This document shows, in pieces, positions 1-64,000 of a stretch of 64,000 bases of DNA; position 1 is the stretch's first letter, and every line of letters begins with the position of its first letter. The notes beneath the pieces were generated by a model. That model was not told where the DNA came from. It saw only the letters and a list, made by a program, of their open reading frames with translations, and did no database searches. This DNA comes from Caenibius tardaugens NBRC 16725 (lineage in GTDB: Bacteria > Pseudomonadota > Alphaproteobacteria > Sphingomonadales > Sphingomonadaceae), in NCBI RefSeq assembly GCF_003860345.1, contig NZ_CP034179.1, forward strand, positions 3,828,001 through 3,892,000. The letters are read 5' to 3'. Both the position numbers and the translations under genes were made by a program.

Positions 1-1
1 C

Positions 2-133
2 AGCCAACTGGAAGATCATATTTCCGATGTGTGCCGGATCGATATCGAAGGGGCGGGGCATTGGCCCCAACACGACAATTTCGACCGTTTTATGCAGGAA
101 GTGGAAGGGTTTCTGCGGACGGGACCGGTCTAA
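2..133 (+). CDS. alpha/beta hydrolase, C-terminal end (partial at left edge)
   Basis: Only the last 43 codons are in the window; the gene starts to the left. The readable end contains GAGHWPQHD followed by a short amphipathic helix (FDRFMQEVEGFLR), the usual C-terminus of alpha/beta-hydrolase-fold enzymes, in which this His is the catalytic base. The stop TAA (131-133) overlaps the stop of the convergent SDR gene. Substrate cannot be deduced, but it fits the hydrolytic steps of the catabolic cluster to the right. Confidence 0.72.
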   Translation, partial: SQLEDHISDVCRIDIEGAGHWPQHDNFDRFMQEVEGFLRTGPV

Positions 134-927
134 AGCGACTTTTTCACTTCGAAAATACGTGGGTCAAAGATGTTCGAAGCCATCCACCCGCCGTCGACCA
201 TGATCGTATGGCCGGTGACATAGCTGGACAGACCAGATGCAAGAAACAGCGCTGCACCGGCAATTTCATTGGTCGTGCCAGGGCGGCCGAGCGGGATCAC
301 GCTCTGTTCCACCATGGCGAGCGATTGCGGTGTTTCAGGCAGACGCGGCGTGGTGATAACACCGGGGGCAACCGAATTGACGCGGATGCCATTGCGGCCC
401 CATTCGGCGGCCATGCTTTTGACCAGATGCACAAGGCCAGCTTTGGCGGCGCCATAGGCGGCATGCATGGGCGCGCCCACGACGCCATCGATGGAACTGA
501 TGCAAACGATCGAGCCTTGCACATCCCGTGCGATCATCGATTGCGCCACGGCGCGGGCCGTGACGAAGAAATAGCGCAAATTGCGTGCCTGCTCGGAATC
601 CCATTCGTCCAGCGTGACATCGATCAGGGGCTTGAACAGAGCCTGCCCAACAATGGTGACGAGAATATCAAGGCCGCCGAGTTTCGCTTCCGCTTCCGTC
701 ACGGCACGCCGTACCGATTCTTCGTCCAGAATATCCGCGACTATGGGAATGGCCCGCCGGCCGAGCTTTTCGACCTCGCCCGCAACCAGTTCGGCGCGAT
801 CCTGCTGATTGTCCAATACGGCAATGTCGCAGCCCGCCTGCGCCAGATGGAGCGCAGTCGCCTCGCCCATTCCGCGGCCGCCGCCAACGATCAGGGCCTT
901 TTTTCCGTCCAGTCCGAAAAGTGACAT
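130..927 (-). CDS. SDR-family oxidoreductase (3-oxoacyl-ACP reductase/dehydrogenase type)
   Basis: A 265-residue classical short-chain dehydrogenase, expected to oxidise a secondary alcohol or reduce a ketone with NAD(P). It has the N-terminal GGGRGMG nucleotide-binding loop, a catalytic Ser in SSIDG and the YGAAK (Tyr-x3-Lys) pair, and ends with the usual G-x-MVDGGWMAS segment. The ATG at 927 is preferred over the upstream in-frame start because GGGAGAAG lies 7 nt upstream. It diverges from the SMP-30-like gene. A TTCC-N8-GGAA dyad at 944-959 sits just upstream of its ribosome site. Probable role: alcohol/ketone step of the cluster; the substrate is inferred only from context. Confidence 0.88.
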   Translation of the reverse strand: MSLFGLDGKKALIVGGGRGMGEATALHLAQAGCDIAVLDNQQDRAELVAGEVEKLGRRAIPIVADILDEESVRRAVTEAEAKLGGLDILVTIVGQALFKPLIDVTLDEWDSEQARNLRYFFVTARAVAQSMIARDVQGSIVCISSIDGVVGAPMHAAYGAAKAGLVHLVKSMAAEWGRNGIRVNSVAPGVITTPRLPETPQSLAMVEQSVIPLGRPGTTNEIAGAALFLASGLSSYVTGHTIMVDGGWMASNIFDPRIFEVKKSL

Positions 928-943
928 AACGATCTTCTCCCGT

Positions 944-959
944 TTCCCGCTGTCGGGAA
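944..959. promoter_or_regulatory. cluster operator site 1 (TTCC-N8-GGAA)
   Basis: TTCCCGCTGTCGGGAA, a perfect 5-bp-arm dyad (7-bp arms if 943-960 is used), lies between the SDR gene and the SMP-30-like gene. It shares the TTCC-N8-GGAA frame with five other intergenic sites in the first 21 kb. The regulator is inferred, not shown. Confidence 0.55.
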
Positions 960-1127
960 ATCCTTGTCTGCTCGCCATAGTGCAACCGCTTCAATCTTTG
1001 ACTGCCCGTTGAAGATTTTCCATCAATGCGGAGGACAAAGGGCAAGGCTTGCGGCAAGGTGCCAAATTCCTGCCTTGTTGCAAGCAATACAGGCGCCAGA
1101 AAACAGGTGCCGGAAGAGGATGTGATT

Positions 1128-2021
1128 ATGGTCGATGTCAGCATTTGTGTGAATTGTGCGAACACATTGGGGGAAGGGCCCCTGTGGGATGTCACGGAAC
1201 AGCGCTTGTACTGGATCGACAGCATGGCGCCGCAGATCTGGCGCTGCGCGGTGGATGGTTCCGATGTGCGGACATGGGAATTGCCATCGATGATCGGTTC
1301 CATGGCTCTGCGGGAAAAGGGCGGCGCAGTTCTGGCGTTGGCGAATGGCTTTCATTTCTTTGATTTTGAAAGTGGCGCACTGGAATTGATTGCCCATCCT
1401 GACGAGGGAACACGGCATGTCCGGTTGAACGACGGCAAAGTCGACAGCCGCGGGCGCTTCCTCGCCGGGACGCTGGACATGGACAGTATCGAGTCCGAGA
1501 AACCGATTGCCCGCAGGGGCGTGCTGTATCGCCTCGACACGGATCTCAGTGTGCATCCTTTGGAGCAGAATATCTCGGTCACCAACGGGCCATGCTGGAG
1601 CCTGGACAACCGCACGTTTTATCTGACTGAATCGAGCGATGATATCATTTACGCCTACGACTGGGATGAGGATTCCGGCACTCTGGCTAACAGGCGTGAA
1701 TTTGTGCGCGCGGCACCGCAGTCTATCCCCGATGGGGCAACGGTCGACGCTGAAGGGTTCATGTGGAGTACGGCCAACGGCGCCTTTACAGGGTACGGAG
1801 AATTGCGGCGTTATGCTCCTGATGGCTCACTTGACCGGGTTGTTCCGATGCCGTCTCACAAACCCACCAGCGTGATGTTTGGCGGCCCCGATCTCGATAT
1901 TGCCTTCGTCACGACGATGCGGATTCCCGGAACCGCCGAAGAAACCCCTTATGATGGCACACTCCTCGCGGTTCGGGGGCTCGGCGTGCGAGGGGTGCCT
2001 GAACGGCGGTTCGCCGGATAA
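1128..2021 (+). CDS. SMP-30/gluconolactonase family protein
   Basis: A 297-residue six-bladed beta-propeller of the SMP-30/LRE type, metal-dependent lactonases or esterases. Visible family marks are LGEGPLWD near the N-terminus (metal-binding Glu), RLNDGKVDSRGRFLAGT, SVTNGPCWS (metal-binding Asn) and a later IPDGATVDAEGFMWS block carrying the conserved Asp. The ATG at 1128 follows AGAGGA by 7 nt and removes an unlikely 34-residue leader. It stands alone between a divergent SDR gene and a convergent ligase gene. In this cluster it could open the lactone formed by the Baeyer-Villiger-type enzyme; that is inference. Confidence 0.86.
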   Translation: MVDVSICVNCANTLGEGPLWDVTEQRLYWIDSMAPQIWRCAVDGSDVRTWELPSMIGSMALREKGGAVLALANGFHFFDFESGALELIAHPDEGTRHVRLNDGKVDSRGRFLAGTLDMDSIESEKPIARRGVLYRLDTDLSVHPLEQNISVTNGPCWSLDNRTFYLTESSDDIIYAYDWDEDSGTLANRREFVRAAPQSIPDGATVDAEGFMWSTANGAFTGYGELRRYAPDGSLDRVVPMPSHKPTSVMFGGPDLDIAFVTTMRIPGTAEETPYDGTLLAVRGLGVRGVPERRFAG

Positions 2022-2042
2022 CGGCCAGAGGCCGCTATCCGG
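2014..2042. terminator. hairpin between convergent genes
   Basis: CCGGATA and TATCCGG arms enclose an inner GGCC-AGA-GGCC stem, with one A/C mismatch. It lies between the SMP-30-like stop and the ligase stop. No T-run follows, so it may work as a Rho-aided or processing hairpin in both directions. Confidence 0.45.
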
Positions 2043-2048
2043 TGCCGA

Positions 2049-3524
2049 TCAGTCGACCTGCTCGGCGAACAGGCGCTTCACATCGTTAAGGGCGACCTTG
2101 AGCGAAGGCGTGCGCGGCAAGGCATCGACAATGCGCAATTCCGCGGGCACGTGGGTTGGCGGCAATTTTGTGCGCAGATGATCGAGCAGGGTCTGCGCGC
2201 TGACTGCCGGCGCGCTGTGGAGCAATTCGACTGCGGCTACCGGAACTTCGCCAAGACGGGGATCAGGAATTCCGATGACGGAGGCATCCGCGACGGAGGG
2301 GTGGCTGCGCAGGACGTCGATCACGCGTTCGGGCAGAATCTTGAAGCCTCCGCGCACAATCGCGCCATCGTAACGCCCCCGGTGGAAGATATATCCATCC
2401 TCGTCGATCATCACGAGATCGGTCGTGCGTACCCAGTCGGGCCGCACTGCCGGACAATGAACTTCCATCAGCCCTTCGGTACCCGGAGGCAAGGTTTCAC
2501 CTGTTTCCGGATCGACCGCTCTGATGTCCACACCGGGCATGGGTAAGCCCGCACTTCCGCGCTTGGAATTGCCCATTTGCGCCCGCATATCGGGCGTCCA
2601 GCGGACAATCGTTCCGCAAAATTCGGTCGCGCCCATACCCCATAGAATGGGAATGCCATAGCGTAGTTCGAACCGTTCCTGCAGGTCGGGATCGAGATAG
2701 GCAGAGCCGCCCGATACGCTTTTCACGCTGGTCATGTCTTCTGGCGATGCATGCGCGTCGAGCAACATGCTGATCGCCGTGGGGTTAAGCCCCAGCGTAG
2801 GCGGGCGATGGCGGCGGATCGACTCGATCAGTTCGTTGACCGAAAACCGATCGAACAGGACAAGCGGGGTGCCGTTGACGGCGCTTGCCGTCAGCAGGCA
2901 AACGCCACCCACGCCGCCCAGGGGCCAGATGTTGATCTGTACGTCGGGAATCTTGCCGGATTCACCGCCCGGTGCGCTGGATACGGCACGTTCCAGCAAA
3001 TGAAGCGGCATGGCGATGCGCTTTGGCGGGCCCGTCGTGCCGCTGGAGAGAACTTCGATACCGCCTTCTCCCTTGCCGATCTCGCAATCAGCCTTGCAGG
3101 TTTCGAGCCCGGCAACGGCTGCAGGGGCGATGTCGAAGGCGTTAAGCTGAATTCCTGCGCTGCCAGTTTGGGCCACGGCGTCGCGAAAATTGGGCCAATC
3201 TTCCACGTCGGCGACAATGGCCCCCGCGTGCAGCGATCCGATTGCATCTGCCAGCGCATCCGCTGGCAGGAAGGGGTAAACGAAGCTAATCGAACGGCGT
3301 TGGGCAAGCAGACCCACCACGGCGGCCGCGTGGGCAACCCGGTTGCGGATGATAACGCCAATACGCGCATCCGGCGGGCAGCCCGTGGCGTCGATGGCCG
3401 CGACCAGTGCTTCACCATAGCGGGCTACGTCACCCCAGGTGACCCATTTACCCTGATATTCAATGCCACGCTGATCGTGGCGGGAGGCCAGATTGTCCCG
3501 CAGCCTGTCGACGACATCACCCAC
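2049..3524 (-). CDS. AMP-dependent acyl-CoA synthetase/ligase
   Basis: A 491-residue ANL-superfamily ligase that would activate a carboxylic acid to its CoA thioester with ATP. It shows the phosphate-binding loop SSGTTGPPKR, the A5-type segment WGMGATEFCG, a hinge region YDGAIVRGGFKI and a C-terminal lysine in PSLKVALNDVK. It starts at GTG, two bases after the amidohydrolase stop, so translation is probably coupled to it. The C-terminal acid VVAAVELL/AELRIVDAL region is complete. Substrate unknown; the neighbours suggest an acid released by ring cleavage or an alkyl side-chain acid. Confidence 0.88.
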   Translation of the reverse strand: MGDVVDRLRDNLASRHDQRGIEYQGKWVTWGDVARYGEALVAAIDATGCPPDARIGVIIRNRVAHAAAVVGLLAQRRSISFVYPFLPADALADAIGSLHAGAIVADVEDWPNFRDAVAQTGSAGIQLNAFDIAPAAVAGLETCKADCEIGKGEGGIEVLSSGTTGPPKRIAMPLHLLERAVSSAPGGESGKIPDVQINIWPLGGVGGVCLLTASAVNGTPLVLFDRFSVNELIESIRRHRPPTLGLNPTAISMLLDAHASPEDMTSVKSVSGGSAYLDPDLQERFELRYGIPILWGMGATEFCGTIVRWTPDMRAQMGNSKRGSAGLPMPGVDIRAVDPETGETLPPGTEGLMEVHCPAVRPDWVRTTDLVMIDEDGYIFHRGRYDGAIVRGGFKILPERVIDVLRSHPSVADASVIGIPDPRLGEVPVAAVELLHSAPAVSAQTLLDHLRTKLPPTHVPAELRIVDALPRTPSLKVALNDVKRLFAEQVD

Positions 3525-3526
3525 AT

Positions 3527-4714
3527 TCAGTCTCGCTTGCCTTCGAGCAGGCCCTTGAGATTGCTGGACATGATCTGCTCCTTCTGTGCCATGGTGAAGG
3601 ACGTCAGTTCCTGCAGGAAGTCAAGCGGGTGCTCGGTGCCTTCGGGGTGGGGGTAGTCGCTGCCGAACAGGATGCGGTTGGTTTGCATATGCTGGCCGAC
3701 CACGTCCCAGTTATCTTCGACAAAAGGTGTTACGAAGATGTTCCGGTGGAATGTTTCGACCGGATCGGAACGGAACTTCTGCGGCATCTGCCCATAGACA
3801 TGTTCCAGCGTTTCGATGAGGGAACCGACCCATTTTGCACCATTTTCGACGCTGACGATGCGCAAATCGGGGAAGCGATCGAACAGGCCGTCGCAAATCA
3901 ACGCAGCGATGGTGTCGGAAATAGCCCGTTCGATGATCCGCAGGCAGTTCACCAGCGGATTGGATTCGAACGGCAGCCATTCGGCGCCCCCCGTCCACAT
4001 GTTGATCAGGTGATCGTAGTCGGAATTGGAAGCATGGATCGACACGAAGATTTTTGCCTCGTTGATCCGCGCCCAGAAGGCGTCGAAATCCTTCAATCCG
4101 GGTGAGCGTCCGCCGCGATAGCCCGGCACAGGGGATGGGCGCAGGTTGACGGTGCGCGCGCCCTGCGCCAGCAACCAGTCGAGTTCAGCGGTGGCCCGAT
4201 CCATATCGGCCAGATTGATGACCGGAACGGCAAAGATCCGATCCTTGTAGGCAAATCCCCATTCCTCGGAGACCCACATGTTGAGGGCGTGCAGCGCATC
4301 GTGCAGCAGTTCGTGATTGTAGGCGAGGCCATGCTCGATCACGGAAAAGAGCGTGGGAAACATCACGGCGGCATGAACCTGATGTTCGTCGAGAACGGCA
4401 ATCCGATCACGGCCATAACGCCATGCACTGGGCGGGGTGACCGGCTTGCCGGTCAGTTCGCGCATTGAGAGGCCTTCGGTGTTCTCAGCCTTGTAATATT
4501 TGACGTGACTACCGGGCGCGGCAACACGATCGAACGTCGGGTTCGGAATGTAATCGGATATGCGATTGTTGATCGCAAGGCGTTTGCGCCCGTTCACTTC
4601 AACAAATTTGAAGTCATTGGCCCATTTTTTCGGAAGATGACGAAATATCGCATCTTCCGGTTCGTAGAAATGGTTGTCGGCATCATAGACGGGAAACGGT
4701 AGGGCGGTAGTCAT
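3527..4714 (-). CDS. amidohydrolase-related metal-dependent hydrolase (PF04909 type)
   Basis: A 395-residue TIM-barrel protein of the amidohydrolase-2 group (ACMSD/decarboxylase relatives). It begins PVYDADNHFYEP, in place of the classical D-x-H-x-H, has VSIHAS for a strand-5/6 His, and ends with GSDYPHPEG, the conserved Asp and His of this family. Enzymes of this type hydrolyse C-C bonds or decarboxylate. It is first in an operon with the CoA ligase (2-bp gap), with the acyl-CoA dehydrogenase gene upstream on the same strand. A TTCC-N8-GGAA site lies about 83 bp upstream of its ATG. GAGAG precedes the start. Confidence 0.85.
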   Translation of the reverse strand: MTTALPFPVYDADNHFYEPEDAIFRHLPKKWANDFKFVEVNGRKRLAINNRISDYIPNPTFDRVAAPGSHVKYYKAENTEGLSMRELTGKPVTPPSAWRYGRDRIAVLDEHQVHAAVMFPTLFSVIEHGLAYNHELLHDALHALNMWVSEEWGFAYKDRIFAVPVINLADMDRATAELDWLLAQGARTVNLRPSPVPGYRGGRSPGLKDFDAFWARINEAKIFVSIHASNSDYDHLINMWTGGAEWLPFESNPLVNCLRIIERAISDTIAALICDGLFDRFPDLRIVSVENGAKWVGSLIETLEHVYGQMPQKFRSDPVETFHRNIFVTPFVEDNWDVVGQHMQTNRILFGSDYPHPEGTEHPLDFLQELTSFTMAQKEQIMSSNLKGLLEGKRD

Positions 4715-4796
4715 AGCGCTCTCACTTGGTGAAACGGCTCCGGCATGGTGTCCTTTCCACTGCCTGGGCCTTTTGCGTCAACGGCACCTCGAGGCA

Positions 4797-4812
4797 TTCC
4801 GGCTACGCGGAA
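4797..4812. promoter_or_regulatory. cluster operator site 2 (TTCC-N8-GGAA)
   Basis: TTCCGGCTACGCGGAA, a perfect TTCCG-N6-CGGAA dyad, lies in the 122-bp gap between the acyl-CoA dehydrogenase stop and the amidohydrolase start. Its presence suggests a separate promoter for the amidohydrolase-ligase pair. Confidence 0.55.
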
Positions 4813-4836
4813 GGCCTATCGCTGGTTTCGATTATA

Positions 4837-6927
4837 TCAGCTCGCACGCGGCAAATTGAGTGCGAATTGCGCGATGATGCCGCGATGTACCTCGCTGGTG
4901 CCGCCATAGATCGTCTGGCTGATCGACTGGCGGTGGCGATCCTCGATTTCTGCAAGTGCCGGGGTAAGGTGGTGGAGCGCGTCGGGGGCTGCCAGAGCGA
5001 CCATGTCCGCGGCATCGTGCATGTAGATTTCGGTGGCGAACAGCTTGGCCATTGGCCCGATGGCGCGGTTTCTCTTGCCCACCGATCCCGCCCAGGTGGC
5101 GCGCCTGCACAAAAGATCGGCGATTTCCAGATGGGTTGCCACACGTGCGATTGCCGATTTGGTCGCGGGATCGTCAATCGGGCGGTGGCCGGGGCGATCT
5201 TCTGCATCGGCCCATGCGATGACGGCTTCCATCAGGCTGTGATGATTGATGTGGTACCCTTCGCCGCCATGTTCGATTTCCATTGCCGCTGCCATGACAG
5301 CGAGGCCGCCGTCGATCTCTCCGAGGCGATAACGATCGGGCACACGAACCTGATCGTAGAAGGTGATATTGGTGCGTTCATCCTGCAAGGTATGCACGGG
5401 CTGGATGGAAATGCCCGGCAAATGCATCGGAACAAAGAAGATGGTCAGCCCGCGATGCTTGGGTTTGTCGGGGTTTGTGCGCGCGATCAGCAGGACGTAG
5501 TCCGATATATGTGCGCCGGTGGTGAACATCTTTTGGCCGGTGATCACCCAGTCATCCCCGTCCCGCGCGGCACGCGTGCGGGCGGCATACATATCCGAAC
5601 CGGATTCGGGTTCCGTAAAGCCGAGGCAGGAAAGCGTGCTGCCATCGGCAATGCCGGGGAGGACTTCCTGCTGAAGCGCGGGTGAGCCGAACTTCATGAC
5701 CATTTGTGCGCCCATGTTGGTGCAGCCGATAGGCACGCGGGTCCAGCGGTACTGTTCGAAGACACGCCCCAGTGCCGTGACCGCCATGGCCGACACTTCG
5801 CGGCCACCCCATTTTTGGGGCCAGTCAGGATAGGCAAAACCGGCGGCGGCCAGCTTGCGGTGAAAGGCCGGATCATGCCCTTCGGTGGAATGATGGGCTT
5901 TCGCACGCAGTTCGGGCGTCATTTCCTTCTCGAAGAACCGGCGGACTTCTTCGCCAAAAGCCTCCGCATCCGCACCGAAGCCGGTTACGATCCCGGGATC
6001 GCCCGCAGTGGGGAGGGTAACAGTCTCTCCAGCCCAGAGCCGGTTGCCCGCGACAAGCAGCAAATCGTCGGGATTTCCGCCAGCCAGTGCCAGACGGTTG
6101 ATCACCTGAAAATAGAGATGGATGTCGTATTCCAGCGACAGGCCATATCCTCCAAATGTGCGCAAGCTGCGGGTCGCGGCAATGCGCGCCGATTTCGCGG
6201 CCCACCATTGCGCCATGGCCACCAGTGCCCCGGCATTGGCCTTGCCATCCGCGATCGCGCAGATCGCATGCCACAAAAGGAGACGCGCGCCTTCCGCATC
6301 GGTAATCGATTCCGCCAGAGGGAAGGCGATGCCCTGAAACGTGCCGATCGGGCGATCGAACTGTGTCCGTTCGCAGGCATAGGCAGACGCAAGCGTAATG
6401 GCCTGTGTCATGGCGCCGATAAGGCTCGCGGTGCGCAGGATTGCGCATTCCACTTGCGCGGCTTCAAATTGGGCGGGGATATCATGGCCATCGCCGACAA
6501 CCTTGCGCGTTCCGTCCGGTCCGGTGGCTGTCAGCTGTGTTCCCGATAGTGCGAGCAGCGTTGCGCCGGCCTGCGGGAAAAATGCAAGTGGGGTGTCGGA
6601 GATGGCGGCAAGCATCGCACGCGCAGCATCCGTGTCGATCTGTGCCAGAAGACGATACCCTGCCATGGAATCAGCGAGGGGGATCGGGGCAACTACCCGT
6701 CCGGCGGCTTCGCAGATCAGCGCCGCGTCAAGCAGGCCAACATCTGATCCACCAGCCTGTTCAGCCATGCGCATGGTGACAAATCCGATGTCGACCGTCT
6801 CGCGCCAGAGAGGCAATGCGATGGAAGGCCCCGCTTCGCGTGCTGCTTCCATTGTGGATTTCGCTTTGAAGAAGCGGTCAGCCGTTTCCGCCATCAGCGT
6901 TTGCTGTTCGTTCAGATCGAGATTCAT
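4837..6927 (-). CDS. tandem-domain acyl-CoA dehydrogenase
   Basis: A 696-residue protein made of two acyl-CoA dehydrogenase units in one chain. The N-terminal unit (about 1-330) carries ERTQFDRPIGTFQ and RTFGGYGLSLEYD. The C-terminal unit (about 345-696) carries FTEPESGSD, TGQKMFTTGAHISDY and the C-terminal IYGGTSEVHR...LPR. It would introduce the alpha,beta double bond in an acyl-CoA using FAD. Single-chain tandem enzymes of this length resemble mycobacterial FadE34-type steroid side-chain dehydrogenases (family knowledge). The frame stays open for 324 codons upstream, but ATG 6927 is where homology begins. The GGT position in the C-terminal unit is Gly where MCAD has its catalytic Glu, so the base must lie elsewhere. 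Confidence 0.88.
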   Translation of the reverse strand: MNLDLNEQQTLMAETADRFFKAKSTMEAAREAGPSIALPLWRETVDIGFVTMRMAEQAGGSDVGLLDAALICEAAGRVVAPIPLADSMAGYRLLAQIDTDAARAMLAAISDTPLAFFPQAGATLLALSGTQLTATGPDGTRKVVGDGHDIPAQFEAAQVECAILRTASLIGAMTQAITLASAYACERTQFDRPIGTFQGIAFPLAESITDAEGARLLLWHAICAIADGKANAGALVAMAQWWAAKSARIAATRSLRTFGGYGLSLEYDIHLYFQVINRLALAGGNPDDLLLVAGNRLWAGETVTLPTAGDPGIVTGFGADAEAFGEEVRRFFEKEMTPELRAKAHHSTEGHDPAFHRKLAAAGFAYPDWPQKWGGREVSAMAVTALGRVFEQYRWTRVPIGCTNMGAQMVMKFGSPALQQEVLPGIADGSTLSCLGFTEPESGSDMYAARTRAARDGDDWVITGQKMFTTGAHISDYVLLIARTNPDKPKHRGLTIFFVPMHLPGISIQPVHTLQDERTNITFYDQVRVPDRYRLGEIDGGLAVMAAAMEIEHGGEGYHINHHSLMEAVIAWADAEDRPGHRPIDDPATKSAIARVATHLEIADLLCRRATWAGSVGKRNRAIGPMAKLFATEIYMHDAADMVALAAPDALHHLTPALAEIEDRHRQSISQTIYGGTSEVHRGIIAQFALNLPRAS

Positions 6928-7000
6928 TCGGCGGCTCCGGTTGGTTGTGTTCCTGGCATCCGCATTCAGGGCGTGAATTGTCAATTTGGCGAAAGCTGGA

Positions 7001-7016
7001 TTCCGCCAATACGGAA
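7001..7016. promoter_or_regulatory. cluster operator site 3 (TTCC-N8-GGAA)
   Basis: TTCCGCCAATACGGAA, a perfect TTCCG-N6-CGGAA dyad, lies between the divergent acyl-CoA dehydrogenase and enoyl-CoA hydratase genes, followed by GTATCC. The similar flank at site 6 is ATTTCC. Confidence 0.58.
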
Positions 7017-7080
7017 GTATCCTCCAAACTGGTGCGAGGGGCGCAACATGGATACACCTTTGCCAAGAGGAGAATGTCCC

Positions 7081-7896
7081 GTGGCAGATTATATACTTTA
7101 TTCGGTAGCGGATCGCGTGGCGACAATCACGCTGAACCGTGCCGATCGGCGTAATGCACAAAATCAGCAGCTTCTCGAAGAACTGGATGAAGCCTTCACC
7201 CGTGCTGCCGAAGATGAAGCCGTGCGCGTGATCGTGTTGCGCGCCGAAGGTCCACACTTTTCCGCAGGGCACGATCTCAGCCCTGAAGAAATCGCCAAAG
7301 GGGCATTCCGTCGGATTGAGGAAACCATTCCTGAGCGCGGGCTGCTCGGTATTCATGAATGGGAAGCCAAATATTATCTGGGGCTTTCCAAGAAGTGGCG
7401 TGACATTCCCAAGCCGACCATCGCTGCGGTGCAAGGCGCCTGTATCGCGGGTGGGCTGCTGCTGGCGTGGCCCTGCGATATCATTATCGCTGCCGATAAT
7501 GCGCGCTTTTCCGATCCCGTCGTGATGATGGGTATCGGTGGAGTTGAATATCACGGGCACACCTGGGAACTGGGCCCGCGCAAGGCAAAGGAAATGCTGT
7601 TCACAGCCAAGCCGATCGATGCCGTCGAAGCGGAGCGGCGGGGCATGGTCAATCGTGTGGTGCCTCTCGCCGATCTCGATACGGAAGCGCGCGCAATGGC
7701 TGTTGAGATTGCCCGGATGCACCCACACGCACTGGCCATGGCGAAGCGGGCAGTGAACCAGACCATGGATATCATGGGGCAGAGCGCCGCACTGCAAAGC
7801 TGTTTCGATATTCACCAGTTGGGCCATGCATCCGCCTATGGGCAGACTGGCCAGTGGATCGTGGCGGGCATGGAAACCGTGAAGGGCAAGGCGTGA
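7081..7896 (+). CDS. enoyl-CoA hydratase/isomerase family protein
   Basis: A 271-residue crotonase-fold protein. It has the VATITLNRADRRNAQN opening, the oxyanion-hole segment HFSAGHDLS, and IAAVQGACIAGGLLLAWPCD. The GTG at 7081 follows AAGAGGAG by 8 nt and gives a family-typical N-terminus. ATG 7048 with GAGGGGC upstream is a possible alternative. In place of the two classical hydratase glutamates one sees GIGGVEYHGHTWELGP, so the chemistry may be hydration or another crotonase reaction. It is first of a three-gene operon overlapping the next hydratase by 4 nt. Confidence 0.86.
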   Translation: MADYILYSVADRVATITLNRADRRNAQNQQLLEELDEAFTRAAEDEAVRVIVLRAEGPHFSAGHDLSPEEIAKGAFRRIEETIPERGLLGIHEWEAKYYLGLSKKWRDIPKPTIAAVQGACIAGGLLLAWPCDIIIAADNARFSDPVVMMGIGGVEYHGHTWELGPRKAKEMLFTAKPIDAVEAERRGMVNRVVPLADLDTEARAMAVEIARMHPHALAMAKRAVNQTMDIMGQSAALQSCFDIHQLGHASAYGQTGQWIVAGMETVKGKA

Positions 7897-8681
7897 CACT
7901 GCTTGTCGAAAAGGTTGCGGGCGTTGCCATCGTAACGCTTAACCGCCCGGACCGCCTCAATGCCCTGACTATGGGTATGCTGGATGAACTTATGGCCAGC
8001 TTGCAGGGGTTGGCCAGCGATGCGCGGGTGCGCGCTGTCTTGCTGAAGGGCGCAGGGCGGGGTTTTTGTGCCGGCTATGACTTGTCCGGGGGCGAGGATG
8101 AGCGTGAACCGCACGATCCTCTTCCGGAAGAAGCGGCCGCGCATATGATGGTGCATTCGCAGATACCGACCTTGTTGCGCCGTATGCCCAAGCCGACGAT
8201 TGCCGCCATTCGTGGCCCGGCTGCGGGAAGCGGCCTGTTGCTGGCGGCGGCCTGCGATTTGCGGATTGCGTCCGTGACGGCGCGTTTCAAGCTGGCATTT
8301 GCATCCGCAGGCCGCTGCGGAGATCCCGGCGGAAGTTTTCTGCTTACGCGCCTGCTTGGTTCGGCCAAGGCGCGAGAGCTTTACCTGCTCGACGACAAGT
8401 TTGATGCCAACGCCGCGCTGGCGATGGGGCTGGTGAACCGGGTGGTGGATGACGAGGCGCTGGACGATGAATCCGTGGTGTTGGCGGAACGGCTGGCGAA
8501 GGGCCCAACGGCTGCATTCGCGGCGATGAAACGTAATTTAAACAACGCGGAAACTAGCGCATTTGAAGAGACCATGGCACTTGAGGCTTTGGCTAATGCG
8601 CAACTCAGCCTGTCGCACGATGGCAAAGAGGCGGCACTGGCCTTTATGGAAAAACGCGCCCCACAGTTCCGGGGATACTGA
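7893..8681 (+). CDS. enoyl-CoA hydratase/isomerase family protein
   Basis: A second crotonase-fold protein, 262 residues. It has VAIVTLNRPDRLNAL, GRGFCAGYDLSGG, and IAAIRGPAAGSGLLLAAACDLRIA. The GTG start overlaps the previous stop as GTGA, a sign of coupled translation, with AAGG just upstream. Together with its neighbour and the acyl-CoA dehydrogenase it supplies beta-oxidation-type steps. Two different crotonase members side by side suggest two separate double-bond or ring-opening steps rather than redundancy; that is inference. Confidence 0.87.
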   Translation: MTLLVEKVAGVAIVTLNRPDRLNALTMGMLDELMASLQGLASDARVRAVLLKGAGRGFCAGYDLSGGEDEREPHDPLPEEAAAHMMVHSQIPTLLRRMPKPTIAAIRGPAAGSGLLLAAACDLRIASVTARFKLAFASAGRCGDPGGSFLLTRLLGSAKARELYLLDDKFDANAALAMGLVNRVVDDEALDDESVVLAERLAKGPTAAFAAMKRNLNNAETSAFEETMALEALANAQLSLSHDGKEAALAFMEKRAPQFRGY

Positions 8682-8702
8682 CGCGGATGAGGAGAACGAA
8701 GC

Positions 8703-9833
8703 ATGTCCCTGAACAACCCTCGTAAGACAGTTCTGATCGCGGGGGCATCTGGGGCAGTGGGCAGTGCGGCCATGGCGCATTTTGCCCGCCTGTCGGATTG
8801 GGACGTGATCGGCATATCCCGGCATCCCCCGATACGGCCAGTGGGCCATGCGAAACATGTGGCTCTGGACCTGCTTGATCGTGATCGTTGCGCCGCGGCA
8901 GTGGCGATGTTGGGGAATGTCACCCATGTGGTTTTCGCGGCCCTGAATGAGCGTGAGGATGACGTGATCGCGGGGTGGAGCGATCCCGCGCAAATGACGA
9001 AAAATGCCCAAATGCTGGAGAACCTTTGCGATCCCTTGTTCGAAGCTGCCCCGAGCCTGCGGCATATTTCTCTCGTTCATGGGCCTAAGGCATATGGGGT
9101 CCATCTGCCCGGCCTGAATCTGCCTGTTCCACTTACTGAGACGCTGCCACGCGCCCCAGGCGATAACTTCTATTACTGGCAGGAAGACTATCTTCTGCAA
9201 AAGAAGCGCGAAGGCGCCGGACAAAGCGACTGGGGGATCACGCTTCTTCGGCCATCGGGTATCATCGGGGCCACTGTTGGGGGGCACCTCAGCCCGTTTC
9301 TGGTTCTGACCGTTTTTGCGTCGCTCTGCCGTGAGGCAGGCCTTCCCATGCCCCTACCGGCAGGGCGCGGCGATGTTCTGGATTTCACCGATTCCGATCT
9401 TGTGGCCGAAGCGCTGGCATGGGCGGCGGAAGCGCCAGAAGCGCGGGATCAGGCGTTTAATCTCTGCAATGGCGATGTCTTCTCCATCCGCGATGCTTTC
9501 CCGCTCGTGGCAGAAACACTTGGGGTCGCGGTGGGGGAAACGCGTGTCTATGATATCGCGGATGAATTGAGCGCGCTTGCCCATTTGTGGCCGGACATGG
9601 TGAAAAAGTACGGGCTGGCTGTCCCCGATCTGGATACGTTGCTGGGATGTTCGCCGCAGGTCGCGCGGGTATGGACCGCCCCCGTGCCTCCCGGAGAGGA
9701 ATTGCGCTGGAATCTATGCAGCACAATCAAAATCCGGAAGGCAGGGTTTGCGGGCTGTGTGGATACCGCAGATATGTTCCGCAGCTATTGCTACCGCTAT
9801 CAGGAGCTTGGCATGATCCCCCGGTTGCGCTGA
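8703..9833 (+). CDS. PRISE-type SDR (progesterone 5-beta-reductase/iridoid synthase-like)
   Basis: A 376-residue atypical SDR. It has the N-terminal VLIAGASGAVGSA loop, SLVHGPKAYG in place of the classical Ser region, FYYWQEDYLL where PRISE enzymes have FYYdlED (catalytic Tyr), LLRPSGIIG and a late CNGDVFSIRDAF segment. PRISE enzymes reduce activated C=C bonds of enones such as 4-ene-3-ketosteroids or iridoid precursors (family knowledge). AGGAGAA lies 6 nt before the ATG, and the gene follows the second hydratase by 21 bp. Its presence points to an enone intermediate of terpenoid or steroid-like shape; the true substrate is unknown. Confidence 0.82.
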   Translation: MSLNNPRKTVLIAGASGAVGSAAMAHFARLSDWDVIGISRHPPIRPVGHAKHVALDLLDRDRCAAAVAMLGNVTHVVFAALNEREDDVIAGWSDPAQMTKNAQMLENLCDPLFEAAPSLRHISLVHGPKAYGVHLPGLNLPVPLTETLPRAPGDNFYYWQEDYLLQKKREGAGQSDWGITLLRPSGIIGATVGGHLSPFLVLTVFASLCREAGLPMPLPAGRGDVLDFTDSDLVAEALAWAAEAPEARDQAFNLCNGDVFSIRDAFPLVAETLGVAVGETRVYDIADELSALAHLWPDMVKKYGLAVPDLDTLLGCSPQVARVWTAPVPPGEELRWNLCSTIKIRKAGFAGCVDTADMFRSYCYRYQELGMIPRLR

Positions 9834-9845
9834 CGCTGCTTTCGT

Positions 9846-10631
9846 TCAACCTGCCATGAACATGCCGCCGTTAACGTCGAGAAGAACACCGGTACATGCA
9901 CTGGCAAGGCCGGACAGGAGAAAAATGACTGCACCGGCGCATTCATCATCCGTGGGAATGCGGCGCAGGGGGATTGTATCCATCAATTCGCGTTCAAGCA
10001 CGTCGGGAGAAATGCCGCGTGCAGCAGCCCGGGCGGCGAAACCTTGCTTCAACGGTTCCCCTGCCATCCACCCCATCAGTGCACCATTCACACGGATGCC
10101 ATCCGGGCCCAGTTCCCGCGCGAGTTGGCGGGTCGCCATATTAAGCGCGGCTTTCGACAGGTTATAGCCACCCGATCCTTCGGTGCCGATGCGTGAGCCG
10201 ATGGTGCTCACATTGACGATCGATCCCCGGCTGGCTTTCAAATGCGGTAGCGCCGCCTGCGCGAGTTTCAGGCTGCCAAAACAGGCAACGTCCATCGCCT
10301 CACGCCAACGGCCAAGGTCAGCTTCTTCAAAACGGGATGTTTCGAAACGGAAGGCGCTGTTGACCAAACCATCGATGCGGCCGAACCTAGCCACGCTTTC
10401 GGTTATCAGGTGGTCGCAATCGGCAGCCTTGCTGACGTCCGTTGGCACGGCGTGCGCTTGCTCGCCGTTGCGAACAATCTCTTCCGCAACACTGGCGATG
10501 AAATCGCCGGATCGTGCGCCGAGAACCAGTCTGGCGCCTTGTTCGGCACATTGGAGAGCGAGTTTACGGCCCAGGCCTGGGCCAACCCCGCTGATGACAA
10601 TGACCTGGTCTGCCAGCATGCCCGTGCCCAT
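9846..10631 (-). CDS. SDR-family oxidoreductase
   Basis: A 261-residue classical SDR with SGVGPGLG in the cofactor loop, VNSAFRF where NNAG is usual, a catalytic Ser in VSTIGS and YNLSK (Tyr-x3-Lys), and a C-terminal LDVNGGMFMAG. The ATG at 10631 shares its A with the TGA of the upstream gene (TGATG), with GGAGG 9-10 nt before it. It ends 12 bp from the convergent PRISE gene. Cotranscription with the unknown 263-residue protein is likely. Probably a cluster alcohol dehydrogenase or ketoreductase. Confidence 0.86.
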   Translation of the reverse strand: MGTGMLADQVIVISGVGPGLGRKLALQCAEQGARLVLGARSGDFIASVAEEIVRNGEQAHAVPTDVSKAADCDHLITESVARFGRIDGLVNSAFRFETSRFEEADLGRWREAMDVACFGSLKLAQAALPHLKASRGSIVNVSTIGSRIGTEGSGGYNLSKAALNMATRQLARELGPDGIRVNGALMGWMAGEPLKQGFAARAAARGISPDVLERELMDTIPLRRIPTDDECAGAVIFLLSGLASACTGVLLDVNGGMFMAG

Positions 10632-11422
10632 CACAATTCCTCCATATAGGTGTCGGTGCCCGGCACGGTTGCCACAAATGGTGATGCGAAACGCACGCGC
10701 CCGAGGCCCGCCTGTTCAATCCGTTCTCCGATATCGGCATAACGGCTGGTCCAGACATCGGCAGGATTCTCGATGGAGAAGCTCACCAACGTGACATGGT
10801 CACCGCTTGAGTCAGGCACATCGGCCGGACTCCGTTCGTCCAACGGCAATGGCGAGGAGAGGAGCGCGACGTCCCCCGGACACGGAAGCGCGCTGAAAAA
10901 CGCACGGGCGTCAGCAGCGCTTTTTCCAGGTGCGAGATCGATAATGAAAGCTGCAACACCGGCATAGGGCCGATCGAGCGCCAGTTCGATGGGTGTCGTG
11001 CTGGCAGGGGCGTTGTACTCCTGCTCGTACTGGTAAAGCCCTGTGTGGACGTGATCACGCTCCTTGAACATACGCCCTTCGGCATGAAGCTTGTTTACCT
11101 GTATGACCGCCCAGTTGTCCCAATCGGCGTGGTGTCCATCCAGTATCCAGTAAAGCGCCAGAAAGCTCCCCTTGATCAGGTCTGCATCGCTCCCATAACG
11201 CAGGGCCTTGCACGCGCGGGTAGCGACATAGCGGGCACCTGCCAGCGTATATTCCCCGATCATGCAACCGCTGTAGAAATGATCCCGTTCGTACCAGCGG
11301 TTGTAGGCCACTTCGAAGCCCTTGCGCGCTTCTACAATGGTAAACAGAAGTGTGCCGAGGCGGATTTCCCGCTTGTCCCGGGCCAGATCGGGCCGACTGT
11401 AGTGTGTTTCATTGCTTTCCAT
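10631..11422 (-). CDS. conserved hypothetical protein, probable alpha/beta-barrel fold
   Basis: 263 residues, not recognised as a named family. It has no signal peptide or membrane segment. The N-terminal half holds GTLLFTIVEARKGFE...NRWYERDHFYSG and the C-terminal half YAGVAAFIIDLAPGKSA...DHVTLVSFSIE. The strand-helix-strand pattern with a W-Y-x-x-D-H motif recalls dimeric alpha/beta-barrel (EthD-like) proteins in duplicate; this is a guess from pattern. ATG 11422 is preferred because GGGAG lies 8 nt upstream. It is translationally coupled to the following SDR and diverges from the Baeyer-Villiger-type gene, so it very likely works in the same pathway. Confidence 0.72.
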   Translation of the reverse strand: MESNETHYSRPDLARDKREIRLGTLLFTIVEARKGFEVAYNRWYERDHFYSGCMIGEYTLAGARYVATRACKALRYGSDADLIKGSFLALYWILDGHHADWDNWAVIQVNKLHAEGRMFKERDHVHTGLYQYEQEYNAPASTTPIELALDRPYAGVAAFIIDLAPGKSAADARAFFSALPCPGDVALLSSPLPLDERSPADVPDSSGDHVTLVSFSIENPADVWTSRYADIGERIEQAGLGRVRFASPFVATVPGTDTYMEEL

Positions 11423-11513
11423 GCGCCTGCTCCCGGCATTGTCAGAGGAAGGTGTCATCCTGATCTCTGATATGCGAATGCGCTGGTTGGAACGTCAAAG
11501 GTGATAGGGTGTC

Positions 11514-11529
11514 TTCCGGCTTTCCGGAA
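11514..11529. promoter_or_regulatory. cluster operator site 4 (TTCC-N8-GGAA)
   Basis: TTCCGGCTTTCCGGAA is the most symmetrical copy, with 7-bp arms CTTCCGG and CCGGAAG around CTTT. It sits in the divergent region between the unknown protein and the monooxygenase. A further half-like CCGGAAA occurs about 40 bp downstream. Confidence 0.6.
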
Positions 11530-11648
11530 GCGATGGCGCAGATGTTTCGCGCCAAGAGACAAGACGGCAAAGCATATCCGGAAATACAACGCATACGTTT
11601 CGGACAAGGATGCGAACGACAATGGCGATAGCGGGAGAAACGGATATC

Positions 11649-13565
11649 ATGGAAGGTCAGGCCAGCAGGGTCGGGGCTAACCCCGGCAGTCCCGATGTCG
11701 ACCGTGGCTTTATCCGGCGCGCGATTGAACTGGCGGATCTCGATGCCGTGCGGGTGTCGCTGTATCAACTGACGGACGACAAGGCGATCGCCATGCTGCC
11801 CGTGGCCAAGGCGCTGTCACCCGAACAGCGAGAGCAGCTTGTGGACCGGGCGGTCGACTGGCTTGAGCGCCATGCATCCCCTGATATGCCGGTTGAGCCG
11901 CCTGCGGAAAAGCTACGCGAATTGATGGCGCTTACCATACATCGCGACATGAGTGATCTTGAATTCGCAGCACGGCGGGACCTTGCCGGGTTTCGGGATT
12001 TCCCCTTCGCTGTGGAATGGAAAGGGGAAAAGCCCCCTGTTCCCGAGGGGTTTCGCGTGGCGATTATTGGCAGTGGGCCCTCCGGGCTGGCGGCTGCTGT
12101 CCAGTGTGAGATATTGGGGTTGCCCTATGTCCTGTTGGAACGGCAAGCCGAACCGGGCGGAACGTGGACGATCAACCGCTATCCCGAAGTGCGGGTGGAT
12201 ACGCCATCAATCACTTACGAGTTCAGCTTCGAGAAGCGTTATCCCTGGAAAGAGCATTTCGGAAAAGGCGCGGATGTGCGTGCCTATCTCGATCATATTT
12301 CCCGCAAGTACGGCGTTTTCGCGAATACGCGGTTCTGCAATGATGTGAAATGCGCAACGTTTAACGAAACGACAAACAAGTGGAGCCTCGAAATCGCGAC
12401 GCCAGAGGGTGTGGACACGCTCGACGTCAATGTCGTCATGACCGCATGCGGTACGTTCGCCAATGCCAAGCTTCCGGATTTTGAAGGGATTGAAACGTTC
12501 CGTGGGCAGGTAATCCACCCCTCGCGCTGGCCCGCGGATCTCGATCTGTCGGGTAAACGCGTGGCGTTGATCGGCAATGGATCGACCGGTGTACAGATGC
12601 TGGGTGCAATCGCGCGGGAGGCAAAACAGGTGTTCGCGATCCAGCGGACGCCGCAGTGGATCAGCCCGCGCGAAAAATATGGCGCGCCAATGGAAGCAGA
12701 ACTGACCTGGCTGATAAACAACCTGCCGGGTTACTGGAACTGGTGGCGCTATATGGCCACAGCAACTCTGTTCGACATTCACAGCCTGCAGGTGGCTGAT
12801 CCCGAATGGCAAGCCAAAGGTGGGATCATCAATCAGGGCAACGATGCCCTGCGAGAAATGCTGACGGGTTACATCCGGCAGGAAACCGGCGGCGACGAGG
12901 AACTGATAGCTAAGCTTGTCCCGGACTATGCGCCGTTTTCGCGACGCCCCGTGGTGGACAATGGCTGGTACAGGGCCCTGACCCGCGACAATGTCGAACT
13001 GGTCTGCGGCAGCGTGGCACGGCTGGTGCCCGAAGGTCTGGAAATGGAGGATGGCAAGCGGGTCGAGGTCGATGTCATCATCGCTGCAACGGGTTTTGAA
13101 GTTGCCAAGTATCTCCTGCCCGCCCGTTATGAAGGGCTTGCCGGCAAGGATTTGCACGCCGTGTGGGATGCAGGCGATGGGCCGCGGGCATACCGCAGCA
13201 TGATGGTGCCCGACTTCCCGAACCTGTTTATGATCTACGGCCCGAATTCGCAGCCACTGTCGGGTGGGACCGGGTTGCCTGCATGGTATCTGTTGTGGGC
13301 GTCGTTTGCCGGACAATGCATCATGCGCATGTTACGGGAAGGAAAATCACGCGTAACCGTGACGCATCGCGCCTGCGCCGACTATAATGAGGCGCTCGAC
13401 CAGGAAGCGTCGAACCTGATCCAGTTGACCAGGGAAGGCGGGGTCGAGCGTAATTATTACGTCAACAACACGCACCACCGGCTGCAGGTCAACGCACCGT
13501 GGCAAAGCCCGGATTTCCATCGCATGTGCAGTGTGGTGGATTGGGATGATCTTGAACTGTCCTGA
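11649..13565 (+). CDS. flavin-containing monooxygenase, Baeyer-Villiger type
   Basis: A 638-residue class B flavoprotein monooxygenase that would insert oxygen next to a ketone to give an ester or lactone, using FAD and NADPH. Visible are a FAD Rossmann loop IIGSGPSG (about residue 140), the Baeyer-Villiger fingerprint FRGQVIHPSRWP (about 284-295), a second NADPH loop LIGNGSTG just after it, and ATGF near the C-terminal third. An N-terminal extension of about 125 residues precedes the FAD domain, as in the long steroid/cyclic-ketone subgroup. ATG 11649 has GGGAG 11 nt upstream; ATG 11622 is possible. It leads an operon with an alcohol dehydrogenase and an esterase, the classic cyclic-ketone set. 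Confidence 0.9.
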   Translation: MEGQASRVGANPGSPDVDRGFIRRAIELADLDAVRVSLYQLTDDKAIAMLPVAKALSPEQREQLVDRAVDWLERHASPDMPVEPPAEKLRELMALTIHRDMSDLEFAARRDLAGFRDFPFAVEWKGEKPPVPEGFRVAIIGSGPSGLAAAVQCEILGLPYVLLERQAEPGGTWTINRYPEVRVDTPSITYEFSFEKRYPWKEHFGKGADVRAYLDHISRKYGVFANTRFCNDVKCATFNETTNKWSLEIATPEGVDTLDVNVVMTACGTFANAKLPDFEGIETFRGQVIHPSRWPADLDLSGKRVALIGNGSTGVQMLGAIAREAKQVFAIQRTPQWISPREKYGAPMEAELTWLINNLPGYWNWWRYMATATLFDIHSLQVADPEWQAKGGIINQGNDALREMLTGYIRQETGGDEELIAKLVPDYAPFSRRPVVDNGWYRALTRDNVELVCGSVARLVPEGLEMEDGKRVEVDVIIAATGFEVAKYLLPARYEGLAGKDLHAVWDAGDGPRAYRSMMVPDFPNLFMIYGPNSQPLSGGTGLPAWYLLWASFAGQCIMRMLREGKSRVTVTHRACADYNEALDQEASNLIQLTREGGVERNYYVNNTHHRLQVNAPWQSPDFHRMCSVVDWDDLELS

Positions 13566-13596
13566 GGCAGACAAAACCGGTTGAGGGGAGAAGAGC

Positions 13597-14688
13597 ATGC
13601 GGGCGTTGATCTATGAAGGCAAGGGTAAGGTCAGGTACACCGATCAATTGACAGTGCGCGAACCGGCGCGTGGCGAAGTGCTCGTCCGCATTGTCGCCAG
13701 CGGCATTTGCCATAGCGATATCAGTGTGCTCGACGGCACGATCGATTGGCCAGCGCCCGCCGTGCTTGGTCATGAAGGGGCCGGAATAATCGAGAAGGTG
13801 GGGCCGGATGTCACATCGCTCGCCCCGGGCGATCACGTTGCGCTGCATACGCTCGCCTATTGCGGACACTGTGCCCATTGTGAAAGCGGGCACCCCACAC
13901 GGTGCCGGGAAACGCTGGGCAACCGGACGGAACCGTTCAGTCTTGATGGCGTGCCCGTCTCCAATTTTGCCGCGACATCGACTTTCGCGGAATACATTGT
14001 GGTCAAGCAACAGCAGGCGATCCGGATCGATCCGGATATTCCGCTCGACGTGGTCTGTGTGATCGGCTGCGGGGTTCTGACCGGGGTAGGATCGGTGATC
14101 AATCGCGCGAAGGTTGCCCCCGGGGATACGGCGGCCGTGTTCGGTGCTGGCGGGGTCGGGCTCAACGTCATTCAGGGGCTTCGGCTTGCCGGGGCATCGC
14201 GTATCATTGCAGTGGACCTGATGGCATCGCGGGAAGAAAACGCCCGCAAATTTGGCGCGACCGATTTTATCGATGCTTCGCAAGACGATGTGCCTGCACG
14301 TATTCGCGAATTGCTGGCCGATCCGGTGAAGCCGGCCACGGGCGGTGCGGATTGGTCGTTTGAATGCGCGGGCAGTGTGGCTGCCCTGAAGAATGCGGTG
14401 GCATCGCTCGCATGGGGTGGGAACTGTGTGATTGTGGGCATGCCTTCCTTCGACGCGACGGTCGAACTGCCGGTGTTTCCGCTGTTGTCTGTTGATCGTG
14501 GCGTTCTGGGCGCGCGCTATGGCTCGTCGCGGCCTCATCGCGATATTCCGGCCTATCTCGCGCTTTACGCCAATGGTGCGCTGATGCTGGATGAACTTGT
14601 GACCCACCGTTACAGGCTCGAGGACTTCGAACAGGCATTTCATGATCTCGAAACGGGCAAGCTGGCCCGTGGCGTTTTTGTTTTCTGA
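13597..14688 (+). CDS. zinc-dependent alcohol dehydrogenase
   Basis: A 363-residue medium-chain dehydrogenase. Catalytic zinc ligands are Cys in GICHSD, the GHEGAG His, and a Cys in the VIGCGVLTG segment. Structural zinc cysteines appear as CGHCAHCESGHPTRC, and the cofactor loop is FGAGGVGLN. It oxidises an alcohol to an aldehyde or ketone with NAD. GAGGGGAGA lies just upstream of the ATG, and the gene lies 31 bp after the monooxygenase. After lactone cleavage a free hydroxyl would need oxidation, which suits this position. Confidence 0.9.
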   Translation: MRALIYEGKGKVRYTDQLTVREPARGEVLVRIVASGICHSDISVLDGTIDWPAPAVLGHEGAGIIEKVGPDVTSLAPGDHVALHTLAYCGHCAHCESGHPTRCRETLGNRTEPFSLDGVPVSNFAATSTFAEYIVVKQQQAIRIDPDIPLDVVCVIGCGVLTGVGSVINRAKVAPGDTAAVFGAGGVGLNVIQGLRLAGASRIIAVDLMASREENARKFGATDFIDASQDDVPARIRELLADPVKPATGGADWSFECAGSVAALKNAVASLAWGGNCVIVGMPSFDATVELPVFPLLSVDRGVLGARYGSSRPHRDIPAYLALYANGALMLDELVTHRYRLEDFEQAFHDLETGKLARGVFVF

Positions 14689-14695
14689 GGCCGGG

Positions 14696-15547
14696 ATGGC
14701 AGCGCAAGCGGACCGGGCAGACTGGCAATTGCCTCCTTTGAGAGAAGGGTATGCGGCTGACGCTGATCTTCTGGAGCGCCGGATCAGGGCAGGGGGGGCA
14801 CTGTCCGCGCCGGAGTATGAACAGGCTATCGGGGGCGTCCGCTGTCTGGTGGTGTCACCGCCCGGTGCCATCCGCACCATGCTCTATTTTCATGGGGGCG
14901 GTTATCGCATGGGATCGCCTGTCGCGTGGCTGCCCTATGTCACGCGGTTGGCGGAAGCGGCCGGGGCGAATGTCATTTTGCCGTACTATCGGCTCGCGCC
15001 CGAAAATCCCTTTCCGGCCGCATTGCATGATGCTGTCGCGGTCTATCGGGCGTTGGCGGAACGGGGCGATGTAGTTCTGGCGGGGGATTCTGCGGGCGGC
15101 GGGCTCGCGCTGGCGCTTGGGATCGTCGCCTCGCAGGCGGGCAGGGCGGCGGCAGGTGTTGTGCTGGTTTCGCCCATGCTCGATTTCGCGGCCAGCGCGG
15201 ATACCTATGAAAGCAGGGCGGGGCGCGATCTGCTGTTCTCCCGGCAGGCAGTCGCGGATTGCGGCGCCCTGTATTTGCAGGGTCATCCCGTTGACGACCC
15301 GCTTGTCTCCGGCATTCACGCCGATCCCGAAAGTGTCCCTCCTGCTTTGGTACTGGTTGGCGGAGAAGAGGTTTTGCTGGGCGAAGCTTTGCATTTTGTA
15401 GAACGTCTGGGGCGTGCGGATCGTGCGGTCACCTTGCATGTTGCGCCTGGTATGGGCCATGTCTGGCCGATGATGGCACCGGACACCGTCGAGGCGGACA
15501 ATGCCTTGGGGGTTATCGCGGCATTTGTGAAATCCGTTTGGCGTTGA
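14696..15547 (+). CDS. alpha/beta hydrolase, HSL-type esterase
   Basis: A 283-residue hormone-sensitive-lipase-type esterase. It has the oxyanion-hole motif YFHGGGYRMG, the nucleophile elbow GDSAGGG and a C-terminal catalytic His in GMGHVW. The acid position reads GGEEVLLGEA, where many relatives have Asp, so Glu may replace it. ATG 14696 is 7 bp past the alcohol dehydrogenase stop, with GAGGCCGGG before it. In context it is the natural partner of the Baeyer-Villiger-type enzyme for hydrolysing its ester or lactone. Confidence 0.87.
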   Translation: MAAQADRADWQLPPLREGYAADADLLERRIRAGGALSAPEYEQAIGGVRCLVVSPPGAIRTMLYFHGGGYRMGSPVAWLPYVTRLAEAAGANVILPYYRLAPENPFPAALHDAVAVYRALAERGDVVLAGDSAGGGLALALGIVASQAGRAAAGVVLVSPMLDFAASADTYESRAGRDLLFSRQAVADCGALYLQGHPVDDPLVSGIHADPESVPPALVLVGGEEVLLGEALHFVERLGRADRAVTLHVAPGMGHVWPMMAPDTVEADNALGVIAAFVKSVWR

Positions 15548-15637
15548 TTTGGCACCACATCTCCAAAAAACTGCTTGGCTCAGTTTCCAACGATCGGATC
15601 TCTGGCTATTGTCCGGGCGGTGTTAGGGGATATGAAA

Positions 15638-16174
15638 ATGCATGAACCTGCAAGTTTGATGGCAGGTGGCGTTCTTGTTGAAGAGGGGGCTGACGATGTT
15701 TCTTCCGCAATGGAACGCGTGGCAAATGCCATTGTCGCTCTCCGGAGAAATCCGCATAACCGGGCAATTCAACGATATATCTATCTTGTGGGTGATCATG
15801 AACTGACACCGGTGCAGGTCGATATTCTTGAAACCGTCGTTAATAACCCTGGCCAGCGTATGAACGAGCTTGCTGATGCGCTTGGCGTTGATGCTTCGAC
15901 TGTCAGCCGGACAACGTTACCACTGGTCAAACTGGGCCTGATCAAGCGGCAAAGCGACGCCTCCGACAGGCGTTTGACGATGATGGTACCGACAGAGAAG
16001 GGGCGTAAACAGGCCCGCACCATCATGGAATCGCGCCGAACGATGATGTACCGCGTGCAAAGCCACTTGCCGCAGGATCGCCTCGATGCCTTTGGCGAAC
16101 TCCTCGAAGCCTACATCGGTGCGGTGAATGTCGAAGGTACGAGAATCCTGAAAGAGCTGCGCGGCCGGCGCTAG
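15638..16174 (+). CDS. MarR-family transcriptional regulator
   Basis: 178 residues with a winged helix: LTPVQVDILETVVNNPGQRMNELADALGVDASTVSRTTLPLVKLGLIKRQ, followed by the wing SDASDRRLTMMVPTEKG. The ATG at 15638 has AGGGGA about 8 nt upstream; ATG 15632 is too close to that site. It follows the esterase by 90 bp on the same strand. No clear TTCC-N8-GGAA site lies in that gap, so this regulator is the weaker candidate for reading the shared motif. It probably senses an aromatic or cyclic acid; this is not shown. Confidence 0.87.
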   Translation: MHEPASLMAGGVLVEEGADDVSSAMERVANAIVALRRNPHNRAIQRYIYLVGDHELTPVQVDILETVVNNPGQRMNELADALGVDASTVSRTTLPLVKLGLIKRQSDASDRRLTMMVPTEKGRKQARTIMESRRTMMYRVQSHLPQDRLDAFGELLEAYIGAVNVEGTRILKELRGRR

Positions 16175-16205
16175 CCCCCGCGGGCGGTTGGTTGCCGCAG
16201 CAAGG

Positions 16206-17111
16206 TTACACGGATGGCTGGCGGTATCGGGCGTGTCCGATATCGGCCATCAGATCGGGATGCACAGGCGACCAGCCGAGTTCCGCCCGGCTGCGCGGCG
16301 CGCGCGTGCGGCTGCAGACCCCCATGCCGATCAGGGTTTCGAACTTGCCCCAGCGATCAACGGCTTCATCGAAGTTGAGGCTGCGTGCGGTAACGCCGCA
16401 GTCGGCGGCAACCGCCTGGGCAATCGTGCGATTGTTCGCTTCGCCGGAGACGGCGTGATACAATGCGCCCGACACGCCATTTTCCAGCGCGAGCAGGTAT
16501 AGCCGGGCGAGATCGTCGACGTGCACGTTGGAATAGAGGTTCAGGCCCCGGCCAAGATAGCCGACATCGCCATAGTCACGGGCATCCTGATAGAAACGGG
16601 CGATATGGCCACAGCCGCCATGACCCCAGATCATCGAGGGACGAATAACCATCGCTTGCAGGCTGCCAGTCCAGCCGGATGCCATGACGAGATTTTCGGT
16701 GACATGGCGGAAGCCGATATATTTTGAGGGGACGAAATGGTCCGTCTCGGCAAAGGTGTCCTCGCTCCATTCGCCATCGGTCCGCTGCGACAGTACGCCG
16801 GTGCCGCTGGTGAAAATCAGTTTCTTTCCGGTTCCCGCCAAACGGGTCGTGAGTGCGGATAAAAAGGCGTATTCATCCTGCAAATCGCGTTGTGCGGCAT
16901 AGATTACCGCTTGATGATCGGCTGCCATATCCAACAGTGGGGCAGGGTTGGCCAGATCGCCGCGAAACGGCTCGCCACCGGCTTGCGCCACGACCGTATC
17001 GCCGGTGTCAGAGCGTGAAACGCCTGTCACGACGTAGCCGGCTTCTGCCAGATGAGCGGTAATCCGCGCACCGAGATAACCGGTTGCTCCGAACACCAGC
17101 ACGTCCCCCAT
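16206..17111 (-). CDS. NAD-dependent epimerase/dehydratase family protein
   Basis: A 301-residue extended/atypical SDR. It has the N-terminal VLVFGATGYLGARI cofactor loop, IFTSGTGVL for the catalytic Ser/Thr region, VIRPSMIWG, and a typical HVDDLARLYLLALE. The usual Tyr-x3-Lys is not obvious (KYIGFRHVTENLV), so it may bind a nucleotide without classical SDR catalysis. AGGGGA precedes the ATG. It diverges from the MFS carrier across a region with a TTCC-N8-GGAA site. Confidence 0.82.
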   Translation of the reverse strand: MGDVLVFGATGYLGARITAHLAEAGYVVTGVSRSDTGDTVVAQAGGEPFRGDLANPAPLLDMAADHQAVIYAAQRDLQDEYAFLSALTTRLAGTGKKLIFTSGTGVLSQRTDGEWSEDTFAETDHFVPSKYIGFRHVTENLVMASGWTGSLQAMVIRPSMIWGHGGCGHIARFYQDARDYGDVGYLGRGLNLYSNVHVDDLARLYLLALENGVSGALYHAVSGEANNRTIAQAVAADCGVTARSLNFDEAVDRWGKFETLIGMGVCSRTRAPRSRAELGWSPVHPDLMADIGHARYRQPSV

Positions 17112-17190
17112 CTGTTCATTCCCCTCTCGCGGTTTTAACCATTAGTCAGGCTGGCATATTCCTGTTTGCCCGATACGCTCATCGCGGGCT

Positions 17191-17206
17191 TTCCATGTTA
17201 CCGGAA
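17191..17206. promoter_or_regulatory. cluster operator site 5 (TTCC-N8-GGAA)
   Basis: TTCCATGTTACCGGAA matches the shared TTCC-N8-GGAA frame between the epimerase-like gene and the MFS carrier. Only four arm bases pair on each side (the fifth is A/C), making it the least symmetrical copy. Confidence 0.45.
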
Positions 17207-17285
17207 AACACGCGGCCGCCAATTGACCACTTTGGGCGATCTGCCGAGATTACCGCAAAAGCTATGTGTGGGGATTGCGGTGCTG

Positions 17286-18614
17286 ATGAACGACGGGGCT
17301 GCCGATGCCGGCGCATCAAGCGACCTTACGGTCGAGGACGCGAAACCGGCAGGAACCGCTAAGCGCACGCTGATGCTGATCATGCTCACGCTGATCTATT
17401 CGTTGAACTATCTCGATCGTCAGATCGTGCTGATCTTGCAGGAACCGATAAAACATGAGTTCGTGCTCAAGGATTGGCAACTGGGTCTGCTGACCGGGGG
17501 CTCGATCAGTCTGTTCTATACGGCAATGGGCATCCCTCTGGCACGGTGGATTGATAGCGGCATTCATCGTGTGCGCATGATCGGCGCGATCACGGTGTTG
17601 TGGAGTATCCTGACCGCGGTTGGCGGGGTGACGCGCAATTACTGGCAACTGTTCTTCGCACGTGTTGGCGTGGGTATGGCGGAAAGCGGTTTTGCGCCCG
17701 CAGCGCATTCGCTGCTCTCCGATCTTTATCCTGCGGACAAACGCCCCAGCGCGATGGGCGTTTTCGCCACTGGTATACCGATAGGTATCATGCTCGGGCT
17801 GATGGCAGGCGGTTTCATCGCCCAGCACTACAACTGGCGCATGGCGCTGCTGATTGTGGGGCTGCCCGGCGTGATGATCGGATTGCTGTTTGTCATTCTG
17901 GCCCGAGAACCCAAACGCGGCGCGGCGGAATCCGGAGGGGCGACCCTGGAAACAGACAGCCTCTCATTCCGCGAGGCCGTAGCGGCCCTTTGGCGGACAT
18001 CGGCCTATGTTCAGGTCATTCTCGCCAGTGCGGCGGCCAGTTTTGCACAGATGGGCATCACGGCATGGCTTCCTTCCTACCTGATCCGGGTGCATGGCAT
18101 GTCCTTGTCGGAAGTAGGACTCGGCATGGGGGTTTTGATGGGCGCATCAGGCCTGGTCGGCACCGCGTTCGGTGGCTGGTTGGCAATGCGCCTTGGCAGG
18201 CGTGGGATGGACGCCATGCTGTGGGCCCCGATAATTGGGCTGACGCTGAGCATTCCTTTGTTCGTCATGGCCTTTATGGCGGAGAGTGGCGCGAGCACTT
18301 TGTGGCTTCTGGCCATGCCCATGCTGCTTGTCGCGTTCTGGACGGCGCCATCGATTGCCGTCACGCAAAGTCTGGCTCCGGTGGCCACGCGGGCGACAGC
18401 CAGCGCGGTTTATATCGTGACCTGCAATATCATCGGAGTTGCATTGGGCCCGATTTTCGCGGGCATCATGAGCGACGTCTTCCATGGCATGACTGGCGAT
18501 CCGGCACGCGGTCTGCAATTGTCGCTGATGTGCCTCGCCGTGATCATGCTGTGGAGTGTCGTCCACTGGATCATTGCGGCACGCCGTTTGCGCAAGGATC
18601 GGATCGCCGTTTGA
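17286..18614 (+). CDS. MFS transporter (spinster-like/anion-cation symporter type)
   Basis: 442 residues with about 12 predicted membrane segments. It has LNYLDRQIVLILQEPIKHEF at the first helix, a signature of the spinster/ACS-like MFS group of sphingomonad catabolic clusters. An internal RVGVGMAESGFAPAAHSLLSDLYP follows in the first half and a second-half MRLGRRGMDAM loop. ATG 17286 is chosen because upstream residues are not MFS-like and cover operator site 5. Likely imports the cluster substrate or exports an intermediate. It ends at a strong bidirectional terminator. Confidence 0.86.
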   Translation: MNDGAADAGASSDLTVEDAKPAGTAKRTLMLIMLTLIYSLNYLDRQIVLILQEPIKHEFVLKDWQLGLLTGGSISLFYTAMGIPLARWIDSGIHRVRMIGAITVLWSILTAVGGVTRNYWQLFFARVGVGMAESGFAPAAHSLLSDLYPADKRPSAMGVFATGIPIGIMLGLMAGGFIAQHYNWRMALLIVGLPGVMIGLLFVILAREPKRGAAESGGATLETDSLSFREAVAALWRTSAYVQVILASAAASFAQMGITAWLPSYLIRVHGMSLSEVGLGMGVLMGASGLVGTAFGGWLAMRLGRRGMDAMLWAPIIGLTLSIPLFVMAFMAESGASTLWLLAMPMLLVAFWTAPSIAVTQSLAPVATRATASAVYIVTCNIIGVALGPIFAGIMSDVFHGMTGDPARGLQLSLMCLAVIMLWSVVHWIIAARRLRKDRIAV

Positions 18615-18625
18615 ACCGGAAGGCA

Positions 18626-18652
18626 AAAGGCGGGATGCTTTATCCCGCCTTT
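18626..18652. terminator. bidirectional intrinsic terminator
   Basis: A perfect 11-bp stem (AAAGGCGGGAT / ATCCCGCCTTT) with a 5-nt loop lies between the convergent MFS and P450 genes. It has A-rich and T-rich flanks for either direction. Confidence 0.85.
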
Positions 18653-18659
18653 GGTCGCG

Positions 18660-19883
18660 TCAGGTTGCCACGTTCCATTCCAGCGGCAATTTCTTGAGCA
18701 TAAGCGTCGCACCAGCATGGCTTTCGATCGCGCCAGCATCGGGTGCGATCCGCAGGTCGGGCATGCGCGGTAGCAGCTCCTCGATCATGATGGTCAGTTG
18801 CTTGCGCGCAAGGTAGGCGCCGATGCACAAGTGCGGCCCGGCCCCAAATCCGAGATGTTTGACGCGGCGTCCGCCTGCACGGTCGAAGTCGACTTCCAGC
18901 GGGTTATGCCACTGGTCGGCGTCGAGGCCGGCGATGGGGGTTCCTGCGCAGACGACATCGCCTTGTTTCATAACCACACCCCGGAAGACCTGATCCTTGG
19001 CGGCGGCTCGTCCGATGAACGAAATACCGAAACGGCGAAGCAGTTCCTCCAACGCAACCGGAATCGCGGAAGGGTTCTGGAGCAGGTAATCGCGATGACC
19101 GGGGTTTTCCGCAAGGAACCGCATGATATGCGTCATCTGTGATGTGATCGTGTCGAGACCGCCGGAAAACAGCATGAGTGTCATCGAACGCATATCGTCG
19201 AAATCGGGACGTTTGCCGTCGATCTTCATCCGCATCAGGGCCTGAAACATCGGCCCCTGATTGGCAGCGGGATTGGCGAGCTGTTGCTGCAGCCACTCGG
19301 TCACCCAACTGAAGGCGTCGATAAAGCCCTGGTTGGTTTCCTCTACGGTCTGCCCGCGGAAAATCAGTTTGATCCACGATAGACACTGATCGCGCAGCGA
19401 AAGATCGGCCCCCATCAGATTGAGAAAGGTATCGATTGGCAGTTTGTAGGCGAATTCGGAGACAAATTCACAGCGCCCTGGGGTGAATTCGTCGAACAGC
19501 TTCAAAGTGAAAGCACGGGTGTCAGGATCGATAGTGGCCAATGCGCGGGGCGAAAACAGGTTGTTTGCCATCGCCTTGCGGTATGCCGTGTGTTTCGGCG
19601 GATCGAAATTATTCGGGATCAGCACCACCGACGCATCGCGTTTGGGGATGGCCAGCGAAGTCGCGGTAAACCGTTCGTGGTCGGCGAAGATTTCCTCGAT
19701 CGCATCCGTCGAACGGGCGATCCAGTAGCCGCCGAGATCGGGCGAGAAGAAGATTTCGGGGCAATCGTTCAGGCTGGCGATATACCCGTAAGGATCGCTG
19801 CTGATCGCCTTGTCATTCCGAAAATCGAACGACTTTACGAGATGTGCGGGCACGTGATCAGGAACAGTGGCGGGCGCGGTCAC
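18660..19883 (-). CDS. cytochrome P450
   Basis: A 407-residue soluble bacterial P450. It has the I-helix SGGLDTITS (Gly where Ala is usual before the acid-alcohol pair), the K-helix EELLRRF (E-x-x-R) and the haem loop LGFGAGPHLCIGAYLAR with the axial Cys near residue 353. It would hydroxylate a hydrophobic substrate with electrons from ferredoxin and a reductase, neither of which is encoded nearby. The GTG start has GGAGAG 7 nt before it. It lies downstream of the IclR gene on the same strand with a 131-bp gap holding its own inverted repeat. Probably the entry step of the pathway. Confidence 0.92.
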   Translation of the reverse strand: MTAPATVPDHVPAHLVKSFDFRNDKAISSDPYGYIASLNDCPEIFFSPDLGGYWIARSTDAIEEIFADHERFTATSLAIPKRDASVVLIPNNFDPPKHTAYRKAMANNLFSPRALATIDPDTRAFTLKLFDEFTPGRCEFVSEFAYKLPIDTFLNLMGADLSLRDQCLSWIKLIFRGQTVEETNQGFIDAFSWVTEWLQQQLANPAANQGPMFQALMRMKIDGKRPDFDDMRSMTLMLFSGGLDTITSQMTHIMRFLAENPGHRDYLLQNPSAIPVALEELLRRFGISFIGRAAAKDQVFRGVVMKQGDVVCAGTPIAGLDADQWHNPLEVDFDRAGGRRVKHLGFGAGPHLCIGAYLARKQLTIMIEELLPRMPDLRIAPDAGAIESHAGATLMLKKLPLEWNVAT

Positions 19884-19893
19884 AGAATCTCTC

Positions 19894-19919
19894 CGTCAGG
19901 TGATATTGTTGCCCTGACG
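19894..19919. promoter_or_regulatory. inverted repeat upstream of the P450 gene
   Basis: CGTCAGG and CCTGACG, 7-bp perfect arms separated by 12 nt, lie 11-36 bp upstream of the P450 start. They could be an operator or a 5'-UTR hairpin. The motif is unlike the TTCC-N8-GGAA sites. Confidence 0.35.
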
Positions 19920-20014
19920 TATGGCGCGGATGCCACCTGTGGGTAGCGTGAAATCCATCATGAGAAGGAAAGTTGGCGGTCCGTGTTCTCTATGTCGGTA
20001 TTGGTTTGATTGGG

Positions 20015-20863
20015 TCATTGCAGCGCATATGGTTGCGCTGACTGGAGAAAGCGATCCCGGTGCCGCATCACAGCGGCTTGTAAAGCGTTTGCAACCTGCT
20101 TGATTTCCTTTTCCGATTCAAACAGCTTGTCACCCACAATGCCAATTGCGTGCGGCGAAACGGCATTGGGTATTTGCAAAGGTACAGCGATAGAATCGAG
20201 AACAATGTCGTTGCGTCGGCAGAGGGCGAACCCTTGCGCCCTGGTGCGTGCCACGCGATCAACGAGATACTTCATCAGGGATGGACCGCTGGGGCCGATA
20301 CCCAGTTGCTGGGCCCGGGTCACGAGCTTGATGATTTCAACATTGGAATGCTGGGCAAGAATGGCAGCTGCAAAATTGGTGCCCGGCTGCCAGCGATCAT
20401 GATCGTAACGGATGACCTCGGTTGGGAAATCCACATCTTCTTCCGGTGTCAGCCAATGGCCCCGGATTTGTGCAACGTTCTCGACCCAGCAGTCATTCTG
20501 GAAGGTAATGTAAACGGTGGCTCCGGTTTCCGCCCGCACTTCATTGAGCAGTTCGCCGATATAATCGCCGCCGAAGAAATTGCGTTCAATGCTGCGCCCG
20601 GTCGCCACAAGTTTGTAGGACGGGACATAACGTTTGGTTTCGCGATTGAAAGTAAGATAGCCCATCGAGGCCAGCGTGCGCAGGATCTCATCAGTACTGG
20701 AATTGGGAATACCCAGCGCCTCGCTGATATCGATCGTGCGGGCAGGGGCATCGTGCTGGGTAAAGTAATGCACGATGTCGAGTGTGCGCAGGCACGATTT
20801 GACCCCACTCTGTGTGGTAGGGCGGGTATTGCCATTATCTGCGTCCGGCCGTTTCTTAGCCAT
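20015..20863 (-). CDS. IclR-family transcriptional regulator
   Basis: 282 residues. The N-terminal winged helix (about 18-80) reads SCLRTLDIVHYFTQ...TIDISEALGIPNSSTDEILRTLASMGYL. It is followed by the IclR effector domain with GATVYITFQND, PGTNFAAAILAQHS and a late DSIAVPLQIP. IclR proteins often control catabolic genes and bind acids. GGAGAGG precedes the ATG. It diverges from an SDR gene across a region carrying operator site 6, which makes it the leading candidate to bind the six TTCC-N8-GGAA sites and to regulate itself. This link is inference. Confidence 0.9.
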   Translation of the reverse strand: MAKKRPDADNGNTRPTTQSGVKSCLRTLDIVHYFTQHDAPARTIDISEALGIPNSSTDEILRTLASMGYLTFNRETKRYVPSYKLVATGRSIERNFFGGDYIGELLNEVRAETGATVYITFQNDCWVENVAQIRGHWLTPEEDVDFPTEVIRYDHDRWQPGTNFAAAILAQHSNVEIIKLVTRAQQLGIGPSGPSLMKYLVDRVARTRAQGFALCRRNDIVLDSIAVPLQIPNAVSPHAIGIVGDKLFESEKEIKQVANALQAAVMRHRDRFLQSAQPYALQ

Positions 20864-21018
20864 GGAACCTCTCCGTCTACCCCATGTGCCAGTCTTGTGC
20901 CGGCTTCAAATCAGCCCATTTTCATGAACTTTGATAAGGCACGTGGTAATGGATGCGCCGGGCCGCTTCAAGCCATGTGTCCTCTTGATGCGACCAGTTC
21001 CTGGCGTCGTCATGCGCA

Positions 21019-21034
21019 TTCCGGATACGTGGAA
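21019..21034. promoter_or_regulatory. cluster operator site 6 (TTCC-N8-GGAA)
   Basis: TTCCGGATACGTGGAA lies between the IclR regulator and the divergent SDR gene. The GGAA runs into ATTTCC, so an overlapping GGAAATTTCC palindrome is also present. Confidence 0.52.
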
Positions 21035-21128
21035 ATTTCCGGCTCATTCTTGCGGCCGCTTGCGATGGTGGCGTGCGTGATGTCAGATGGTTGCCCGGGT
21101 TCGCTTCGGGACTGTGAAGGGAGAGTAT

Positions 21129-21893
21129 GTGATCAGTAATCGTCTGGCGGAAAAAGCCATTATCGTTATCGGATCGGGCACTGGAATTGGTGCGGCCACG
21201 GCGCGGCGCCTGGCGCAGGAAGGCGCAAAGGTCTGTCTGGCTGATATCAATCTTCCGGCTGCAGAACGTGTTGCGGAAGATATCGTGGCGGAAGGTGGAG
21301 ATGCTTTCGCGTGCCTGATAGATCTCGCTGACGAGCATTTGGTGAATACTGCTGTAGAGGCGGCGGTGGGACGTTTTGGCAAGCTCGATGGCGCACATAT
21401 CAATGCGGCGGACATGAAGACCCTGCTGGAGGATGCCAATATTCTCGAACAGCCCATGGCTGTCTTCGACCGGACGATACAGATCAATTTGCGCGGCCAT
21501 GTCCTGTGCACACGGGCTGTCCTGCCGCACCTGCTTGAAAATGGCGGCGGTTCTATCGTTTACACGACATCGGGTGCGGCCTTTGCCGGGGAACCGGTCC
21601 GCCCCGCCTATGCGATAACGAAAAGTGGCTTGACCGCGTTGGCGCGGCATGTGGCGATGGCTTGGGGCAAGAAGGGGGTCACGGCCAACTGCATAGCCCC
21701 GGGGCTGACCATCACGGAATCGGCAGGGGCGACTGGCAGTGAGTTTAGGGCGGCGATGCTTGAACATACTCCCCACGTCCGCCTCGGTGAACCCTCCGAC
21801 ATCGCCAATATGGTCGCGATGTTGTTGTCGGAGGATGGGCGCTGGATCAACGGACAGACCTACAATGTCGATGGTGGCGTGATCATGCGCTGA
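21129..21893 (+). CDS. SDR-family oxidoreductase
   Basis: A 254-residue classical SDR: IVIGSGTGIGAATA cofactor loop, HINAAD in place of NNAG, a catalytic Ser in TTSGAAF, YAITK (Tyr-x3-Lys), and a C-terminal YNVDGGVIMR. The GTG at 21129 is chosen because GAAGGGAGAG precedes it and residue 1 then matches family N-termini; an ATG 42 nt upstream has no clear ribosome site. It is the last catabolic-cluster gene. Its stop is 6 bp from that of the convergent EamA exporter. Likely oxidises a hydroxyl set by the P450, by context. Confidence 0.87.
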   Translation: MISNRLAEKAIIVIGSGTGIGAATARRLAQEGAKVCLADINLPAAERVAEDIVAEGGDAFACLIDLADEHLVNTAVEAAVGRFGKLDGAHINAADMKTLLEDANILEQPMAVFDRTIQINLRGHVLCTRAVLPHLLENGGGSIVYTTSGAAFAGEPVRPAYAITKSGLTALARHVAMAWGKKGVTANCIAPGLTITESAGATGSEFRAAMLEHTPHVRLGEPSDIANMVAMLLSEDGRWINGQTYNVDGGVIMR

Positions 21894-21899
21894 TCGCGT

Positions 21900-22838
21900 T
21901 TATGTATCTGCGCCGTCGTTAGCGGATGTCCTTTTGCTGGCGGCGGCACCAAGAATGATACCTCCAAGAATGATCGCCATCCCGATCAGGTGGAAGCTTT
22001 GCAGCCGCTCGTCCAGCAGGGCTGACGCCAGAAATGCACCGAACAGCGGCATGAGTGTGATGGTTTGTCCGGCAGGCCCCGCGCCGAGATCACGCACGGC
22101 TGCGTTGTAGAGCAGATAGGCGATAAGCGAGGGGAAGACTGCAACATAGGCAAAGGCACACAGCGTTCCCGCGCTGAATTGCACGCGCAAGCCCTGCGCA
22201 TGTTCCCACAACGCAAATGGCGCCATCGTGACTGCGCCAATAACAAAGGTCGCCACAAGAAAGCTGAGAGGGTGGCAGGGCGGACGGATGCGCAGCAGGC
22301 TGGTATAGGCGGCCCAGCATGTCACCCCGCACAGGATCAGCAGATCGCCCAGATTGAAATGCAATGTCAGGATTGCCGCGAGATGGCCGCGCAGAACGAT
22401 CAGCACCACCCCGAGCATGGACAGCAGTACGCCAGCGATCTGAAGGACAGGCGATCGCAACCGGAAGAACAGAAGGTTGAACAGAAGAACCAGCGCAGGA
22501 GTGGCCGCCTGCAGCAAAAGGCCGTTGCTGGCCGTCGTGAAGTGCAGTCCGGAATAGACAAAGCCATTGAATCCGCCGACACCGGCAACGCCCAGCAGCA
22601 GGATGATACGCCAGTGCTGGCGCAGGATTTGCCAATCTGCGCGCAATTTCGGCCAGGCAAAGGGCAGCACCAGAAGGACGGCCCCGCTCCAGCGGACGAG
22701 CGCGAGGGTAAACGGTGGGATGGCGCCCTGAACGGCGCGTCCGACAACGAAGTTGCCGGACCAGAACAGCATGACGAAAACCAGGCTGGCATAAGACAGC
22801 CAGCGTGTTTGATTTGAAACCTGCGTGTGTGCGGGCAT
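21900..22838 (-). CDS. EamA/DMT-family exporter
   Basis: 312 residues with about ten hydrophobic helices in two EamA repeats. The first repeat starts SLVFVMLFWSGNFVVGRA and the second includes GVTCWAAYTSLLRIR. Members of this drug/metabolite group include amino-acid exporters such as RhtA (family knowledge). It starts two bases after the MocR-type stop and is probably cotranscribed with it. The pair plus the divergent dioxygenase suggest export of an amino-acid-derived compound; this is inference. Confidence 0.86.
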   Translation of the reverse strand: MPAHTQVSNQTRWLSYASLVFVMLFWSGNFVVGRAVQGAIPPFTLALVRWSGAVLLVLPFAWPKLRADWQILRQHWRIILLLGVAGVGGFNGFVYSGLHFTTASNGLLLQAATPALVLLFNLLFFRLRSPVLQIAGVLLSMLGVVLIVLRGHLAAILTLHFNLGDLLILCGVTCWAAYTSLLRIRPPCHPLSFLVATFVIGAVTMAPFALWEHAQGLRVQFSAGTLCAFAYVAVFPSLIAYLLYNAAVRDLGAGPAGQTITLMPLFGAFLASALLDERLQSFHLIGMAIILGGIILGAAASKRTSANDGADT

Positions 22839-22840
22839 CC

Positions 22841-24226
22841 TCACACGACGCCCAGCGCTGACTTGTCGCTGCCAGGTTGCAGCAGGCCATGCAACGCGCG
22901 CAGGCATGTCTCAAGCTTGCCACGCTCGCGAATGGCGCCGAGGCATATACGGAGACCCGATGGTGCATTGGATGCGACTATAGGGGCGCCCGGCGGAGTG
23001 AGCGCGATCCCGGCGCGCAGTGCGCGGGATGTCAGGCGTTCTGCGTCGATCGCCGGCATGGGCATCCACAGATGGAGGCTCCGTTTCGCCCCGGGTTTCG
23101 CCAGTGCGGTTCCCAGAACGTCCTGTGCCAGCCGCGTGCGGGCTTCGGATTCGGCGAGCACGGCATCGGCGATTTTATCGGCGGTACCATCCTGTTCCCA
23201 TTGGCTGAAGAGAAGCGGGCCGAGCGTGGGCGGGCTATACCCGAAGGCGCGCAGCCCCATGAACAGCCGGTCGCGCAAGGCATCTCCATCCGGAGGTAGA
23301 ACGAATCCGAGGCGAAGGCCCGGCGCGATCGGCTTGGAAATGCCCGCGACCAGCAGGGTTCGTTCGGGAGCAAGTTCGGCAAAGCTGTCCGGTGCGTTTT
23401 CGGGCGCGAAAACGCGGTAAGCCTCATCCTCGACGATTGTCAGATCGTATTGTCGGGCGATGGCGATGATGTCTGCGCGCCGTGCGGGGTCGAGCGTGAT
23501 GGTCGTGGGATTTTGCAGGGTTGGTATGAGGACCAGTATCCGTGCGCCGGTATCGCGCGCGGCGCGGGCGATCGCTTCCGGATCGATACCGCGATCGTCC
23601 ATCGTTACCCCATGAAGATTGTAACCTGCATGGGCGGCCAGGGTTTTGATTCCCGCGTAAGTGGCCGCTTCGCACAGGATTGTATCGCCCGGCCTCGCCA
23701 GTGCGGAAAAGGCGAGGGCCAGGCCATGTTGGCCCCCATTGCACTGTATCAGCCGATCCGCCGTGGCGCGGGTCATGCGGTGGCGTCGGCGGAGCCACGA
23801 AGCCCCTGCGTGGCGGGCTGCCAGCAACCCTTCCGGCGGCGGGTAATTCAGGCAATCGAGCAAGTCAGCCCTCTGGCGCAAGCTATTCAGGCCTTCGTTG
23901 AGCCAGCGTTCCGAGGGTGCGAGCGGCGGGGCATTTTGCGCCATATCCGCCGGGCCTGCGTCCATAGCGAGCGGAACGGTGGCATGATCGGCAACGTAGG
24001 ACCCACGCCCCACATGGCTCGAGAGAAGGCCGCGACGTTCGGCTTCACCATAGGCGCGGCTGACGGTTCCCACGCTTAACGAAAGGCGGTGCGCCAGGTC
24101 GCGATGCGGTGGCAGTCGTTCGCCCGGGCGCAGTATCCCGTGATGTACGTCATGCTCGAGCGCGGCGATCAGGCGTTCGTACAAGGGTGATGGGCCTTCG
24201 GGGATATTCGGAAGCCAGTTTGCCAT
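22841..24226 (-). CDS. MocR-type PLP-dependent GntR regulator
   Basis: 461 residues. A GntR winged helix (about 10-80, including LPPHRDLAHRLSLSVGTVSRAYGEAERRG) is joined to an aminotransferase-fold domain. That domain has CNGGQHGLALAFSAL, the Asp/Tyr of IVEDEAYRVF and the Schiff-base Lys in VAGISKPIAPGLRLGF. MocR proteins usually sense PLP or amino-linked ligands and control a neighbouring gene. ATG 24226 has AAGGA 8 nt upstream and drops 17 unlikely residues. A palindrome at 24238-24255 lies immediately upstream, so autoregulation is likely. Confidence 0.91.
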   Translation of the reverse strand: MANWLPNIPEGPSPLYERLIAALEHDVHHGILRPGERLPPHRDLAHRLSLSVGTVSRAYGEAERRGLLSSHVGRGSYVADHATVPLAMDAGPADMAQNAPPLAPSERWLNEGLNSLRQRADLLDCLNYPPPEGLLAARHAGASWLRRRHRMTRATADRLIQCNGGQHGLALAFSALARPGDTILCEAATYAGIKTLAAHAGYNLHGVTMDDRGIDPEAIARAARDTGARILVLIPTLQNPTTITLDPARRADIIAIARQYDLTIVEDEAYRVFAPENAPDSFAELAPERTLLVAGISKPIAPGLRLGFVLPPDGDALRDRLFMGLRAFGYSPPTLGPLLFSQWEQDGTADKIADAVLAESEARTRLAQDVLGTALAKPGAKRSLHLWMPMPAIDAERLTSRALRAGIALTPPGAPIVASNAPSGLRICLGAIRERGKLETCLRALHGLLQPGSDKSALGVV

Positions 24227-24237
24227 GCGTTCATCCT

Positions 24238-24255
24238 TATTGAACTGGTTCAATA
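24238..24255. promoter_or_regulatory. TTGAAC-NN-GTTCAA palindrome, copy 1
   Basis: TATTGAACTGGTTCAATA is an 18-bp dyad with only the central pair unmatched. It lies 11 bp before the MocR-type ATG, in the divergent region facing the NTF2-like gene. Copy 2 is at 24769-24788. Confidence 0.62.
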
Positions 24256-24401
24256 TCACGTTTGACGTATAGTGCAAATTGTATCATTTGGTTGAAAGAG
24301 CTGATCTTAAGGTCCAGGCTGATTGCGCTAATGCATTAGATAGTCTGGTTCATTTTGTAACGGCCGGATCGAACGATATCCTCATCGAAAAGGAGTTTGT
24401 C

Positions 24402-24770
24402 ATGAATCGTGATGAGATGGAGCATTTTTCCAGATTGTGGATCGGACACTGGAATGCGCGCGATATCGACGCGGTGCTCGACGTATTCACCGACGACGCC
24501 CGCTTCATCAGCCCACTGGCGGCGGAAGTCACCGGATCGCCGGTTATCGCAGGCAAGGCCGCGTTGCGACAGTATTGGAAGAAGGCGCTCGACCAGACGG
24601 AGAGCCTGCATTTTTCCCTGATCGGTTCGATCTGCGATCTCGAACGGCAGACGCTGGTCGTGCAGTATCGCGCGGAGCGGAACGGCAGGGTCACACGTGC
24701 GGCTGAGGCGATGCGCTTTGAAGGGCGCTGGCAAGTGGAAGGGGAGGCATTATATGGTGCCCCACTGTAA
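24402..24770 (+). CDS. NTF2-like/SnoaL-like protein
   Basis: 122 residues with an NTF2-like cone fold pattern: MEHFSRLWIGHWNARDIDAVLDVFTDDARFISP, then GKAALRQYWKKAL and a C-terminal EAMRFEGRWQVEGEALYG. The fold serves as isomerases, cyclases or binding proteins; no specific function can be read. AAAAGGAG lies 7 nt before the ATG. It is first in a two-gene unit with the dioxygenase and is flanked on both sides by the same palindrome. Confidence 0.8.
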   Translation: MNRDEMEHFSRLWIGHWNARDIDAVLDVFTDDARFISPLAAEVTGSPVIAGKAALRQYWKKALDQTESLHFSLIGSICDLERQTLVVQYRAERNGRVTRAAEAMRFEGRWQVEGEALYGAPL

Positions 24771-24788
24771 ATTGAACCGGTTCAATTT
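24769..24788. promoter_or_regulatory. TTGAAC-NN-GTTCAA palindrome, copy 2
   Basis: AAATTGAACCGGTTCAATTT, a perfect 20-bp palindrome, overlaps the stop codon of the NTF2-like gene and ends 11 bp before the dioxygenase ATG. The shared core with copy 1 is ATTGAAC-NN-GTTCAAT. Confidence 0.65.
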
Positions 24789-24799
24789 GAGGTAATCCG

Positions 24800-25546
24800 A
24801 TGGGCGCCGGTCATAAATCGGATGGTGTGCCGCCCCTGTGGACTGCATCCGTGGGTGTCATCACGCAACTGCATGCGGACATGTTGGTGCTCCCCGCGAT
24901 TTCGACTGTGACACAGGCGCCAGATTGGCAGGCGTTCGCGGATAGCTGGCACGATCTTCCGGCTGATGACCACATGGGGGATGGCGGCGCCTATCGCCAG
25001 CGGCGTTATGCGGCCTTCCGCGCTGATATGTCGGGATGCCAGCGTCTGCGGCATCGGTCTCATTATCAGGAAAGGGCGCATAACTGCCTCAACGGCGGCA
25101 TTCAGCGCTGGTTCGCGCCGATGCAGCCGGCCACAGTGTCGTCGGATGCCTTCGCACAGGCGATGCATTGCATGGCGGACGCTGTGTGCGAACGGGAGGG
25201 CAATCCGTCCTCGGAATGGTTCGTCGAAGTGCACCAGTTCCGGATCATGGCGCAAAACGGTCTACCAGGTCTGCCGACACCGGAAGGTCTGCATCATGAC
25301 GGGCGTGACTGGGTGATGATCCTCTATGTCGGCGGTGAGAATTTTGCTGGAGGCGAAACGTCGGTCGTTGGCGCCCGGGAAACGGTGCTGCGTCACCGAC
25401 TGGGTCAACCGGGTGAGGCCTTGTTTCTCGATGATCGGCGATTGCGTCACGCGACGTCAGCCATTGTGCCGGTTCGGCCTGGCTTGCCTGCCTGGCGTGA
25501 CACGCTGGTCATTACCTACGCTGTGATGCCTGATCGCGTTTTGTGA
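24800..25546 (+). CDS. 2-oxoglutarate/Fe(II)-dependent dioxygenase (PF10014, free amino acid hydroxylase type)
   Basis: 248 residues. The core GLHHDGRDWVMILYVGGENFAGGETSV contains the H-x-D iron ligands, and a distal His lies in RRLRHATSAI. The closing W-R-D-T-L-V-I-T-Y is typical of the PF10014 group. Known members hydroxylate free amino acids such as isoleucine (family knowledge). GAGG lies 8 nt before the ATG. Together with the MocR regulator and the EamA exporter it suggests formation and export, or breakdown, of a hydroxylated amino acid. The substrate is not predictable here. Confidence 0.84.
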   Translation: MGAGHKSDGVPPLWTASVGVITQLHADMLVLPAISTVTQAPDWQAFADSWHDLPADDHMGDGGAYRQRRYAAFRADMSGCQRLRHRSHYQERAHNCLNGGIQRWFAPMQPATVSSDAFAQAMHCMADAVCEREGNPSSEWFVEVHQFRIMAQNGLPGLPTPEGLHHDGRDWVMILYVGGENFAGGETSVVGARETVLRHRLGQPGEALFLDDRRLRHATSAIVPVRPGLPAWRDTLVITYAVMPDRVL

Positions 25547-25616
25547 CAAGTGGTTACGGGTGGGCGACCGGGGCAACGTCTATTCGAAGCAAGGCTTGTT
25601 TGACGGGGCAATCGAA

Positions 25617-26084
25617 TCAGAGATCGGCAATGCGCGCGCCGGCACCAAACTCGGCGGCACGATCGCCTGGGTTACGCAACGGACAGTCGGAAATCGAAAG
25701 GCAGCCGCAACCTATGCAACTGGCGAGTTGGTCTCGAAGGCGGGTGAGGAGCGTGATGCGTTCGTCAAGATCACGCTGCCAATCGCGGGAGAGCTCGCTC
25801 CAATCCGCGGTGCTTACCGGCTTGCCGCGCGGTTTGGCGTCCAAACGCGCCTTGATATCTGCCAAGGGGATGCCGACGCGCTGTGCAATGCGAATGACCG
25901 CTATGAGCCGCAGGACTGAGCGATGATAGCGCCGTTGGTTACCACTGGTCCGCCAGCTTTCTATAAGACCCTGAGTTTCATAGAAATGTAGAGTCGACAC
26001 TGCTACACCCGCGCGGCGAGCGACCTCGCCTACGGTCAATGCGTGACTGTAATCGACAAGCGTCATGCGTTTGTTGTCTTTCAT
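25617..26084 (-). CDS. soxR: SoxR, redox-sensing MerR-family activator
   Basis: 155 residues. The MerR helix-turn-helix [26 protein letters not shown] is followed by a dimerisation helix and the [2Fe-2S] ligand set in [19 protein letters not shown] (four Cys), diagnostic of SoxR. It activates target promoters when the cluster is oxidised by redox-cycling compounds. It diverges from an RND efflux operon with a soxbox between them. Neither possible ATG has a strong ribosome site (26084 used; 26066 possible). No soxS is seen, as is normal outside enterics. Confidence 0.95.
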
Positions 26085-26107
26085 TGGGAACGGTTCGAAA
26101 AAATCCC

Positions 26108-26138
26108 TTTACCTCAACTATGGTTGAGGTTCTATGGG
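26108..26138 (+). promoter_or_regulatory. SoxR-type promoter with soxbox
   Basis: A -35-like TTTACC (26108-26113) and a -10-like TATGGG (26133-26138) are 19 bp apart. The 18-bp dyad CCTCAACTATGGTTGAGG (26112-26129) fills the spacer. Layout and spacing match the enteric soxS promoter (family knowledge). It faces the RND adaptor gene; the first codon is 31 bp downstream. Confidence 0.8.
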
Positions 26139-26169
26139 GGTGGCTTCGGTATCGTAACGGGAGCTGATT

Positions 26170-27293
26170 TTGCAAGATTCACCGAGCCAGGCCGGTAAGT
26201 GGCCGATCAAGTCCTGGCGACAGGCCGCTCTGGCGGTTGGCCTTATAATTCTGGTTTTTGGCCTGCTTTTCCTATGGAGAAGCTGGCGGAATGCTGCGCC
26301 GCCGCCTGCCGAGCGGCCACCCGTGGCCGTCACCGCGACATTTGTCGAACCGCGCGATGTGCCCACGGCCTTGCAGGCTGTCGGTTCCTTGCGTGCGGTG
26401 CAGGAAGTCATGCTGGCGCCGGAAGTGGCAGGGCGCGTTACGGCGATCCGTTTTCAGCCCGGCGCACGCGTGGGTGCAGGGGCACCGCTTGTGCAACTGT
26501 TCGATGGGCCGGAGCGGGCAGACCGCGCGGCAGCGGTGGCCAAGGCCGATCTTGCCCGCGTGCAATTGGCACGATCGCGCGAACTGGCACCAAGCGGCGC
26601 CGAATCCAAAGACGTGCTCGATCAACGCCGCGCGGAATATGCGCAAGCGATGGCTGCCGTTCATCAACTGGACGCGCGGATTGCCCAGAAGCGTGTCGTT
26701 GCGCCTTTCGCGGGCCAGATTGGTGTGCGCAGGATTAATCTGGGGCAGTATCTGAATCCCGGTGATGCTGTGGCATCCCTGACTGCGCTGGACCGACTCT
26801 ATGCCGATTTCAATGTGCCGCAGCAGGATCTGGCGCAGCTTCATGTCGGGGGACGGTGCAACTCACCTCCGATGCCTGGCCCGGCCGCACCTTTACGGGC
26901 CGCGTGACGACGATCGAGCCACGCATCGGTGAGGATAGCCGCAATGTCATGGTTCAGGCGCTGCTGCCCAACCCGGGGCAACTGCTGCGCCCGGGGATGT
27001 ATGTGAACGTGGCGCTGGAACTGGCTGCGCAGACAGGGGCGCTGGTTGTTCCGGCAACGGCCATCCAGACGTCCGCGTCAGGTGATAGCGTCACGGTTAT
27101 TCGCGGCCGCACCCCCCGTAAGGAAGGCAATGCTGAAATGGTCGGCGTGGTGACCGGTCGACGGATTGGCGACAGCGTGGTGGTGACCAAGGGGCTCAAG
27201 CCCGGCGATGTAGTGGTGACCGAGGGGCAAATCCGCGTGCAACCCGGCGCGCCGGTGCGTGTGGTCCGGATTGTGCCGGCGATGAAGGATTGA
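26170..27293 (+). pseudogene. RND efflux periplasmic adaptor (HlyD/MFP family), broken by a 1-nt frameshift
   Basis: The two frames together give a normal adaptor of about 374 residues. It has an N-terminal membrane anchor (AALAVGLIILVFGLLFLW), barrel/lipoyl halves with VGSLRAVQEVMLAPEVAGRV and RVVAPFAGQIGVRRI, then TIEPRIGEDSRNVMVQALL and a membrane-proximal end. The first part (26170-26907) is lost at the G5 run 26848-26852; the rest continues in another frame from about 26853. Adding one G restores V-G-G-T-V-Q-L. Start is TTG after GGGAG. It is the first gene of the SoxR-facing pump operon; if the shift is real the pump lacks its adaptor. Sequencing error is quite possible. Confidence 0.85.
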
Positions 27294-27297
27294 TCCC

Positions 27298-30200
27298 GTG
27301 CATTTTACCGATCTGTTCATTCGCCGCCCGATCCTGTCCATCGTGGTTAGCCTCCTGATCCTGCTGGTCGGCGGGGCATCGGTATTCATGCTCCAGGTGC
27401 GGGAATATCCGAACATGGAGAGCGCCACGATCGTGGTGAACACCTCCTATCCCGGCGCCACGCAAGACGTGATGCAGGGTTTCGTGACCACGCCGATCGC
27501 GCAAGCAATCGCAACGGCAAACGGTATCGAGTACCTGACTTCGTCATCCACGCAGGGACGAAGCGAGGTCAAGGCCAAGCTGGTGCTGAACGCCGATGCC
27601 GACCGTTCCATGACGGAGGTTCTGGCAAAAGTGCAGCAGGTGAAATTTCGCCTGCCGCCGGGGGCCAGCGATCCGGTGATCAACAAGATCACCGATGGCG
27701 CATCCGCGGTTCAGTATGTCGCATTCACCAGCGAAACTCTGTCGATCCCGCAGATTACCGATTTTGCAACGCGCGTGGCCCAGCCGCTGATTACCGCGGT
27801 CCCCGGCGTTGCGTCCGTTGATATGGGCGGGGGGCAGACACTGGCCATGCGCATCTGGATCGATCCGGACAAGATCGCCGCACGCGGTCTTTCCGCCGGG
27901 CAGGTGGCGGATGCCCTGCGTGCCAACAATGTGCAGGCCGCGCCGGGACAACTCAAGGGCACGTCCACTGCGATCAATATCACGGCGGGTACGGATCTCA
28001 CCAATGTGGATGATTTCCGCAACATGGTGATCAAGACGGGAACCGATGGCGTTGTCCGGCTTGGCGATGTGGCCACGATTGAAATCGGTGGGCAGAACTA
28101 TAACAGCAGCGCCACCACCGGCGGGAAGCCAGCCATATTCATCGCCATTTCGCCGACGCCAGACGGCAATCCGCTGGAAATCGTCAGTGCGGTGAAAGCC
28201 CTGATCCCGGATATGCAGCGCGTTGCGCCCCCGGGCCTCAAGGTGTTCAGCCAGTTCGACGTGGCGCATTTCGTGGAAGCGTCGATCGATGAGGTGTCGC
28301 ATACCCTGGTCGAGGCGGTGCTGATCGTTGTTCTGGTGATTTTCCTCTTTCTCGGATCGGTCCGGGCGGTGATTATTCCGGTTGTGACGATCCCGTTGTC
28401 GCTCGTCGGAACGGCAGCCCTGATGCTGGCGTTTGGATTTTCGCTCAATCTGCTGACCCTGCTGGCCATGGTGTTGGCGATCGGTCTGGTGGTGGACGAT
28501 GCGATCGTGGTGGTTGAAAACATTCACCGGCACATCGAGGAAGGCCTTGCCCCGGTGCAGGCCGCGATTGTGGGCGCGCGCGAAATCGTCGGCCCGGTGA
28601 TCGCGATGACAATCACGCTGGCTGCAGTATACACCCCGATCGGCCTGATGGGCGGGTTGACCGGTGCGCTGTTTCGGGAATTCGCCTTCACACTGGCGGG
28701 ATCGGTGATTGTATCCGGGGTGATTGCGCTTACGCTGTCGCCGATGATGAGCAGCTATCTGCTCAAGGACAAGATGGCCGAAGGCAAGCTGTCCCAGCGG
28801 ATTGAACATACGATGGAACGGCTCACCCATGGCTATGAAACGCTGCTGGGCAAGACACTGGCCGCGCGCGGTGCGGTGTTGCTCGTCGGTCTGGCGGTTC
28901 TGGCAGGCATCGTGATCCTGTTCAGCGGCACGCGCAGCGAACTCGCGCCGCAGGAGGATATGGGATACGTCTTCGTTCAGACGAAAGCGCCGCAATACGC
29001 GAATGTGGACTACACGGCGCGCTTTGCGGAGGATGTTCAGAAAATCTACGCTTCCATGCCGGAGTATGTCAGTTCGTGGGATACGGCGGGCCTGTTCAGC
29101 CCGAATGGCGGCTTTGGCGGGATTATTCTGAAGGAATGGAGCGAACGCAAACGCAGCGCGGATGAAATTCAGGCGCAGCTTAATGCCGAAGGGGCGGCGA
29201 TTACTGGTGTTTTCGCGACATCGTTCCAGCCACCGCCGTTACCTGCGGGCAGTGGCGGTTTGCCGGTGCAGATGGTGATCCGGTCATCCGATGACTTTTC
29301 GGCGATCTATCAGACGCTCGAACAGATCAAGGGGGCTTCATGGGGCAGTGGCCTGTTCGCTTTTGTCGACAGCGACCTTGCCTTTGACAGCCCGGAAGCG
29401 CGGATAACCGTAGACCGGGAAAAGGCCGGGCAAATGGGCGTGTCTATGGATGCCATCGCGGGCACGCTGGCAACGTTGGTTGGCGAAAACTATGTCAACC
29501 GCTTCAACTGGCACGACCGGTCGTACGACGTGATTGCACAGGTGCCGCAGCAGAAACGCCTGACGCCGGATAATCTCGGGCAGTACTATGTCAAAGCGAC
29601 GTCGGGCGCGCTGGTTCCTTTGGCGACAGTGGTCAAGGTGGATATGCGCCCGCAGGCCAATCAGTTGCCGCAGTTCAACCAGATGAATTCGGCCACGATT
29701 TCGGCGGTTCTGGCCCCCGGCGTGACGATGGGCGAGGCGGTTGCTTTCCTGAAATCGCAACCCTTGCCACCGGGCATGACAATCGACTGGCTGTCGGACA
29801 GCCGCCAATATGTGCATGAAGGAAACCGTCTGACGGTGTCTTTCGGTTTCGCGCTGGTGGTGATTTTTTTGGTGCTGGCGGCGCAGTTTGAAAGCTTCCG
29901 CGATCCGGTGGTCATTCTCGTTACCGTACCGCTTGCGGTGTGCGGTGCGCTGGTGCCGCTCTACCTCGGTTATGCGACGCTCAATATCTATACGCAGATC
30001 GGATTGGTGACCTTGATCGGGTTGATATCGAAACACGGCATTCTGATGGTCTCTTTCGCCAACGAGATGCAGCACAACGAGGGACTGGACCGGATTTCCG
30101 CGATCCGGCGTGCGGCGGCCGTGCGTATGCGACCGGTGCTGATGACGACGGCAGCGATGGTTGCCGGTCTGGTCCCTTTGCTGTTCGCCAACGGCGCGGG

Positions 30201-30375
30201 TGCGTCGAGCCGGTTTGCCATCGGGATCGTGGTGGTGATGGGGATGCTGATCGGCACCTTGTTCACCCTGTTCGTTCTGCCGACGATCTACAGCTTTGTG
30301 GCGCGTGACCATCGGGCAGCGTCAGAAAGCGAGCGTACCAAACAGATCGCCCTGACGGAGACCGCCCATGCGTAA
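27298..30375 (+). CDS. RND efflux permease (HAE1/MexI-like)
   Basis: 1025 residues, full length for an inner-membrane drug/proton antiporter. It begins FTDLFIRRPILSIVVSLLILL and has the first periplasmic loop, and VLAIGLVVDDAIVVVENIHRH, the helix-4 region with the paired Asp residues of the proton relay. The second half ends with IGLISKHGILMVSFANE. The GTG start is 4 bp after the adaptor stop, so expression depends on the same transcript. With the SoxR promoter this resembles the redox-induced MexGHI-OpmD system of Pseudomonas, without a mexG-like gene. Confidence 0.93.
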   Translation: MHFTDLFIRRPILSIVVSLLILLVGGASVFMLQVREYPNMESATIVVNTSYPGATQDVMQGFVTTPIAQAIATANGIEYLTSSSTQGRSEVKAKLVLNADADRSMTEVLAKVQQVKFRLPPGASDPVINKITDGASAVQYVAFTSETLSIPQITDFATRVAQPLITAVPGVASVDMGGGQTLAMRIWIDPDKIAARGLSAGQVADALRANNVQAAPGQLKGTSTAINITAGTDLTNVDDFRNMVIKTGTDGVVRLGDVATIEIGGQNYNSSATTGGKPAIFIAISPTPDGNPLEIVSAVKALIPDMQRVAPPGLKVFSQFDVAHFVEASIDEVSHTLVEAVLIVVLVIFLFLGSVRAVIIPVVTIPLSLVGTAALMLAFGFSLNLLTLLAMVLAIGLVVDDAIVVVENIHRHIEEGLAPVQAAIVGAREIVGPVIAMTITLAAVYTPIGLMGGLTGALFREFAFTLAGSVIVSGVIALTLSPMMSSYLLKDKMAEGKLSQRIEHTMERLTHGYETLLGKTLAARGAVLLVGLAVLAGIVILFSGTRSELAPQEDMGYVFVQTKAPQYANVDYTARFAEDVQKIYASMPEYVSSWDTAGLFSPNGGFGGIILKEWSERKRSADEIQAQLNAEGAAITGVFATSFQPPPLPAGSGGLPVQMVIRSSDDFSAIYQTLEQIKGASWGSGLFAFVDSDLAFDSPEARITVDREKAGQMGVSMDAIAGTLATLVGENYVNRFNWHDRSYDVIAQVPQQKRLTPDNLGQYYVKATSGALVPLATVVKVDMRPQANQLPQFNQMNSATISAVLAPGVTMGEAVAFLKSQPLPPGMTIDWLSDSRQYVHEGNRLTVSFGFALVVIFLVLAAQFESFRDPVVILVTVPLAVCGALVPLYLGYATLNIYTQIGLVTLIGLISKHGILMVSFANEMQHNEGLDRISAIRRAAAVRMRPVLMTTAAMVAGLVPLLFANGAGASSRFAIGIVVVMGMLIGTLFTLFVLPTIYSFVARDHRAASESERTKQIALTETAHA

Positions 30376-31786
30376 GATCGCATTCCTTTCCGCATGCGCT
30401 CTTACGCTGGCGGGGTGTGCCGCCGGGCCGGATTATCGCGCGCCGGCAGCCTTGCCGACAACAGACACGGGGCCGTTCATCAGCACGGCGCCGGGCACGA
30501 GCAATGCCGAGCCACAAGGTGACTGGTGGCGGCTGTACAACGATCCAGCGCTGGACAGGCTTGTTACACGTGCACTCGTGGCGAACACGGATCTGCGTGT
30601 GGCGGCCGCCAATCTTGCCCGTGCCCAGGCCATTCTGCGCGAAGCGGGGGCCGGGCGCTTGCCATCGACCGATCTGTCCGGCGGGGCGAGTTATGGCGAC
30701 GGTTCCGGCGGGGGCTTCTCACAGGGCAGTGGCAACACGCAGTGGAGCTACACCGGCGGGATGGCTATTTCGTGGGAGATTGATCTGTTTGGTCGGATCG
30801 GCCGTACGATCGAAGCGGCGCGCGCCGACCGGGATGCCGTGGCCGCTGCGCATGAAAGGGTGGCGGTGGTTGTCGCGGCGCAGACCACCCGGGCCTACGC
30901 CGATGCCTGTGCACTTGCAGAAGCAAGCGCGGTGGCGCGGGAATCGATCGATATCGCCCGGCGGGGGCTTGATATCGTGACCGCACAGGAGCGGGTGGGG
31001 ACCGCATCGCGCTTTGATCTGGAGCGTGCAAGCACAGCTTACGCCAACGCACGGGCGGCTTTGCCGCCATTGGAAGGCGCGCGGCAGATTGCCCTGTTCG
31101 AACTGGCGGCCTTGCTGGGCCTTCCGCCTGCACAAGTGCCGGAAGAAGCCCGGCAATGTACGCGGATACCGGTGCCCGTATCGGCCATTCCCGTGGGGGA
31201 TGGGCGGGGGCTGCTGGCCCGACGCCCCGATGTACGCGAGGCGGAACGGCGGCTCGCTGCCGATACGGCCAGGATTGGGGTGGCGACGGCTGACCTCTAT
31301 CCGCGGATCGCATTGGGCGGATCGGGCAACTTCTTCCGCAACGATCAGGTGAAGGGCAGCGATTCCTTCAGCTTTTCCCTCGGCCCGCTGCTGTCATGGA
31401 GCTTCCCGAATATCGCCACTGCCCGAGCGCGCATCGCGCAGGCAGAGGCAGGCACGCAGGCTTCGCTCGCGACATTCGATGGCACAGTGCTGAATGCGCT
31501 GAAAGAAGTGGAACAGGCGCTTGCCAGCGTGGCCAGTGAAGACCGCAGGCGTGCTGCCCTGGCCGATGCGGTGCGCAGCGCGGATGCCGCCTATGATCTG
31601 GCGAACCGCCGTTATCGGGCGGGTGCCATGTCGTTCCTCGATCTGCTGGATGCACAGCGCTCGCTGGTCGAGGCACGCGCCGCCCTGACCGCATCGGAGC
31701 GGGCGCTCGGTTCCGCGCGAATTGATCTGTTCAGGGCGCTGGGCGGTGGGTGGCAGACCCTACCACCGGCGCGGGCAGGTGCCTGA
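30368..31786 (+). CDS. outer-membrane efflux lipoprotein (NodT/OprM family)
   Basis: 472 residues. A lipoprotein signal peptide ends in LAGC (Cys18), followed by the standard GPDYRAP start of OprM-like channels and two duplicated outer-membrane-efflux repeats (ARADRDAVAAAHERV... and a second-half LADAVRSADAAYDLANRRYRAG). It overlaps the pump gene by 8 nt. It forms the exit duct of the tripartite pump. It ends just before a 15-bp hairpin. Confidence 0.92.
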   Translation: MRKIAFLSACALTLAGCAAGPDYRAPAALPTTDTGPFISTAPGTSNAEPQGDWWRLYNDPALDRLVTRALVANTDLRVAAANLARAQAILREAGAGRLPSTDLSGGASYGDGSGGGFSQGSGNTQWSYTGGMAISWEIDLFGRIGRTIEAARADRDAVAAAHERVAVVVAAQTTRAYADACALAEASAVARESIDIARRGLDIVTAQERVGTASRFDLERASTAYANARAALPPLEGARQIALFELAALLGLPPAQVPEEARQCTRIPVPVSAIPVGDGRGLLARRPDVREAERRLAADTARIGVATADLYPRIALGGSGNFFRNDQVKGSDSFSFSLGPLLSWSFPNIATARARIAQAEAGTQASLATFDGTVLNALKEVEQALASVASEDRRRAALADAVRSADAAYDLANRRYRAGAMSFLDLLDAQRSLVEARAALTASERALGSARIDLFRALGGGWQTLPPARAGA

Positions 31787-31797
31787 GAGCATATGAT

Positions 31798-31836
31798 CGG
31801 GGTGCCGATGCCTGTAATCGCGGTATCGGCACCCCG
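31798..31836. terminator. bidirectional hairpin between convergent operons
   Basis: A 15-bp stem (CGGGGTGCCGATGCC with GGTATCGGCACCCCG, one G-T pair) and a 9-nt loop lie between the efflux lipoprotein stop and the PrpE-like stop. There is no T-run, so intrinsic termination may be partial. Confidence 0.65.
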
Positions 31837-31843
31837 GTGAAAA

Positions 31844-33736
31844 CTATCCGTGCGCGGACGTTTCCTGTGCGGCCAGCGCGTTACGGATCAGATCGGGGAC
31901 CGCCGGATCCTCGATCGTGGCCGGGATCAGGTATTCTTCGCCATTCACGATCTTGCGCAACAGGTTGCGCAGGATTTTCCCCGAACGGGTCTTGGGCAAT
32001 TGCGGCACGACATAGGCGGTTTTTAGCGCTGCCACCGCGCCCAATTCCTCACGAACCGCCGCGATGACCTGGCGGACAAGCACCGCCGGTTCTGCCGCTC
32101 CGGCCCGGGCAACGATGAAAGCGACCGGGATCATGCCCTTGATCGCATCATCTGCCCCGATCACCGCGCATTCGGCAATGCCATCCTGCTCCGCCACGAT
32201 CTGCTCCATCTGCCCTGTGGAAAGGCGGTGCCCGGCGACGTTGATAATATCGTCGGTGCGCCCCATGATGTGCAGGAAGCCTTCATCGTCGAAATAGCCA
32301 GCATCGCCTGTTTCGTAGTAGCCGGGAAAGCTGGCAAAGTTGCGATCATATCCGGGCTTGTTGTTCCACAGGCTGCGGAATGCACCGGGAGCGAGCGGTT
32401 CCTTGATCGTAATCGCGCCACTTTCGCCTGTTTCAACAGGCTGCCCGTCTTCGCCCAGCACCACGAATTCGTAGCCGGGTACAGGGAAACCCGCGCTGCC
32501 GCGTTTGCGGCGCAGATCGCCAAGAGCGAAGCAACTGGCAATCGCGGGCCAGCCCAGTTCGGTCTGCCACCAGTGATCGATCACCGGCAGGCCTGACTTG
32601 TCTTCCAGCCAGCCGATCGTGTCCGGATCAGCACGTTCCCCGGCAAGGAAGATTGCGCGCAAATCGCCCGTGCCGATATCGCGCAAGAACGTGGCATCGG
32701 GGTCTTCCTTGCGGATTGCGCGGATTGCGGTCGGCGCCGTGAAGAAGCTCTTCACACCGTGCCGGACAATCGTGCGCCAGAAGGTGCCGGGATCGGGCGT
32801 GCCAACCGGCTTGCCCTCGAACAGCACGGTGGTGGCGCCGACCAGCAGCGGGGCGTAGACAATGTAGCTGTGACCTACGACCCAGCCCACATCGGAAGCA
32901 GCCCAGAAGGGATCACCTTTGCCGATCCCGTAAATGTTCGCCATCGACCACGTCAGGGCAACGGCATGGCTGCCATTATCGCGAACCACGCCTTTGGGCG
33001 TACCGGTGGTGCCCGAGGTGTAGAGAATATAGAGCGGATCACCTGACGCCATCGTTTCGGGGGAAGGGATCGGATCGTTGATACTTTGCGCGCGCAGTTC
33101 TTCCCAATCGAGATCGCGCGGAGGGTGCAGTTCGGCACGACGTGCCTCGCGCTGGAACACGACCACGTGACCAACCTTGTGCGAGGCGAGTTCCAGCGCT
33201 TCATCCACCATGGGCTTGTATTCGATGACACGGCTGCCTTCGATGCCACAGGATGCTGCAAGTATGACGTCAGGGGCAGCGTCATCGATGCGTTTGGCCA
33301 GTTCCAGTGCTGCAAATCCACCGAATACAACAGAATGGATCGCGCCGATGCGCGCGCAGGCAAGCATGGCGAACACCGTCTGGGGGATCATCGGCATGTA
33401 CAGGACGACGCGGTCGCCCTTTTTGACGTCAAGACGCCGCAGCATGGCCGCAACCCTGCCTGATTCCTCAAGCAATTCGGAATAGGTGAACTGTTTGATT
33501 TGGCCTGTGGCGGGGCTGTCATAAATCAGCGCCACGGCGTCGCCGCGACCGGCAGCGATATGGCGGTCAAGGCTGTTGTAAGCAGTGTTGAGCGTGCCGC
33601 CTTTGAACCAGCCTTCTTTGGTATCGTAAACCGTTTGCGGCGGTGTGATCCAGTCAAGGGCGTTGGCCGCCTCACTCCAGAATGCGTCGCGGTCGGCGAT
33701 GCTGGCATTCAAGGCCCGTTGATAGGCTTCGCTCAT
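31844..33736 (-). CDS. prpE: propionate--CoA ligase (PrpE-like)
   Basis: 630 residues of the acetyl/propionyl-CoA synthetase branch of the ANL family. It has LYTSGTTGTPKGV for the phosphate loop, HWWQTELGWP in the acyl pocket region, GYYETGDAGYFDDEG for ribose binding, and a C-terminal [12 protein letters not shown] whose Lys is the acylation-controlled catalytic residue. Sequence style is nearer PrpE than Acs; a true Acs is encoded nearby. ATG 33736 has AAGGGG 7 nt upstream. It is last of the porin-carrier-ligase series on this strand. Confidence 0.87.
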   Translation of the reverse strand: MSEAYQRALNASIADRDAFWSEAANALDWITPPQTVYDTKEGWFKGGTLNTAYNSLDRHIAAGRGDAVALIYDSPATGQIKQFTYSELLEESGRVAAMLRRLDVKKGDRVVLYMPMIPQTVFAMLACARIGAIHSVVFGGFAALELAKRIDDAAPDVILAASCGIEGSRVIEYKPMVDEALELASHKVGHVVVFQREARRAELHPPRDLDWEELRAQSINDPIPSPETMASGDPLYILYTSGTTGTPKGVVRDNGSHAVALTWSMANIYGIGKGDPFWAASDVGWVVGHSYIVYAPLLVGATTVLFEGKPVGTPDPGTFWRTIVRHGVKSFFTAPTAIRAIRKEDPDATFLRDIGTGDLRAIFLAGERADPDTIGWLEDKSGLPVIDHWWQTELGWPAIASCFALGDLRRKRGSAGFPVPGYEFVVLGEDGQPVETGESGAITIKEPLAPGAFRSLWNNKPGYDRNFASFPGYYETGDAGYFDDEGFLHIMGRTDDIINVAGHRLSTGQMEQIVAEQDGIAECAVIGADDAIKGMIPVAFIVARAGAAEPAVLVRQVIAAVREELGAVAALKTAYVVPQLPKTRSGKILRNLLRKIVNGEEYLIPATIEDPAVPDLIRNALAAQETSAHG

Positions 33737-33771
33737 ATTCAACCCCTTTTGCATCTCAATTCAATGGCAGG

Positions 33772-33799
33772 GGGGAGGACGATTTTCACCATCCTCCCC
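33772..33799 (-). terminator. hairpin between carrier and PrpE-like gene
   Basis: GGGGAGGA and TCCTCCCC (8 bp) with a 12-nt loop lie in the 85-bp gap after the carrier gene. There is no T-run. It may trim the downstream ligase relative to the carrier. Confidence 0.4.
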
Positions 33800-33821
33800 G
33801 ATGCTTGTTTATGAAACCTGC

Positions 33822-35489
33822 CTAGTCATCGATATTGCGGCGGAAGGTTTCAGGCAGGAATAGCAACCCGACAACAACCGTCAGGGCTGCGATTACGATC
33901 GGATACCACAGACCGTAATAGATATCCCCGGTCGCTGCCACCATCGCAAAGGCGGTAGTGGGCAGGAAGCCGCCAAACCAGCCATTACCGATATGATATG
34001 GCAACGACATGGAGGTGTAGCGGATCCGGCTCGGGAACAGTTCGACCAGCAGGGCGGCGATCGGTCCGTAGACCATCGTGACCAGCAGGACGAGGTAGGT
34101 CAGGATAGCGACAACCATCGGCTTGTTGATCTGCGCCGGGTCTGCCTTGCTCGGGTAGCCCGCACTATTCAGGGCTGCCTTCACTTCATCCTGGAAAGCG
34201 CTGATGGCGGCTTTGCGTTGATCGCCAGTAACCATCGCAGGATCCGGAGCCGTGATGCTCGTATCGCCGATCTTGACCACGGCAATCGTACCGACTGGTG
34301 CCTCCACCGATGAATAACTGATTGCATTCTTCGCAAGGAACGCCTTGGCGATATCGCAGCTACGGCTGTCGAACTTGTTCCGACCGACCGGATCGAACTG
34401 CAGCGAGCATTCGGCATCGTTGGTCGTGACAGTGACCGGAGCGGTTTCTTCGGCTTTGGCCATGGCGGGATTGGCCGCCTCGGACAATGCGTGGAAAGCC
34501 GGGAAATAGGTCAGCGCGGCGAGCGCACAGCCCAGCAGGATGATCGGCTTGCGTCCGATCCGGTCAGACAGCCAGCCGAAGAAGATGAAGAACGGCGTGC
34601 CGATGGCCAGCGCAATGGCGATCAGGATGTTCGTGGTGGCGCCATCGACCAGCAACATCTTCTCAAGGAAAAACATGGCGTAGAACTGGCCGGAGTACCA
34701 TACGACTGCCTGACCGGCGACTGCGCCAAGCAAGGCAACAAGGACCCATTTCAGGTTTTTCCATTGCCCGAACGCTTCGGTAAGCGGCGCTTTCGACGTC
34801 TTGCCCTCTTCCTTCATTTTCAGGAACACGGGGCTTTCCGACAGTTGCATGCGGATCCACATCGACACGATCAGAAGCACCATCGAAACGAGGAACGGCA
34901 CGCGCCATCCCCATTCCTTGAAGGCTTCTTCGCCGATCAGCGTACGTGTTCCGATAACAACCAGCAGCGCGGCAAAGAGGCCGAGCGTGGCAGTCGTCTG
35001 GATGAAGCTGGTGTAAAGGCCGCGTTTGTTGTTGGGCGCGTGTTCTGCCACGTAAGTCGCAGCACCGCCGTATTCCCCACCGAGCGCGAGACCTTGCACC
35101 AGACGCATCACGACCAGCAGGATTGGCGCTGCCACGCCGATCGAGGCGTAGGAAGGCAGCAGGCCGACCACGAAAGTCGAAAGACCCATGAGGCCCATAG
35201 TGACCAGAAACGTGTATTTCCGGCCGACAATGTCGCCCACCCGACCGAATACGAGCGCGCCAAACGGGCGCACCGCAAAGCCTGCGGCAAATGCGGCGAG
35301 TGCGAAGATGAAAGCAGTCGTTTCATTCACGCCCGAAAAGAACTGGGCTGAAATAATTGTGGCCAGAAGGCCGTAAAGGTAGAAATCATACCATTCAAAT
35401 ACAGTGCCAAGTGACGAGGCGGTGATGACAAGTTTTTCGTTTGTCGTCGCCTCGTGATGCTTGGCCTGGTCGGCAGGCACCGTAGCCAT
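33822..35489 (-). CDS. MFS metabolite:H+ symporter family transporter
   Basis: 555 residues. It starts ASSLGTVFEWYDFYLYG, the metabolite:H+ symporter signature, then VRPFGALVFGRVGDIVGRKYTF and LVQGLALGGEYGGAATYVAEH. It carries a soluble insert of roughly 120 residues (about 345-465, containing two Cys: NDAECSLQF and SRSCDIAKAF) between membrane helices of the second half, likely periplasmic. That insert explains the length beyond the usual 430. It lies between a porin and a carboxylate-CoA ligase, so uptake of acetate, propionate or a related acid is the likely role. Confidence 0.88.
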   Translation of the reverse strand: MATVPADQAKHHEATTNEKLVITASSLGTVFEWYDFYLYGLLATIISAQFFSGVNETTAFIFALAAFAAGFAVRPFGALVFGRVGDIVGRKYTFLVTMGLMGLSTFVVGLLPSYASIGVAAPILLVVMRLVQGLALGGEYGGAATYVAEHAPNNKRGLYTSFIQTTATLGLFAALLVVIGTRTLIGEEAFKEWGWRVPFLVSMVLLIVSMWIRMQLSESPVFLKMKEEGKTSKAPLTEAFGQWKNLKWVLVALLGAVAGQAVVWYSGQFYAMFFLEKMLLVDGATTNILIAIALAIGTPFFIFFGWLSDRIGRKPIILLGCALAALTYFPAFHALSEAANPAMAKAEETAPVTVTTNDAECSLQFDPVGRNKFDSRSCDIAKAFLAKNAISYSSVEAPVGTIAVVKIGDTSITAPDPAMVTGDQRKAAISAFQDEVKAALNSAGYPSKADPAQINKPMVVAILTYLVLLVTMVYGPIAALLVELFPSRIRYTSMSLPYHIGNGWFGGFLPTTAFAMVAATGDIYYGLWYPIVIAALTVVVGLLFLPETFRRNIDD

Positions 35490-35515
35490 GATCCTTCTCC
35501 CTATCCCTGTTGCGG

Positions 35516-36916
35516 TTAGAAGCTATATTTGGCAGCAAATTCGACGCGGTCGAGTTGACCTTTCGCGCCGTCCACTACTTCTCGTTCTGCGTGGCGATAT
35601 TCGATGCCGAGATCGATACTCGGAACCGGTGTCCAGAACAGATTGGCGGCGCCACTCCACGCCTTGCGATTGTATCCCGCCAAACTGACGGCAGGCAGCG
35701 ACCCAGCGTAGTTCACGCTCTGGTAACTGCCGATAAGGTTGACGCGAAGCCCTTTGGCAATCGCGATCCGTGCTGCGGCAAGTGCGGCGAAGTTGCGCAC
35801 ATCAGCCAGTTTTCCGCTTACTGGATCGTATACGGAATCGGGGGCAAAGTTCAGACCGACGTAACGCCCGATATTGCTACCATATGTAGCCATGAAGCGC
35901 AGATCGCTGGTCTTTTCATCATTCAGGTAGATCTTGCCGCCACCGCTGATACCCCAGCCGAAGTTTTTGGCCGAAATACCAGCATTCTCGACACGGACTT
36001 CACGGGCAAGACCGGCGAGCGACAGTTCACCAATATTCCCCGTATAAGCCAGTCGCGCGGTGACATCTGGCATGCGGTCATCGCCATTCTCGATCAAGAC
36101 AGGGGAGCCTAACGTCGATGTGCCGGATTCCGGATTTTCGACCGCAGCATGCAACGTCAGACCGTTGCTGACCGGCATCGAATAGCGGATCAAAGGCTGG
36201 CGTACGAACACCGTATCTTCTGTGGCGCCTAAGAAATCTGTCGTTTCAGGTAGCGCCCCGGTGTACTGGAAGGTGGTCCAGTCCTGTCCGAAGGTGAAAT
36301 GCCCGACTTGCAGATAGGCCCGGCGCAGCGCGAGATTGTAGCCGTTGGTCGTGCGTTGCGAACCTTGTGTTCCCGGTGAAGTCTGGAAATCAACTTCCAG
36401 ATAACCCTTAACATTTTGTCCGGCGACATCGGTTCCCAGATTCAACCAAAACCGGGATTGCTTGGCGCTGAAATCCTGAACTCTGCTCGCCTTGCCACCG
36501 CTAACGGGGATGGATTGTGGCAGATAGAAATCCCGGCCAAGTGAATTTGTGGGTACCTCGCCATCGCTGAAGCGGCTGCTGGTCGCACTAAGCTTGATAA
36601 ACCCGCCCAGTTTGACGGTGGTATTCCCCACACGGAAGCCGTCTGCAGGCGGGCTCTTCTTTTCGAGTGTAGCGATCTTGGTCGCCGCCTCATCGCTTTT
36701 TGCGGTGGCCGCCTGCAGCGCGGCTGCGGTCTGCGCCTGCTCGGTTCTGGCGTTTACCAGTTCCCCGCGAAGCTGCTGCATTTCGGCTTCAAGGCGGTCA
36801 AGTCGCGCCTCAAGTTGCGCCTCACGTGCGGTGCTTTGTGCGAATGCGGTAGCAGGTGTCACGAGTGCCGTGGCCACAAGCAATTGCGCCAGGCAGGTTT
36901 TGTTTCGCCTTTGCAT
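35516..36916 (-). CDS. DcaP-like outer-membrane porin
   Basis: 466 residues. A signal peptide (ATALVTPATAFAQ) is followed by a coiled-coil stretch (AQLEARLDRLEAEMQQLRGEL, about 30-85) and then a beta-barrel ending in ...VEFAAKYSF, with a terminal Phe for outer-membrane insertion. The layout matches DcaP-type trimeric porins, which admit dicarboxylates and other small acids (family knowledge). ATG 36916 follows GGGAG by 6 nt; the GTG one codon upstream is less likely. It diverges from acs and precedes the carrier gene by 26 bp. Confidence 0.87.
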   Translation of the reverse strand: MQRRNKTCLAQLLVATALVTPATAFAQSTAREAQLEARLDRLEAEMQQLRGELVNARTEQAQTAAALQAATAKSDEAATKIATLEKKSPPADGFRVGNTTVKLGGFIKLSATSSRFSDGEVPTNSLGRDFYLPQSIPVSGGKASRVQDFSAKQSRFWLNLGTDVAGQNVKGYLEVDFQTSPGTQGSQRTTNGYNLALRRAYLQVGHFTFGQDWTTFQYTGALPETTDFLGATEDTVFVRQPLIRYSMPVSNGLTLHAAVENPESGTSTLGSPVLIENGDDRMPDVTARLAYTGNIGELSLAGLAREVRVENAGISAKNFGWGISGGGKIYLNDEKTSDLRFMATYGSNIGRYVGLNFAPDSVYDPVSGKLADVRNFAALAAARIAIAKGLRVNLIGSYQSVNYAGSLPAVSLAGYNRKAWSGAANLFWTPVPSIDLGIEYRHAEREVVDGAKGQLDRVEFAAKYSF

Positions 36917-36996
36917 CACGAACTCCCATCCCCAATGTCATACTTGGGATCAGAGAGGGATGCGCCAATGTAACAACGGACAACATCCCGACATTG

Positions 36997-37009
36997 GTAG
37001 TAGAACTAC
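36997..37009. promoter_or_regulatory. GTAGT-N3-ACTAC dyad in the porin/acs divergent region
   Basis: A 5-bp-arm inverted repeat, GTAGTAGAACTAC, lies 80 bp upstream of acs and 80 bp upstream of the porin start. It is a candidate site for the LuxR-type response regulator encoded after acs; no second copy was found upstream of the acetyl-CoA hydrolase gene. Confidence 0.3.
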
Positions 37010-37089
37010 GACCTTTGTCTAACATCGTTCCTGAGCGGGGATCGGGTACACGGGGGCATACAATCCTCGCAATCTGACAGGAGCAAGCG

Positions 37090-39039
37090 ATGGGAGAGGT
37101 GGTTTATCCGGTCCCGACCGGTTGGGATCAAGCCGCGTTGGTTGATGCACAGGCCTATGAAGCGATGTATCAACGTTCGATCGAAGCCCCCGAGGCGTTC
37201 TGGAATGATGCCGCGCATCGTCTGGACTGGATCCGGCCTTTTACGCGGGTAAAGGAAACCAGCTTCCACGAACCGGATTTCGGGATTGCATGGTTTGCGG
37301 ACGGTACGCTTAACCTGACAGCCAACGCGCTGGATCGTCATCTGGAACGTAACGGAGACAGGGTCGCGATCCTCTGGGAACCCGATGATCCGTCCGAACC
37401 GCATCGCGAAATCACCTATAATGAGCTTCATGCCGATGTGTGTCGTTTTGCGAACCTGCTGAAGGCGCGTGGCATTGGTCGTGGCGATCGCGTCACCATC
37501 TATTTGCCCATGGTTCCCGAAGCAGCCGTGGCAATGCTTGCCTGCGCGCGCATCGGTGCCATCCATTCCATCGTGTTCGCAGGCTTCTCGCCCGATGCAT
37601 TGGCCGGCCGGATCATCGATTGCGACAGTCGTATTGTGGTGACGGCGGACGAAGGGCTTCGTGGCGGCAAACGGGTGCCGTTGAAGGCCAATGTCGATGA
37701 TGCGTTGCGGCAGTGCCCGGGTGTTGAAACGGTCGTTGTGCTCAGGCGAACCGGCGCTCTGGTTGGTGCTGTTGATGGAAGAGATATCGATTGGCACGAG
37801 GGTGTTGCATTGCAATCCTCAGACTGTGACATAGAAGAAATGAATGCGGAGGATCCGCTGTTCATTCTCTATACCTCAGGCTCCACGGGCAAGCCCAAGG
37901 GCGTGTTGCACACCACCGGCGGTTACGCGGTCTGGGCATCGATAACGCATCAATATGTTTTCGATTATCATCCCGGTCAGATTTACTGGTGTGCGGCCGA
38001 TATTGGTTGGGTCACCGGGCACAGCTATGTGGTGTACGGGCCGCTCATTAACGGCGCGACCACGGTCATGTTCGAAGGCGTGCCGAATTTTCCTGATCCG
38101 TCACGCTTCTGGCAGGTGGTCGACAAGTTCGGGGTCGAAATATTCTACGGCGCGCCCACCGCCTTGCGGGCTTTGATGCGCGAAGGGGATGACTGGGTGC
38201 GACGCACCAACCGTAAATCCCTTCGCCTGCTTGGCAGCGTTGGCGAACCGATCAATCCCGAAGCCTGGGAATGGTATTACCGCGTCGTGGGCGAAGAACG
38301 GTGCCCGATCGTTGACACCTGGTGGCAGACCGAAACTGGCGGCATCATGATTACGCCCTTGCCCGGCGCAACCGATTTGAAACCGGGGTCTGCCAGTCGG
38401 CCGTTCTTTGGCGTCAAACCGGCACTGGTCGATAACGATGGTAAGGAGGTCATGGGGGCTGGTGAAGGTTGCCTTGTCATGACCGACAGTTGGCCGGGCC
38501 AGATGCGCACGGTCTGGGGTGATCATGATCGCTTTTTCCAGACCTATTTCTCTACGTTCGAAGGCATGTACTTCACCGGTGATGGCTGCCGCCGCGACGC
38601 CGATGGCTATTACTGGATAACCGGACGGATCGATGACGTCATCAATGTGTCAGGTCATCGCATGGGAACGGCCGAAATCGAAAGCGCGCTGGTTGCCCAT
38701 TCCAAGGTCGCGGAATCCGCTGTGGTGGGCATGCCGCACGACATCAAAGGGCAGGGCATCTATGCTTTCGTGACCACGAATGTCGAAGTCACGCCCGATG
38801 AGGCCCTGCGGAAGGAACTTATCCAATGGGTGCGGCAGGAAATCGGCCCGATTGCCACGCCGGACGTGATCCAGTTCGCTCCGGCCTTGCCCAAAACGCG
38901 TTCCGGTAAGATCATGCGCCGAATCCTTCGCAAGATCGGGGAAAATGATGTGACCAATTTGGGCGATACCTCGACGCTTGCCGATCCTTCGGTTGTCGAC
39001 AATCTTCTCGCCAACAGGCGGCAATTGACGGAAGCATGA
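37090..39039 (+). CDS. acs: acetyl-CoA synthetase
   Basis: 649 residues, the normal length. It has [39 protein letters not shown], and the C-terminal [16 protein letters not shown] with the acetylation-regulated Lys. It converts acetate, ATP and CoA to acetyl-CoA, AMP and PPi. AGGAG lies 7 nt before the ATG. The stop overlaps the start of the response-regulator gene as ATGA, tying synthesis of enzyme and regulator. It diverges from the porin-carrier-PrpE set. Confidence 0.95.
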
Positions 39040-39668
39040 CGGGCACCGTTCTCGTTGCGGACGACCATCCGCTGTTTCGGCAGGCACTATGCCTTGCCGT
39101 TCGGAAGGTTTTGCCGGATGCGAGAATAGCGGAAACCGGGACGTTGGCCGCCGCGGCAGGTGTCGCTGCCGGGGCGGATGATCTGCAGTTGATCCTTCTG
39201 GATCTGAAAATGCCGGGCGCGGTTGGCTATTCCGGTATCGCGTTGTTGCATGCAGAATGCCCCGATGTTCCGATCCTGGTGATATCAAGCGCTGAAAGCA
39301 CCGGTATAGCGGATGAGGTCCGTGCTTTTGGCGCTATCGGCTTTCTGAGCAAGGGAAGTGATCTGGCCGATATCGAGAATGCCATCGGCCGCGCCATTAG
39401 CGGTGGCGCCCCTGCGCGGCCATCCGGTAATGATGACCCGCATATACATGACGTGCGCGAGACCGTGGCTGGGTTGACGGCTATGCAACTCAAGGTCTTG
39501 CTTGCCGTTCTTGATGGCCAGTTGAACAAGCAGATTGCCCATTCTCTCAACATCAGCGAAGCCACGGTCAAGGCGCACATGACGGCCATCATGCGCAAGC
39601 TTGACGTCAGCAATCGCACGCAGGCGGCATTGGTGGCGCGATCACTCGGGCTCGACCTGCGTCATTGA
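39036..39668 (+). CDS. LuxR-type response regulator (CrbR/ErdR-like)
   Basis: 210 residues. A receiver domain with acidic pair DD near residue 9-10, phosphoacceptor Asp56 in LLDLKMPG and Lys in FLSKGSD is followed by a LuxR/NarL helix-turn-helix ([43 protein letters not shown]). Receivers of this type paired with symporter-kinase hybrids control acs in Vibrio and Pseudomonas (CrbSR, MxtR/ErdR; family knowledge). Overlap with acs by 4 nt and the convergent sensor kinase gene (27-bp tail overlap) strongly support the same circuit. Confidence 0.9.
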
Positions 39669-42600
39669 GACCGTAGCGAGAAACGCTTCTATCGCGCCTC
39701 CTGCCACCGGTTTGGGCAGAATTCCGATCATCATCGAGGCGGCGCGTGCCCGCATGGCGGGATTGTTTTCGGCAGTCACCAGCAAGACGGGCAGGCGCGG
39801 GATACGGCGCCGCAGTTCGGTGGCGAGATCGAGGCCGTTTTCCCCATCATCCAGATGATAATCGACAAGCGCTGCGTCAATTGTACCATCGATGGCCATT
39901 GCTGCTGCGGTGCTGCGCGCACCCACGGGATGGTGCCCCATGCGTTGGAGCAGAGCGACGCTGGCGTCTACGATGCGTTCGTCGTTATCGACCACGAGAA
40001 CGCGTAAGGGGCGCATGCTTGCCTGCATCTCGTTGACAGGCGCAAGAACATCGACCGACATTGAATTAACTTCAAGAATCGGGAGATAGAGGCTGAAACG
40101 GCTTCCTTTTCCAGGGGATGATTGCACTTCGATTCTGCCGCCGATCAGTCGAACGATGCGGCGCGCCAGAGCAAGTCCAAGGCCGAGACCTTCGGTTTCG
40201 ACTTCGCCAAGACGAATGAACTCCGAAAAGATATCGCCGATGCGGGATTCGGATATGCCGACCCCGCTATCGATGACGTCGATGCGCCAATGGGTGTTTC
40301 TGCGCCGTACGCCGATCAACACCCCCCCTGCTGGGTATAGCGTACGGCGTTGCTGAGGAAGTTCTGGATCACCGAGCGGAGCAGTCCTGCATCGCATTCA
40401 ACAAGGCCCGGCAAAGGCCCAAGCCGCAGTGTAAGCCCTTTGCTTTCCGCCATGGGCTGGATGGTCGCCACAAGATTCGAGAGGAATGGGCGCAACTCGA
40501 TCACAACCGGATCGGGGGTGACGCCGCCGGCATCCAGACGGCTTATGTCGAGCAGGGACCGGAGCAGATCTTCCGCCGCAACGATCGCGCTTTCCACGCG
40601 ATGGACCAGTTCGTGCTGTTGCGGGTTCGTTTCGCGTTCGAGCGCCGCAGTAAACAGGCGGGCAGCATGGAGGGGTTGGAGAAGATCATGGCTGGCAGCG
40701 GCAAGGAAGCGTGTCTTGTCCTGATCCGCCAATGCGAGTTGCCGGTTGGCTTCGCTCAGTTCATGTGTGCGTTCGGTTACCCGCTGTTCCAGTTCTTCCA
40801 GAGTCTTACGCAGTTCCTCGCGCACCCGCGCTTCTTCGCTGATATCCGTGAAGGACATGACATAGCCGCCCCCCGGCATGGGGCCGCCGACAATCTTGAT
40901 CACTTTGCCATCGTGGCGGCGCCGCTCGAACGTGTGCGATTGTCGCCGGCGCAGGTGATCGAGGCGTTTGGCAACGTGGTACGCAATGTCGCCGGGGCCG
41001 AAATCGCCATGTTGGGCGTTGTGACGGATGAGATCGGCAACCGGCGCGCCAACCTGAACCAGATCAGGAGGATAATTGAACAGATCAAGATAGCGGCTGT
41101 TCCAGGCAACCAGATTGAGATTGGCGTCGACTACGCTGATCCCCGCACCGACGTTTTCAAAAGTCGATGCGAGCAGGCGCCGCGAAAAGCGCAGGCTCTG
41201 CCCACCTTCGTCCAGCAGCCGGGCAACGTCCTGCAAGGCCAGTTGCCCTTCCGCCAAGGCAGAAGCCACGAGCGCGCGCGCGGATGACGCACCAACAACC
41301 TGTGCGATCAGTTCCCGGGCCCGCTGCGCGGACTTGCGATCCACCGGAATCCCGCGATGCGGCCCGGGAAACTCGCGTTCCGCCTGTTCAGTACCCAGAA
41401 AACTTCCGGTCAATTGCACCAGATCGGCGAGATCGCTGATTGGTCGACCGGGCCGGATAAACCGGGGTAGGGGGGCCGTGGAAACATTGCGTGCCGAGAC
41501 CATCGCATAGACCGCAATATTGATACCGAGGCTCCAGAAGACGCCGTGCACCAGCGGTGAAGCATTGCCGACGCCGAACAGACGCAAGGGATCGAGAAAC
41601 CCACCGGAAAGGGCGGCAAGCCATTCGTTAGGCAGCACTGGCGGCAGCGCCAGTGTGTAGAGCCACAGGGCCAGTCCGATAGAGAGGCTTGCGCGGGCGG
41701 CCAGCGAATCCCGCCCCTTGCCCGTCGCCGCCAACAGGAGGTGTGGGGTGAACTGGGCCATCGCGGCAAATGCGATAAGGCCAATGGATGCGAGGGAATC
41801 CTGCGCCGACACCAGCATTGCCCAAACGAGGGCCATGGTCACGATCGCCACGATCGAAAGGCGTCGCACAAACAGCAACCGTCTGCCGATTGCGCCCGGC
41901 TCGGTCGTGCTGTGCCCGGGCATCAAGGTCGGGAACACCAGGTCGTTCGAAACCATGGTGGCGAGCGCGGTTGAATCCACGATGGCCATGGAAGCCGCCG
42001 CGCTGATGCCGCCCAGCAGAGCCGCGGCAACAATCAGTTTGTAGTTTTCGGCCGCTGGCAATTCGAGCACATAGTGATCGGGGGAGACCTCCGGGCCAAA
42101 AATGGTCATACCGGCAAGGGCGATCGGCACGATCATCGCCGTAATCGCGCCAAGATAAAGGGCGAGACCAAAGCGTGCCCGCACAAGATCGGTCGGCGCC
42201 TTGGCCTCGACCAGTCCCATGTAGAACTGACGGGGCAAGGCGATGATCGCTGTCATCGAAATCAGGAAAATGACCGCGACCTCGATCGACAGGTGGCCCG
42301 GCTGAAAGCGTCTCTCAAGTTCGGAAATACCGTGGGATAGATCGGCAGGGGCGCTGCTGGCGATCACCATGACAGCAACCACCGCAACGGCAAAAAGTGC
42401 GAGCAACTTCAGTGCGGATTCAAGCCCGATAGCGTAGACCAGCCCTTCGCTGCGCCCCGCCAGTTCAAACCGGCGTGCGCCGAAAAGAATGGCGAACAGG
42501 GCGAGAAACGGGGCGACAACCAACATGGTTTCGGTGGCGACATCGGCGCCCGAAACAATTGCCAGCGCCGCGCCGATCGATCGCAGTTGCAAGGCCAGAT

Positions 42601-42991
42601 AGGGGATGGTTCCAAGCAGGGCGATAATCGTGACCAGCCGGGCGACGACGATATCATGCCCGAAACGCGCGGCGATAAAGTCAGATACAGTAGTCGCCTG
42701 TTCTTCCGCCACAGCTTCGGCAAGCGTGCGCAGGAAACGTGGTGCGATGAGCAGCAGGAGAATGGGTGCGGTATAGATGGGCAGGAAATTCCAGCCTTCA
42801 CGTACCGCGCTCCCGACGGCGCCATAAAATGTCCAGCTAGTGCAATAGACGCCTAGTGCCAGCGTATAGGTATGGTGGCGCAGGCGGGCATACTTCGCCA
42901 ATGTCGACCCGCGTGCTTCCACTACCGCCGCAATCACGAACAGTAACAATATGACGGTCAACGCCAGTAGAGCAGCGGCATGAAGACTCAT
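39642..42991 (-). pseudogene. CrbS-like symporter-fused hybrid histidine kinase, broken by a 1-nt frameshift
   Basis: Both frames together give about 1116 residues. An SLC5-type sodium/solute-symporter domain with about 13 helices (1-480) is followed by a linker, a PAS-like domain (about 605-720, GAGISVVDANLNLVAWNSRY), HisKA with His768 in AAASHDLLQPLHAARL, an ATPase domain with N box SNAVRYT and GLGLGLALARR, and a C-terminal receiver (VDNDERI...ALVDYHLDDG). The part from 42991 to 40316 stops after QQGGC; the rest (39642-40397) is in another frame. The break is at a run of seven C on the + strand (40322-40328); one more base restores QQGGVLIGV. It senses carboxylate flux or uptake to control acs via the adjacent regulator. 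Confidence 0.88.
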
Positions 42992-43163
42992 AAGTGCCCA
43001 ACATCCTCCCCGCAGTTTCCTACCAGTGCGGTGACTTTACGCAATGTCGGGAACAGCCGTTTTTTGTGTATAGCGCCGGGATGGAACGACCGGCGCTGCG
43101 CATAAAAAGTATGTTGGTGCGCCGGCATTGTTTGGGTTGCATCTGGGGGCATTCCGCCAGTAA

Positions 43164-44729
<1,566 letters not shown>

Positions 44730-44988
44730 GGCTGGGGGAACACGTAATCGACACATAGCCCGTAAGCAGCCAAGGCTGCATCAGGCGGAAGAGAATGTCA
44801 GGGCGTGGCCTTCAATAGACCCGGTTGACGATGCTCATTTGCGCATTGTTGCGGGATTCTGATGCTGAACGGTCAGGTCGATCGCCTCGCGTGTGTTTAC
44901 GCGATACAATTGTCGCATTCGTTGCTGCCGAGAGTACACCTGCCGTTCCGACAGTCTCCCCATTTTGGCAGTCTGTGATGAGAGGAAG
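44730..44988. other. intergenic region left of the island boundary
   Basis: This is the core side of the 512-bp gap between the CoA-transferase and the integrase. I see no gene, promoter or terminator that I can support. A small GCAGCC-AA-GGCTGC dyad (44766-44779) is too short-looped to be a terminator. Confidence 0.5.
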
Positions 44989-45033
44989 TGGTGGACGCAC
45001 TAGGGCTCGAACCTAGGACCCGCTGATTAAGAG
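44989..45033 (-). other. attachment site: 3' fragment of tRNA-Lys (CTT)
   Basis: On the minus strand the 45 nt fit canonical tRNA from the anticodon loop to CCA. They comprise loop CTCTTAA (anticodon CTT), stem strand TCAGC, variable GGGTC, T-arm CTAGG-TTCGAGC-CCTAG (perfect 5-bp stem), acceptor strand TGCGTCC, A and CCA. The 5' half is missing: beyond 45033 the expected partner of TCAGC is not present. Such a fragment is the usual footprint of integration at a tRNA 3' end, so 45033 marks the likely left edge of the island. Confidence 0.82.
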
Positions 45034-45091
45034 ACGTCCAAGGGCGATTTTTTGAACGTCCTGGCACGTCCCCCAATGTCCTCCGGCGTCC
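45034..45091 (+). repeat. phased YGTCC repeats (candidate integrase arm sites)
   Basis: ACGTCC at 45034 and 45056, ACGTCC at 45066, ATGTCC at 45076 and GCGTCC at 45086. The last four are exactly 10 bp apart, about one helical turn, so they face the same side of the DNA. They lie between the tRNA fragment and the recombinase gene, where arm-type or excisionase sites are expected. Confidence 0.5.
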
Positions 45092-45241
45092 AATTTTGAA
45101 TCTCCAACATACTGATATATAATAGGAAATTCACAGGGTCTCGTCCTTGGGTGTCCATCGTTGGCTTGCGCCAATTCCCGTCAGTCGGGGCTCTGGTGCA
45201 ACCTATATGCAACCTAATTTTTGGGTCAAGGGAGTGTTCGT

Positions 45242-46537
45242 GTGGCTGCCTCACTTACAAAAAACGGCATAGAGGCCCTGATCCTGCGGGCCAAGAATGG
45301 TGCCTCCGGGCAACTCGAACTCCGCGATGACCGTGAGCCTGGCCTGCGTATCCGTGCCGGTCAACGATCCGCAAGCTGGTCGTATTGGGGGCGGCTGAAA
45401 AATGGCCAACCCACGCGCATCAAACTCGGTTCATGGCCGGGTATGGGTATTGCCGAGGCACGAGCGGCAGCCCAGGAGGCGCGGGCCAAGGTCGTGCAGG
45501 GCCATGACCTCAACGAAGAGAAGCGGGTTGCGGCACGCGAAGCTGCTCTTGAGATACGGACCAGGACAACCCTCAAGGACGTACTGGACCTCTACGAGGA
45601 ACTCATCCTCGCACAACATCGCCGCGGCAGTCAGACTCGCCGTGCTCTTGATGGCAAGAAGGGCCTCCTGACAACGCTCGCAAACCGAAAGCCGGCTTCA
45701 ATTACCCGCGCGGAGATCAGCGATCTCGTCAAGAAACATGCTCGTCAGGCACCGATATCCGCCAACCGGAAGCTCGCTTATGCGTCAGCCTTCTTCAACT
45801 GGTGCGTCGAAGAGGAAATCCTCACCGATTCTCCCGCGAAGAACATCCGCAAGCCGGCCAAGGAAAACGAACGCGACCGATTTCATACCCTTGAGGAACT
45901 AAGCGAGGTCTGGACGGCAACCACTGGCCTTGGATACCCATTCGAGCAGTTGTACCGCTTGCTCATCGCTTTGCCGATGCGGCGGGAAGAAATTTCGGCC
46001 ATGCCGGTCGCAGACCTGTCAGTTGGGGATGACGACGCGCCAGACCAAGGAATATGGGTGCTGCCCGCTGGCCGGACGAAGAATGCCAAGGCTCTGCGTG
46101 TTCCGCTGTCACCGTTGGCCCGTTCCATCATTGTCGAGGCACTGAATCACAAGGAACGGCCGAAGGATTCCAAGCTCCTGTTTTCGACCACCGGCGAAAC
46201 ATCAGTTTCGGGCTTCACGAAAGCCAAGCGCCGGATCGACAAGGCAATCCGGGCCGCCCGGATCAAGGAAGCGGAACAGGTGGGGGGCGATCCAGAAGCG
46301 GTTGAGCACATGCCGCACTGGACCGTGCATGATCTGCGGACGACCTTCAATACGCACGCCTGCGAGATACTGAGCGTTCCGCCCCATGTCGCAGATCGAA
46401 TATTGAACCACGTTGCGACCGCGACGCGGTCGAAGATCATGCGCGTCTATAACAAATCCGAGATGTTCGACGCTCGGAAGAAGGCGCTTTGCGATTGGGC
46501 GGATTTGCTGTCGGCCCAGGTGATATCGAACAACTGA
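45242..46537 (+). CDS. tyrosine recombinase/integrase (DUF4102-type)
   Basis: 431 residues. An N-terminal arm-binding DUF4102-like domain (LELRDDREPGLRIRAGQ...IKLGSWPGMGIAEARAAAQEA) and a core-binding SAM-like region precede the catalytic domain: Arg in ALPMRREEI, HDLR in WTVHDLRTTF, His in ILNHVA and the nucleophile Tyr in MRVYNKS. The GTG at 45242 has AAGGGAG 7 nt upstream; the upstream TTG lacks one. It lies next to the tRNA-Lys fragment and is transcribed into the island. It integrates and excises the element by recombination at tRNA-Lys. Confidence 0.92.
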   Translation: MAASLTKNGIEALILRAKNGASGQLELRDDREPGLRIRAGQRSASWSYWGRLKNGQPTRIKLGSWPGMGIAEARAAAQEARAKVVQGHDLNEEKRVAAREAALEIRTRTTLKDVLDLYEELILAQHRRGSQTRRALDGKKGLLTTLANRKPASITRAEISDLVKKHARQAPISANRKLAYASAFFNWCVEEEILTDSPAKNIRKPAKENERDRFHTLEELSEVWTATTGLGYPFEQLYRLLIALPMRREEISAMPVADLSVGDDDAPDQGIWVLPAGRTKNAKALRVPLSPLARSIIVEALNHKERPKDSKLLFSTTGETSVSGFTKAKRRIDKAIRAARIKEAEQVGGDPEAVEHMPHWTVHDLRTTFNTHACEILSVPPHVADRILNHVATATRSKIMRVYNKSEMFDARKKALCDWADLLSAQVISNN

Positions 46538-46570
46538 TTTGCCCCATGGGCAGGGAATCCGGGAGGCCAA

Positions 46571-47503
46571 ATGTCCATCCCATCCTATCTACACTCCAAA
46601 TCCAAATCCGATCTCGAAGCTGCGGCTGCCGATCTGGTCAAACGCCTCGGCGGGAACTGGACGCCTCGTGGTGCGATGTGTCGGTGCCCCGCTCACGATG
46701 ATCGGACGCCCAGCCTTTCCGTGCGTGTCGGTGATGCAGCACTGTTGTTCAAATGCTTTGCCGGCTGCGACACGCTTGACGTCATCCGGGCAATCCGCCG
46801 GCTCGGCAGCAACATTCCGTTGAACGGCGCATCGACATCACCGACATCGCAGTACTCCATAAGTCCAACATGGCTGCGGCAGCGGGCTCTCGATCTGTGG
46901 GATGACGCGCGCCCACTCATGGGAACGACAGCCGAGCAGTATCTGCGACGACGCTCGATTATCCTGTGGCCGCCGGCGTTGCGCTTTCACCGACGCACAC
47001 CGCTGGGCCGAGGAAAGCGTGCAGTGTTCCGACCGGCGATGCTTGCGGCACTCCACGAGAGGGAACGGCTGGTCGCGCTCCAGCGGACGTTTCTTGCTCC
47101 TGACGAGCCGCGCCGGGCACGCGATCTTGGTAACCCACGGCGCATGCTCGGTCGACCGGGGAATGGTGCTGTCGTGCTTGCGCCGGCGACCCACACGCTT
47201 GGTCTTGCCGAAGGCATCGAAACCGCCCTTTCGGCGATCCTCCTGCTCGATATTCCCGTCTGGGCTACGCTAGGGAATGAGCGCCTGCCGCATATCGCCA
47301 TTCCCGACACCGTCACACGGCTGATCCTGCTGCCCGACAATGACAGAGGCGGACGGATCGGTGCGGCCAAGGCCGCCGAAGCCTATGCCATGCCGGGCAG
47401 GACCATCGAGACCTTGTGGCCGCCGGATGGCCTCAATGACTGGAACGACGTTCTTCGTGCGGAAGGGAAGGGGGTGGGGAACTGGTTGCGGCAAGCGGCC
47501 TGA
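46571..47503 (+). CDS. zinc-finger/Toprim primase-like protein
   Basis: 310 residues. A CHC2-type zinc-finger pattern (CRCPAHDDRTPSLSV...LLFKCFAGCD) is followed by a Toprim-like domain (GLAEGIETALSAILL, acidic LLPDNDRGGRIGA) and a closing GLNDWNDVLRAEG. The order is that of DNA primase-helicase N-termini but no helicase follows. Such proteins are common in plasmids and ICEs. GGGAGG precedes the ATG. It likely primes or repairs element DNA after transfer; that is inference. Confidence 0.85.
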   Translation: MSIPSYLHSKSKSDLEAAAADLVKRLGGNWTPRGAMCRCPAHDDRTPSLSVRVGDAALLFKCFAGCDTLDVIRAIRRLGSNIPLNGASTSPTSQYSISPTWLRQRALDLWDDARPLMGTTAEQYLRRRSIILWPPALRFHRRTPLGRGKRAVFRPAMLAALHERERLVALQRTFLAPDEPRRARDLGNPRRMLGRPGNGAVVLAPATHTLGLAEGIETALSAILLLDIPVWATLGNERLPHIAIPDTVTRLILLPDNDRGGRIGAAKAAEAYAMPGRTIETLWPPDGLNDWNDVLRAEGKGVGNWLRQAA

Positions 47504-47535
47504 ATGGTCGGGCCATGGCCGCCAGGAGAATATCG

Positions 47536-49611
47536 ATGTCCCAGCCTATCATTCTCGTATCGGCGGCCAAGCTCGCCAAATCGCCCAGCAATGTGCGCAA
47601 GACCAGCGACGCTGAGGCCGACGCCCAGCTCGAAGCCAGCATCGTCGCGCACGGCGTGCTCCAGAACTTGATCGGCCTGCCGGTCGCGCGCAAGAAGGGC
47701 CAGTACCGGATCACCGCCGGCGGTCGCCGTCTCGATGCCGTCCACCGCGCGATCGAGAAGGGCGATCTGCCCGCCGAATACGAATTGCCGGTGAAGGTTC
47801 TTGCCGACGCCAACGACGCGGTCGAGATCAGCCTGTCCGAGAATTTCTTCAAATTGGCGATGAATCCTGCCGATGCCTGCCGGGCATTCCAGGACATCAT
47901 CGAGACCGAGAAGAAGACCCCCGCCGACATCGCCAAGCGCTTCGGCCTTACCGAGCGTTTCGTGCTGGGCCGTCTGCGCCTTGCCGGTCTTGCCGAACCG
48001 GTGTTCGAGGCCCTGCGCGACGGGTCGATCACGCTCGACATTGCCATGGCCTATGCCAGCACGTCAGACGCCGCGCGCCAGGCCTCGGTGTACGAGCAGT
48101 TCGGCCAGGGCTACTATCGCGCCAATGTCGGCGAAATCCGGCGCCAGCTCGCCTCTGGTGGCTATCGCGGCAGCGACCCCAAGGCGCTGCTGGTCGGGCG
48201 CGAGGACTATGTCGCGGCGGGCGGCAGGATCGATGCCGACCTCTTTTCCGACGATGCCACCGAGATGTGGATCGACGGCGACATCCTCGATCACCTCGCT
48301 GAGGAAAAACTTGCCGCAGCCGCCGAAGCAATCCGTCAGCGCGAGGGCTTCGCTGAAATCCGCGCCGTGCCTGCTTCCCACATCTCGTACATGGACACCT
48401 ATGGCCTGCGGCAGGTTCAGGGTGAGCTCCCCCCGCTCAGTCCGCAAGAGGAAGCCCGCTGCGAGCAGATCCAGAACGAACTCGAAGCGATCGAGGAAGC
48501 TGCGGCAGACGAGAATGGCGAGGGCTATACCGAGGACGACGAGGCGCGGACCCAGGCGCTCGAAGCTGAATATGAGGCGATCCAGTCGCGCAATCCGATC
48601 CTGACCGAGGAGCAGAAGGCGTCCGCGCTTGCCTATGTCGTCATCGGCCGCGACGGATGTCCTCGCATCCACGAGCAGCTCTATGTCGCGCCGGTCGAAA
48701 CGCCAGACAACGAGGAAGGCGACGCCGGTGCAGATGAGGACGCGGATCACGGCGAGGAAGCCGAAGGCTCGGCCAAGCCGGTCATGAGCCAGCGGCTTGC
48801 AGACGAAATGGCGATGATGAAGACCGAACTTCTTGCAGTCCACGTCGCGAGCGACCCGCGTTTCGCGCTCGACGTCGGCACCTTCATCATGGCCGATGCG
48901 GCGACCCGGCATTATGGAAGCAGCGATCTTGCCAGCGAACTTCGCGCCCGGGCGCCGTCCCCGCGGGTCGCCAGTTTCGAGAGCGGTACGCTGGCGGCCG
49001 AAGAATGGGCCAAGCTCGACAGCGCGCTCGATCGCAGCTGGATCGACCATGAAGATGTCCGCGACCGTTACGACGCCTTCTGCGCGCTTTCCGACGAGGC
49101 CCGCGCTGCCTGGCTGGGCTGGGCGATCGCGCGGACCTTCGATGCGGTGCCCGCTGGCAGGACCGGCAGCGCTTTCATCGACCATCTCGGCGCCAAGCTG
49201 GCGATCGATGTCGCGGCCTGGTGGCGACCGACCGCGAAGAACTACTTCGACCGGATCACCAAGCCGGCGATCCTGACGCTGTTCGAAACCGTAGGCAGCG
49301 CCGAACTGCGTCACCGTTACGGGGCGTCGAAAAAGCACGACCTTGCCGCCTCGGCCGAGAAGCTCTTCGCGGGCGACATCCTCGTCGAGGCGGAGATCAA
49401 GGAACGGGCGATCAGCTGGCTGCCCGATGCCATGCGCTTCGAGCCCGTGGATGCCGAGACGGATGCCATGATCGGTGTCGATGCCGAGGCATTTGAAGAA
49501 CCCGCCGAGGCGGCAGGCCGCGACGAGGATCTCGAAGCCGGGGATCTCGTAGAAGATGGCGCGGAATCTCGCGAAGACGGGGGCATGGATTCGCTCGCCG
49601 CCGCTGCCTGA
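47536..49611 (+). CDS. ParB/RepB/Spo0J-family protein, long form
   Basis: 691 residues. An N-terminal ParB nuclease-like domain (VSAAKLAKSPSNVRKT...LEASIVAHGVLQNLIGLP...ITAGGRRLDAVHRAIEKG, then ISLSENFFKLAMNPADACRAF) and a helix-turn-helix (IAKRFGLTERFVLGRLRLAGL) are followed by a long acidic linker (about 300-430) and a C-terminal region of unknown type. Much longer than segregation ParB and with no ParA beside it, so it is more likely a mobile-element regulator. AGGAGAA lies before the ATG. It ends at a strong terminator. Confidence 0.87.
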   Translation: MSQPIILVSAAKLAKSPSNVRKTSDAEADAQLEASIVAHGVLQNLIGLPVARKKGQYRITAGGRRLDAVHRAIEKGDLPAEYELPVKVLADANDAVEISLSENFFKLAMNPADACRAFQDIIETEKKTPADIAKRFGLTERFVLGRLRLAGLAEPVFEALRDGSITLDIAMAYASTSDAARQASVYEQFGQGYYRANVGEIRRQLASGGYRGSDPKALLVGREDYVAAGGRIDADLFSDDATEMWIDGDILDHLAEEKLAAAAEAIRQREGFAEIRAVPASHISYMDTYGLRQVQGELPPLSPQEEARCEQIQNELEAIEEAAADENGEGYTEDDEARTQALEAEYEAIQSRNPILTEEQKASALAYVVIGRDGCPRIHEQLYVAPVETPDNEEGDAGADEDADHGEEAEGSAKPVMSQRLADEMAMMKTELLAVHVASDPRFALDVGTFIMADAATRHYGSSDLASELRARAPSPRVASFESGTLAAEEWAKLDSALDRSWIDHEDVRDRYDAFCALSDEARAAWLGWAIARTFDAVPAGRTGSAFIDHLGAKLAIDVAAWWRPTAKNYFDRITKPAILTLFETVGSAELRHRYGASKKHDLAASAEKLFAGDILVEAEIKERAISWLPDAMRFEPVDAETDAMIGVDAEAFEEPAEAAGRDEDLEAGDLVEDGAESREDGGMDSLAAAA

Positions 49612-49632
49612 ACTCACGAACCTGCCCTCCTG

Positions 49633-49671
49633 ACGGGGCCGCGGTGTCATGCCGCGGCCCCGTTTCCTTTT
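49633..49671 (+). terminator. intrinsic terminator after the ParB-like gene
   Basis: A perfect 12-bp stem (ACGGGGCCGCGG / CCGCGGCCCCGT) with a 7-nt loop, followed by TTCCTTTT. It separates the ParB-like gene from the large helicase. Confidence 0.9.
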
Positions 49672-49749
49672 GGCTGGCTGCCGGGAGGAAGGGGGAGGGC
49701 CATTGGCGACGGGGCGGATGGCCGCCCGATTTCCGAAGGACCGCGCCCG

Positions 49750-52700
49750 ATGAACTTGTCCCTGCTCAAACTCGCCGAGTCCGACTTCCTGTCCGACTCT
49801 TCCACGGCGGATACGCTCTTCACGGTCGCCCGCGTCGTCGCGGACACGCTTACGCGGTCCGGCACCGTCACCCGCCAGTTCCTTACACGGCAGATGGTGG
49901 AAGCCTTCGGTGCGTCCGATGCGGACGGCGCTTGGTCGATGCGCGACGCCTATGACGCGCTGGAAGCCTCACAGGTGCTGCTGCTTCAGCGCGAGGATTG
50001 GCGAGTGATCAGCGCGGCCGATCCCGAGGCGGCCTTCGCGGCGCTGCTCGCCTTCCAGAACAGCCTGCCGACCCAGACCTACCGCTCGGAACACCAGGTC
50101 GATCTCCAGCAGTTCAGCACGCCGCTGGCGCTGGCCTGGCTCGCGGCCCGGGCGGCAAAGCTCACATCGGATGATCTGGTGCTCGAACCCTCGGCGGGAA
50201 CCGGCATGCTCGCGGCCCATGCCGCCAGGGCTGGTGCCCGCCTGCTCCTCAACGAACGGGACGAGCAGCGGGCGGCTCTGCTGGGACTGGCGCTCAGTCA
50301 TGACGTCACGACCCATGATGCGGAGTTCATCCACGACAAGCTGGCAGGCGGCCAGACGCCGAGCGTGGTTTTGATCAACCCGCCCTTCAGCCGCAGCGAG
50401 GGTCGGGGCCGCGATCGACATGCGGGTGCTCGCCATCTCCGCTCGGCTCTGCTGCGCCTCGCGCTGGGCGGGCGCTGCGTCGCGATCATGAGCCCAAGTT
50501 TCGCTCCAGACGGCGGTGGCGCGGCGGGTTATGCGGCGGTGGCCGAAGTTGTTCCGCCCAGAGCGGAAATCACCATCCTCGGCAGTCCCTACGCCAAGCA
50601 CGGCACCAGCATCGCGGTACGGCTGCTGATCTATGACAAGGGCTGGACGGGGATACCCGTGCGCCATACCGTGCTCGATATCGAGGCCGCCCTGCCGATC
50701 GTGCTTGGTCTGCCGCCCCGGATCGACCCGTCGCAATCGCCGCCTCCCGCGCCTGCGATGGCACGGCCAAGGGGGCGGCCCGTTGCCAAAGCTTCGGCGT
50801 CACCGCTCTTCACGAACCTCGCCGGCACCCGGCTTGCCGCACCAAAACGTGAGCCGCGCATCGACGATATTCCGCGCATGCTCGATTATTCTGTCCGGGA
50901 CGCGCCGCTGCCTGCTGGTGATCCGGTCGGCATCTATGTCCCCTGGCGGCTCGCCCGCATCGAAATTCCTGCCGCGAGGCCGCACCCCGACCAGTTGGTC
51001 GAATCCGTCGCCATGGCCTCGGTGCTGCCGCCTGCGCCCGGCTACCGGCCGATGTTGCAGGATCGTGCGATTGCCGCGCTGTCTGACGCCCAGCTCGAAA
51101 CCCTGATCCATGCCGGCGAAGCATTCGAGCGCGATCTGCCGGGTGTATTCCTGCCCAATGACGCGGGCGATCAGCTCAGCGAGACGCCGCAGGGCCATGT
51201 CTACCGCACCGGCTATTTCATCGGCGACGGCACCGGCGTCGGCAAGGGCCGCGAGGTTGCCGCTTGCATTCTCGACCAGTGGAACCGGGGACAGCGCAAG
51301 GCGGTGTGGATTTCGGTGAGTTCAGGCCTGGTCGAGGACGCGCGCCGCGACTGGTCTGCGCTTGGCGGCCTACCCATCGACATCCAGTCGCTCGATGCGT
51401 TCCCATTGGGCCAGCCCATCGGCATGGCAAGCGGCATCCTGTTCCTCACCTATGCGACGCTGCGATCCTCGCGCCATGACGAGACCTCGCGTCTGCAGCA
51501 GATCCGCGCCTGGCTGGGCGAGGATTTTGAGGGGCTTCTGGTGTTCGACGAGGCTCACGCGCTCGCCAATGCCGCCGGAACCGACACCGAGTTCGGTACC
51601 GCCAAGGGCTCCGAGCAGGGGTTGGCAGGCGTCCGATTGCAGCACGCGCTGCCCCGCGCGCGGGTGCTCTATGTCTCGGCGACCGGCGCCACCGATCCCG
51701 CCAATCTCTGCTACGCCGCGCGACTCGGCTTGTGGGGTCCCGGCACGGCTTTCCGCGACCGCGCGGCCTTCATGGCGGCGATGGACAATGGCGGGATTGC
51801 CGCGATGGAAATCGTCGCGCGCGATCTCAAGGCCATGGGACTCTATACCGCGCGGGCGCTGAGCTTTGCCGGGGTCGAATATGAAGCGCTCGAACACCGG
51901 CTCACGCCTGACCAGATCGCAATCTATGACACCTACAGTGATGCCTGGAGCATCATTCACCGGCATCTCGACGAGGCGCTGAAGGCTACCAATATTATCG
52001 ACCGCATGTCGAGTGACACCTTGAACGCGCAGGCCAAAGGAGCGGCGCTGTCCAGGTTCGAGAGTGCCAAACAGAGGTTCTATTCCGGCGTGCTCCTGTC
52101 GATGAAGATCCCGAGCGTTATCCGCGCGATCGAAACGGAACTGACCGCAGGCCATGCCGCCGTCGTGCAACTTGTCACCACCGGGGAGGCCATTCTCGAC
52201 CGGCGGCTTGCCGCGCTCTCTGCGCAGGAACGCGCGCAGCTTTTCGTGGATGTCTCACCGCTCGACGGACTCGTGGACTATCTGAAGAACGCCTTTCCGA
52301 CCCGGCAGCTGCGCGCCTTCAAGGCGAGCGATGGGACGATGCGCTCGGAAATGATGGTGGGCGAGGATGGCCAGCCGGTCCACTGCCAGGAAGCCCTGGC
52401 GGCGCGCGAGACGCTGATCGAGCAGCTTTGCGGCATGCCGCCGATCCCGGCCGCACTCGATGCGCTGATCGCCCATTTCGGGAGCGACCAAGTCGCCGAG
52501 GTGACCGGGCGTACGCGGCGCATCGTGCTCGACCCGCGCGGCAACCAGAAGCTCGAACCACGAGGGATAGGTGCCCGCAAGGCTGACAGCGACGACTTCA
52601 TGGCGGGGCGAAAGCCCATCCTCGCCTTCTCCGATGCGGGCGGGACCGGGCGATCCTATCATGCCGATCTCAATTGCGGCAGCGCGGCCAAGCGCCGCAT

Positions 52701-54057
52701 CCATTTCCTGCTCGAACCAGGTTGGAAGGCCGCGACCGCGATCCAGGGGCTCGGGCGTACGCACCGCACCAATCAGGCGAGCCCGCCGGTGTTCCGCCCC
52801 GTCACCACCGACTGCAAGGGCGAACGGCGCTTCATCAGCACGATCGCGCGCCGACTCGACAGCCTCGGCGCACTGACCCGCGGGCAGCGTCAGACGGGCG
52901 GTCAAAATCTCTTCAATCCGGCGGACAACCTCGAAAGCGACTATGCCAAGGAAGCGCTGACGCAGTGGTATCATCTGCTCCATGCCGGCAAGCTCGCCAG
53001 CACCACCCTCCTGGACTTCCAGACAATGACCGGCCTCAAGCTGACCGAGCAGGACGGGGGCGGCTTGCTCGAAAAATTGCCGCCGATCCAGCGCTGGCTC
53101 AACCGGATACTGGCGCTACGCATAGCGACACAGAACGCGATCTTCGAGGAATATATCGGCCTCATCCAGGCCCGCGTCGATGCCGCGCGCGAAGCAGGTA
53201 CACTCGATCTCGGCGTCGAGACGATCCGGGCCGAACGCATCGTCCCGCTCTCCGATCAGGTGCTGCGCACCGATCCGCTGACCGGCGCGGAGACCCGGCT
53301 GCTCCGGCTTGAACTGCATATGCGCCCAAGGGTGACGTCCTGGAACCGCCTCATGCAGATCTGGGAGGGCACCGACGATATTGCTTTCCTGCGCAATGGC
53401 CGCTCGGGCCGTGTTGCGCTGCGGGTGCCGTCCTGGTCGGTCACCGACGATGAGGGCAGGCCTGTGCCGATGTGTCAGCTCGTTCGCCCTACCGGCAACG
53501 ACCGGATGTCGCTGGGCGCTCTGTGGACCAGCCATTGGCAGCCGATCGACCGCGATCACTTCCGTGAACTGTGGGACGCCGAGGTCGCGACTGCCTCGGC
53601 TGCACTCGAGGTCGAGACGATCAGCCTGGCGACCGGCCTGCTGCTTCCTGTCTGGCACAAGCTCCCCGCCGATGACGTGCGGGTCTGGCGCATCGGCGAT
53701 GGAAACGGCGAGGCCCTTCTCGGGCGCATCGTCATGTCCGCGGCGGTCGAGAAGCTCGAGAGCGAATTCGGCCTGACTGCTTCGGTGAGGCTGACGCCTG
53801 TCGAACTGATTGCGGCGGCGCGCAGCGACGAGGGCGTGCCTGTACCGGGCCTCGACGGCGCGCGCCTGGTCTCGGTCTTCGTCAACAACAGCCGCCGGCT
53901 CGAACTGCGCAGCGCCCAGCCGCAGGACCGCGAATGGCTGAAGGCACGCGGATGCTTCACCGAGGTGATCGCCTATGTGACACGGATATTCGTGCCGGTG
54001 GACCGGGCCGAAGAGGTTCTCGCGGCCATCTCGGCGACAGTATCGGGGCGAGCGTAA
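49750..54057 (+). CDS. DNA methyltransferase-strawberry-notch helicase fusion
   Basis: 1435 residues in several modules. An N-terminal SAM-dependent methyltransferase has LEPSAGTGMLA (about 145-155) and the N6-adenine-type motif NPPF (210-213). A superfamily-2 ATPase follows, with a Walker-A-like GDGTGVGKG (about 492-500), DEAH (about 600) and a motif VI-like QGLGRTHRTNQ (about 1003-1013). A strawberry-notch-type C-terminal part comes last. The closest described functional relative by layout is the phage P1 DarB type antirestriction protein (family knowledge). In an integrated element it could protect incoming DNA. It stands behind a terminator with its own leader. Confidence 0.88.
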   Translation: MNLSLLKLAESDFLSDSSTADTLFTVARVVADTLTRSGTVTRQFLTRQMVEAFGASDADGAWSMRDAYDALEASQVLLLQREDWRVISAADPEAAFAALLAFQNSLPTQTYRSEHQVDLQQFSTPLALAWLAARAAKLTSDDLVLEPSAGTGMLAAHAARAGARLLLNERDEQRAALLGLALSHDVTTHDAEFIHDKLAGGQTPSVVLINPPFSRSEGRGRDRHAGARHLRSALLRLALGGRCVAIMSPSFAPDGGGAAGYAAVAEVVPPRAEITILGSPYAKHGTSIAVRLLIYDKGWTGIPVRHTVLDIEAALPIVLGLPPRIDPSQSPPPAPAMARPRGRPVAKASASPLFTNLAGTRLAAPKREPRIDDIPRMLDYSVRDAPLPAGDPVGIYVPWRLARIEIPAARPHPDQLVESVAMASVLPPAPGYRPMLQDRAIAALSDAQLETLIHAGEAFERDLPGVFLPNDAGDQLSETPQGHVYRTGYFIGDGTGVGKGREVAACILDQWNRGQRKAVWISVSSGLVEDARRDWSALGGLPIDIQSLDAFPLGQPIGMASGILFLTYATLRSSRHDETSRLQQIRAWLGEDFEGLLVFDEAHALANAAGTDTEFGTAKGSEQGLAGVRLQHALPRARVLYVSATGATDPANLCYAARLGLWGPGTAFRDRAAFMAAMDNGGIAAMEIVARDLKAMGLYTARALSFAGVEYEALEHRLTPDQIAIYDTYSDAWSIIHRHLDEALKATNIIDRMSSDTLNAQAKGAALSRFESAKQRFYSGVLLSMKIPSVIRAIETELTAGHAAVVQLVTTGEAILDRRLAALSAQERAQLFVDVSPLDGLVDYLKNAFPTRQLRAFKASDGTMRSEMMVGEDGQPVHCQEALAARETLIEQLCGMPPIPAALDALIAHFGSDQVAEVTGRTRRIVLDPRGNQKLEPRGIGARKADSDDFMAGRKPILAFSDAGGTGRSYHADLNCGSAAKRRIHFLLEPGWKAATAIQGLGRTHRTNQASPPVFRPVTTDCKGERRFISTIARRLDSLGALTRGQRQTGGQNLFNPADNLESDYAKEALTQWYHLLHAGKLASTTLLDFQTMTGLKLTEQDGGGLLEKLPPIQRWLNRILALRIATQNAIFEEYIGLIQARVDAAREAGTLDLGVETIRAERIVPLSDQVLRTDPLTGAETRLLRLELHMRPRVTSWNRLMQIWEGTDDIAFLRNGRSGRVALRVPSWSVTDDEGRPVPMCQLVRPTGNDRMSLGALWTSHWQPIDRDHFRELWDAEVATASAALEVETISLATGLLLPVWHKLPADDVRVWRIGDGNGEALLGRIVMSAAVEKLESEFGLTASVRLTPVELIAAARSDEGVPVPGLDGARLVSVFVNNSRRLELRSAQPQDREWLKARGCFTEVIAYVTRIFVPVDRAEEVLAAISATVSGRA

Positions 54058-54170
54058 ACCCCCGCCATCGCCCGACCGGGTTCTGAAGGACCTGATCTGA
54101 TCGTCCGGGAGGGAAGTGGGGTGGGGAAGGGCGCTGCCGGATGTTCGGCCGCGTTTTTCAGAGAAGTCCC

Positions 54171-54473
54171 ATGGCGCAAAACGACCCTATCCTTGACCCA
54201 CTGTTCGTCGAGAGTTTCAACGCAGACCTCGAACAGCTGAACAGTCCGGCGCGCATTGCCATCACCAGCCTCAGTTCCGGCACCGACGTGTTCGAACTGC
54301 TCGACGACGAAGGCCAGTTCGTCGCGCTGTTTCCCGCAAGCGCGACGCCAGAAGTGACCGCCGCCGCCTACCGGCTTTACGGCCAGGGCCTGAACCATGG
54401 TTTGCGCGCCGGCGAGGACCTTGCCTGGGCCAAGCTGCGCCATCTGATCGGCGCTGCCGCTGACGAGCGTTGA
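54171..54473 (+). CDS. hypothetical protein
   Basis: 100 residues, not recognised. Acidic, soluble, without signal or membrane segments: it begins MAQNDPILDPLFVESFNADLEQ and has FELLDDEGQFVALFPASATPEVTAAAYRLYGQGLNHG. AGAGAAG lies 5 nt before ATG 54171. It follows the methyltransferase-helicase by 113 bp on the same strand, so joint expression is possible. Confidence 0.7.
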   Translation: MAQNDPILDPLFVESFNADLEQLNSPARIAITSLSSGTDVFELLDDEGQFVALFPASATPEVTAAAYRLYGQGLNHGLRAGEDLAWAKLRHLIGAAADER

Positions 54474-54667
54474 TCGGCGAATGTTGGTCCATCTCGAGCA
54501 TCGACCCATAGCACCGCTAACGGCTGCGACATTCGATCTGCTCGTCAGGTATCCCCGGCTCGAGATTGGGGCTGCCTAAAATTTGTGCAGGTGGAGAGGG
54601 GGAGGGGTTTTGAGGCTGGAGCGGCGGTGAAGTGACCCGCTCGCCCCGTTTCAAAAGGAGATTCAAA

Positions 54668-55153
54668 ATGGCTGACCGTGCAACAGCGTCCATCGTGATC
54701 GGCGGACACATCCCGCGATCCTGCATTTCCGGGCTCATCGCGGCTGTCGAATTGGATGGCGGCCGCGCCGACTGGCAAGGCGAAGCCCTGGACGATACGT
54801 CCGTCCGCAATGATGAGGTACTCGAAGCCTTTGCCTGTGAGTTGCCCGGAGGCATTTTTCAGGAGACCGAGAGCTTTTGTGAGCAGCATGGCATCGCTTT
54901 CGTCAGGGGCTCGGGCAGCTGCGCGGGCGCGTTCGGTCCCGAACGCGCGGTGTTCACAGGCAAGGGCCCTGCCGCCTATTTCGATCTCACCGAAAGCGAT
55001 GAGGTCGTGCTGACCCGAAGCGGGCTGCGCGCGCTCGGTTCTCTCGAGGCAATCGAGACGTGGTTTGCCTCCGCCGAGTTCACACCGCCGCCGGTGACCA
55101 TTGTCGAGGGTGAAGGGGCTTCGGCGCAGGCGTGCGAGCTGTGCCATGGCTGA
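54668..55153 (+). CDS. hypothetical protein
   Basis: 161 residues, not recognised. It begins MADRATASIVIGGHIPRSCISGLIAAVE, with ELPGGIFQETESFCEQHGIAFVRGSGSCAGAFGPERAVF in the middle and a C-terminal CELCHG. AAAGGAG lies 6 nt before the ATG. It overlaps the following gene by 8 nt, so the two are cotranslated. A 194-bp gap with no supported feature precedes it. Confidence 0.72.
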   Translation: MADRATASIVIGGHIPRSCISGLIAAVELDGGRADWQGEALDDTSVRNDEVLEAFACELPGGIFQETESFCEQHGIAFVRGSGSCAGAFGPERAVFTGKGPAAYFDLTESDEVVLTRSGLRALGSLEAIETWFASAEFTPPPVTIVEGEGASAQACELCHG

Positions 55154-55649
55154 TAGCTACACCCAGGGCAGCTTTGCCTTTACCTGCAGCCATGCCGAGA
55201 TGGCCCTGATTGAGGAAGCGTTTCAGGCAAGTTATGATCTCGGGGACGGGGACACCCCGGCCGAACCTACGCCGGAGTTCCTCATGGCGTTCCCGTCGGT
55301 CGCGCCGGATGATACATGGAGCGGTTTTCTTGCAATCTTCGATGATCCCGATTTTCCGAATTTCGGGGTTGAGTTCGAGGGCGGCAACACGCTCGATCAG
55401 CCCGGCGTCAGTATCGTCTCCTTCTGGAGCATGACCGATTTCCAGCCCGCCGCGCTTGGCCAACTGATCCGGCATTGCTGCCAGGACACGCTCCGTCAGG
55501 CTCCCATCGGGTTCGAATTCGCCTTTTCTTGCTCCCGAGCAAGACGGGACGAATTCGGTGGCGGATGGTGCGCGGTCTTTGCCGACCGCATTGAGATCGA
55601 GACCACCCGCGAAGTGCTGTCCCGCGCGATCGAGGGAGGGATCGTCTGA
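55146..55649 (+). CDS. hypothetical protein
   Basis: 167 residues, not recognised. Acidic and soluble (FDDPDFPNFGVEFEGGNTL, DTLRQAPIGFEFAFSCSRA). Its ATG lies inside the end of the previous gene and its TGA shares one base with the start of the next small gene (TGATG). The three-gene chain points to a joint function or at least joint dosage. Confidence 0.74.
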   Translation: MADSYTQGSFAFTCSHAEMALIEEAFQASYDLGDGDTPAEPTPEFLMAFPSVAPDDTWSGFLAIFDDPDFPNFGVEFEGGNTLDQPGVSIVSFWSMTDFQPAALGQLIRHCCQDTLRQAPIGFEFAFSCSRARRDEFGGGWCAVFADRIEIETTREVLSRAIEGGIV

Positions 55650-55783
55650 TGGGCATCAATCTCCCCGAGGATGATCTCTGGGCCGAGTATCCCGATCACC
55701 CGGTTGCCGACTGGCAGGCCGAGGTCGCCAACGGCGACACCCGGCTCGGCTATTGGGACTGGGTTTCAGCCCGCATCACCTGA
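55649..55783 (+). CDS. small conserved hypothetical protein (44 aa)
   Basis: A 44-codon gene read directly from the sequence: it begins MGINLPEDDLWAEYPDHP and ends RLGYWDWVSARIT. It starts at the TGATG junction with the previous gene. The Trp/Asp-rich sequence without low-complexity bias and the tight overlap support a real gene. It is too short for fold prediction. Confidence 0.62.
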   Translation: MGINLPEDDLWAEYPDHPVADWQAEVANGDTRLGYWDWVSARIT

Positions 55784-55811
55784 ATTTCCTTAGAATCAAA
55801 GGACAAAACCC

Positions 55812-56513
55812 ATGACCCTATCCGCACCGGCGGAGCCTTCGGCGCGCCTGTACAGCCAGACCGACCATGACGAACGCGGCAATTTCTACTATCAGGGTGA
55901 CCTCTATCGCCCGGCCGACGATCTACCGACCTTGTGCCATCGGATCGAACGGCACCTTGTCAGCCAGTTCCCCGAAATCCGCTTTGCCATTCGCAGCGAG
56001 CGTTTTTCCGGTGGCCGCAAGATCACTGTCGAAGTGCTCGACGCGCCCGAAGATTTGTCCGCGCGGGACGCGCAAGAAGCCTTTATCGTCAGGGTGCGCG
56101 ACCAGATCGAGCGCTTCGGCTTTTGTCGCACCAATCCCCTGCAGGACTATTGGAACTGCTCGTTTTATTCAGAAGTCGCCATCCGGCAGGCCTATTGGGC
56201 GGCGCTCGCGGCCCGGCGCGGCAAGGCCAATCCCGTCGACAATCTGGTATCGCTGGCGAGCTTCAAAAAGCGCCTGAAGGCGGGCGACAGCCTGACCCTG
56301 CTGCACGCGCCCTACAAACATCGCGCTCTGGGTGCGACCCGCAAGGTCATCCAGATCCGCTCGAAGGATTTCGTGTTCGAGGGACGCAGCTATTGCGACT
56401 TTCCCCGCGCCGGCAATTTTGCCTGCGACGGGCGCCTGGTGCGGATCGCCGTCGGCAACGAGCACGAGGCCGACGCCCATCTTCTCTACGAATGGCTACC
56501 CGCTTCGGCCTGA
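55812..56513 (+). CDS. hypothetical mobile-element protein (LPD29-like pattern)
   Basis: 233 residues. The segment YRPADDLPTLCHRIERHLVSQFPEIRFAIRSERFSGGRKITVEVLDAPEDLSARDAQ is like the large-polyvalent-protein associated domain 29 found in phages and conjugative elements; this is recognition by pattern only. The C-terminal half (LTLLHAPYKHRALGATRKVIQIRSKDF) may be a small substrate-binding or nucleic-acid-binding part. It follows the 44-aa gene by 28 bp. Confidence 0.68.
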   Translation: MTLSAPAEPSARLYSQTDHDERGNFYYQGDLYRPADDLPTLCHRIERHLVSQFPEIRFAIRSERFSGGRKITVEVLDAPEDLSARDAQEAFIVRVRDQIERFGFCRTNPLQDYWNCSFYSEVAIRQAYWAALAARRGKANPVDNLVSLASFKKRLKAGDSLTLLHAPYKHRALGATRKVIQIRSKDFVFEGRSYCDFPRAGNFACDGRLVRIAVGNEHEADAHLLYEWLPASA

Positions 56514-56609
56514 ACGTTCGGGACGGTGGAAGGAAGGGGGTGGGAGAGGATGAGCGCGGATGCGGTGATGCACCGGCTCTTCCACCTTCCAGCCTCCAGG
56601 AGCAGCTTC

Positions 56610-57848
56610 ATGGCCAGTCTTGCCCGCGTAATCGACCACGATGTCCTCGACCATCCGGCACCTGCCGGTCCCTCGCACGACCGTCCGGCCAGCGGCGGGT
56701 ACCGCGTCGATATCTCCCGCGGTCGCAATGTGAGCCGGGTCTCGTCCGAATGGTTTTCCCGGCCCGACGACGAGCGCTTCCTCTCGCTCACCGACCTGCA
56801 CGACAGCGTTCGCCGGCGTGCCGACCGCGCCACCACCCGCGTCGTTGAAAGCAGGGCGGTGCGGGTCGAGGCGCGCAGCGATAATCCAGAGCGCCTTTCG
56901 CTGATCGTGCCTGGCGACGAACGCCCAATCGCGCCCACTAACTGGTCGTTCGGCCAGCTCGCCAGCCTGGTCGGCGCGCCCGCGTCCTATCTGCGCACGC
57001 TGCCCGCCGCGCTCGCCGGCATCAACATGCAGCACGGGCTGCTTTCCCATCGCGGCGAGCAGGTCAAATTGCTCCAGACCGACGACGGCCGCACCGAACT
57101 GCGCGCCGTTACAGGACCAGATTATGGTCGCATCTGGGATCACGAACTGGTGAGCGCCGTCATGCGGATCGCCGGCAACGGCATCGGCGATACCCGCTGG
57201 AAGGTGCCTGGCGTCCTGGACTGGGGCAGCATGATCTACAATCCGCATGTCGACGTCAGCATGGAGACCACCACGCTCTATGCCTCGGACCGCGACGTTT
57301 TCCTGTTCCTGGTCGATGATACCCATCCGATCGAGGCCGGCAAGCTCCCCAACGGCGAACCCGATCTCTACTTTCGCGGGTTCTATTGTTGGAACTCAGA
57401 AGTCGGCTCCAAATCTTTGGGAATCTCGACCTTTTACCTGCGCGCCGTGTGTATGAATCGCAACTTGTGGGGCGTCGAAAATTTCGAGGAGATCAACATC
57501 CGCCACTCGAAATTCGCCGCCAACCGTTTCGCGCACGAGGCCGCGCCCGCGCTCGAACATTTTGCCGACTCCTCGCCGCGCACATTCGTCGACGGCATCA
57601 AGCAGGCCCGCGAGAGGATCGTCGCCCGCAAGGATGATGATCGCGAAGATTTCCTGCGCAAGCGCGGCTTCTCCAAGGCCGAGACCTCGAAGATCATCAC
57701 CGCGGTGCTGGTCGAGGAAGGCCATCCGCCGACAAGCCTCTACGATTTTGTGCAGGGCATTACCGCGCACGCCCGGACCAAGACCAACCAGGACAGCCGG
57801 CTCGAACTCGAGGGCAAGGCCCGCAAGCTGCTCGAACGGGTCAACTGA
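56610..57848 (+). CDS. DUF932 phage/plasmid-like protein
   Basis: 412 residues of the DUF932 (TIGR03299-type) family: PTNWSFGQLASLVGAPASYLRTLPAALAGINMQHGL, RAVTGPDYGRIWDHELVSAVMRI, and RGFYCWNSEVGSKSLGISTFYLRAVCMNRNLWG. Function is not established; it is a hallmark of conjugative elements and phages. ATG 56610 follows AGGAG by 8 nt and excludes a 28-residue upstream extension. A hairpin at 57881-57905 follows the gene. Confidence 0.87.
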   Translation: MASLARVIDHDVLDHPAPAGPSHDRPASGGYRVDISRGRNVSRVSSEWFSRPDDERFLSLTDLHDSVRRRADRATTRVVESRAVRVEARSDNPERLSLIVPGDERPIAPTNWSFGQLASLVGAPASYLRTLPAALAGINMQHGLLSHRGEQVKLLQTDDGRTELRAVTGPDYGRIWDHELVSAVMRIAGNGIGDTRWKVPGVLDWGSMIYNPHVDVSMETTTLYASDRDVFLFLVDDTHPIEAGKLPNGEPDLYFRGFYCWNSEVGSKSLGISTFYLRAVCMNRNLWGVENFEEINIRHSKFAANRFAHEAAPALEHFADSSPRTFVDGIKQARERIVARKDDDREDFLRKRGFSKAETSKIITAVLVEEGHPPTSLYDFVQGITAHARTKTNQDSRLELEGKARKLLERVN

Positions 57849-57880
57849 ACCAGTCGGTCCCCCCGTTTGTCGGTAGCGTC

Positions 57881-57905
57881 GGCCGCCATCGCCTGGATGG
57901 CGGCC
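57881..57905 (+). terminator. hairpin after the DUF932 gene
   Basis: A perfect 10-bp stem (GGCCGCCATC / GATGGCGGCC) with a 5-nt loop and no T-run. It may be a weak terminator or an mRNA-end stabiliser before the next small gene. Confidence 0.5.
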
Positions 57906-57939
57906 GCAACCCTCTCAAGCGCCTGGAAAGGAATATCCC

Positions 57940-58227
57940 TTGGAAATCGGTCGCCATCTCGTGCTGAGCACCGTGCATGTCTCGATGAAAACCGCGGACC
58001 TGCTCGATGGCTGGGCGACACTTGAACCGTCGAGCCGCCCTCTTGCCGTCGCTTCCACCCACTATGGCTGGTTCATCCCCACCCGTGAGGCCGAGGAGCC
58101 TGATCGGGAGAAGATACCGGACGAAGTGCTTGCGGCGATGCGCAGGGGGCGCGAGTTGGCTTGCGACTATCTGCTGTTCGATTGCGATGCCTGCGCAGTC
58201 GAGGGGCTCACAACCTTTCCCTGGTAG
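57940..58227 (+). CDS. hypothetical protein (DUF5983-like pattern)
   Basis: 95 residues. TTG start with AAAGGA 8 nt upstream. HLVLSTVHVSMKTADLLDGWA at the N-terminus followed by a short acidic body and a C-terminal CDYLLFDCDACAVEGL. The LSTxHV start resembles small DUF5983 proteins of plasmids; I cannot confirm this. It is the last gene of the left-to-right island block and is convergent with the YnfA-like gene. Confidence 0.66.
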   Translation: MEIGRHLVLSTVHVSMKTADLLDGWATLEPSSRPLAVASTHYGWFIPTREAEEPDREKIPDEVLAAMRRGRELACDYLLFDCDACAVEGLTTFPW

Positions 58228-58296
58228 ATTCCCCAGCGGGCTGCGAACTCCTGTCGTTACTGCATGGGGCGCCGGGCCTACGGCACGATCCATCCC

Positions 58297-58623
58297 TTAC
58301 GCACTACGTGGGCCGAGGAGAATGATGGCCGTGCCCGTGAGGCAGACAATACCGCCGATGGTATCCCAGCGATCCGGCCGCACTCCTTCGACCGCCCACA
58401 GCCAGAACAGCGACGCGCATATATAGACGCCGCCATATGCAGCATAGGCGCGGCCCGCGGCGTCGCTGTCAACGCGCGTCAGCAGCCAGGCAAACAGGGC
58501 CAGCGACACCATTCCTGGTGCGATCCACCATGGCGATTTACCCAGCCTCAGCCAGGCCCAGAATGCGAAGCAGCCGCCGATTTCCGCGAGCGCGGCGCCG
58601 ACATACGCCAATATCGTGGGCAT
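58297..58623 (-). CDS. UPF0060/YnfA-family membrane protein
   Basis: 108 residues with four predicted helices: [32 protein letters not shown] is the UPF0060 signature, later [30 protein letters not shown]. It is a small-multidrug-transporter-like fold; transport of toxic compounds is proposed for YnfA but its role is poorly known. ATG 58623 overlaps the MerR stop as TGATG, so the two are coupled. Confidence 0.9.
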
Positions 58624-59066
58624 CACGCGGCGCTGCAGCAGGACGAAGCGATCGAACGTGCCCCCGACAGATCGTCGAGGATGACGCAGTCCGGACCCGG
58701 ACCACCGACGCATTCGGCGTCGCAGACCTCGACGAATTGCGCGATGCTCTTCTCCAGAGCTTTGAGTTCCCGAAGCTTTGCGCGGATCGCGGCGAGATGC
58801 GCCTGCGCCAGATCGCGCGCTTCCACGCAGGATCGCGAGCGATCCTGGATCAGCGATGTCAGCGTCCGCACCTGCTCGATCGAGAACCCGAAATCGCGGC
58901 AGCGGCGGATGAAGGTCAGCCGCCCGACATCATCATCGCCATAACGACGCTGGTTGCCATCCTGGCGATCGGGGCGCGGTAGCAGGCCGATCCCTTCATA
59001 ATAGCGAATCGTTGCTGCGTTGGTGCCGGTGCGTTTGGCGAGCGCGCCGATTTTATGTCCTGCCAT
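58623..59066 (-). CDS. MerR-family metal-responsive regulator
   Basis: 147 residues. The MerR helix-turn-helix [38 protein letters not shown] is followed by the dimerisation helix and the metal site: one Cys in [14 protein letters not shown], then [15 protein letters not shown]. Three Cys of this spacing suggest a soft metal such as Hg, Cd or Pb; which one is not readable. It diverges from a Cys-rich protein and a membrane protein across a MerR-type promoter with a 19-bp spacer. Confidence 0.88.
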
Positions 59067-59086
59067 CCCTGCCTCGAAATTAGTGC

Positions 59087-59117
59087 TTGAACCTCAAGTT
59101 ACTTCAACTTGTATGAC
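59087..59117 (+). promoter_or_regulatory. MerR-type promoter/operator
   Basis: A -35-like TTGAAC (59087-59092) and a -10-like TATGAC (59112-59117) are 19 bp apart, the long spacer typical of MerR-controlled promoters. CAAGTT (59095-59100) and AACTTG (59106-59111) form an inverted repeat inside it. It lies between the MerR regulator and the Cys-rich protein gene. Confidence 0.78.
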
Positions 59118-59170
59118 GTGGCCAGCGATGATCGCGGCCGCTTTGGCTGCGCCAGCTGACAGGAGTGACT

Positions 59171-59533
59171 ATGGATCAGGTGACAGGCGCGGTGCCGATT
59201 GCTTGCACATTGGATCGAGGCGGTCTGGAGGCGCGGATGACATGGATTGCCGACCTCAATACGAGAGCGCTCAAGGCTGCGCGACGCGGCGATCTCCAGC
59301 TCGAACTCGACTATGCTCCGGCGGCGCTTGCCGATGTTCGCCAGATGATGGCGCAGGAACAGCAATGCTGCGCGTTCCTGAGCTTCGACATAGCCGAGCG
59401 CGAAAATATGGTGACGTTGGCGATCACAGCACCGGAGGGCGCGCGCGATGCCGCCGAACAGCTGTTCGCCTCGTTCCAGGAAAAGGCCGGGCAATCTGCC
59501 GCTTGCGGCTGCGCCAGCGGGTGCGGCGCATGA
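59171..59533 (+). CDS. Cys-rich small protein of the MerR-linked metal locus
   Basis: 120 residues, not a recognised family. It contains MMAQEQQCCAFLSFDIAE in the middle and a C-terminal Cys cluster SAACGCASGCGA, seven Cys in all, fitting soft-metal binding. AGGAG lies 6 nt before ATG 59171. It is the first gene under the MerR-type promoter and overlaps the following membrane-protein gene as ATGA. Possibly a metal-binding or detoxifying partner of that transporter. Confidence 0.76.
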   Translation: MDQVTGAVPIACTLDRGGLEARMTWIADLNTRALKAARRGDLQLELDYAPAALADVRQMMAQEQQCCAFLSFDIAERENMVTLAITAPEGARDAAEQLFASFQEKAGQSAACGCASGCGA

Positions 59534-59889
59534 CCGGCGAGACTGCCGAGCAGGACAACCGGGTGGTCGGCGCCGTCGCGGCCGCAACATCGGTGACCGC
59601 GCTTGCCTGCGGCGTCTGCTGCGTCCTGCCATTCGCGATTCCGGCTGCGATGCTCGGATCGTTAGGTGCCGTCATCGCCTGGTTCGCCGACGCCTATGCC
59701 TGGCTCACGCCGATCGCTATCGCTGCGGTGGTCGCAGGCTGGCTGTGGGTGGCGGTCCAGTCGAGACGATCAGGAAAGCGGCCGGCAAGAGCAACGCTGG
59801 TCGTCATGCTCTTCGCGACGATGATGACAGCGCTGGCCTGTCTATGGCCCTTGTTCGAGGAGACGGTCGAAGGGGTGCTGAGGCACTGA
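59530..59889 (+). CDS. small membrane protein, MerT/MerC-like
   Basis: 119 residues with three predicted helices: VTALACGVCCVLPFAIPAAMLG (a CxxCC motif), then TPIAIAAVVAGWLWVAVQS and a C-terminal VMLFATMMTALACLWPLFEE. The Cys motif in a first or second helix is like mercuric transport proteins MerT or MerC, though the fit is partial. It starts inside the stop of the Cys-rich gene. Likely moves the metal sensed by the divergent MerR protein; the direction is unknown. Confidence 0.76.
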   Translation: MTGETAEQDNRVVGAVAAATSVTALACGVCCVLPFAIPAAMLGSLGAVIAWFADAYAWLTPIAIAAVVAGWLWVAVQSRRSGKRPARATLVVMLFATMMTALACLWPLFEETVEGVLRH

Positions 59890-60010
59890 CCGCCAAGATT
59901 TGGCCTTTGCCGTTCGCGGATCACCGATCGCGCTGACGGGCGGTTGGCATGGCAGCAGATTGCCGCGTGCTGGCTTGACCCGCCCGGCATGGCCGGCGAT
60001 GCGGCGGTGT

Positions 60011-60292
60011 TCAATTTATTCGGGCCGCGTTCAGCTGTTCCAGCCGATCAGCGGCGGTTTCGGCAACGCGCGCCCTGACCGCCAAGCCCTCTTTGTTCAG
60101 GACGTCAGCGAGGTCGCGGAGCATGGCGATCAGCGCGTCGGTCGGAAGACCGGCATTGAGCTGATCGAGCAGTTCCTGCTCTTCACTGTCGAGTTTCCGC
60201 ATGACGTTCCCGATCTCTGGATGCGCGCGCCGCAAACATTGCAAGCCGAGTCGACGACCATCCGTCCCTACCACAATATCGGGGTCAATCAT
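60011..60292 (-). CDS. small hypothetical protein
   Basis: 93 residues, soluble and helical: MRKLDSEEQELLDQLNAGLPTDALIAMLRDLADVLNKEGLAVRARVAETAADRLEQLNAARIN is the C-terminal two thirds. It starts 9 bp after the exporter stop, so it may be coupled to it; an internal ATG at 60202 would give a 63-residue form. I do not recognise a family. Confidence 0.5.
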   Translation of the reverse strand: MIDPDIVVGTDGRRLGLQCLRRAHPEIGNVMRKLDSEEQELLDQLNAGLPTDALIAMLRDLADVLNKEGLAVRARVAETAADRLEQLNAARIN

Positions 60293-60301
60293 GCGCGCCG
60301 C

Positions 60302-61675
60302 TCACGACACGCCCGGCCTCGATTGCCCGATGCACGCCAGCCCGATCAGCGACGCGACCGAAGCGGCCAGGCCCGCTGGCAACGCACCGTCGCCTGTCCC
60401 GAGCGCCAACAGGCCTCCCGCGATCGAGGCTCCCAGGGCCTGACCGGTCAGCCGGGTGGTCGCCATCAGTCCGCCGGCGGCCGCCGCGCGCGTTCGCGGT
60501 GCCGCACCAATGATCGTGCGTGCGTTGGGCGACAGGAACAGCCCAAACCCAAGGCCGCAGATCGCCATCCTCACGCTGGCGTCGAGCTGCGACACCTGAT
60601 CCGGCAGAAGCGCGATCGCGGAAAATCCCGCCGTGGTGATCGCCATGCCCACGCCGCCGAGAAGCCGATTGGATATGCGATCGGACAACATCCCCGCGAG
60701 CGGCGAGACGATGATCAGCGTGAGCGGCCAGAGCGACAGGGTGCCGCCAATTTCGACCGGCGTGAAACCGGAACGATGCGCCAACCGGAAGGGCAGCGAC
60801 ACCAGCAGGATCATCTGTGCCATGAATGCCAACAGCAAGCCCGTAACCGGAACGGCCAGACGCGATTGGCGGAGCAGGTCGAGCGGCAGGATCGGCCGTG
60901 CCGCGTGCGATTGCTGCCGGATCAGGGTAGCCGCCGCTGCTACTCCGGCCACAAGTTTTAGAATTCCTGACGGGATGTCCCGACCATAGGCGAGATCTTG
61001 CAGGCCCAATATGAGCAAGGCAAATGTGGCTGCGTTGAGCAGCGCGCCCAGATAGTCATATCGTTCAAGGACGGTCTTCGGCTGCGGCAAGGCGATCGCT
61101 CCGGCTGCAAGCGATAGCAGCGCGAACGGAACCGGGGCGGCAAACACCCACTGCCATGGCGCCACGTGGAGGATCACGCCTCCGAGCGTCGGCGACAGGG
61201 CTCCCGCGCTAGCCACGATCATGCTGTTGATCCCGAGACCCCGGCCAAGCTGGCGCGCCGGATAGGCGGCCCTGATCAGCGCGGATGAAACGCTGAGCGC
61301 GCCCGCCGCCCCCAGTCCCTGCAAAGCGCGCGCAAACAACAGCTGGGGAAGGCTGGTCGCAAAGACGCACGCAAGCGTGGCGACGATGAAGATCATCTGC
61401 CCGGACTGATACAAACGGCGATGCCCGATCCTGTCGCCGAGCGCGGACAAGGGGAGCAGCGCCATGACAAGGACAAGCTGATAGAGCGTCACGACATGTG
61501 CCGCCTGGCTTGCCGGAACGCTGAGGGCGCGCGCGATCGTCGGCAGCGCAACATTGGCGATCGTCCCGTCGATGACGGCGAGCGCTGTCCCCGCTGAAAG
61601 CGCGAAAATCGCCACGTAGCGGCGAGGGATCGGCAAGCCGTCCTCGATAACTTCTGCGGCGGGGCGGGGGTTCAT
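60302..61675 (-). CDS. MFS drug exporter, DHA2-type
   Basis: 457 residues with 12-14 predicted helices. Marks of the DHA2 group are GTALAVIDGTIANVALPTIARAL in the first helix, GDRIGHRRLYQSGQM (motif A) and SSALIRAAYPARQLGRGLGINSMIV. Such proteins expel drugs or other organic compounds by proton antiport (family knowledge). It diverges from the pqq operon across a 195-bp region, so its expression could be linked to it or independent. Confidence 0.88.
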   Translation of the reverse strand: MNPRPAAEVIEDGLPIPRRYVAIFALSAGTALAVIDGTIANVALPTIARALSVPASQAAHVVTLYQLVLVMALLPLSALGDRIGHRRLYQSGQMIFIVATLACVFATSLPQLLFARALQGLGAAGALSVSSALIRAAYPARQLGRGLGINSMIVASAGALSPTLGGVILHVAPWQWVFAAPVPFALLSLAAGAIALPQPKTVLERYDYLGALLNAATFALLILGLQDLAYGRDIPSGILKLVAGVAAAATLIRQQSHAARPILPLDLLRQSRLAVPVTGLLLAFMAQMILLVSLPFRLAHRSGFTPVEIGGTLSLWPLTLIIVSPLAGMLSDRISNRLLGGVGMAITTAGFSAIALLPDQVSQLDASVRMAICGLGFGLFLSPNARTIIGAAPRTRAAAAGGLMATTRLTGQALGASIAGGLLALGTGDGALPAGLAASVASLIGLACIGQSRPGVS

Positions 61676-61870
61676 CTATTCCGGTTAAGCGGTGGTGCTG
61701 TTCATGACAATCGCAATGCATGGCCGCGATGCGCGGCTTTGGAGCTGCTTGCGTTGTTGGCCCAAAGGACCATTGCCTGAAATGTCCGCACCGCTTAAAG
61801 CCTGTCCGCGAAACAGAACACGCCTGTAGCCCGGAACGGTCCGTGCCGCAGATGCAAAGCGGAGAGATAT

Positions 61871-61954
61871 ATGGCCTGGAAGACCCCCAAGATCGTCGAA
61901 ATCGCGCTGGGCTGCGAGATCAATTGCTACGCCTGCGCTGAACTCAAGGCCTGA
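61871..61954 (+). CDS. pqqA: PQQ precursor peptide PqqA
   Basis: A 27-residue peptide read directly from the sequence: starts MAWKTPKIVEIALG and ends CACAELKA-like (CYACAELKA). The Glu and Tyr that are cross-linked to make PQQ are Glu16 and Tyr20 (E-I-N-C-Y). Three Cys (15, 19, 22) are more than usual. GGAGAG lies just upstream. It is followed after 6 bp by pqqB. Confidence 0.93.
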   Translation: MAWKTPKIVEIALGCEINCYACAELKA

Positions 61955-61960
61955 CCTTCC

Positions 61961-62862
61961 ATGCAAGCCGTCGTCCTGGGGCGGCGGCGGGCGGCGGTTT
62001 CCCGCAATGGAACTCCAACGCGGCGCCCTGTCGCAGAGCCCGCGCGCATGATCCTGTAGCAAAATCCCGCACGCAGGCCAGTCTTGCCGTCAGTGGCGAT
62101 GGCGAGCGCTGGTTCCTGCTGAACGCATCCCCTGATCTGCGCCAGCAGATCGGACAAACACCATGCCTGCATCCGCGCAAAGGTCTGCGATCGTCCCCGA
62201 TCGCGGGCGTGGTGCTGACTGGCGGCGACGTCGATGTGATCGCCGGCCTGCTGACGCTGCGCGAACGCCAGCCGTTCAGTCTTCTTGCCACGGATCGAAT
62301 TCATTCCGTGCTTGATGCCAACCCGATCTTCGAGGTGCTCGCGCGCGATATCGTGTCGCGGCAGGTCGTCCCGCTGGGCCAGCCGGTCGCGCTCGGCGCC
62401 AGCCTGACCGTGGAACTGTTCGCCGTTCCGGGCAAGGTGCCGCTTTATCTCGAGGATGGCAGCGATGCGCCGCCGATCGAGGTCAGCGAGACGACCGTCG
62501 CCGCGGCGGTTTCGGACGGGCGGCGCAGCCTGTTTTTCATACCCGGCTGCGCGGCGATGACGCCCGCCCTGGCCGAACGGTTGCGGGGCGCCGATCTTGT
62601 CTTCTTCGACGGCACGTTTTGGCGCGACGATGAGATGGTTCTCGCGGGGCTCGGACCCAAGACGGGCCGCCGGATGGGGCATATGAGCGTCAGCGGCCCG
62701 GACGGGACCATGGCAGCCTTTTGCGATCTCGATGTCAGGCGGAAGATCTTCATCCATATGAACAACTCGAACCCTATCCTGCTCGACGATACGCCCGAAC
62801 GCGCCGAGGCGGAGGCCGCCGGCTGGGAAGTGGCCTATGACGGCATGGAGATCGTGCTGTGA
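61961..62862 (+). pseudogene. pqqB: PqqB, broken by a 1-nt frameshift
   Basis: The N-terminal MQAVVLG is in one frame; the metal-beta-lactamase-fold remainder is in another and includes GFPQWNSNAAPCRRA, FLLNASPDLRQQIGQ, VVLTGGDVDVIAGLLTLRE and GHMSVSGPDGTMA. Joined, it has about 300 residues, the family length. The break is at the G4 run 61978-61981; one extra G restores VLGAAAGGGFPQW. PqqB is thought to hydroxylate a PQQ intermediate or the precursor. The stop overlaps pqqC as GTGA. Error or real loss cannot be decided here. Confidence 0.88.
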
Positions 62863-63599
62863 CTGTCCGGCTGCTCCTGCCCGATGAACTGGAGGCGGAA
62901 CTCCGCCAGATCGGGGCGACGCGCTACCACAATCTCCACCCTTTCCACCGCCTGCTGCACGATGGAAAGCTGAACCAGGGTCAGGTGCAGGCCTGGGCGC
63001 TCAACCGCTATTATTATCAGAGCCAGATACCCGCCAAGGACGCAACGCTGCTCGCGCGCCTGCCGACCGCCGAACTGCGCCGTGAATGGCGTCGGCGGCT
63101 CGTGGACCATGACGGCGATGGTTCTGTTCCGGGCGGCGTGGCGCGTTGGCTCAAGCTGGCGGAGGGCGTCGGCCTCGATCCCGCGCTTGTCGAAAGTACC
63201 AGCGCGATCCTGCCGGCCACCCGCTTCGCGGTGGACGCCTATGTCCATTTCGTCCGTGACCGCTCGGTGCTCGAAGCCGTGGCCTCCTCGCTGACCGAGA
63301 TGTTCTCGCCGACCATCATCGCCGAGCGGGTATCGGGCATGCTCGCGGGCTATGCCTGGATCACCCCGGAAACGCTGGCCTATTTCACGCCGCGTCTCAC
63401 CCAGGCGCCGCAGGACAGCGAATTTGCGCTTGGCTTTGTCAAGAAGCATGCCGACACGGTGGAACGGCAGCAGCAGGTGCTGGCGGCGCTTCGCTTCAAA
63501 TGCGACGTGCTGTGGTCACAGCTCGATGCATTGTATCTCGCCTATGTCGCCCCCGGCCTGGTCCCGCCCGGTGCCTTCAATCCGGCAACGCAATCATGA
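62859..63599 (+). CDS. pqqC: PqqC, pyrroloquinoline-quinone synthase
   Basis: 246 residues, full length. Conserved NLHPFHRLLHDGKLNQGQVQAWALNRYYYQSQIPAKDA in the N-terminal part, and LTEMFSPTIIAERVSGML, then FVKKHADTVERQQQVL. It performs the last ring-closing oxidation to PQQ. The GTG start overlaps the pqqB stop. The C-terminus overlaps pqqD as ATGA. Confidence 0.95.
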   Translation: MTVRLLLPDELEAELRQIGATRYHNLHPFHRLLHDGKLNQGQVQAWALNRYYYQSQIPAKDATLLARLPTAELRREWRRRLVDHDGDGSVPGGVARWLKLAEGVGLDPALVESTSAILPATRFAVDAYVHFVRDRSVLEAVASSLTEMFSPTIIAERVSGMLAGYAWITPETLAYFTPRLTQAPQDSEFALGFVKKHADTVERQQQVLAALRFKCDVLWSQLDALYLAYVAPGLVPPGAFNPATQS

Positions 63600-63868
63600 T
63601 CGTTGAGGATGCTGTCCCTCGGCTTGGCGCGGGCGTGAAGTTCCGGTTCGACAAGGTGCGCGACGCATGGGTTTTGCTCGCGCCGGAAAGACTGTTCCAG
63701 CCCGATGAAATCGCCGTCGAGATCCTGAAGCTGGTCGATGGCGCCCGCACCATTGCCTCCATCGCGGACACGCTTGCATCCCGGTTCGAGGCGCCGCGCG
63801 AGCTGATCTTGACCGACGTCGTGACCCTGCTGCAGGATCTGGCGGACAAGGGCGTTATAAGGCTGTGA
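63596..63868 (+). CDS. pqqD: PqqD, PqqA chaperone
   Basis: 90 residues, the usual length, with [40 protein letters not shown] and a winged-helix-like C-terminus. It presents the PqqA peptide to the radical-SAM enzyme PqqE. ATG 63596 overlaps the pqqC stop; an upstream in-frame codon would add an unlikely extension. Confidence 0.93.
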
Positions 63869-63870
63869 GC

Positions 63871-64000
63871 ATGCTCGTCCCCGAGCCGCCGATGGCGCTC
63901 CTCGCCGAGCTGACCCACCGCTGCCCGCTCAAATGTCCCTATTGTTCCAACCCGCTGGAACTTGAACGCGCGAGTGCGGAGATGGCGACCGGGGACTGGC
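63871..64000 (+). CDS. pqqE: PqqE radical-SAM enzyme, N-terminal part (cut by the window)
   Basis: Only the first 43 codons are present. [20 protein letters not shown] shows the CxxxCxxC [4Fe-4S] site ([10 protein letters not shown]) of PqqE, which links Glu and Tyr of PqqA. AAGG precedes ATG 63871; a GTG two codons upstream overlapping the pqqD stop is less likely. The gene runs off the right edge. Confidence 0.93.

Follow-up and report, generated by a model that had tools for sequence, protein, structure and literature searches.

The DNA analysed here is a 64,000-nucleotide stretch of the Caenibius tardaugens NBRC 16725 genome (the window), in which genes for a MocR-type regulator and an EamA exporter diverge from genes for an NTF2-like protein and a PF10014 dioxygenase. 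We asked whether these genes form one regulated unit and on which kind of compound such a unit would act. A preliminary description had proposed that the four genes, placed at 21900-25546, could together produce a hydroxylated amino acid or derivative and release it from the cell.

Genes and putative operators of the cassette

Analysis of the region confirmed four open frames within 21900-25546, each belonging to the family named earlier. The positions were confirmed as well, except for the start of the NTF2 frame, which is most likely 24402 as judged from the AAGGAG before its ATG and from the alignment. The features are:

21900-22838, minus strand: EamA (drug/metabolite transporter) exporter, directly 3' of MocR (PF00892, 8.1e-41)
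22841-24226, minus strand: MocR-type regulator (PF00392, 1.8e-13; PF00155, 3.3e-28)
24239-24254: operator 1, ATTGAACTGGTTCAAT, 12 bases before the MocR start codon
24402-24770, plus strand: NTF2/SnoaL-like protein, 122 aa (SnoaL_2, PF12680, 1.5e-12)
24771-24786: operator 2, ATTGAACCGGTTCAAT, 13 bases before the dioxygenase ATG
24800-25546, plus strand: PF10014 Fe(II)/2-oxoglutarate dioxygenase (2OG-Fe_Oxy_2, PF10014, 3.7e-55)

In the window an SDR gene (21087-21893) abuts EamA. The SDR-IclR-P450 genes left of EamA were considered as members of the unit since the IDO operon has a reductase, and were rejected because the SDR recurred, at 50% identity or more, in one of the 80 named loci (L054; best 80 of 562), on the other side of its cassette. 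The parts of the cassette are of known kinds, and no published description of the gene combination was found among the literature matches listed for enzyme, regulator, their combination and related systems.

The regulator was assigned to the MocR family because it carries both a GntR winged helix-turn-helix domain (PF00392) and a class I aminotransferase-like domain (Aminotran_1_2, PF00155). It scored 335.7 bits with the EhuR model NF052286 (cut-off 480) and 149 bits with PdxR; from its sequence it appears EnuR/EhuR-like, short of the curated model's cut-off. Alignment of seven MocR proteins located the Lys (GISKP), Asn (QNPT), Asp (EDEAY) and C-terminal Arg (SGLR) residues; after aminotransferases, we take the Lys to be the PLP lysine and the Arg to bind the carboxylate.

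Only two exact TTGAACNNGTTCAA palindromes are present in the 4.36-Mb genome, and both lie in the cassette, on the MocR and the dioxygenase sides; this pairing of operators before the two genes is new here. Operator 1 is upstream of a TTTGAC element (24261-24266) that faces NTF2, while operator 2 follows the NTF2 stop codon and precedes the ribosome-binding site of the dioxygenase. Allowing up to two mismatches there were 14 forward matches in the genome, and the 12 outside the cassette compare with 1 for a control pattern, so that the predicted MocR regulon may be wider than the cassette. A shorter pattern with up to one mismatch gave 16 genome sites versus 5 for the control. The gene context was examined for one of the 12 outside sites alone, the third-best in the genome (4319144, one mismatch), which is inside a coding frame and was discounted.

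Co-occurrence in related genomes

In all, 562 relatives of the dioxygenase were counted, and the neighbourhood counts refer to the best 80 of these 562 (the named loci), comprising 18 close loci with a dioxygenase of 50% identity or more and 62 distant ones. Among the 18 close loci (best 80 of 562), MocR and a LysE exporter were each present in 15, the NTF2 protein in 12 and EamA near MocR in 9, of which two are incomplete or truncated at the end of the locus; all four genes of the preliminary description occurred jointly in 8. Neither a MocR above 40% identity nor such a gene set was found in any of the 62 distant loci (best 80 of 562). Thus the expectation that the exact four genes form a conserved unit was not borne out, and what finds support is that regulator, dioxygenase and exporter belong to one regulated unit; the link drawn between the genes was largely right.

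A draw of 298 genomes of the family gave the same picture: the dioxygenase was found at 50% identity or more in 10 genomes, MocR at 58% or more in nine of these ten and in no other genome, and NTF2 at 50% or more in eight, all within the nine MocR-bearing genomes. EamA is common across the family (47/298 genomes) and its tie to MocR is loose. The dioxygenase tree, whose bootstrap is unsettled, took in 48 of the 80 named loci together with the window, G061 and G164, the 32 omitted loci all being distant. On this tree the association requires two changes, in the simplest case a single gain and a single loss, where shuffling gave a mean of 15.0. The dioxygenase also occurs without the cassette in three close Novosphingobium loci (L061, L063 and L065). 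Clustering of distant neighbours covered 52 of 71 distant loci, 19 being omitted because a crude gene caller missed the dioxygenase, and no cassette gene was seen by eye among the 16 commonest clusters of these 52.

The operators recur together with the genes. The 15 MocR-bearing named loci (270,475 bp; best 80 of 562) hold 27 sites with at most two mismatches, 14 of them at the operator 1 position upstream of MocR and the remaining 13 preceding the dioxygenase unit, while the 65 other named loci (1,147,413 bp) hold none at up to two mismatches; 20 first-order Markov shuffles gave a mean of 0.3 sites and a largest value of 1. The second operator persists across several gene arrangements, that of the window included. 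In one locus, L069, the cassette genes are present and no recognisable operator site was found. The arrangement of MocR and dioxygenase is more than a chance neighbourhood, since the two exact operators are common to both genes and since relatives repeatedly combine MocR with NTF2 and dioxygenase. The cassette is found in some members of one environmental bacterial group.

Cassettes of relatives contain further genes, namely for a cupin, an AAA_28 P-loop protein, hydrolases and a second LysE. The LysE exporter of these cassettes (LysE1) is missing from the Caenibius genome, and the P-loop gene, often found 3' of the dioxygenase in relatives, is missing from the window cassette, which is therefore a reduced copy. 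EamA (NCBIfam TIGR00950, 84.3 bits, below the cut-off of 230.2) is the only exporter remaining in it. Comparison of the window with L033 also gave many translated matches with E values of about 1 or higher, which were set aside as noise. The window dioxygenase has a long branch (0.9) and, against G061, the highest pN/pS of six genes (0.45; range otherwise 0.13-0.27), and these features, together with the missing LysE1 and P-loop genes, indicate that the function of the unit in the Caenibius genome may be relaxed or changed.

Dioxygenase and NTF2 protein

The dioxygenase, the sole PF10014 match found in the genome, scored 187.1 bits against a gathering score of 23.1, and the HxD...H iron triad (H165, D167 and H217) and the 2OG-binding R233 are invariant in 32 sequences. 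Its predicted model (pLDDT 85.4) matched 8w8h, 3pl0, HrmJ, IDO, BelL and TqaL with Z 21.7-27.6, the next rows being at or below 13.9. By sequence the closest of the solved structures is 3pl0, an uncharacterised protein at 31% identity. The HilB equivalog model gave 23.4 bits and its cut-off of 350 was not reached. Mapped by spacing from the iron ligands, the IDO substrate contacts S153 and Y143 correspond to P159 and I149 here.

As to the NTF2 protein, its predicted model (pLDDT 95.9) matched 3h3h with Z 19.2 and ketosteroid isomerases with about Z 16. Sequence matches to ketosteroid isomerases were weak (best E 0.0012), and no ketosteroid isomerase family was among its Pfam and NCBIfam matches. 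In the alignment, the catalytic Tyr/Asp pair of these enzymes appears to be absent from the NTF2 protein.

The characterised relatives of the dioxygenase have free amino acids or their close derivatives as substrates, which supports the preliminary description on this point: isoleucine dioxygenase on a free amino acid (excerpt of PMC10180240), BelL and HrmJ on L-6-nitronorleucine (excerpt of PMC10764440) and TqaL on L-valine (excerpt of PMC11880133). HrmJ and BelL share with the predicted model the fold (Z 23.2-26.0) and with the cassette enzyme the TPEGxHxD iron motif, at 27-29% identity in structural alignment; according to the excerpt of PMC10764440 they sit in peptide antibiotic clusters (hormaomycin and belactosin biosynthesis) and form a cyclopropane on their amino-acid substrate; the cassette enzyme would likewise act on an amino-acid-like substrate. 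IDO is remote, with 17% identity in structural alignment.

Proposed sensing, oxidation and export of an amino acid

MocR probably senses an amino acid and turns on an oxidising enzyme and exporters. The explanation that we favour, with about an even chance of being correct, is a small MocR-controlled unit for the sensing, oxidation and export of a compound resembling an amino acid. The PLP bound by MocR would react with an alpha-amino compound, and MocR, bound at ATTGAACNNGTTCAAT, would then permit expression of the divergent NTF2-dioxygenase genes and of its own MocR-EamA genes; a free amino acid or one of its close analogues would be oxidised by the dioxygenase at a C-H bond, and substrate or product would leave the cell through an exporter of the DMT/LysE type. 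The original job may have been inducible detoxification and efflux, the dioxygenase having joined an older MocR-LysE exporter pair. Such a role fits somewhat better than making and exporting a hydroxylated amino acid, the possibility raised in the preliminary description, since sister MocR genes adjoin LysE genes without a nearby dioxygenase in 8 of 8 loci. Points against the favoured explanation are the loose tie of EamA to MocR, the reduced window copy with its fast-evolving dioxygenase, the cassette-less Novosphingobium loci, the missing site in L069, the additional operator-like sites of the genome, the differing IDO contact residues and the uncharacterised state of 3pl0.

Biosynthesis is a less likely alternative: as in the Bacillus IDO operon, a modified (e.g. 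hydroxylated) amino acid would be released to serve as a signal or to inhibit growth. The IDO and Hil operons (excerpt of PMC3684760) follow this logic and draw on the enzyme and exporter families seen here: their dioxygenases act on a free amino acid, and the Bacillus thuringiensis IDO operon (dioxygenase, reductase and RhtA exporter) encodes, like the cassette, a PF10014 dioxygenase with an RhtA-type exporter, which in Hil is bacterium-specific. In the same excerpt both operons have a short-chain dehydrogenase/reductase, which is not conserved in the cassette, and Hil has a LysR-type regulator, whereas the cassette has MocR with two operators and an NTF2 protein. The SDR abutting EamA and two SDR-like frames that precede the dioxygenase in L039, a locus without the cassette (by eye), agree with biosynthesis, but the SDR is outside the conserved set, no ligase or dehydrogenase was seen among the ten proteins scanned from relatives, and the sister pairs suggest that efflux came first.

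It is improbable that the genes for dioxygenase and NTF2 protein are passengers of a gene-rich region that moves horizontally, with a dioxygenase substrate unrelated to the MocR ligand. The region varies greatly from locus to locus, accessory proteins reach up to 98% identity across genera and the window dioxygenase evolves fast, but the second operator stands before the dioxygenase unit in 13 of the 15 MocR-bearing named loci (best 80 of 562) and in the window. Dioxygenase and MocR matches in the plasmid collection were all below 60% identity, a viral contig (L189) carries a dioxygenase relative of 42% identity and the PHROGs search returned no family.

It is similarly improbable that MocR answers the vitamin B6/PLP state, as in PdxQ regulons, with exporters and dioxygenase handling B6 vitamers or PLP-damage products. 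According to the excerpt of PMC5320631, PdxQ MocR regulons hold DMT or LysE/YggA transporters, as the cassette does, and a PhzF-related gene; PNPOx and PhzF genes lie near MocR-LysE in L154 of the sister clade, and PhzF lies beside the dioxygenase in L039. In the excerpts of PMC8739950 and PMC5320631, EnuR/EutR (ectoine) and PdxQ share with the cassette the MocR family, PLP-binding residues and a 16-bp inverted-repeat operator, the core of which differs in the cassette (TTGAAC/GTTCAA); the 16-bp layout is that of the EnuR operator ATTGTnnnnnnACAAT (excerpt of PMC8739950), and the best regulator model is EhuR rather than PdxR. Unlike these systems, the cassette showed neither an ectoine gene nor a PNPOx gene in a scan of 8 proteins from the window and 10 from relatives, DMT/LysE exporters being present. 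The sole dioxygenase seen in MocR regulons in the excerpt of PMC5320631 is TauD, in contrast to PF10014 here.

The dioxygenase is nearer by profile score to ring-forming HrmJ/BelL than to isoleucine dioxygenase, and it is very improbable that it makes a strained or oxidised amino acid that the NTF2-fold protein opens or rearranges and exporters clear, the horizontally moving MocR regulon being a self-contained, ligand-inducible system for disarming amino acids.

On the favoured reading of sensing, oxidation and export, an uncharacterised branch of amino-acid dioxygenases gains a regulator, a candidate DNA site and exporters, and dioxygenase genes are added to the predicted targets of MocR regulons. 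The substrate search is narrowed, as the compound sensed by MocR is probably what the dioxygenase consumes or produces, and the cassette points to recruitment as the way in which an exporter pair may have acquired an enzyme. Should a toxic natural amino acid be the substrate, the cassette would offer environmental bacteria a means of resistance; should the substrate instead be a common amino acid, the enzyme may prove useful as a biocatalyst.

Genes of the window and of related loci

All four genes named in the preliminary description are present in the window with open frames, and the source genome carries a single PF10014 match, the window dioxygenase. The genes and the two putative operators are as follows:

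21900-22838, minus strand: EamA, open frame
22841-24226, minus strand: MocR, open frame
24239-24254: operator 1, ATTGAACTGGTTCAAT, 12 bases upstream of the start codon of MocR
24402-24770, plus strand: NTF2/SnoaL protein, open frame
24771-24786: operator 2, ATTGAACCGGTTCAAT, 13 bases upstream of the start codon of the dioxygenase
24800-25546, plus strand: PF10014 dioxygenase, open frame

To the left of EamA, region 18660-21893 encodes a cytochrome P450 (-), an IclR regulator (-) and an SDR (+); the same trio occurs in Croceicoccus estronivorus (L054; 79%, 80% and 74% identity) on the opposite side of the cassette. At 25617-31786 a SoxR regulator gene (TIGR01950, 1.1e-61) is divergent from HlyD, RND and outer-membrane efflux genes, as named from their translations, and this region resembles the neighbours in the same-genus relative G061 (locus L033).

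The best 80 of 562 dioxygenase relatives were taken as named loci, and partner genes were sought by tblastn in the 18 close loci whose dioxygenase showed at least 50% identity (L053-L069 and L071). MocR and, divergent from it, the LysE-type exporter LysE1 were found in the same 15 of these loci. Twelve loci had the NTF2 protein, 12 had a trailing AAA_28 P-loop gene and 11 had an upstream cupin gene (one partial). EamA was seen in nine (two partial), which is a minimum, as the sequence of some loci stops within MocR or close to it. The MocR-dioxygenase link that had been proposed from the window was found in 15/18 close loci; the proposed four-gene set was complete in 8/18. In the common layout (L053, L054, L056-L060, L062 and L064; L071 with gaps) MocR, with EamA where seen, is divergent from LysE1-NTF2, which is followed by extra genes (DJ-1, LysE2, serine hydrolase, thioesterase, DSBA-like) and then by cupin-dioxygenase-AAA_28. 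In L034 (1297-3411), NTF2 is separated from the dioxygenase unit by other genes, for GFA, RES-domain, small cupin and hexapeptide transferase proteins.

No cassette gene was found near the dioxygenase in the other 62 named loci, some of them short; these include L116, with a 27% MocR, and L087, with a 41% LysE1-like gene about 7 kb away. The Novosphingobium loci L061, L063 and L065 carry a close dioxygenase but not this cassette; the different MocR (25-27%) in their neighbourhood may point to a second association of MocR with PF10014. In L039, apparently on the same contig as L061, PhzF adjoins the dioxygenase. A 42% PF10014 relative lies on a viral-collection contig (L189:1177-1815).

Judged by gene content, the window cassette is a reduced version. 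In G061 LysE1 lies between MocR and NTF2; LysE1 gave no match anywhere in the source genome, while the same query matched all four other genomes searched, G061, from which the query was taken, being one of them. The AAA_28 gene found 3' of the dioxygenase in G061 is missing at the window locus, with a 57% homologue elsewhere in the genome. The pN/pS values between the window and G061, for which synonymous sites are near saturation, were 0.45 for the dioxygenase, 0.27 for EamA, 0.26 for MocR, 0.19 for SoxR, 0.14 for NTF2 and 0.13 for the RND pump. Since its frame is open and its catalytic residues are kept, the window dioxygenase was not called a pseudogene.

The putative operator and the MocR regulator

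In 100 shuffles of the 64-kb window the mean number of sites at up to two mismatches was 0.14, and two shuffles reached two sites. The only exact matches in the whole genome were the two cassette sites; when up to two mismatches were allowed, the pattern gave 14 forward matches and its reversed control one. Of the 12 sites outside the cassette, the best lies inside a coding frame, and the remaining 11 may possibly include further regulon members.

Allowing up to two mismatches, 27 sites were found in the 15 MocR-bearing named loci and none in the other 65 named loci. Fourteen of the 27 were at MocR/LysE1 (L069 lacked any), and the other 13 preceded the dioxygenase unit. Twelve of these 13 were 17-325 bp ahead of the match to the cupin or dioxygenase; the one in L067 is where the matched stretch begins and precedes another ATG. 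In L066 a site with three mismatches precedes the unit. Because many of the 13 copies share a recent origin and are nearly identical, they do not count as independent observations; distinct versions occur in the window, in L055/L068, in L067 and in L071, besides the common form. G061, in which the dioxygenase directly follows LysE1-NTF2, has one exact site. Downstream of site 1, TTTGAC and another half-box, mostly TTCAAT, were seen in the 15 relatives compared and G061; the window retains the palindrome and TTTGAC, while its third box is degenerate.

The best model for MocR was EhuR/EnuR, with a score below the cut-off. The PLP lysine, Asn, Asp and C-terminal Arg are present and, presuming that they act as in aminotransferases, would fit an alpha-amino acid as ligand. 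The operator adjoins the ribosome-binding sites of both MocR and the dioxygenase, and on the NTF2 side TTTGAC lies downstream of it, so that repression, activation or both would be possible. According to PMC8739950, EnuR acts as a repressor and binds amino compounds derived from ectoine, which are its inducers; the 16-bp layout of its consensus ATTGTnnnnnnACAAT is also that of the cassette operator. In PMC5320631 the commonest layout of MocR sites is an inverted repeat together with two direct boxes. In L160 (4994-5009), ATTGTACCGATACAAT fits the EnuR consensus exactly, at the stop-codon end of the MocR gene.

Co-occurrence and descent

A dioxygenase of at least 50% identity was found in 10 of 298 family genomes, MocR (at least 58%) in nine of those ten and nowhere else, the G193 match being a partial frame, and NTF2 (at least 50%) in eight of the nine; EamA at E 1e-80 was found in 47. 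No p-value is given because related genomes cluster, and the counts are not additive with those of the named loci, as the two samples apparently overlap in part.

On the midpoint-rooted dioxygenase tree (51 rows: 48 of the 80 named loci, the window, G061 and G164) the cassette label required two changes, against a mean of 15.0 when shuffled (0/500 as low), most simply read as one gain plus one loss in three Novosphingobium. The clade of 21 had support of 99/95, with the bootstrap not settled, and its nearly identical rows from different genera suggest recent horizontal transfer. Altericroceibacterium spongiae carries three copies.

Sister MocR genes (43-51% identity) adjoined a LysE1 homologue in 8/8 loci, seven divergent and one (L160) on the same strand, with a dioxygenase nearby in 0/8; G174 and G220, which are among these genomes, encode a distant dioxygenase at another locus. 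The MocR-LysE pair therefore probably predates the link to the dioxygenase. The sister intergenic regions of L153-L159 show by eye another palindrome, TGTCAyNrTGACA-like.

The dioxygenase, the NTF2 protein and the putative function

The predicted dioxygenase model (pLDDT 85.4; residues 1-20 unreliable) was closest to 8w8h (Z 27.6) and 3pl0 (Z 27.4, 31% identity), followed by HrmJ (Z 26.0 and 23.2), isoleucine dioxygenase (IDO; Z 24.7), BelL (Z 23.2) and TqaL (Z 21.7), the next rows being at Z 13.9 or less. Profile scores were higher for HrmJ (175 and 113 bits) and BelL (113) than for IDO (79) and TqaL (57), and the PTPEGxHxDG motif is like that of 3pl0, HrmJ and BelL, unlike that of 8w8h. The reported substrates are L-6-nitronorleucine for HrmJ and BelL (PMC10764440), L-valine for TqaL (PMC11880133), L-isoleucine and other aliphatic amino acids for IDO (PMC10180240, PMC13336071) and leucine and threonine for other PF10014 members (PMC3684760). 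The iron ligands are H165, D167 and H217; by spacing from them the IDO contacts S153, P155, Y143 and R227 correspond to P159, P161, I149 and R233; half are kept, so that IDO specificity is not to be assumed.

The NTF2 model (pLDDT 95.9) was closest to 3h3h, of unassigned function (Z 19.2), with ketosteroid isomerases at about Z 16 and also among weak sequence matches. In the alignment of the NTF2 protein (A5), the catalytic residues of these isomerases are apparently absent.

The logic of the cassette is like that of the IDO and Hil operons, known dioxygenase-exporter systems, while regulator, operators and partners differ. No published description of it was among the literature matches listed, most subscription journals being outside the coverage. 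Its main alternative function, biosynthesis of an exported amino acid, appears rather unlikely to us; detoxification and efflux is our first choice, to which we give about an even chance. Taken from the comparison of loci, the cassette would be a conserved MocR regulon, probably spread horizontally, in which a PF10014 dioxygenase is coupled to exporters in Sphingomonadales-type bacteria.
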